Under the pieces are notes generated by a model, which had not been told where the DNA came from, did no database searches, and saw only the letters and a list, made by a program, of their open reading frames with translations. Position numbers and translations under genes: made by a program. From a virus, in IMG/VR virus record IMGVR_UViG_3300049997_000008, positions 1 through 22,609 of that record: DNA of 22,609 nucleotides; one strand, written 5' to 3'. Below, one piece after another: positions 1 through 22,609 of this stretch (the first letter of the stretch is position 1; every line of letters starts with the position of its first letter).

Positions 1-269
1 GCAACCCGCTCGGCCTGCGGATCCGCGCCGAGGGCGGCTCGAGCGAGTTCCTTACGCGCGGCCGCGCGAGCCTGGGCTGGGGTCACTCGGTCGCAATCAC
101 CCAGAAGATACCGGCGCTTCCGCCCGTTCTGCCAGTAGACCACGCACCAGCTCCGATGGCCCGCCGTCGTGACCCGCACGTACAGGCCCCTACAGGCCTC
201 GTCGGCGAAGTCCCGGCGGTGATCGGTCGGGAGGGAGGCGATTGTCTCAGCGTCGAGGCGGTAGCGCAT
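1..269 (-). CDS. int: Tyrosine integrase, N-terminal part (runs off left edge)
   Basis: The minus-strand frame is open from an ATG at 269-267 to the window edge, giving 89 complete codons. The protein fits the arm-type DNA-binding domain (DUF4102-like) at the front of many phage and island tyrosine recombinases. It has a GLYVRVT strand, then SWCVVYW, then NGRKRRYLLGDC, then a helix starting VTPAQARAAARKEL and ending near GADPQ, which is the usual order in this family. The catalytic R-H-R-Y domain would lie beyond the left edge and cannot be checked. An in-frame stop lies upstream of the ATG, and AGAAGG sits 9 bases before it, which supports this start. The tRNA-derived att core lies about 240 bp upstream, the classic int-attP arrangement. 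The gene is transcribed away from attP. No convincing promoter for it was found in 270-372. Confidence 0.85.
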   Translation of the reverse strand, partial: MRYRLDAETIASLPTDHRRDFADEACRGLYVRVTTAGHRSWCVVYWQNGRKRRYLLGDCDRVTPAQARAAARKELARAALGADPQAERV

Positions 270-372
270 CGGAGCGGGCCTTCTGGGCGATCCCGCTGGC
301 CCCGCTTCTGGCCCCGGATCGCGACGTCACATCCTACCACGGGGGCCAGTCTCGGGCCTAGTGCGATTCTTG

Positions 373-401
373 TTGACAACGGTGGGGAGGGTGCCTATAT
401 T
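373..401 (+). promoter_or_regulatory. Near-consensus sigma70 promoter for the metalloprotease gene
   Basis: TTGACA (373-378) and TATATT (396-401) are separated by exactly 17 bases. This is a perfect -35 box and a one-mismatch -10 box, followed at 408-415 by GAGGGAGG, five bases before the ATG at 421. The -35 box sits in a small odd palindrome GTTG-A-CAAC (372-380) that might be an operator half, but this is weak. The rest of the 270-420 gap holds no gene. In a lysogen this promoter would be on the int side of the core and would read through the core into host DNA. Confidence 0.75.
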
Positions 402-420
402 AGTAGTGAGGGAGGCGGTT

Positions 421-1080
421 ATGCACTTGAATCTGAGCGGTTTCGCGGTAGCAGGGACGGCACTTGCGCTCGCGGCCGGGATGACGGCAAGTGCACAAGA
501 AGGCTCTTTCAAGGTGAGGATCGAGGGTTCGAATCCCTCCAGGGTCGCCAACACAGTCAACAACTTACAGCCTGGCCCCGCAACTGAGCCGGCCGCATCG
601 CAGGCCGGGGCCATCGCAGGGTCCATTTCCAGGCAGTCCCTGACGGTCTGCATCGCCGACCCGACTGGAATGCTCAAGACTGGCGAACTTGCTCAGATTG
701 AAGCCCTTGCGGCTGCTGCGATAGCGAAAGATGGACGAACCTCCATCTCGCAGTGGCGCGACGTCGAGCTGACACCGGACGGTCTCGCCGGCTGCGAGCA
801 CGTCGTCGTGTTCGTCCCCCGCTACCGGATCGATTGGGAAGGCCTCAACAACGTGGTGACGCCGGCAGCCCTGGAATGCCTCAGCGCGTACGGCGCGAGC
901 TACCAGAGCAACGCGGCGATCTACCCACGCTGCATCCGCCAGGATTCGGGCGGGCGCGCGTACACGCGCTGGCTCGGCCGCGTGATCGCGCACGAGTTGC
1001 TCCACCAGGTGGGCATCCACGACAACGACGGCTCCGCCCTCATGAAGGGTCACCCGTCCCGCGACGACATGGCGCAGTGA
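421..1080 (+). CDS. Exported metzincin-type zinc metalloprotease, gene contains attP
   Basis: The 219-residue protein begins with a signal peptide: a hydrophobic stretch at about 8-20 and an A-S-A cleavage site at 23-25. The C-terminal part has the metzincin zinc motif HELLHQVGIH at 191-200 (ligands H191, H195, H200; catalytic E192), followed by a likely Met-turn at M208 in SALMKG. Four cysteines (77, 125, 153, 171) lie in the exported part and could form disulfides. Start 421 is chosen because a promoter (373-401) and a strong GGAGG ribosome site stand directly before it; an in-frame GTG at 361 lies upstream of the promoter. The stop is 4 bases from the convergent fibre gene. Residues 29-44, just after the signal peptide, are encoded by the tRNA-derived att core, so integration would split the gene. 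Substrate is unknown; host envelope or extracellular proteins are guesses. Confidence 0.8.
   Translation: MHLNLSGFAVAGTALALAAGMTASAQEGSFKVRIEGSNPSRVANTVNNLQPGPATEPAASQAGAIAGSISRQSLTVCIADPTGMLKTGELAQIEALAAAAIAKDGRTSISQWRDVELTPDGLAGCEHVVVFVPRYRIDWEGLNNVVTPAALECLSAYGASYQSNAAIYPRCIRQDSGGRAYTRWLGRVIAHELLHQVGIHDNDGSALMKGHPSRDDMAQ
423..494. repeat. Three copies of GCACTTG beside the att core, possible integrase arm sites
   Basis: GCACTTG occurs at 423-429 and 460-466 on the plus strand and in reverse at 488-494 (CAAGTGC). All lie within 85 bases to the left of the att core and inside the signal-peptide coding region. The last two also share GACGGCA and form an inverted pair. Tyrosine integrases with an arm-binding N-terminal domain bind short repeats in the P and P' arms, so these are candidates. 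I found no exact copy on the right side of the core, so the assignment is tentative. Confidence 0.3.
506..550 (+). other. attP: attP core: 3' half of a tRNA gene, probably tRNA-Glu(UUC)
   Basis: The stretch has exact tRNA geometry from the anticodon loop to the 3' end. Anticodon loop CTTTCAA is at 506-512 (anticodon TTC at 508-510), the stem 3' strand GGTGA at 513-517 and a five-base variable loop at 518-522. The T arm GAGGG-TTCGAAT-CCCTC (523-539) is fully paired. The acceptor strand CAGGGTC is at 540-546, discriminator G at 547 and CCA at 548-550. The 5' half is absent: 501-505 does not pair with the anticodon stem. Anticodon TTC and discriminator G suggest glutamate. A tRNA 3' half next to an integrase gene is the standard form of a tRNA-targeting att site. 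Phage genes flank both sides, so it is attP rather than attL or attR. The exact left limit of the core is unknown. Confidence 0.85.
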
Positions 1081-1084
1081 GCGG

Positions 1085-2029
1085 CTACGCGACTCGCTCG
1101 ACGACCATTCCCCGCTGCGTGAATAGGCCGCTGGTGGCGTTCTGCCCGGTCGTCTTGATCACGACTGCCCCGCTCCAGGTGACTGCGCCCGTGACGTATG
1201 TGGGCACGGACGTAGCGGAATTGAGGATGCGTACCCCGGCGATCATCGCTGTCGCCTCTCCGGTACGAATGATCACCGCCTCGACATACCACTGGGACGC
1301 GCTAGCACCCGCCACCAAATTCAGGTAGAGCCCGCCAGCGTACACCTTGATCGTCTTGTTGTTGGTGTTGGCGTCGGTGTCGCCCCACGCGCGGACGATC
1401 AGACAGTCCCCGATGTTGAGGGCTCCGGCCGCCAGCGTGAACTGGTGCAGGTCGGTCTCTCCAGTTCCGCTCGTCGCCGCGTTGGAATAGGCGCTCCCGA
1501 CCAGGCGGGAGACATGCGTCAGCGACGCCCCGGAGACTGCCGGCAACGTGGCTGGAAAGCGTGCGTCGGCCACAGTGCCAGTAAGGCTCGCCGCCGGAAC
1601 CGATGTCAAGGAATCAGACGGGACGCTTCCTGTGAGATTTGCCGCGGGAAGAGATGTCAGGGCGGCGCCCGAAACTGCAGGCAAAGGGTCCGGCACTGCG
1701 CTGCCAGGGATGACGCCGGTGAGGTTCGCTGCGTCGAGGTTGGTTAGGTTCTCGCCCGACACTGCTGGCAGGACCGCAGGAAAGCGCGCGGACGGGACAG
1801 TTCCGGAGTCGAGGTTGCTGGCGTCGTGATACAGGCTGCCTTCCTCCCCGTCGAGCAGGTCAGCATCGAGGTGTGCGACCTTGGCGCTACCGACCTCGAC
1901 CTCGAAGGGCGGGTCAGGAGCGCGCTCGAAGGTCTTCTGCCCGCCGATCGCCTGGTAGTCCTCGGCGGTGACGAGAGTCTTCCCGTCGAGCTGGAGCGCG
2001 GAGTTTGTGACCTGGATGGGATCGGCCAT
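1085..2029 (-). CDS. Tail fibre protein with LPAVSG/ANLTG repeats
   Basis: This 314-residue protein is the last gene of the late operon. Residues about 50-75 contain a fibre motif seen in many phage tail fibres (HLDADLLDG followed by YHD). Residues 80-175 hold an irregular repeat: LPAVSG at 87, 116 and 162, and A(N/S)LTG at 101, 130 and 147, likely forming a trimeric beta-structured shaft. The last 135 residues are rich in beta-strand-like segments (TIKVYAGGLYLNL, WYVEAVIIRTG) and look like a globular tip for receptor binding. No signal peptide is visible, unlike the two genes transcribed before it. The start is an ATG at 2029 with GGAAGGA seven bases upstream, 3 bases after the previous stop. 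It converges with the metalloprotease gene, and no hairpin terminator is evident between them. Receptor is unknown. Confidence 0.7.
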   Translation of the reverse strand: MADPIQVTNSALQLDGKTLVTAEDYQAIGGQKTFERAPDPPFEVEVGSAKVAHLDADLLDGEEGSLYHDASNLDSGTVPSARFPAVLPAVSGENLTNLDAANLTGVIPGSAVPDPLPAVSGAALTSLPAANLTGSVPSDSLTSVPAASLTGTVADARFPATLPAVSGASLTHVSRLVGSAYSNAATSGTGETDLHQFTLAAGALNIGDCLIVRAWGDTDANTNNKTIKVYAGGLYLNLVAGASASQWYVEAVIIRTGEATAMIAGVRILNSATSVPTYVTGAVTWSGAVVIKTTGQNATSGLFTQRGMVVERVA

Positions 2030-2032
2030 GGT

Positions 2033-2728
2033 TCAGTCCTTCCGACACGCGATGATCGTGATATAGGCGGGCAGGTTGCTCTCGCTGACCAGCGCATACG
2101 AGCCATAGCTGTGCCCGTGCGAGGCCCCGCTAAGGCTCCCCGTTCCGTGCGTGTGAGCGTCTCCGGCCAAGCTCCCGACGTCGTGACTGTGGCTCGGGTT
2201 TGAGCTGTTCACCGCTATTCTCTCCAAAGGCTGCTCATCAAAAGAGCCGGCAGCCCCGCGCCGTGTGGACGTGATGTCGTGGGTGTGGGCGATGCTCATC
2301 ACGCCCGTGCTTCCTGTGATCGACACCGCGGCGCTACCAACGCTCCCGGTCATGCTGAGGCTCTGCGCCGACAGCACGCCGCTCACGCTGTGCGAGTGCG
2401 TATCGAGTCCGCCGGTGCCGCCGTAAGCGGCCGAGCCGCGGAAGGCGCGATCGTCTGCTGCGGAAACGCGCGTCCATCCGGCCGGGCAGGCGACCGTCGA
2501 GAGCACGATCATCCCGGGAACGATCCCCTCCGCCGAGGGCGCGACCGACCAGGAGAGGTTTCCGCTGCCGTCGTTGGTGAGAATCCGATCGGCGTCGCCC
2601 TGGGTGGCCGGGAACGCGTACCGCACGCCGTTGATGTAATACACGACATCCGCGGCACACACCAGCCCACAGAAGAGCGTCAGCGCGAGCAGAAGAAACG
2701 GGCGCGCCAGCCTCAGTTTTTCGCACAT
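2033..2728 (-). CDS. Exported tail-collar-like HxH fibre-tip protein, paralog 2
   Basis: The 231-residue protein is a clear paralog of the product of 2713-3399. It starts with a signal-peptide-like N-terminus: basic K/R residues, a hydrophobic run at 11-22 and possible cleavage after VCA (23-25). It continues with YYINGVRYAFP, TNDGSGNLSW and the collar-like segment CPAGWTR (81-87), then FRGSAAYGGTGG. Five HxH motifs follow at 111, 148, 180, 192 and 204, and it ends SNLPAYITIIAC. Spaced HxH motifs in trimeric phage fibre tips, as in T4 gp37, coordinate a line of metal ions. Cysteines at 81 and 228 match those of the paralog and could pair after export. The ATG at 2728 overlaps the upstream gene by 16 bases and has no good ribosome site, so translation is probably coupled. 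A signal peptide is unexpected for a virion protein. Confidence 0.7.
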   Translation of the reverse strand: MCEKLRLARPFLLLALTLFCGLVCAADVVYYINGVRYAFPATQGDADRILTNDGSGNLSWSVAPSAEGIVPGMIVLSTVACPAGWTRVSAADDRAFRGSAAYGGTGGLDTHSHSVSGVLSAQSLSMTGSVGSAAVSITGSTGVMSIAHTHDITSTRRGAAGSFDEQPLERIAVNSSNPSHSHDVGSLAGDAHTHGTGSLSGASHGHSYGSYALVSESNLPAYITIIACRKD

Positions 2729-3399
2729 AGGATGACCGCATAGTAGGCGGGAAGGTTGGAGACAGTGGCGGGCGACAGGCTCCCCGCCGCGTGGCTGTGG
2801 CTGGATGCTCCGAGCGTGCCTGACGAGTGGCTGTGACTGCCTCCGGCGAGGCTTCCTGATGTGTGGGCATGGGCGGGGTCTGTGCTGTCGGCGGACGCCG
2901 ACTGGATGACCTCGTAGCCACCGGCCCCAACATATGTCGTCGTCGTCGTGAGACTGTGAGTATGGCTGATGCTCGTGCTGCCCGTGGCCCCGCTGATCGA
3001 CACACTCGAGGTGTCCGTGTCCCCGCTGATCGAGACGCTCTGCGATCCCGAGGTTCCGCTCATCGTGTGCGTGTGCGTGTCGGCCCCCCCAGTCGCTCCT
3101 GCAGAACTCGCCCCACGGAGCACGCGGTTGTCTGCGGCAGAAAGGCGAGTCCAGCCGGTAGGACAGCCTGTCGTCGACATGATCACAGCTCCGGACCAGA
3201 GCCCCTCCGAAGTGGGCACGGCCGCCCATGACAGGTTCCCGGATCCGTCGTTGGTCAGGACGTTGCCGGCGGATCCCTGGGCGGCCGGGAAGATGTAGCC
3301 AACCTCGTTGAAGTAGTACTTCCGGCTTTGCCCCCACACGGCCGCAGCGAGCACCAGCAGAAATCCGGCCATCAGAAAGAGACCAGTGCGTCGTTTCAT
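2713..3399 (-). CDS. Exported tail-collar-like HxH fibre-tip protein, paralog 1
   Basis: The 228-residue protein has a textbook-looking signal peptide: basic MKRR, a hydrophobic core at about 6-22 and possible cleavage near VWG-Q (21-24). It then carries KYYFNEVGYIFP, TNDGSGNLSW, CPTGWTR (79-85) and LRGASSAGATGG. Ser/Thr/Gly-rich stretches follow with five HxH motifs at 109, 146, 177, 189 and 201, and the end is SNLPAYYAVILC. The CPxGWTR...GG..THTH arrangement is common in phage tail-tip proteins. Cysteines at 79 and 225 are shared with the paralog. The ATG at 3399 is preceded by AGGAGG with five-base spacing, one of the strongest ribosome sites in the window. Position at the end of the tail genes supports a fibre or adhesin role. 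Whether it is assembled on the virion or secreted free cannot be told from sequence. Confidence 0.72.
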   Translation of the reverse strand: MKRRTGLFLMAGFLLVLAAAVWGQSRKYYFNEVGYIFPAAQGSAGNVLTNDGSGNLSWAAVPTSEGLWSGAVIMSTTGCPTGWTRLSAADNRVLRGASSAGATGGADTHTHTMSGTSGSQSVSISGDTDTSSVSISGATGSTSISHTHSLTTTTTYVGAGGYEVIQSASADSTDPAHAHTSGSLAGGSHSHSSGTLGASSHSHAAGSLSPATVSNLPAYYAVILCAKN

Positions 3400-3408
3400 G
3401 CGCTCCTC

Positions 3409-3840
3409 CTACTGTGTGACCAAAGCTGCGCCGTAGACCACGGCATTCTGCGGGGCGGCGCTGATCTTGACCTGCAGCTTGTAGTCGCCCGCGGCGAGCT
3501 CGAGCTCGGCACCGACCTGCAGCGTCGGACTCGTCTCCGTGAACGTGTCCTCCGAGCCGGCGACCGCCGCGGCAGCACCAATGTCCCAGAGCTGAAGGCT
3601 GCCCGTGCCTCCGCTGACGAATCCCATCGCGTGAACCTTCACCGTGGCGGCCTCAACGAGCCGCACGACAATGGCCCCCGGAGCGTCGATGTAGGTCACG
3701 CTCGTCACACCGACGTCCGGGATCCCCCCCAGCGGCCGCGTGCGCTCCTTCGCCAGCTTGTACTGCGTCTCGAATGTGGCAGCCCGGCCGGAGCTGAAGG
3801 TGTCACCAAATATCAGGGCCAGGGGCGTGTATTTCGGCAT
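3409..3840 (-). CDS. Hypothetical tail-region protein, beta-rich
   Basis: I do not recognise this 143-residue protein. It looks like an all-beta virion component: alternating hydrophobic strands such as SVTYIDAPGAIVVRLVE and ELELAAGDYKLQVKIS, no signal peptide, no cysteines and no catalytic motif. The ATG overlaps the previous stop by one base (TGATG), and the next gene's start lies 9 bases beyond its stop. It sits between the coiled-coil protein and the fibre-tip paralogs. A small tail-tip or fibre-attachment protein is the simplest guess from position. The frame is clearly real because it fits the tight stop-start chain of the operon. Confidence 0.6.
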   Translation of the reverse strand: MPKYTPLALIFGDTFSSGRAATFETQYKLAKERTRPLGGIPDVGVTSVTYIDAPGAIVVRLVEAATVKVHAMGFVSGGTGSLQLWDIGAAAAVAGSEDTFTETSPTLQVGAELELAAGDYKLQVKISAAPQNAVVYGAALVTQ

Positions 3841-4385
3841 CAGCGCACCTCCAAGGCAAAGCGCAACAGGGCGAGCTCGCCCAGGAGATCAAGAAGGCGC
3901 TGATCGCCAGCCAAACGCTCCGGTAGACCCACGTCCATGTAGGCCCGCTCTGTGGGCGCGAGCTGTGCCTCGAGCTTGCGCATGCGTGCCTCGAGGGCCG
4001 CATCCTTCCCCGCGGCAATGCCGGACAGCCAAGCGAGGCGGCGGCGCTGGAACGCCACCTGTCGATCGATAGCCTCCCGCTTCTGCTGAGCGGCCTTGAC
4101 GCGGGACGCGCTCGCGGAGGTCTCGGACTTCTGGACCTTTCCGTCGACGAGATCCCGCAGTGGTGGCGGGATTGGCTTGGCGAGTTCCTTGCCTGTCGCG
4201 TCGAGCTGCTCGATGTCCTGCGTGATCTGTTTCGCCTTCAGCGCGCACAGCTCGGCACGCTTCGAACGAGGCTCGGCGGGCGCGGGCTTGGCAGAGACGA
4301 CGGTGCCGTGTCGCCATGGCACCCGCACTATGCCGGTCGGCTGATCGTTCATGCGGCGATCATCCACGACAGGGGTGGTCCGCAT
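3840..4385 (-). CDS. Hypothetical coiled-coil tail protein
   Basis: This 181-residue protein is not recognised by family. Residues about 45-180 are strongly helical and charged, with heptad-like segments (QITQDIEQLDATGKELAK, RVKAAQQKREAIDRQVAF, RMRKLEAQLAPTERAYM), suggesting a coiled coil broken by a proline-rich turn (PIPPPL). The N-terminal 40 residues look flexible. The start at 4385 is chosen because its ATG shares one base with the preceding stop (TGATG); an in-frame start further upstream at 4412 would overlap that gene more deeply. It lies between the putative tail-tip protein and a beta-rich tail protein. Possible roles are a fibre connector or tail-fibre assembly chaperone; neither can be supported further. 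Confidence 0.58.
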   Translation of the reverse strand: MRTTPVVDDRRMNDQPTGIVRVPWRHGTVVSAKPAPAEPRSKRAELCALKAKQITQDIEQLDATGKELAKPIPPPLRDLVDGKVQKSETSASASRVKAAQQKREAIDRQVAFQRRRLAWLSGIAAGKDAALEARMRKLEAQLAPTERAYMDVGLPERLAGDQRLLDLLGELALLRFALEVR

Positions 4386-4846
4386 CAGGCCGCCCCGAAG
4401 CTGAGGGTCCATGTGTAGATCACCAGAACTGCATCCGTCTTCGCGACCTCTTCCGTAACCACGCGGGCGTACATCGTGCCGCCCGACGCAGCGGTGAAAA
4501 GCCCCGCCTCACGGAAGATCAGGCCGTTCCCGGACTGGCTCCCGACCACGAACTTGACCAGCATGCCGGCGGTCTGTTTGGTCCGCTGGCTGATCAGATC
4601 GCGGAACACTTCGGCGCCCAAGGCGACGTCGCCCGCCGCTGGCGCCGTCACGGCGGTGCCAACTGCGCCATGGGTCAGGGTCCCGACGTCGCCGTAGACC
4701 AGATCGCGAAGAAGGTCGAGGCCCGCGTCGACCACGAGGTTGTGGCGCCAGGCACGGGACAGCACCCGGCCCGTGCGAGCGTCGGCCGTCTCGACGCAGA
4801 CGTTCACGCGGGCCCGGATCGTTGCCTTCATGTTCCGAGCTTTCAT
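4385..4846 (-). CDS. Small tail-tip or fibre-base protein
   Basis: The 153-residue product has a beta-strand N-terminus (RARVNVCVETADARTG), then HNLVVDAGLDLLRDLV at about 35-50. Near the C-terminus is LIFREAGLFTAASGG, a pattern like the EiGLF segments often seen in phage fibre and tail-tip proteins. The ATG at 4846 overlaps the tail hub stop in an ATGA; a second in-frame ATG five codons on is also possible. The position directly after the hub gene suggests a role at the tail tip, perhaps anchoring fibres. No signal peptide or catalytic motif is visible. The family assignment is by resemblance only. Confidence 0.58.
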   Translation of the reverse strand: MKARNMKATIRARVNVCVETADARTGRVLSRAWRHNLVVDAGLDLLRDLVYGDVGTLTHGAVGTAVTAPAAGDVALGAEVFRDLISQRTKQTAGMLVKFVVGSQSGNGLIFREAGLFTAASGGTMYARVVTEEVAKTDAVLVIYTWTLSFGAA

Positions 4847-6420
4847 GCGCCGATTTCTCCTGTCCCGATCGCCATGATCCCGATTCTGTTCTCGGGGCCC
4901 ATGGTGTCGACGTCGATCGCGTCCGAGCACTCCACCGTCTCCGTCGCTGCGCGGGTGAGCACGAGGATCTCGCCCTCACGCCCGACCACCAGCGCGCGGC
5001 CGCCCTGCAGCAGCCGGCGGAAGTAGTCCTGCCAGCCCCCGAATGGGTCGCCGGACATCGCCTGGACCGTGTACCAGACCTCTCCCGTCTCGTCGACGAA
5101 CTCCGCGTCGACGGAATCGATCAGCATCTCCTCGCCGCGGATCTGGTGGCGCGGCAGGTCGACCGTCACGATCTGCCCGGGGGTGAAGATTCCGGCGCGG
5201 GAGCGGCCGTTCACGACGGTCCCGATGTGCCCGTAGCGTGCGATCAGCGCGACGGCCGTCTCGAGCGCGGATGCGGCCGAGTTGATCTGGGGCCGGCTCT
5301 CGACGGCCGTGTAGATGCCCGAGCCGCCCTCGATCGCCCGGCGAGCCGCGATCTCGCCCAGGTCCTGATACTGGGTCTTGACCGGGAAGGTGCCCTGGTA
5401 GGTCACCCGGACGCGATCGCCGGTCGTCGGATCGGCGGGTGTGGTCGGGGCGATGAGCACGACGCCGGCGTCCGCCTGTGACACCTGCGCCTGGCCGGCG
5501 TTCCAAAACCAATCGGTGCCGACGTCAACGCCCAGGATCCCGACCGTCTTCTCGACCCACGCGCCGCCGGCGCGGCTCTCCTCGATCGTCGGCTCGGAGC
5601 CCAGCGGGAAGGACGTCGGGAACACGCGCCGCAGGCCATCGCCGACGAGCGTCTCTGTGCGCGGATCTGTCAGGTCCGTGCCCGCGCGGACGATCTGCGT
5701 GTTCCGGTACTTCTGGCGATCACGCCGGACGCGGATCGTCCCGGCCAGCATCGTGTCGCCATCGAACGGCAACTCGGAGACCTCCGACGCGCGAGGACGG
5801 AAGGAGAGGCCCTTGTACTGGTCGATCCTCCAGGAGTACCCGGTGAGTTCGGCCAGGTCGTTGAAGGCCTCGGTGACCGAGACGTCGGCGAAGACGGCCT
5901 TCTCGATGACTGGGCCGTCCGCCACCTCTTGCGTCGTGATCCGCTCGCCCGAGAGGTCGAGTTTCACGATGTCGCGGACGATGTCGTCGACGCTCATCTG
6001 CTCGTAGATCCGGGTGACCGTGCGGCGGTCACAGATGGAGGAGAAGTCGACGGCCGAACAGTCGAAGAACAGCTGCGCCTCTCGCGTCACGCCGTCTTCC
6101 TCCGACTCCGTGCCGCATTCCTCGTACTCCTGCGGCTCCTGGAGGACGCCACCAAAGAGCCGCTGCGCGCCCGTCAGGATCTCGACGCCGTCGGCGGTGA
6201 GGATCTGCGCGGCGTCAGCGTCCGAGGTGAACATCTGGGCCGGGTCGTCCCGGACGACGAGCAGCTCCTGGCCGTCGATCGGGCGGAAGCCGCCGAACGC
6301 GTCGGTGAACGTGATGCTCAGTGTCCCGCGGCCGTTGACCTGGTCGTTCCAGCGCAGTGAGGAGCCGGCGAAGCGCTTGGCGCTGACGTTCACTCCGCCG
6401 ACGAGGATCTCGATCGCCAC
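4843..6420 (-). CDS. Tail hub (baseplate hub-like) protein
   Basis: At 525 residues and directly after the tape measure, this is probably the distal tail hub that closes the tube and carries the tip. The N-terminal 100 residues are strand-rich (AIEILVGGVNVSAKR, GTLSITFTDAFGGFRP) with an early insertion-like stretch. The middle has segments typical of siphophage hub proteins: YEQMSVDDIVRDIV, then ITTQEVADGPVIEKAVFADV and LAELTGYSWRIDQYKGLSF. The C-terminal half includes FTPGQIVTVDLP and EMLIDSVDAEFV, again hub-like. It starts at a GTG (6420), three bases after the tape-measure stop, and its stop overlaps the next gene's ATG. No lysozyme or peptidase motif was noticed. Alternative names for such proteins are gp44-like or Tal N-terminal domain. 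Confidence 0.72.
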   Translation of the reverse strand: MAIEILVGGVNVSAKRFAGSSLRWNDQVNGRGTLSITFTDAFGGFRPIDGQELLVVRDDPAQMFTSDADAAQILTADGVEILTGAQRLFGGVLQEPQEYEECGTESEEDGVTREAQLFFDCSAVDFSSICDRRTVTRIYEQMSVDDIVRDIVKLDLSGERITTQEVADGPVIEKAVFADVSVTEAFNDLAELTGYSWRIDQYKGLSFRPRASEVSELPFDGDTMLAGTIRVRRDRQKYRNTQIVRAGTDLTDPRTETLVGDGLRRVFPTSFPLGSEPTIEESRAGGAWVEKTVGILGVDVGTDWFWNAGQAQVSQADAGVVLIAPTTPADPTTGDRVRVTYQGTFPVKTQYQDLGEIAARRAIEGGSGIYTAVESRPQINSAASALETAVALIARYGHIGTVVNGRSRAGIFTPGQIVTVDLPRHQIRGEEMLIDSVDAEFVDETGEVWYTVQAMSGDPFGGWQDYFRRLLQGGRALVVGREGEILVLTRAATETVECSDAIDVDTMGPENRIGIMAIGTGEIGA

Positions 6421-6423
6421 GGG

Positions 6424-8820
6424 CTACCCACCCACTCCGGCCCTGGCCAGGACGCGCGGAATGTGGGGCACGATCGCCTGGGCCGCCTCACGGCCATCGA
6501 TATGAACGTGCACGTGGATTGCCTCGGAGCGGCCGCCGCCGCCCTCGACAGCGTCCATCAGCATGCCGGCGAGGCTTTCGCCCTGGGACTTCGTGACAAC
6601 TGCCTCCTGGCCGTGAAGTGTCGTGCTCGTCCCACGCCCGAAGTCCAGGAAGTGCGTGCCGGGCGTGCCCACTTCATAGCCGCCGGACGGCGCGGATTTG
6701 ATCTTGGAGACGTTCGCCATGCCAGCAGCCAGGGCGCCAGCGGCCAGGGCGAGGCTGAACGGCCAGGGAGCGGAGGCGATGGACTTGGCAACGGCCATGT
6801 AGGTGTCGATGATCGCGCCCGCAATGGCGGCCGTCTTGTTCTTCTGGCCCAGCACGCTGAGCACCTGCGACGCGCCGGTCAGTAGCGCGGCGCCGGCCGA
6901 ATACGCATACTTGACCGTCTCACCCATGGCGGCGCGCTGGGCCTCCTCCGACTTCTCCTTGGCCTTTGCGAGTTCGTCGTCGGTGTATTGGCCACTCGCA
7001 AGCATCTGCTGGTACGTGGCCTCGGCAGTCTCGGCCGTCTGGTTCAGCTCATCGCGGCTCTTGAAGCCTGCCGCGCCAGCCATCTGCTGGACGGTGAGAC
7101 CCTGGCCCTGCGCCGCCGCGGCCATCTGGGCGTATTTCTCGTTGACCAAGGCAACGATCGCCGTGTACTGCGCCCCGTAGTTGGCCGCGAGGTTGGCCAG
7201 GCCATCGAGTTCCGTCTGCCGGGCGAACTCGATCTGCATCAGCTCTTGCTCGAGGCCGGTCGTCCGCGCGAGGGCAATGTCCTCGGTCAGCTTCTTCGTC
7301 GTGTCGCGGATCTGGTCTGCGCCGAGCTTCGCACCTGCGGCGATTTTGGTGTATTTCTCGCTGATCAGGTTGGCCATCTCGTCGTACTGATCGACGGACA
7401 GACCCTTGAGCTTCGACAGGTTGTCGAGTTCCCGCTGCTGGGCGATCTCGTTCTCCAGCATGCGTCGCTCGATGCCAACCGTCCCGATCAGCGAGATGTC
7501 GTCCTCGAGCTTCTGGTGCGCCTCGGCGATCTTCTGCAGGTCTGCCGTTGCTGCGGTGGCTACCTCGGCAGTGGCGGCGCCGTGGCGCTTCACGGCCTCC
7601 GTGGCTCCGTCCTGCGCCGTGCTCGCCTTGACCATGGCGTCGTGAGCGGCGTCGATCACCGCCTTGACCTTGCCGTAGCCCCGGCCGGTGGCGTCGGCGC
7701 TGTCCATCGCCCTGAGCTGGAGCTGTTCGAAACCCTTGCTCATGAGGTCGGCCGTCATCGCGCCGCCTCGCAGCCCGTTCGCCAGGTCCTTCATCTTGTC
7801 GCCGACGACCGGGAGAATGCTCGCGCTGTCGGCTATCCCAGCAAAGAACTTGAACGCCGACGAAACGCCGTCTACCAGCCCGCCGACCAACGCATGGACT
7901 GCCACCTGCGCCGCATAGAAGCCCGTGTGCAGCAGATCGGCCGCGGTAAGCGCCACTGACGCCAGTTTGGTGGTCCAGATCGCGGCCTGTTGGATCAGCC
8001 CAACGACATCAGAGATGGCGCCCTGTCCTTTCGCTCCGAAGCACTTTTCTATCGCATCGCCGGCAGCCTTGAGCCCGGAGGTGAGGACGGGAGACCGAGC
8101 GACCCCCACAGAGAGAGAGTCGGTGAAGTTGGTCACCTGGGCCGTGATCCGCCCGACGAGCTCGCCGAAATCGGCCGGGGCGGTATCCTTGAACCTGTCG
8201 CGGAGGGCAGCGAGGATGGCCTCCGCACCAGCGGCGGCCTTCTGGTGCTTGGTCAGCTCGCTGGCGCTGACACCCAAGCTGTTCGCGTACTGCTGAGTGG
8301 CCGCGGCGGTGTCGACGAACAAGCCCTTGGCGGCGAGTCCGGTCGTCCTGCCGGTTGCCATCGCCTTCGTAAGCGACTGAAACGCTTCGGCCGTGTCTGT
8401 GCCGGTCGCCTTGGCCAGCTCGCGGGCACCACCCGCCAGAGTCTTCATGTCCTCGGCGCTCGTAACGAGGTGGCCGCCGAGGGTCTTGGTCGCCATCTTC
8501 ATTAGGTCGAAGTCGGAGATGGCGCCGACCGTGCCCGCACGCAAGGCGCCGAGCATGACATCCGCTGTCGATCCGGCTTCGGCGGTTAGATCGGCGAAGG
8601 CTTCGCGAACGTCCTGTACGTCGGAGCCGTGCGAGCCGAGGGCGATCGTGGCGGCCGCGGCGGCGGTGACGCCTGCGACGAAGAGGCCCGCCCCGGCGGT
8701 GATCGCCCCGAAAGCCCCGCTGAAGATCCCCATTTGCTTTTCCGCCCCGGCGAGCGGACCAGAGAAGTTGTCCTGGAGCGTCAGCAGCGCGCGGAGTTCG
8801 CCGATGTCGATAGCGCTCAT
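6424..8820 (-). CDS. Tail tape measure protein
   Basis: The 798-residue protein sets tail length and is threaded through the tube. Support comes from size, position directly after the G/GT chaperones (TAG stop abutting the ATG), and composition. The N-terminal 80 residues carry an Ala/Gly-rich hydrophobic stretch (36-62), followed by long helical segments and further hydrophobic stretches near 280-345. At about 438-494 and 512-567 two similar helical segments occur (EDISLIGTVGIER... and EDIALARTTGLEQ..., both ending in EKYxxxA), an internal duplication. Near 665-705 is another hydrophobic stretch, then a glycine-rich end with GQEAVVTK, common in tape measures. No peptidase or transglycosylase domain was seen. 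By the usual rule of about 0.15 nm per residue the tail would be near 120 nm; this is inference. Confidence 0.88.
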   Translation of the reverse strand: MSAIDIGELRALLTLQDNFSGPLAGAEKQMGIFSGAFGAITAGAGLFVAGVTAAAAATIALGSHGSDVQDVREAFADLTAEAGSTADVMLGALRAGTVGAISDFDLMKMATKTLGGHLVTSAEDMKTLAGGARELAKATGTDTAEAFQSLTKAMATGRTTGLAAKGLFVDTAAATQQYANSLGVSASELTKHQKAAAGAEAILAALRDRFKDTAPADFGELVGRITAQVTNFTDSLSVGVARSPVLTSGLKAAGDAIEKCFGAKGQGAISDVVGLIQQAAIWTTKLASVALTAADLLHTGFYAAQVAVHALVGGLVDGVSSAFKFFAGIADSASILPVVGDKMKDLANGLRGGAMTADLMSKGFEQLQLRAMDSADATGRGYGKVKAVIDAAHDAMVKASTAQDGATEAVKRHGAATAEVATAATADLQKIAEAHQKLEDDISLIGTVGIERRMLENEIAQQRELDNLSKLKGLSVDQYDEMANLISEKYTKIAAGAKLGADQIRDTTKKLTEDIALARTTGLEQELMQIEFARQTELDGLANLAANYGAQYTAIVALVNEKYAQMAAAAQGQGLTVQQMAGAAGFKSRDELNQTAETAEATYQQMLASGQYTDDELAKAKEKSEEAQRAAMGETVKYAYSAGAALLTGASQVLSVLGQKNKTAAIAGAIIDTYMAVAKSIASAPWPFSLALAAGALAAGMANVSKIKSAPSGGYEVGTPGTHFLDFGRGTSTTLHGQEAVVTKSQGESLAGMLMDAVEGGGGRSEAIHVHVHIDGREAAQAIVPHIPRVLARAGVGG

Positions 8821-9677
8821 CTAGAGCTTTCCTCTGGCGGGGTGGCGCCCGGGCGGCGCCTTGACCGTCCGCGCCTTCTTCTCGAGTCCCATGATCGGCG
8901 CCGACGACGACTGGCCCTTCCGCTCCTTCTTTCGCGCGGCTTTGGCACGGGCGGCCTTGCCCATTTCTCCAAGCAACCTCAGGCTTTGCACGATCCCACG
9001 ACGCGCCGCCTTGGGGTCGATCGTTGCGGGAGCCTGTTGGATGACGAGCGCACAGTCCCTGAGCTTGGAGCGCGGCTGGCGCCTGCGGCCCGGCATGTCG
9101 CGCAGCTCGCGGACGATCTGAGCGGCGCGAAGGTCGGCGCGCTCTTCGTCGAATGGCTCGATGTCCGCATAGGCTCGCCACTCCTCAAACTGTCGAACGG
9201 TGATGAGGCCGAGCATCCGTTCGACGTCGACGTGCCCGAGATGCAGCGCTAGGCGATAGGCGAAGCAGCGGCCACCGCTCCGCCTGATGCGTTTTTTAGG
9301 GCGCCGCCCGTCTTGTCGTCCCAGGCCAGGAGCTTCATCGCCTCTTCCTTGAGGCGCAGAAGCACGTCTATGTCCCGGGCTCCCAGCCACGCGCGTGCCT
9401 GCGCGGGATCGGTGAAGAACTGCGCGCCCTCTGGTGTGGAGATGCACTCGGCGAGCAGCAAGAAGAGCGCTTCGACGCTCTTCTCCTTGGGCAGGGCGCT
9501 CAGGGTTTCAGAGAGCGCCAGGCCTTGATCTGCCGGCAGAGAGCGCAGGTAGACCACGCGCTGCCACTGAGGAACGACGACGGGCACAACGCGCTCATCC
9601 TTCAGGGACTCCAGATCCGACAGCGTCAGCGGACAGAAGTTGGCGGCCGGCGCGGGGGCCTGGCCCTGTTCCGTCAT
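8821..9677 (-). CDS. Tail assembly chaperone G-T, -1 frameshift product
   Basis: This is the extended chaperone made when ribosomes slip back one base on AAAAAAC at 9297-9291. It joins codons 9677-9291 to the frame 9291-8821, for 285 residues. The T-like part contains FAYRLALHLGHVDVERML, then EEWRAYADIEPFDEERADLRAA, which matches the lambda gpT-like tail assembly family. It continues with a basic, lysine/arginine-rich tail (KAARAKAARKKERK). In lambda-like phages the G and GT proteins coat the tape measure and recruit tube protein; both are absent from virions. The T frame has no start of its own with a ribosome site at the junction, it ends directly before the tape-measure ATG, and the unshifted protein stops about 14 codons after the slip site. 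All this fits the conserved arrangement. Confidence 0.87.
9249..9677 (-). CDS. Tail assembly chaperone G (unshifted product)
   Basis: The 142-residue protein is the zero-frame product. It resembles the G-type chaperones: an N-terminal PLTLSDLESLKDERVVPV, a helical centre (SALPKEKSVEALFLLLAECI) and a C-terminal EEAMKLLAWDDKTGGALKN running into the slip site. It would be the major product, with a minority of ribosomes shifting to give G-T. ATG at 9677 is preceded by AAAGGA with nine-base spacing, 42 bases after the tail tube stop. The final residues past the slip site are Ala-rich and look like filler. Confidence 0.82.
   Translation of the reverse strand: MTEQGQAPAPAANFCPLTLSDLESLKDERVVPVVVPQWQRVVYLRSLPADQGLALSETLSALPKEKSVEALFLLLAECISTPEGAQFFTDPAQARAWLGARDIDVLLRLKEEAMKLLAWDDKTGGALKNASGGAVAAASPIA
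9259..9297 (-). promoter_or_regulatory. Programmed -1 ribosomal frameshift signal
   Basis: Reading on the minus strand, A AAA AAC (9297-9291) lies in the correct phase, with zero-frame codons CTA AAA AAC. Six bases later a hairpin can form: outer stem GGCG (9284-9281) with CGCC (9262-9259), inner stem AGCGG (9279-9275) with CCGCT (9271-9267), loop TGG. The slip joins the G frame to the T frame of the tail chaperones. Slippery heptamer, spacing and stem are all typical of -1 signals. Confidence 0.85.
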
Positions 9678-9719
9678 GAGTCCACGTCCTTTCTTCGGCC
9701 GAGGGCCGAACGCAAACGA

Positions 9720-10193
9720 CTAGGTTTCCTCTTCGTCGCCGATGATCTCGAACGTCGACAGGTCGATCGTCAGGGCGAACGCCACCTGCATCGGCGAGTC
9801 CACCGTGACTTCCTGCGGGTCGAAGAGCTGGACGGCCCCGTAGAACTCACACGTGACCTGATCTTCCGGGTTGTCCTCTGCGGGCGGCACGAGGATGCGG
9901 TAGTTTCGCCAGGTGTTGGCGATCAGATCCGCCAGCATGCCCGTCTTGGTGTTCTGCGTCGGATCCCGCGGCAGCCAGTTCAGCATGCCGGTGACCTGGC
10001 CGGTACGCAGCATGCCGAGGATCTTCTGCTCGCGGCCGCGGTTGTGAACCGAGACGTCGACCTCGTTCCGCGAGAGCTGGTTCGGCTTCAGGCTGACGAG
10101 CTCGGCCGTGCTCGTGAAGTGCTCGGTCGGCGTGGCGCCGTCGCCCGCCTGCAGCAGGATCCCCGTTCCGATGATCGCTTGATTGTCACCCAT
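9720..10193 (-). CDS. Major tail tube protein
   Basis: The 157-residue protein has the size and strand-rich pattern of a siphophage tube subunit, and its place directly before the G/GT chaperones is the conserved one. It begins IIGTGILLQAGDG, has a charged middle (LSRNEVDVSVHNRGREQK), then GQVTGMLNWLPRDPTQ, and later VTCEFYGAVQLFDPQEVTV and MQVAFALTIDLSTFEII. It would stack as hexameric rings around the tape measure. ATG at 10193 lies 4 bases after the zinc-finger gene's stop, with AAGGAGG nine bases upstream. No Ig-like C-terminal extension is present. The only alternative is a minor tail protein, which I find less likely. Confidence 0.75.
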   Translation of the reverse strand: MGDNQAIIGTGILLQAGDGATPTEHFTSTAELVSLKPNQLSRNEVDVSVHNRGREQKILGMLRTGQVTGMLNWLPRDPTQNTKTGMLADLIANTWRNYRILVPPAEDNPEDQVTCEFYGAVQLFDPQEVTVDSPMQVAFALTIDLSTFEIIGDEEET

Positions 10194-10197
10194 CGAC

Positions 10198-10401
10198 CTA
10201 CCCCTCCTTCACTACCAACGGCTGCCCGTCTGCGCCCAGGATGGGCGATTCCCGCAGCCTCGGTGGCGCGGGTGCGTGGTTCGCGGCCTCGTGATTGAGG
10301 ACCGCCTTCAGGTTCCCCACCCGCTCAAACCGGGGACCACATATGCGGCACCGGTAGACGGGCCTGCCCTTCCAGTGGAGGTCCGGCTCGCGGCCGCTCA
10401 C
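10198..10401 (-). CDS. Small C2H2-like zinc-finger protein
   Basis: A 67-residue protein with a probable zinc site: YRCRICGPRF (C18, C21), then LNHEAANH (H37, H42), i.e. C-x2-C-x15-H-x4-H. The C-terminal 25 residues are proline-rich and probably flexible. The GTG start at 10401 overlaps the tail terminator stop in a GTGA, and the stop is 4 bases before the tail tube ATG, so it is part of the operon. A nucleic-acid-binding finger between terminator and tail tube is not a core tail function. It could be a regulator, an assembly factor or an anti-host protein. The finger loop is longer than the usual 12 residues, so zinc binding is likely but unproven. Confidence 0.65.
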   Translation of the reverse strand: MSGREPDLHWKGRPVYRCRICGPRFERVGNLKAVLNHEAANHAPAPPRLRESPILGADGQPLVVKEG

Positions 10402-10820
10402 GCTGACACCGCCTGATTCCGCACCGCCAGGAGCGCGACGACCGACGCCTCTGCCATCGCCATGGCCCGCGCTGTGCCGGATGCTCCGGACGCCGTGCCG
10501 GCCGTCACGATGAGCCGCAGGCCCGGGCGCCGATAGGCGCCCGGGCCTGCGTTGTGCGTGCCCACCGGGCCCGCTCCGGCGCCAGCCAGGGCGAGCAGGT
10601 ATGGCCCAGCCCCCCCGGGGATGGCGACGTCTTCCCCGGCGAAAAGATCGACCTCGCGCGTGCCGACTCCGGCGTCCTCGAGCATCACCAAGACTTCCTG
10701 GAGGAACGTGGCCGAGGGGCGCTTGTGCGCGATGAAGGTGACCACGTACTGCTCGCGCGTGCCGTCCTTGCCGATCGAGTAGGGCTCGTGCTGGAGCATG
10801 AGGCCGAGGTAGGCGGTCAT
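10398..10820 (-). CDS. Tail terminator / minor capsid-type protein
   Basis: The 140-residue protein resembles small tail-completion proteins found between gp10-like proteins and the tail tube. Diagnostic segments are VDLFAGEDVAIPGGAGPYL (about 58-76), THNAGPGAYRRPGLRLIV (about 88-105), and a C-terminal helix with AVRNQAV. The arrangement of a fixed GPYL strand, then HN...AYRRP, then a long alanine-rich helix is typical of this group. Such proteins cap the tail tube and join it to the head. It starts by one-base overlap with the gp10-like stop (TGATG), and its own stop overlaps the zinc-finger start. The exact family name is uncertain. Confidence 0.65.
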   Translation of the reverse strand: MTAYLGLMLQHEPYSIGKDGTREQYVVTFIAHKRPSATFLQEVLVMLEDAGVGTREVDLFAGEDVAIPGGAGPYLLALAGAGAGPVGTHNAGPGAYRRPGLRLIVTAGTASGASGTARAMAMAEASVVALLAVRNQAVSA

Positions 10821-11221
10821 CAGGCCATGCCCTCTGCCGCGCGCTCGAGGTCGATGCCCTTGGCGATCTCCACCGCGGCTGTCCCGGACATTGCCGCGAT
10901 GCGCTTCTCCATGAACTGCCCCTTCGTCTTGTGGGTGGCGTTGACGCGCGCAGCGTACGGCGCAGTCGCTCCACCGGCGATGAGGGCAATGCGGATGTCT
11001 TCCTTCTTTGGGCTGACGGCGACCTTCGCGTGCTCGCTGTCGCGCAAGGCGCCCGTCTTGACCGGTGTGTCTTCCTTCATGTACTCGACCTGGTCCTCGG
11101 CGTAGTCGAGCGTAGCCACGCGGGCTTGCTTGCGGATGCCCTTGTCGCCTGCGAGCTTCGTGAGCTTGGCGAGCAGCTCCTTGTCGCCGGTCATCGCGGA
11201 CCTGATGGCTACCCGAGCCAT
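10820..11221 (-). CDS. HK97 gp10-like head-tail/tail protein
   Basis: The 133-residue protein carries the typical gp10 pattern: a helical N-terminus (DKELLAKLTKLAGDKG), KQARVATLDYAEDQVEYMK, then DTPVKTGALRDSEHAKV (about 51-67), followed by a short strand region and a C-terminal helix. The motif TPVxTGxLRxS is the family's landmark. These proteins act in the head-tail connection or tail completion. The start at 11221 is chosen because GAGG stands 5 bases before the ATG and the domain begins there; the longer upstream frame is out of step with family length. It overlaps the upstream gene's end by 13 bases. Confidence 0.75.
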   Translation of the reverse strand: MARVAIRSAMTGDKELLAKLTKLAGDKGIRKQARVATLDYAEDQVEYMKEDTPVKTGALRDSEHAKVAVSPKKEDIRIALIAGGATAPYAARVNATHKTKGQFMEKRIAAMSGTAAVEIAKGIDLERAAEGMA

Positions 11222-11583
11222 ACAGTCCTCAACACCGGATGCCCGGCGGGGTCGACGTACGTCTCGTCGATGTCGACGATCACGCCCGTTCGCCCCGAGG
11301 GGAGCACGATCTCGTCTTGCCGCTTGAACGACGGCGGCGCTTCTCCCTCGACTTCCGGGAAGAAGACGAGGCACGCCGTCACAGTCATCGGCTTGCCGTC
11401 TTTGCCGTTGTGCTGCTGCTCGCCCTCGGCGACGAACGCCTTCAGCACAACAACGACAGGGGCGCCCTTGGGCGCCCCCATGGAGTCCTGAGAAGGCCAG
11501 GTGGTGTGGGTTACTTCCGCGAGCATGCCGAGGGACTCGTTCGCAGCGCGGATGGCCTCGAGGGCCGCTTCGACGAATCCCAT
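11209..11583 (-). CDS. Putative head-tail adaptor / head closure protein
   Basis: This 124-residue protein lies between the decoration protein and the gp10-like protein, the place of head-closure or stopper proteins. It has an N-terminal helix (FVEAALEAIRAANESLG), then strands VVVVLKAFVAEGEQ and TVTACLVFFPEVEG. Near the C-terminus are FKRQDEIVLPSGRTGVIVDI and GHPVLRTVWLG, reminiscent of the SH3-like barrel of small connectors with conserved position of the RTG turn. Start 11583 (ATG) has AGGAG nine bases upstream; a GTG at 11589 has only three-base spacing and is less likely. The family is not certain. Confidence 0.55.
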   Translation of the reverse strand: MGFVEAALEAIRAANESLGMLAEVTHTTWPSQDSMGAPKGAPVVVVLKAFVAEGEQQHNGKDGKPMTVTACLVFFPEVEGEAPPSFKRQDEIVLPSGRTGVIVDIDETYVDPAGHPVLRTVWLG

Positions 11584-11607
11584 GTCCACATGCTCCTGCC
11601 TACCGCC

Positions 11608-11958
11608 CTACGTGGCCTCGTTCTCGCGCGCGATGCCATCCAGGCGCACGCTGCCGGTCGTGGCCAAGGACACCGCCGCCGCCACCGCACAACCGGAACG
11701 GAGGTTGCCCTCCGCGACGGTCGTGAACTTGCCCGCGGCATCGTCCCAGTAGAGGATCGCGCCCTCGGCCCACACCTGCCCAGACGCCTTCGGCGCCGTG
11801 AAGACGCCGTGCGTCGCGCCTTCGAAGGGCAGGCCAACGGCCACGCTGCCAGAGGCGCAGACGACGAGCTGGCCGATCTGGTAGAACGTCCCGGACACGA
11901 CGCCGCCGACGGGCGCGGTCAAGGTGACCACGTCACCGGGCTGGATGTAGTTGTCCAT
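11608..11958 (-). CDS. Capsid decoration protein, DUF2190-like
   Basis: The 116-residue protein starts NYIQPGDVVTLTAPVGGVVSG and continues IGQLVVCASGSVAVGLP. It has EGAILYWDDAAGKFTT (about 65-80) and a C-terminal SVRLDG. This matches the DUF2190 group of small beta-barrel proteins that usually follow the major capsid gene and bind the outside of the capsid as cement. ATG at 11958 has AAGGAG nine bases upstream, 48 bases after the capsid stop. The neighbour before it (the protease-capsid fusion) fits. The decoration role is known for relatives; it is inferred here. Confidence 0.8.
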   Translation of the reverse strand: MDNYIQPGDVVTLTAPVGGVVSGTFYQIGQLVVCASGSVAVGLPFEGATHGVFTAPKASGQVWAEGAILYWDDAAGKFTTVAEGNLRSGCAVAAAVSLATTGSVRLDGIARENEAT

Positions 11959-12006
11959 TTTTCAGCTCTCCTTGTGCAGTCGCTTCCCTTGGCCGCGTGC
12001 GGCCGA

Positions 12007-13506
12007 CTACGTCGACTCGACGCCGGCGTTCGTCGCCGCGCCGCGGAACTCGACCGCGCCGACGCCGTAGTCCTCGCGGACCTTCCACTCGACGCCGTCG
12101 ATGCGCCACCCATCCTGCATCTCCAGGAACGGCTCCTGGTTGCCCTCGAGGAAGTCGACTTCGACGCAGGGCATTTCGGCCGGATCTGCGAAGAGGTAGC
12201 GGCGCGTGCCGGTGACACGCGGGGTGCCGACGATGTCGCGGAACAGGCCCTGTACGCGGTTCGGCGTCATGTTGTTCCGCGTACCGGCCTTCGCGCTCTG
12301 GTCAACGTCGTACTGCGACTCGTTGATGACACGCGCGAGGCCTTCGAGACCGGCGCCGAGCACGAGAACGGCGGGGCGGATGTTGAGGAACTCGTTGCCG
12401 GCCGGGTCCATCTGCTCGGCCATCAACACGCGGTCGTCGTCCAGAGCGGCGACGCCGATCTCCGAACCCTCGCCGATGTTGTCGTGGTCGGCGTGGAACA
12501 TCGTCTTGCCATCGCCCATCGCCGGCCCGAGACCGCCGTTGAGCGCGAGGAGGGCGTAGACGTCGGACTCGATCGTCAGCGCTGCGGCGCGGCCAGCCTG
12601 GGCGGAGATCTGGTTGAAGATCCCCATGTCGTCGTTCACGATGGCCTGCCGCGTGAGCGAGATGATGTTGCCCTTGGTCTTGCCGGTGACGCTTTCCTTG
12701 ACGGCGTCCGACACCGCCTTGTTCTTGAACTCGCCGGCCTCGTTCACTTCGTCGAGGACTCCCATGTAGCCCATCCGATAGCGCGGATGCGGCTTGAAGT
12801 CGGACAGGGAGCCGACCGCGCAGAAGCGCCGCCACGTGTCGGGCGTGATCAGGTAGGCGGCGAGCAGCGTCTTATGCAGCGTGTTCTCGAGCGCCACCGC
12901 GAAGTCGCTGGTGCCCTGCGCGCCGATCAGGCTCGCGCGGACGGACAGGATCGACTGGCGGGCGATCTCCATCTTGTCGAGACCGCGGGTCCGGATGCCG
13001 CGCTGCTCCAGGCTTTCGCGCGCCATCTCCAGCAGAGACATCCCGCGGAACTCGCCGGGCTCCAGGGACAGACCGGCGAACGCCGGGTGGTCCGGGTGCT
13101 TCTTCGCGGCCCGGCGAACCAGGTCCGAGGCGCCGGCGCGGACGGTGAGCGCCGCGCCGATTCCGCGTCGGCGCTTGTCCGCCACGTCCTCGCCAACGAT
13201 CACGCGACCCGGCGCCGGCTCGTGCTCGGCGCTGCGCTTCGCGAGCTCGTCGAGCACCACCTTGCGGGTCTGGTCTTCCGTGAGCGCGGGCGATCGGGCG
13301 AGCAGCTCATCCGCGAAGGGCTCGCCCAGCTTCGCGGCTCGAACGATGACGCGGATCTTCTGGCCGCGCTCGAGCTCCGCGCGCTGGGCGATCTGGGCCG
13401 CTTCCTCGGCCGACGGCGGCGCGAACGCGATACGTGCGCGCTGCTCGGGAGCCGGAGTCGTCTCGGCAGCCTTGGGAGCCTCGGGGGTCTCGTTCTTCTC
13501 GGACAT
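12007..13506 (-). CDS. Nested in-frame capsid product (scaffold + capsid), internal start
   Basis: An in-frame ATG at 13506 (M198 of the fusion) would give a 499-residue protein lacking the protease, starting MSEKNETPEAPKAAET. It is preceded by GGAGG with five-base spacing, much better than the full-length start. This could supply most capsid subunits, with the fusion as a minor component carrying the protease, similar in logic to the nested scaffold start in lambda gene C. It is inferred from the ribosome site alone. Confidence 0.6.
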   Translation of the reverse strand: MSEKNETPEAPKAAETTPAPEQRARIAFAPPSAEEAAQIAQRAELERGQKIRVIVRAAKLGEPFADELLARSPALTEDQTRKVVLDELAKRSAEHEPAPGRVIVGEDVADKRRRGIGAALTVRAGASDLVRRAAKKHPDHPAFAGLSLEPGEFRGMSLLEMARESLEQRGIRTRGLDKMEIARQSILSVRASLIGAQGTSDFAVALENTLHKTLLAAYLITPDTWRRFCAVGSLSDFKPHPRYRMGYMGVLDEVNEAGEFKNKAVSDAVKESVTGKTKGNIISLTRQAIVNDDMGIFNQISAQAGRAAALTIESDVYALLALNGGLGPAMGDGKTMFHADHDNIGEGSEIGVAALDDDRVLMAEQMDPAGNEFLNIRPAVLVLGAGLEGLARVINESQYDVDQSAKAGTRNNMTPNRVQGLFRDIVGTPRVTGTRRYLFADPAEMPCVEVDFLEGNQEPFLEMQDGWRIDGVEWKVREDYGVGAVEFRGAATNAGVEST

Positions 13507-14097
13507 GGAATCCTCCAGACTGCGCACGATGACGCAGGTGTTCAGGTCTGCCGGCTTGCTGCGCGTGGTAGCGGCGGGGTCGGCCGGCATTGGGACCATC
13601 GAAATTTCGTAGGGCTCCCAATCAGTGGCCGTCCTGATCGGCAACGCGCCCGCTTTGCTGGCCACGGTCTCTTCGAAACGATGCACCCGGTAGCCGACGC
13701 TGACGGCGCGAATGATCCCGTTACGCACGTCCTGGTAGATTGGCTCGACGTCGGCGCGGGTCGAGAAGCGGACAGTAGCGCGGCCCTTGCCGCCGACCAC
13801 CGACGCCGACTCTACGACGCCGATGATGTCGGTCAGGCTGTAGGCGCTGTGCGCGTTCAGCAGCGGGGCGCCAGCGTTCAGGCGGTCGAGGCGCACGTTC
13901 TCAGGCTTCAGCGCGAGCTTCTCGGTGTAGCGCGCTCCGGTGTTCCAGTCGTAGCGCTCGACGGGCGCGCCCGTCGAGAAGATCAGGTCGACGGTGCGCG
14001 CCTCATCGTTGACGGACTTCGGGACGAAGGCTGCAGAGAGAGAGAGAGGCGGAACCTGGAGCGTTTCGAGCTTTGCAGAAGCGGACGCACGGTCCAT
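12007..14097 (-). CDS. Prohead protease - major capsid fusion protein
   Basis: The 696-residue protein combines an N-terminal HK97-type prohead protease (S78) with a major capsid protein. The protease covers about 15-185. Likely catalytic residues are H83 (LLNAHS) and S133 (AVSVGY), with the same 50-residue spacing as H65 and S115 in HK97 gp4; the family's EISMVPMPADP segment is at 164-174. Residues about 198-310 are charged and helical and may act as scaffold (delta domain). The capsid fold follows, with SLLEMARESLEQRG, LITPDTWRRFC, KTMFHADHDNIG and a C-terminal VEWKVREDYGVGA. The full-length start has no clear ribosome site, whereas M198 has a strong one. Protease-capsid fusions are known in other phages. 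The gene starts 64 bases after the zinc-ribbon gene. Confidence 0.82.
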   Translation of the reverse strand: MDRASASAKLETLQVPPLSLSAAFVPKSVNDEARTVDLIFSTGAPVERYDWNTGARYTEKLALKPENVRLDRLNAGAPLLNAHSAYSLTDIIGVVESASVVGGKGRATVRFSTRADVEPIYQDVRNGIIRAVSVGYRVHRFEETVASKAGALPIRTATDWEPYEISMVPMPADPAATTRSKPADLNTCVIVRSLEDSMSEKNETPEAPKAAETTPAPEQRARIAFAPPSAEEAAQIAQRAELERGQKIRVIVRAAKLGEPFADELLARSPALTEDQTRKVVLDELAKRSAEHEPAPGRVIVGEDVADKRRRGIGAALTVRAGASDLVRRAAKKHPDHPAFAGLSLEPGEFRGMSLLEMARESLEQRGIRTRGLDKMEIARQSILSVRASLIGAQGTSDFAVALENTLHKTLLAAYLITPDTWRRFCAVGSLSDFKPHPRYRMGYMGVLDEVNEAGEFKNKAVSDAVKESVTGKTKGNIISLTRQAIVNDDMGIFNQISAQAGRAAALTIESDVYALLALNGGLGPAMGDGKTMFHADHDNIGEGSEIGVAALDDDRVLMAEQMDPAGNEFLNIRPAVLVLGAGLEGLARVINESQYDVDQSAKAGTRNNMTPNRVQGLFRDIVGTPRVTGTRRYLFADPAEMPCVEVDFLEGNQEPFLEMQDGWRIDGVEWKVREDYGVGAVEFRGAATNAGVEST
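13507..13516 (-). promoter_or_regulatory. Internal ribosome-binding site in the protease-capsid gene
   Basis: On the minus strand GGAGG (13516-13512) lies five bases before the ATG at 13506. It falls in codons for LEDS, at the end of the protease domain and the start of the acidic linker. It supports separate translation of the capsid part. Confidence 0.6.
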
Positions 14098-14161
14098 GCC
14101 CGCAGTCTGGGACGTGCGATGCTGAAAGGGAAGGGGTTACCCCGTCAGATGTACACAGATG

Positions 14162-14368
14162 TCACGGCGTACCGCTATAAACGGTCCCAAGGCACTCCGG
14201 ATCCGCGCATTCCCGCCGGTCGAGGAAGTATCGCCGGCCGCAGCGCTCGCAGAACCAACGACGCAAACGAAGGTTGAACTTGACGGCGGTCCACCGAACG
14301 CGAAGCTCGCGCTTGAAGATCGACCATTCGCGGCGCAGGGCTTCTTGGCGGTCCTCAAATGTAGTCAT
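14162..14368 (-). CDS. Small zinc-ribbon protein
   Basis: A 68-residue protein with a very basic, helical N-terminal half (residues 1-38, rich in R, K and W) and a four-cysteine zinc site: WFCERCGRRYFLDRRECADPEC, with C40, C43, C54 and C59. The function is not recognised; binding of nucleic acid is plausible from the charge and the zinc ribbon. The ATG at 14368 overlaps the HTH gene stop in an ATGA. It is the last gene of the cassette between portal and capsid. The 64-base gap after it (14098-14161) has no gene and no clear terminator or promoter. Confidence 0.65.
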   Translation of the reverse strand: MTTFEDRQEALRREWSIFKRELRVRWTAVKFNLRLRRWFCERCGRRYFLDRRECADPECLGTVYSGTP

Positions 14369-14658
14369 TCGATAGGCCTGCCGTACGTTCTGGCATCGGT
14401 GGTCTTGACCCGCATGGTACCACCAGGCAGCCGGAACGCGGGAAGCGCGCCTTTGAAGATGTCCCGGTAGATCGTCCGCGTGCTGACGTGCCAGTAGCGC
14501 GCGAGCTCGCCCACGGACACGCTTGGCTCAGAGTGGGTCTCGATGTCGACCACTGCTGGCCGCGGCGCTGATGCGCATCGCGCCCCCGCGGTGGCCGGGC
14601 GCGTCGCGAGGGAACGAGACGAGACGGCGTTGTTCGTGAGGTCCCCAGTCCTGATCAC
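14365..14658 (-). CDS. Excisionase/MerR-type helix-turn-helix protein
   Basis: The 97-residue protein has a flexible Ala/Arg/Ser-rich first half and a C-terminal HTH_17-like DNA-binding domain at about 47-92: VSVGELARYWHVSTRTIY, then GALPAFRLPGGTMRVK. This is the winged-helix type shared by excisionases and small regulators. The GTG start at 14658 overlaps the glycosyltransferase stop in a GTGA; in-frame starts further upstream would run deep into that gene. It could be a recombination directionality factor for the integrase, a regulator of the cassette, or a terminase-like accessory. Its place in the late operon is unusual for an excisionase. Confidence 0.7.
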   Translation of the reverse strand: MIRTGDLTNNAVSSRSLATRPATAGARCASAPRPAVVDIETHSEPSVSVGELARYWHVSTRTIYRDIFKGALPAFRLPGGTMRVKTTDARTYGRPIE

Positions 14659-15401
14659 GCGCTCTTCGCCTCCAATCGTTTCGACTCTTTCTCGGCCTCG
14701 CGCCAGAGCCGGGCCAGCGGCTCGAGCGCTCGATCCGCCCCCATCTGCCGAAACACTGTGTGTCGTAGCCGGCTCTTGATGTGCAGCACTCGGGCCTGCC
14801 CTGGCGCGGCCAGCTCTCGCGCCCATGACGAGTCCTCGCAGTTCCACTCGGCGCATGGGATCTCGAAGAGTCCCACTCGAAGGGCGCGCACCGTGCCCAG
14901 CTCGAGCAGCGATCCAAGCGCAGCCTGGTTGCAGCCGCCATACGTCCTCTTCCAGACCTGGTGCTCGGCCGGGCTCCTGAGCAGGCGTAGATTCTGGTCA
15001 CGCCAGGCCCGCATGAATAGGCGCGTGCGATCGTTCACGCGCAGGAACACCGCGCCGCCGTTGAATGGGTAGCGCGCGTCAGGCTCGCGCATCGTGTAGG
15101 CGATGTCGAAGGCCTGCAGCCAGATCTCGTCCAGCGGACGCAGGACGATCGTGTCGCCATCGATCAGCAGGATCTGTTGCGCGTCCGAGGCCGTCGCGAC
15201 AACCTCGGCCCACCAGTCGAGCTTCTGGGTGTTCGTGGTGTGGGACGCCACGCCGAACGGGCTGTGATGCGTGCTCGGCGTGATGCGTTCGACGCGCACG
15301 TCCCACCCCGCGCAATGCTTCAGCGCCGTGTGACGCAGCACGGCCGCCATGCGCTCGAATTGCGCCGGTCCGAAGTAGCAGGCGGCGAGCAGCGGCCTCA
15401 T
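14655..15401 (-). CDS. GT-A fold glycosyltransferase with DGD motif
   Basis: A 248-residue protein with the features of a nucleotide-sugar-dependent GT-A enzyme. There is an N-terminal strand (LLAACYF), a helix, the metal-binding motif ILLIDGDTIVL (D81, D83), FNGGAVFL at 113-120, and a late NQAAL...LHIKS segment (H207). The C-terminal 25 residues are charged and helical. The start at 15401 makes an ATGA overlap with the methyltransferase gene; longer versions of the frame extend into that gene and lack support. It probably adds a sugar to a phage protein or a host surface glycan. Donor and acceptor cannot be told from sequence. It is soluble, with no membrane segment. Confidence 0.75.
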   Translation of the reverse strand: MRPLLAACYFGPAQFERMAAVLRHTALKHCAGWDVRVERITPSTHHSPFGVASHTTNTQKLDWWAEVVATASDAQQILLIDGDTIVLRPLDEIWLQAFDIAYTMREPDARYPFNGGAVFLRVNDRTRLFMRAWRDQNLRLLRSPAEHQVWKRTYGGCNQAALGSLLELGTVRALRVGLFEIPCAEWNCEDSSWARELAAPGQARVLHIKSRLRHTVFRQMGADRALEPLARLWREAEKESKRLEAKSA

Positions 15402-16600
15402 GCTCGCGGCCTCCGGCTGCCGAACAGCGGCTTGCGGCGCTTCTTCTCTTTGCTCTTGTAGTTCGCAGCAAAGTCCTCGCGCTCGGCCGCGGACGCGAGC
15501 CACAGCCGGGGCAGGACGCAGAGCCGAGGCTTCACCGTTGCCAGCGCGCGCAGGAAGGCGAGGCGTTCGTCCGGGCCTTGCTGGCATTCCTCCCGCCAGG
15601 TCTTGACGAGCGCGCGGCCTACGTCCGTTGCCGCCACGAACAGGAGCTGCTCGGGCGCGTGGATCGGCACGCGCAGATCCAGGATCGCCTCTTCCGTCAG
15701 GGCGCGCTCCTCGGAAGTGCCGACGTCCTGGGCGAGCACGTGCTCGCTGGCGAACGGGACGGCGGCGTCCCACCGCTCAAGGATCCGGAAGCCTGCGCCG
15801 AGCAGCTCCCACGGGACCGGGGCGCCGCGGCCGACGAAGAGGTTCAGGCGCCACGAGAGCGCCCAATCATCCGCGACGATCACCTGGACGCCTGGGGGCT
15901 GAACCTGCCTCGTCAGCTCCCTGGTGATGACGCAGGCGCCTAGGTTGTCCAGGCGCGGCGCGATGATCTGGGGGCGCGAACACAGCGTCTCGCCGTCCCG
16001 CCGGTAGAAGCCCACCATGCCGACCTTGCCCTCGTCGACCAGGCGGACGTCGAACGGTCGGCCGAGGTCGGCGGCCATCCGGTTGAGTTCCTCGTAGACG
16101 ATGCGGCTCGGCGTCCGGCTGTCCTGGGGCGAGTAGTCGTGGCAGAGCAGCAAGCCGCCCGGCCGCAGCCGCTCAAACCACGGGAGATCCAGGGCGATGC
16201 GGTTGTGGTCGCCATCGACGAAGACCAGGTCGTAGACCGCGTCGGACGCCCGGGACAGGTAGTCCCACGAGCGGATGGCCTGCGCGGCGATGTTGCGGCA
16301 GCCGTGCCGGCGCCACAACTCGCCGGCGGCGGCTACTTCGCGCGGCTCCGCCGTGAGTGATGTGATCTGCGCGAGCGGGGCCGCATTCGAGATGACGTAC
16401 CCCGAGCCGCCGTGCCCGGTGCCGATCTCCAGGATCCGGGCGCCCTGCGTGTTGTACTGGCGCGCGAGCAGCCACAGCGCCGCGAGCTGGTAGTCGAGCA
16501 CCTTCAGCTTGACGCGCGGCAGCGGCGGCAGCGCCGCGCCCATGAGGGCGAGCTCGCGCGTCAGGGTCGCCGCCTCTGCCTCGAGCTGAATCGGGATCAC
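15398..16600 (-). CDS. SAM methyltransferase fused to a glycosyltransferase-like domain
   Basis: Residues about 45-205 of the 400-residue protein form a class I SAM-dependent methyltransferase: motif I ARILEIGTGHGGSG (54-67), YDLVFVDGDHN (123-133) and RPGGLLLCHDYS (146-157). This pattern is typical of sugar or small-molecule O-methyltransferases (Methyltransf_24-like). Residues 210-400 form a second domain. It lacks a firm match, but its end (FVAATDVGRALVKTWREE, GPDERLAFLRAL, LCVLPRLW) resembles the C-terminal part of GT-A nucleotide-sugar transferases. The GTG start at 16600 overlaps the upstream stop in a GTGA; the much longer open frame upstream lies on top of the neighbouring gene and is rejected. 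The basic C-terminus (KSKEKKRRK) is notable. It may methylate a sugar added by its neighbours. Confidence 0.72.
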   Translation of the reverse strand: MIPIQLEAEAATLTRELALMGAALPPLPRVKLKVLDYQLAALWLLARQYNTQGARILEIGTGHGGSGYVISNAAPLAQITSLTAEPREVAAAGELWRRHGCRNIAAQAIRSWDYLSRASDAVYDLVFVDGDHNRIALDLPWFERLRPGGLLLCHDYSPQDSRTPSRIVYEELNRMAADLGRPFDVRLVDEGKVGMVGFYRRDGETLCSRPQIIAPRLDNLGACVITRELTRQVQPPGVQVIVADDWALSWRLNLFVGRGAPVPWELLGAGFRILERWDAAVPFASEHVLAQDVGTSEERALTEEAILDLRVPIHAPEQLLFVAATDVGRALVKTWREECQQGPDERLAFLRALATVKPRLCVLPRLWLASAAEREDFAANYKSKEKKRRKPLFGSRRPRA

Positions 16601-17352
16601 CGTGGGCCTCCTGCGGTATGCGAAAGGCGGGCGAGGCGCTGGTGGCGACTCACGGCGTCCCACGCCGCCTGGCCATCGATCCGTCCGGGGAGCTTCCCCG
16701 CCCAGCGCCTGGCGTCTCCCGGGTAGTGGTTGATGCCAGCCGTCTTCACGTCCGGCGTGAACTTCGGGAAGGTGTTCCACTCGTTCCCGAGGATCAGCAT
16801 CCGCAGGGGGTGCGCGTGCAGAGAGCGAATCAGAGCGCCCTGGTCGCGCTGCGCGTGGATCTCCCACTCCGCGCGCCAGCCTTCGAGGAACTCGCGGGCT
16901 GCTGGGCATCGGCGAAAGCCCCAGACGCCGCCGTTGTACTGCATGGCCCAGAGCGTCCCGACCGCCTTCTCGAGCTCGACGTACTCCTCGAGGTTGTTCC
17001 GCCGCTGGAAGCTGTGAAGCGTCTCGCCGACGTCGCGGCAGATGAGGAACTCCCAACCCGACTCGAGCCAGCGGAAGAGCGTGTAGACCGGGGCGACGAT
17101 CTCGGTATCCGCGTCGAGATAGACGACGGTCTCCCACTCGGCCGGGGCCAGGTCGTAGGCCCGCAGCTTCGCGCGGCGGCCGCCGACATCGCTGTCGGGC
17201 TGCGAGACGAGGACGTCCTCCGGACCGATGGGCGAGGCTGCGCACAGCGCGATGGGCACGTCGGGCATGTGGCGCTTGGCGCTCTCCATCATGCGCAGCG
17301 CGCACGCCCGAGCCGGGGCCCCGAACGCGACGCAGTAGAGGCCGCGCGTCAC
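16597..17352 (-). CDS. GT8-like GT-A glycosyltransferase
   Basis: The 251-residue protein has a GT-A layout. RGLYCVAFGAPARACAL is at the start, and KLRAYDLAPAEWETVVYLDADTEI follows with the DxD motif at D80-D82. NGGVWGFRR is at 140-148, and a late HYPGDARRWAGK (from H209) resembles the HxxGxxKPW signature of family GT8. These enzymes use nucleotide sugars with a divalent metal. The GTG start at 17352 makes a GTGA overlap with the GT-B gene; the longer frame starting at 17406 is not supported. Acceptor is unknown. The gene is one of four sugar-modification genes chained between portal and capsid. Confidence 0.75.
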   Translation of the reverse strand: MTRGLYCVAFGAPARACALRMMESAKRHMPDVPIALCAASPIGPEDVLVSQPDSDVGGRRAKLRAYDLAPAEWETVVYLDADTEIVAPVYTLFRWLESGWEFLICRDVGETLHSFQRRNNLEEYVELEKAVGTLWAMQYNGGVWGFRRCPAAREFLEGWRAEWEIHAQRDQGALIRSLHAHPLRMLILGNEWNTFPKFTPDVKTAGINHYPGDARRWAGKLPGRIDGQAAWDAVSRHQRLARLSHTAGGPR

Positions 17353-18224
17353 GCCGCTTCCCCCTGGGCGAAGCGTTGGGAAAAGCCCTCGGCGTGCGCC
17401 CGACACCAGGCCTCTACGGTGAACGGCTCGGTGATCGCGCGCAGCGCCTCGCTGTTGACTGTCGGCTGCGTCGTTGCAAGCTTGAGCGCGCGCACCAAAC
17501 CCGCGGCATCACCGCGCGGATACCTCACGATCCCGGGATGGGAGGGCAGCTCGTCGAGGATGCCGACGCCACGCGGGATGACCACGGTGACGCCACACGC
17601 GAGGGCCTCGAGCGGCGGCATCGGCCCGCCCTCCACCAGGCTCGGGCACACCAGGACGTCGAGGTGCTGGTAGAACTGCGGCATCTCGGCCCAGGGGTAG
17701 ACCTTCGTCGGCACCGGCCAGCCGCGGCCGCTGGCGACCCAGTCCACGTCCGGGGTGGACCGCACGACGTGCCGGATCCAGCTCTCGCCCTTGCGGTGGT
17801 TCTTGTAGGCGAACCCGGCCAGGCCGACAACGGACCGGCGGCGCCGCGGGTGCGGGGAGGGGACGAAGCGGAAGCGCTCCACCGGCAACGGCGGCTGAAT
17901 CGTCGGGCCGCACGCCTCAAGGCTCCGGCCGTAGAGCCTGTTCATTGTCACCCGCAGATCGACTCGGCGAGCGATCGCGTCGAAGAGCTTCGCCTTTGGG
18001 CTCCCGGGCGGGTGCTCCTCTCGATGCGTGAAGAGGGATGCCACCGTGCGCTGCTCCCAGCCCGGGGAGACCTGTGTTTCGAAGTACCCCATCAGGTAGA
18101 GCACATCCGCGAAGCCGTCGGGGGCGGGTGTGAGAGACCAGCCGAGCCCATCGCGCAGGTAGCGCGCGAACCGCGGTAGGATCCTGTCGGCGTCGAGGTT
18201 GCGACAGATGACGTTGACCCTCAT
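17349..18224 (-). CDS. GT-B fold glycosyltransferase (GT4-like)
   Basis: The 291-residue protein looks like a compact GT-B enzyme of the GT4 type. The C-terminal domain starts with VVGLAGFAYKNHRKGESW, followed by DVDWVASGRGWP. It then has the hallmark LVCPSLVEGGPMPPLEALACG with the EX7E motif E198-E206, and VTVVIPRGVG. The N-terminal domain begins VNVICRNLDADRI and is shorter than usual. The ATG at 18224 overlaps the portal stop in an ATGA. It is probably the first sugar-modifying enzyme of the cassette and translated by coupling to the portal gene. Whether it acts on virion proteins or on host surface sugars cannot be told. Confidence 0.78.
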   Translation of the reverse strand: MRVNVICRNLDADRILPRFARYLRDGLGWSLTPAPDGFADVLYLMGYFETQVSPGWEQRTVASLFTHREEHPPGSPKAKLFDAIARRVDLRVTMNRLYGRSLEACGPTIQPPLPVERFRFVPSPHPRRRRSVVGLAGFAYKNHRKGESWIRHVVRSTPDVDWVASGRGWPVPTKVYPWAEMPQFYQHLDVLVCPSLVEGGPMPPLEALACGVTVVIPRGVGILDELPSHPGIVRYPRGDAAGLVRALKLATTQPTVNSEALRAITEPFTVEAWCRAHAEGFSQRFAQGEAA

Positions 18225-19804
18225 GCCTGGGCGTCCTCGTCGTCGGTCTCATCGTCGGCCGCGGGATCTCCCTCCTCCGGTGCCGGCTTTTTCTCGCCAG
18301 CCGGCGTTTCGTCCGGCGCCGGCGGCTCCGGTGGTGGCGGCGGGTCCTCGGCCACCGGGCTCTTGACGTTCGCGTGGAGCTGCCCGGCCTGCGTCATACG
18401 GCGCGGGTCGCAGTCGAGCACCAGGCCGAGTTCGTCGAGAATGGAGAAGTCGTTGGCCAGCTCCTTCAAGAACTGCTCCGGTGAATAGCCTCGCTCGCGG
18501 ATCACTTCCGAGAGCGTCTGCACGCCCGAACGCACGTTCCTGCTGGCTGCGAGACCTTCCTTGTCCGGCTCGATCATCGGCAGCGACGGCGCCGTCCACT
18601 CTGTGGACTCGACCACCGGCAGGCCCGCAATAGCGGCGGCTTCCATGGCCCAACGCCAAACCGGGTTGAGGAACTGCAGCACGAGGATCCGCCAGCGCCA
18701 GCGCTGGACTTTCGAGTAGTAGCCGATGCGAGCCATGCGCGCCGAGCTGAAGTTGACCTGGGAGTAGTCCCCTGTCATCGCTTCGTACGTGATGCCGAAG
18801 GGGCGGCCGAGCGTGCGCAGAACGGTCTTGGAGTACTCCGGATAGTCGCGAGCCTGGGGTGGCTGGACGATTTCGAAGGTCTTCCCGGGTGGCGCGTTCA
18901 GGACCATGCCGGGCTCGAGCGCGTCGACGGTGGGCGCATCCGCGGTCACCGAACCCAGCGGAGCGGCGGTGCCGTCGCTGTCGGAGGTGAGGACGGACAG
19001 ACACGCCGCGATCTTTTGCTTCATCAGCGTGGCGTCGTCGAACTCGTCGAAGTCCCGGAACTTCAGGAGCGCTGATGCGAACCAGCTCGGCGCGCGAACC
19101 TGCCCAGCGCGGCCCGGCTTGAAGATGTGGAGCATCTCGCTGGCGGGCACGCGAGACGAACCGCTCATGACGCTGCGGCCCAGCACAGCGCGTGTCGAGC
19201 CGGGGTGCTCACGGAAGATCCAGTAGGCCACGCGCACGCCGAGCGCGTCGAACTCGACGCCCTGGATGATCCGCCCGCCATTCTCCAGCGCCGCGTCCCT
19301 CAGGGTGTCGAGGTAGTCGGGTTCAAGCACCTGCAGCTGGAACGGTAGGGCGAAGCCGTCCTCTGGCCGGCGCCACCTGCGGCGGACCAGGACCTCGCCA
19401 GACTCAACGACCGTTCGCAGAACCATCTCCTGCAGCCCGGCCAGGTCGAGACGCCCGTCCGCGTCGCAGTCGATCGACTCGCTCCACCGGCGGAAGGCCT
19501 CGTGCTTCGCCGCAGGCACGATGCCCCACCCCACCGCGTCCGTTGTGATGGTGTCGAGTATCCCGCCGTCGGCGATGGCGTTGTTGCGCACCAGGTCGCG
19601 CGCGGCCTCGCGCAGGCGGCTGAGGCTCGGGCCGAGCGCTGTGTTGGCGTCGCCGATGACGCGGCGCCAGCCTTGCGTACGCCGGCCGCTCGTCGCCGCG
19701 TCATAGTAGTGGCGCCGCAGCAGATCGATCGCCATCCGCGCCCGCTCGCGCTTGAGCTGCCAGCGTGGCGCCAGCGCTCCGATTGTCTTGTCGAGGATGT
19801 TCAT
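18221..19804 (-). CDS. Portal protein, lambda gpB family
   Basis: The 527-residue length is close to lambda gpB (533). Family features include YYDAATSGRRTQGW near the start, VRNNAIADGGILDTI and the stretch VESGEVLVRRRW. Later come DEFDDATLMKQKIAACLSV, a strong core helix, and DYSQVNFSSARMARIGYY. The C-terminal 50 residues are rich in proline, glutamate and aspartate and probably disordered. Twelve copies form the DNA channel of the head. It starts at an ATG two bases after the gpW-like stop, and its stop overlaps the first glycosyltransferase start. In lambda the next genes would be protease/scaffold and capsid; here a cassette intervenes. Confidence 0.9.
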   Translation of the reverse strand: MNILDKTIGALAPRWQLKRERARMAIDLLRRHYYDAATSGRRTQGWRRVIGDANTALGPSLSRLREAARDLVRNNAIADGGILDTITTDAVGWGIVPAAKHEAFRRWSESIDCDADGRLDLAGLQEMVLRTVVESGEVLVRRRWRRPEDGFALPFQLQVLEPDYLDTLRDAALENGGRIIQGVEFDALGVRVAYWIFREHPGSTRAVLGRSVMSGSSRVPASEMLHIFKPGRAGQVRAPSWFASALLKFRDFDEFDDATLMKQKIAACLSVLTSDSDGTAAPLGSVTADAPTVDALEPGMVLNAPPGKTFEIVQPPQARDYPEYSKTVLRTLGRPFGITYEAMTGDYSQVNFSSARMARIGYYSKVQRWRWRILVLQFLNPVWRWAMEAAAIAGLPVVESTEWTAPSLPMIEPDKEGLAASRNVRSGVQTLSEVIRERGYSPEQFLKELANDFSILDELGLVLDCDPRRMTQAGQLHANVKSPVAEDPPPPPEPPAPDETPAGEKKPAPEEGDPAADDETDDEDAQA

Positions 19805-19806
19805 GG

Positions 19807-20016
19807 TCAGCTCCCCAGCCCCTTGCTGGTCGCGGCGTACCGCGTCCGGGACTCGCCGCTCGCTGCGGCTTCGCGCTTCATGTCGGCCAGCAGGTGGCGC
19901 ATCTCGTCGAGGCTGCGGAAGGTGAAGGTCTGGCTCCCGACAGTCATCGACTGGATGACGCTACCCTTCGAGATCGCGCTCTCGAGCGCTGTGACGTCGG
20001 CCTGAGTCCATGCCAT
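19807..20016 (-). CDS. gpW-like head-tail joining protein
   Basis: A 69-residue protein, practically the same length as lambda gpW (68). It has two helices separated by a short strand hairpin: ADVTALESAISKGS, then VIQSMTVGSQTFTFRS, then LDEMRHLLADMKREAA. This matches the gpW fold, and the place between large terminase and portal is the lambda order. It seals the portal after packaging and makes the platform for the tail. The upstream 78 bases (20017-20094) have no gene and no evident promoter or terminator. The ribosome site is weak. Confidence 0.85.
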   Translation of the reverse strand: MAWTQADVTALESAISKGSVIQSMTVGSQTFTFRSLDEMRHLLADMKREAAASGESRTRYAATSKGLGS

Positions 20017-20094
20017 GTGCTCAACCCCGTTCTAGAGTGTGGTGCGTAACTTCCGCATGTGATCCCTTACGTATCTGACTACAACTGCGCGGCG

Positions 20095-22011
20095 TCACTT
20101 GATAAAGCCCCCGCCTCTTCGGTGACCACCGAACCAACCGCCAGCCCTGCGGTTCACCCATGCCTTGGTCTGCTCGGGCTTCGCGTGCGGCGGCGCCGGC
20201 GGGAGAGGATTCCCAAGTCGTGCGGCCATCGCCGGCAGGTCGGGGTGTAAGAGCCTGAGCGCGGCCAGGGCGAGGACGACGCAGTCGAGCGCCTCGTTCC
20301 TCGGCCGGATCTTCTTCCACGTCTGGACCGGGACGCCCTTGGTGAACTTCGTCATGAGGCGCTCGCTGGTGAGCTGAGCTGCGAGCTCCTCGTCCGCCCA
20401 TTCGGCGTTGGGCAGGTGGATGTAGCCCGCGCGCTTCTCGGTGATCACGAGGCGCGACATGATGATCGCCTTCGCCGCGTCGACGCCGATCGTGTAGAGC
20501 GGCACCTGGCGCTGCTGGCGGCCCCACTTGCGCGGCGACGGTGACGACACGATGGGACGCTGGCCGTCACGGCCGATCGTCGCGTACACCCGGCGAGCGG
20601 CCAGTTTCGACGCGTAGTCGTAGACCATGGTCGTCCGGTGCCCGGCCGAGTCGATGCAGGTCGCCGAGATCGAGAGCCGCTGCCCGCTGGCGTGCTCGTA
20701 CGTGTGGTCGAGGATCTCGTCGAGCATCTGCCAGGGCTCCGGCTGTTCCGTGTTGCCCGGCAGCGTCTGACGATCGACGATCCACGACTCCTCTCCCGGG
20801 CCCCAGCCGATGACGAGCAGTTCGAGGCGATCGTCCTGCGTGTCGACTCCCATCGTCAGGCAGCACGCCCCGGTCGGGACGGCCGCCTCGTACGTCTCGC
20901 GGCGCATGACGAGGGTGTTCGACTCGACGCCCTCGCCGGCGTCGGGCTCGATGGGCTCGCCGAGCGTGGTGTTGATCCAGGTGTGCATCTCGGCCCGGTC
21001 GCCCGCCTTCTGCGCAGCGCGAGCGCGAAGGAAGCTGGACACGATCTCGCGTAGCGAGGAGAACGGCGAGTAGGCCTCCCAGATGTGGAACGACACGAGC
21101 GATCGTTCTGGACGCTCGGCGACCTCGGGGCGCCACTCCCCGCGGCCGAGGATGGCCACGCGCTCGGCCTCATCGATGGCGTAGTCGCAGTGCGGACAGT
21201 ACAGACGCGCGGTCCCTGGGTCGTCGTTCTCCCAGCGCACGTTCTTCCATTCGAAGACGTGCGGCGTGGTGCAACGCGGACAGGGCACGAAGTAGTGCCG
21301 GCGGTCACCGCGTTCGTACCGGGCGTCGATCGGCCCACCCTTGAGCGTGGGCGTCGACAAGTACATGATCCGGCGGCGGCCGCGGTAGGCCGCGGTGCGC
21401 TTCACCGCGATGTTGATCGTGCTGCCCTCGCCCGGCAGCTCTGCGGGGTATCGGTCGATCTCGTCGAGCATCAGGACCCGGATCGAGCGGGCGGCCAGCG
21501 ACGCCGCGGAGTTGGCGCCGGCGATCGAGAGCGAGCCGCCCCGGAACGTCTTGGAGAGAGTCGTGTTGCTCGAGTCCTTCGCGCGCTTCTTGGAGACGCA
21601 CTCCTTCAGCGCTGGGCTCGCGGCAATGATGGGATCAAGGCGGTTCTTCGCGAAGTCCTTGGCCATCGGGTCGACAGTCGGCTCGACGATCAGGATTGGA
21701 CAGGGGTCGTGCTTGATGTGAAAGCACACGATGGCCACGGCGATCGAGGTCTTCCCGAACTGGCTCGAGCCGCGGACGACGACCTCTTCGACGCCAGGCT
21801 CGTCGAAGGCGTTGAGGATCCCCTTCTGGTACGGAGCGAACTCGCTCTGCCAATGCGTGCCGGCCAGGGGACCGGTCGTCACGACGAGTTCCTTGTCGCA
21901 GAACTCAGAGACCGTGAGGACGGGAGGCGGCGCCCACAGGGCGCGCACGCGCTCGAGCACCGCGAGGACCGCGAGGACCGCCGGATTGCCTGTCGCCTCA
22001 GCCACACTCAC
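20095..22011 (-). CDS. Terminase large subunit, lambda gpA family
   Basis: The 638-residue motor and nuclease is the same size as lambda gpA (641). The ATPase domain has a deviant Walker A GSSQFGKTS (81-89), Walker B VLMLDE (179-184) and a coupling motif LSTPT (218-222). A zinc-binding insert has CPRC (244-247) and CPHC (272-275). The nuclease has the probable acid residues D390 (GVDTQDD), D454 (CIDSAGH) and D511 (GVDAAKA), as in RNase H-like folds. The C-terminus is glycine/arginine-rich. gpA-type terminases usually cut at cos sites, so a cohesive-end phage is inferred. The GTG start at 22011 overlaps the small subunit stop in a GTGA. Confidence 0.92.
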   Translation of the reverse strand: MSVAEATGNPAVLAVLAVLERVRALWAPPPVLTVSEFCDKELVVTTGPLAGTHWQSEFAPYQKGILNAFDEPGVEEVVVRGSSQFGKTSIAVAIVCFHIKHDPCPILIVEPTVDPMAKDFAKNRLDPIIAASPALKECVSKKRAKDSSNTTLSKTFRGGSLSIAGANSAASLAARSIRVLMLDEIDRYPAELPGEGSTINIAVKRTAAYRGRRRIMYLSTPTLKGGPIDARYERGDRRHYFVPCPRCTTPHVFEWKNVRWENDDPGTARLYCPHCDYAIDEAERVAILGRGEWRPEVAERPERSLVSFHIWEAYSPFSSLREIVSSFLRARAAQKAGDRAEMHTWINTTLGEPIEPDAGEGVESNTLVMRRETYEAAVPTGACCLTMGVDTQDDRLELLVIGWGPGEESWIVDRQTLPGNTEQPEPWQMLDEILDHTYEHASGQRLSISATCIDSAGHRTTMVYDYASKLAARRVYATIGRDGQRPIVSSPSPRKWGRQQRQVPLYTIGVDAAKAIIMSRLVITEKRAGYIHLPNAEWADEELAAQLTSERLMTKFTKGVPVQTWKKIRPRNEALDCVVLALAALRLLHPDLPAMAARLGNPLPPAPPHAKPEQTKAWVNRRAGGWFGGHRRGGGFIK

Positions 22012-22526
22012 GCCGCCCTCGTCCTCGATGCGGGCCCGGCCGTGAGCTCGCGCAGCATCCCATAGACGGCCTCGCGCAGCTCGCGCTCAACGCCGGCGAG
22101 ACCCTCCAGCGTCGCCGCCCTGAAGACTCGATCCGCGTACGTCGTCGGGATCGCCATCGCCTGTGCCCTCACGGCAGCCACCTCGGCGGACCAAACCCTC
22201 TCGACCTCGGCCGCCGGCAGCAGCTCGCGTTCTCGGGTGCGCAGCTGCTGCTCGGCAAGTAGGGCCTGACCTCGATCGCGGCGCGCCCGCTCCTGCGCTG
22301 GGTCGAGGGCACCGACCGAGGTGGAGGATTGATCGCGCTGCTCCTTCCACTCGAGGGCCGCCTTGAGGTTGTAGAGCGACGCTCGTCCGCCGCGGCCGCG
22401 CCTGTGAATCGGTAGCCCTTCCTCGATCCACTTGGCCACCGTCCGCGCGTTGCACCCAAGCTCGCGGGCGAGCTCGAGGCGCGTGAGCAAGCCCCTCGAT
22501 CGCTTCCGCGCTGCCTTCCTAGGCAC
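22008..22526 (-). CDS. Terminase small subunit, gpNu1-like
   Basis: The 172-residue protein starts with a basic N-terminus and a winged-helix DNA-binding domain: LTRLELARELGCNARTVAKW (14-33), EEGLPIHRRGRGGRASLYNL and AALEWKEQRD. It continues with a long charged helix for oligomerisation (DPAQERARRDRGQALLAEQQL) and a C-terminal helical part that would bind the large subunit. This is the domain order of lambda gpNu1, which recognises cos. The start is a GTG at 22526 with GGAG about ten bases upstream. It is the first gene of the late operon in the window; the packaging site is expected just upstream, i.e. to the right. Confidence 0.82.
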   Translation of the reverse strand: MPRKAARKRSRGLLTRLELARELGCNARTVAKWIEEGLPIHRRGRGGRASLYNLKAALEWKEQRDQSSTSVGALDPAQERARRDRGQALLAEQQLRTRERELLPAAEVERVWSAEVAAVRAQAMAIPTTYADRVFRAATLEGLAGVERELREAVYGMLRELTAGPASRTRAA

Positions 22527-22574
22527 AAGCGCGAAACTCCTGCGGGATAGCCGAAACGCCCAATGCCCCTAAGG

Positions 22575-22608
22575 CCTTGTGAACACTGAAAAGTGGTAGC
22601 ACACAAGG
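22575..22608. repeat. Inverted repeat upstream of the terminase genes
   Basis: CCTTGTG (22575-22581) and CACAAGG (22602-22608) form a perfect 7-base inverted pair with a 20-base AT-richer centre. It lies 50-80 bases before the small terminase start, where gpNu1-type proteins bind near cos. It could be a packaging site, an operator or chance. The rest of 22527-22609 shows no gene and no clear promoter. Confidence 0.35.
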
Positions 22609-22609
22609 T

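Follow-up and report, generated by a model that had tools for sequence, protein, structure and literature searches.

What becomes of a phage gene when the phage's own attachment site lies inside it, in frame, between the export signal and the functional domain of the encoded protein? This question is raised by the left end of IMG/VR record IMGVR_UViG_3300049997_000008, a linear virus record that represents a fragment and that was analysed over its whole length of 22,609 bases (the window). The minus strand of the window carries genes for terminase, portal, capsid, tape measure and tail proteins, followed toward the left end by an open reading frame (ORF 421-1080) on the plus strand and then by the start of an integrase gene on the minus strand. 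A sequence-only reading of this DNA had proposed that attP is located within ORF 421-1080, that this ORF encodes an exported metalloprotease, and that integration would split the gene and excision would rebuild it. Our best explanation, to which we assign a probability of roughly 0.6 as a whole, is that the window comes from a temperate tailed phage of some bacterium, and that its attP core at 506-550, a copied tRNA-Glu(UUC) 3' half, lies within the gene of an exported HExxH protein, just downstream of the signal peptide, so that integration would split this gene. The features on which the argument is built are collected in Table 1.

Table 1. Features at the left end of the window (ORF, open reading frame).
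Feature	Position	Strand	Basis
Tyrosine integrase gene, N-terminal part (start ATG 269; runs off the left window end)	1..269	-	Arm-DNA-bind_3, phrog_1
Promoter TTGACA-N17-TATATT, sigma-70-type	373..401	+	11/12 matches
Ribosome binding site GGGAGG, 5 nt before ATG 421	410..415	+	sequence
Exported HExxH protein (predicted), att core in frame	421..1080	+	219 aa ORF
Signal peptide-like segment MHLNLSGFAVAGTALALAAGMTASA, residues 1-25, predicted cleavage after ASA	421..495	+	crude von Heijne-type score
3' fragment of tRNA-Glu(UUC) type (position 32 to CCA), candidate attP core	506..550	+	sequence, ARAGORN, T-arm test
Linker coding region, low complexity, without in-frame ATG/GTG/TTG	551..639	+	sequence
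C-terminal domain, 4 Cys	640..1077	+	coding score
HELLHQVGIHD zinc-protease-like motif	991..1023	+	sequence
SALM, resembles Met-turn	1033-1044	+	sequence

A tRNA 3' half next to the start of a probable integrase gene

The core comprises 45 nt and contains the complete 3' half of a tRNA, from the anticodon loop to CCA, with the 5' half absent. Its loop is C-U-UUC-A-A (U33-UUC-A37-A38, anticodon UUC for Glu), and it continues with the 3' strand of the anticodon stem (GGTGA), a 5-nt variable loop (GGATC), a perfect T arm (GAGGG-TTCGAAT-CCCTC), the 7 nt CAGGGTC, G73 and CCA. ARAGORN detected no complete tRNA in the window. When a strict test for a T arm, 8 nt and CCA was run on 1.76 Mb of sequence (the window plus related phage and genome loci), it returned the core fragment, together with its copy in locus L001, and two complete tRNA genes, and nothing else. 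Because this test is so selective, chance does not account for the match: 506-550 is a true tRNA 3' fragment, far beyond chance. Repeats around the core that could serve as arm sites are short and weak.

The gene next to the core probably encodes a tyrosine integrase. Residues 14-88 of the minus-strand ORF 269->3 match the Pfam domain Arm-DNA-bind_3 (E 3.2e-15), and the N-terminal part also matches the PHROG integrase family phrog_1 (E 5e-4); the catalytic domain lies beyond the window end. The distance between the start of the integrase gene and the core is 237 nt, as is usual for an attP. Close relatives of the integrase N-terminus were absent from viral contigs.

Integrase gene, core, ORF 421-1080 and tail genes are contiguous in the record. 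This is the phage (attP) arrangement, and it differs from that of a single integrated prophage. Unintegrated or concatemeric phage DNA would give this contiguity, as would, less simply, a tandem of two elements; tandem prophages that share att cores do occur, as in M. abscessus (PMC9934374).

One reading frame through the core

ORF 421-1080 is open throughout, and the core, which codes for FKVRIEGSNPSRVA, falls within the codons of residues 29-44. On this point, as on the tRNA origin of the core, the sequence-only reading is borne out, and it was also right about how the parts are distributed: promoter, ribosome binding site, start codon and signal peptide-like segment are found on the integrase side, the HExxH domain on the other. 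At a looser threshold of 9/12 matches, one promoter-type site was found, against 0.2 expected in shuffles. The signal peptide was called with a crude von Heijne-type score; by this measure, only 106 of the 16,788 ATG starts in GC-rich related loci (0.6%) score as high as the start at 421, and within the window the starts at 421 and 3399 are the only ones to do so, both of them with a ribosome site. The n-region of this candidate Sec signal peptide contains neither Lys nor Arg.

Codon usage differs between the two sides of the core. For 640-1077 the coding score is +0.31 per codon, which is the sole positive value among the six frames and typical for genes of this phage. For 421-504 it is -0.21 per codon, the best of the six frames but weak when set against the structural genes (0.42 +/- 0.25). 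The first in-frame ATG, GTG or TTG after the core is ATG 670, which already lies inside the domain; since there is no such codon between the core and this position, translation of the domain has to begin at the core or upstream of it. On composition alone, the chance that a frame from 421 arrives open and in register with the domain is 0.043, a value computed before the signal peptide (0.6%) and the promoter are taken into account. Expression of the full-length gene in the phage form is probable, given its strong promoter and ribosome site and its uninterrupted frame. A GTG at 514-516, inside the core and with AAGAAGG just outside it, is a possible second start, which would give a non-exported form from phage DNA only.

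Some distance from the core, at 2033-3399, the window encodes two paralogous proteins that look tail collar-like by eye and start with hydrophobic or signal peptide-like segments (MKRRTGLFLMAGFLLVLAAAVWGQ; LARPFLLLALTLFCGLVCA). The corresponding DNA repeat spans 121 nt with 71% identity. The phage end around these genes may hold several exported proteins.

The HExxH domain

The motif of ORF 421-1080 can be written as HExxHxxGxxD (or HExxHxxGxH), as opposed to the canonical HExxHxxGxxH, and because of this deviation we treat the metalloprotease identity as a motif-level call only. The domain, which ends in HELLHQVGIHDNDGSALM plus 17 residues, has no significant match in Pfam, NCBIfam, PHROGs or the PDB, and a single-sequence AlphaFold model of it has a poor fold (pLDDT 44). 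The HExxHxxGxxD/H-like motif and the nearby Met-turn-like SALM recall the metzincins (matrixin M10, snapalysin M7). For M10 membership the third histidine comes one residue early, and the HExxHxxGxxD of snapalysin fits better. ORF 421-1080 differs from both of these metzincin families in the very short spacing to the Met and in matching no profile. What stands of the earlier description as an exported metalloprotease is a signal peptide-like start and a zinc-protease-like motif; the protease part is weakened by the non-canonical motif, the missing family match and the poor fold.

Searches for relatives, host and lysogen

No significant relative of the ORF 421-1080 protein was found in viral contigs (searched with peptide patterns plus a degenerate HExxH...HD DNA pattern), phages, plasmids, Pfam, PHROGs, NCBIfam or the PDB, and there was none in 46 genomes from the phylum to which an Eisenbacteria MAG belongs. 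The exact 45-mer of the core was unmatched in a collection that represents 84,980 species by one genome each, its 34-mer and 25-mer were not found in viral contigs, and versions of the core with 1-3 mismatches were not found in two MAGs, one phylum and one class. BLAST searches of phages, plasmids and E. coli with the core as query gave partial or diverged matches only, and many of the best phage matches were tRNA-Asp genes. Neither a lysogen or prophage of this phage nor the host tRNA was found in the genomes searched.

Terminase relatives with 60-72% identity occur in IMG/VR and on two MAG contigs; at the tail and att ends, however, these sequences do not match the window. In the parts that were searched of a 41-kb Eisenbacteria-filed MAG contig and of long viral records, there was neither a relative of the protein nor a tRNA. 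The large tail-region protein at 4843-6420, a possible route to phages sharing this genome end, had no relatives in viral contigs; among 50,697 phage records its sole relative (31% identity) belongs to the Methanosarcinales-assigned virus BK063672.

Other genes of the phage were noted in passing. Between the portal and capsid genes, at 14655-18224, lies a cluster that encodes a group-1 glycosyltransferase (Glycos_transf_1, E 1e-9), a Methyltransf_24 protein (E 8e-10) and two more proteins. Three of the cluster proteins have relatives with 44-72% identity in an Eisenbacteria-filed MAG contig, of which the terminase is 71% identical to that of the window and the portal only 32%. At 12007-14097, a head maturation protease (Peptidase_S78) and the capsid protein are fused into one protein of 696 aa, as in PHROG 4523.

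What integration would do

Based on how tRNA-targeting tyrosine integrases work, we propose a model for the integration of this phage and its consequences for ORF 421-1080. The attP core would lie in the linker between the signal peptide and the HExxH domain of an exported protein, and the integrase would recombine it with a tRNA-Glu gene of the host. In the lysogen, the 5' half of the host tRNA would then be joined to window position 506 onwards, which would restore the tRNA and leave the remainder of the domain behind it, without promoter, ribosome site and signal peptide. The other end of the prophage would carry the integrase gene, the promoter and the signal peptide, followed by the tRNA 3' fragment and reading into host DNA. 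The exported protein would be made from neither junction, but only from unintegrated phage DNA, that is in early infection or after induction. GTG 514 might give a cytoplasmic form in the lysogen, but its candidate ribosome site AAGAAGG would be lost.

Because of this anatomy, a split of the gene on integration is likely, provided that 506-550 is a working attP. The tRNA fragment, the nearby integrase gene, the promoter with 11/12 matches, the signal peptide, the coding domain, the join with its chance of about 4% and the contiguity all speak for it; the weak 5' codon usage, the lack of a relative and of a host tRNA match, the GTG at 514 and the n-region without Lys or Arg speak against it. 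The earlier claim that integration splits the gene and excision rebuilds it therefore has the anatomy on its side and holds only under the same proviso. Overlap of a core with a coding sequence is in itself unremarkable, since 626 of the 3919 tRNA islands in Islander overlap an annotated CDS (276 of these hypothetical), which also argues against reading the present case as special (PMC4383910).

Whether such a split has been selected is a separate matter. In a selected switch, integration would turn the exported phage protease off, and excision or infection would turn it on: promoter and signal peptide would be joined to the catalytic domain in unintegrated DNA only, so that the enzyme would be restricted to lytic growth or early infection with no repressor involved. 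We regard this as possible, though less likely than not. As pure speculation, the host cell of a lysogen might gain from keeping the gene silent, and the protein might have a role in lysis or a target in the envelope. Exactly the same anatomy is expected if attP and gene are real and the split is a by-product of a core that ended up in an accessory gene, within a linker that tolerates it; the two accounts differ solely on whether the split was selected, and we consider the by-product a serious possibility, though at somewhat less than even odds. The linker that holds the core is indeed of low complexity and directly follows the signal peptide, a position at which 16 foreign residues come at little cost, and tRNA att fragments that overlap coding sequences are common (PMC4383910). 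Strong expression signals, an open frame and a complete gene that is probably expressed in the phage form weigh on the other side, but are still compatible with a by-product.

The frame through the core might also be an accident, with the signal-peptide ORF and the domain being separate, for instance as parts of tandem elements at one tRNA site or around the relic of an intergenic attP. The core is open in two of its three forward frames, the codon usage of 421-504 is weak, and tandem prophages with common att cores are on record (PMC9934374). Against this, an open join in register is expected in only about 4% of cases by composition, the left piece provides just those elements that are missing from the right one (promoter, ribosome site, export signal), and in the right one no ATG, GTG or TTG occurs from the core to ATG 670 inside the domain; we therefore find an accidental frame unlikely. 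Less probable still is that integration changes the product, so that the lysogen makes the domain without its signal peptide, as a cytoplasmic form, from GTG 514 or from a start in the host tRNA. Being part of the core, the GTG would persist after integration, and Mx8 and BPs make altered proteins upon integration (PMC6070905, PMC4557955), but the AAGAAGG in front of it is outside the core and would be lost, and the four Cys residues together with the signal peptide point to an exported protein.

In the literature that we found, attP within a phage gene is so far known for repressors and integrases, that is for genes of the lysogeny decision itself. An exported effector under such control would demonstrate direct gating of a secreted protein by integration state. 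Lysogenic conversion genes, which are often near att sites, are usually on in the lysogen; an exported effector that is off in the lysogen would be the reverse. The model also provides a cue for searching other prophages, namely gene halves with a signal peptide at one att junction and, at the opposite one, orphan domains that follow the tRNA.

Comparison with known systems

The closest parallel is found in the BPs-type mycobacteriophages, whose repressor gene contains the attP core and loses a C-terminal degradation tag on integration (PMC4557955, PMC9934374). This is the related principle to which the sequence-only reading had pointed. The arrangement also occurs in Gordonia phages, where about half of those with identified att sites show it (PMC5559632). 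As in the window, a core that is often derived from a tRNA lies in frame in a phage gene beside the integrase gene, and integration parts the 5' from the 3' portion. However, the BPs-type gene encodes a repressor that loses only its C-terminal tag and is active in the truncated form, whereas here integration would strip the gene of the predicted exported HExxH protein of its promoter and signal peptide, and hence switch it off in the lysogen. ORF 421-1080 does not have the make-up of a BPs-type repressor with an ssrA-like tag: it has a signal peptide-like start and an HExxH motif, and its C-terminus, SRDDMAQ, differs from an ssrA-like AA tag.

In the Myxococcus phage Mx8, attP lies in the integrase gene, which is altered by integration (PMC6070905), and in the fusellovirus SSV1 and SSV-type elements it likewise lies in the integrase gene, which is split (PMC8371274; also PMC4383910). 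These systems share with the window an attP inside a phage coding gene, but the interrupted gene is that of the integrase itself, whereas here the integrase gene is separate, adjacent and on the other strand. Excision rebuilds a functional gene in the case of SP-beta and spsM and of helper-embedded PICIs in late genes of the helper (PMC8270828, PMC10111431); in those cases it is a gene of the host or of the helper phage that is split, whereas here it would be the integrating element's own. A limited literature search found no case of an attP inside the gene of an exported enzyme, in line with the earlier statement that no example with an exported protease was known. An attP within a phage gene is thus an established principle; within the scope of this search, what is new is the gene of a predicted exported protein as its proposed site.
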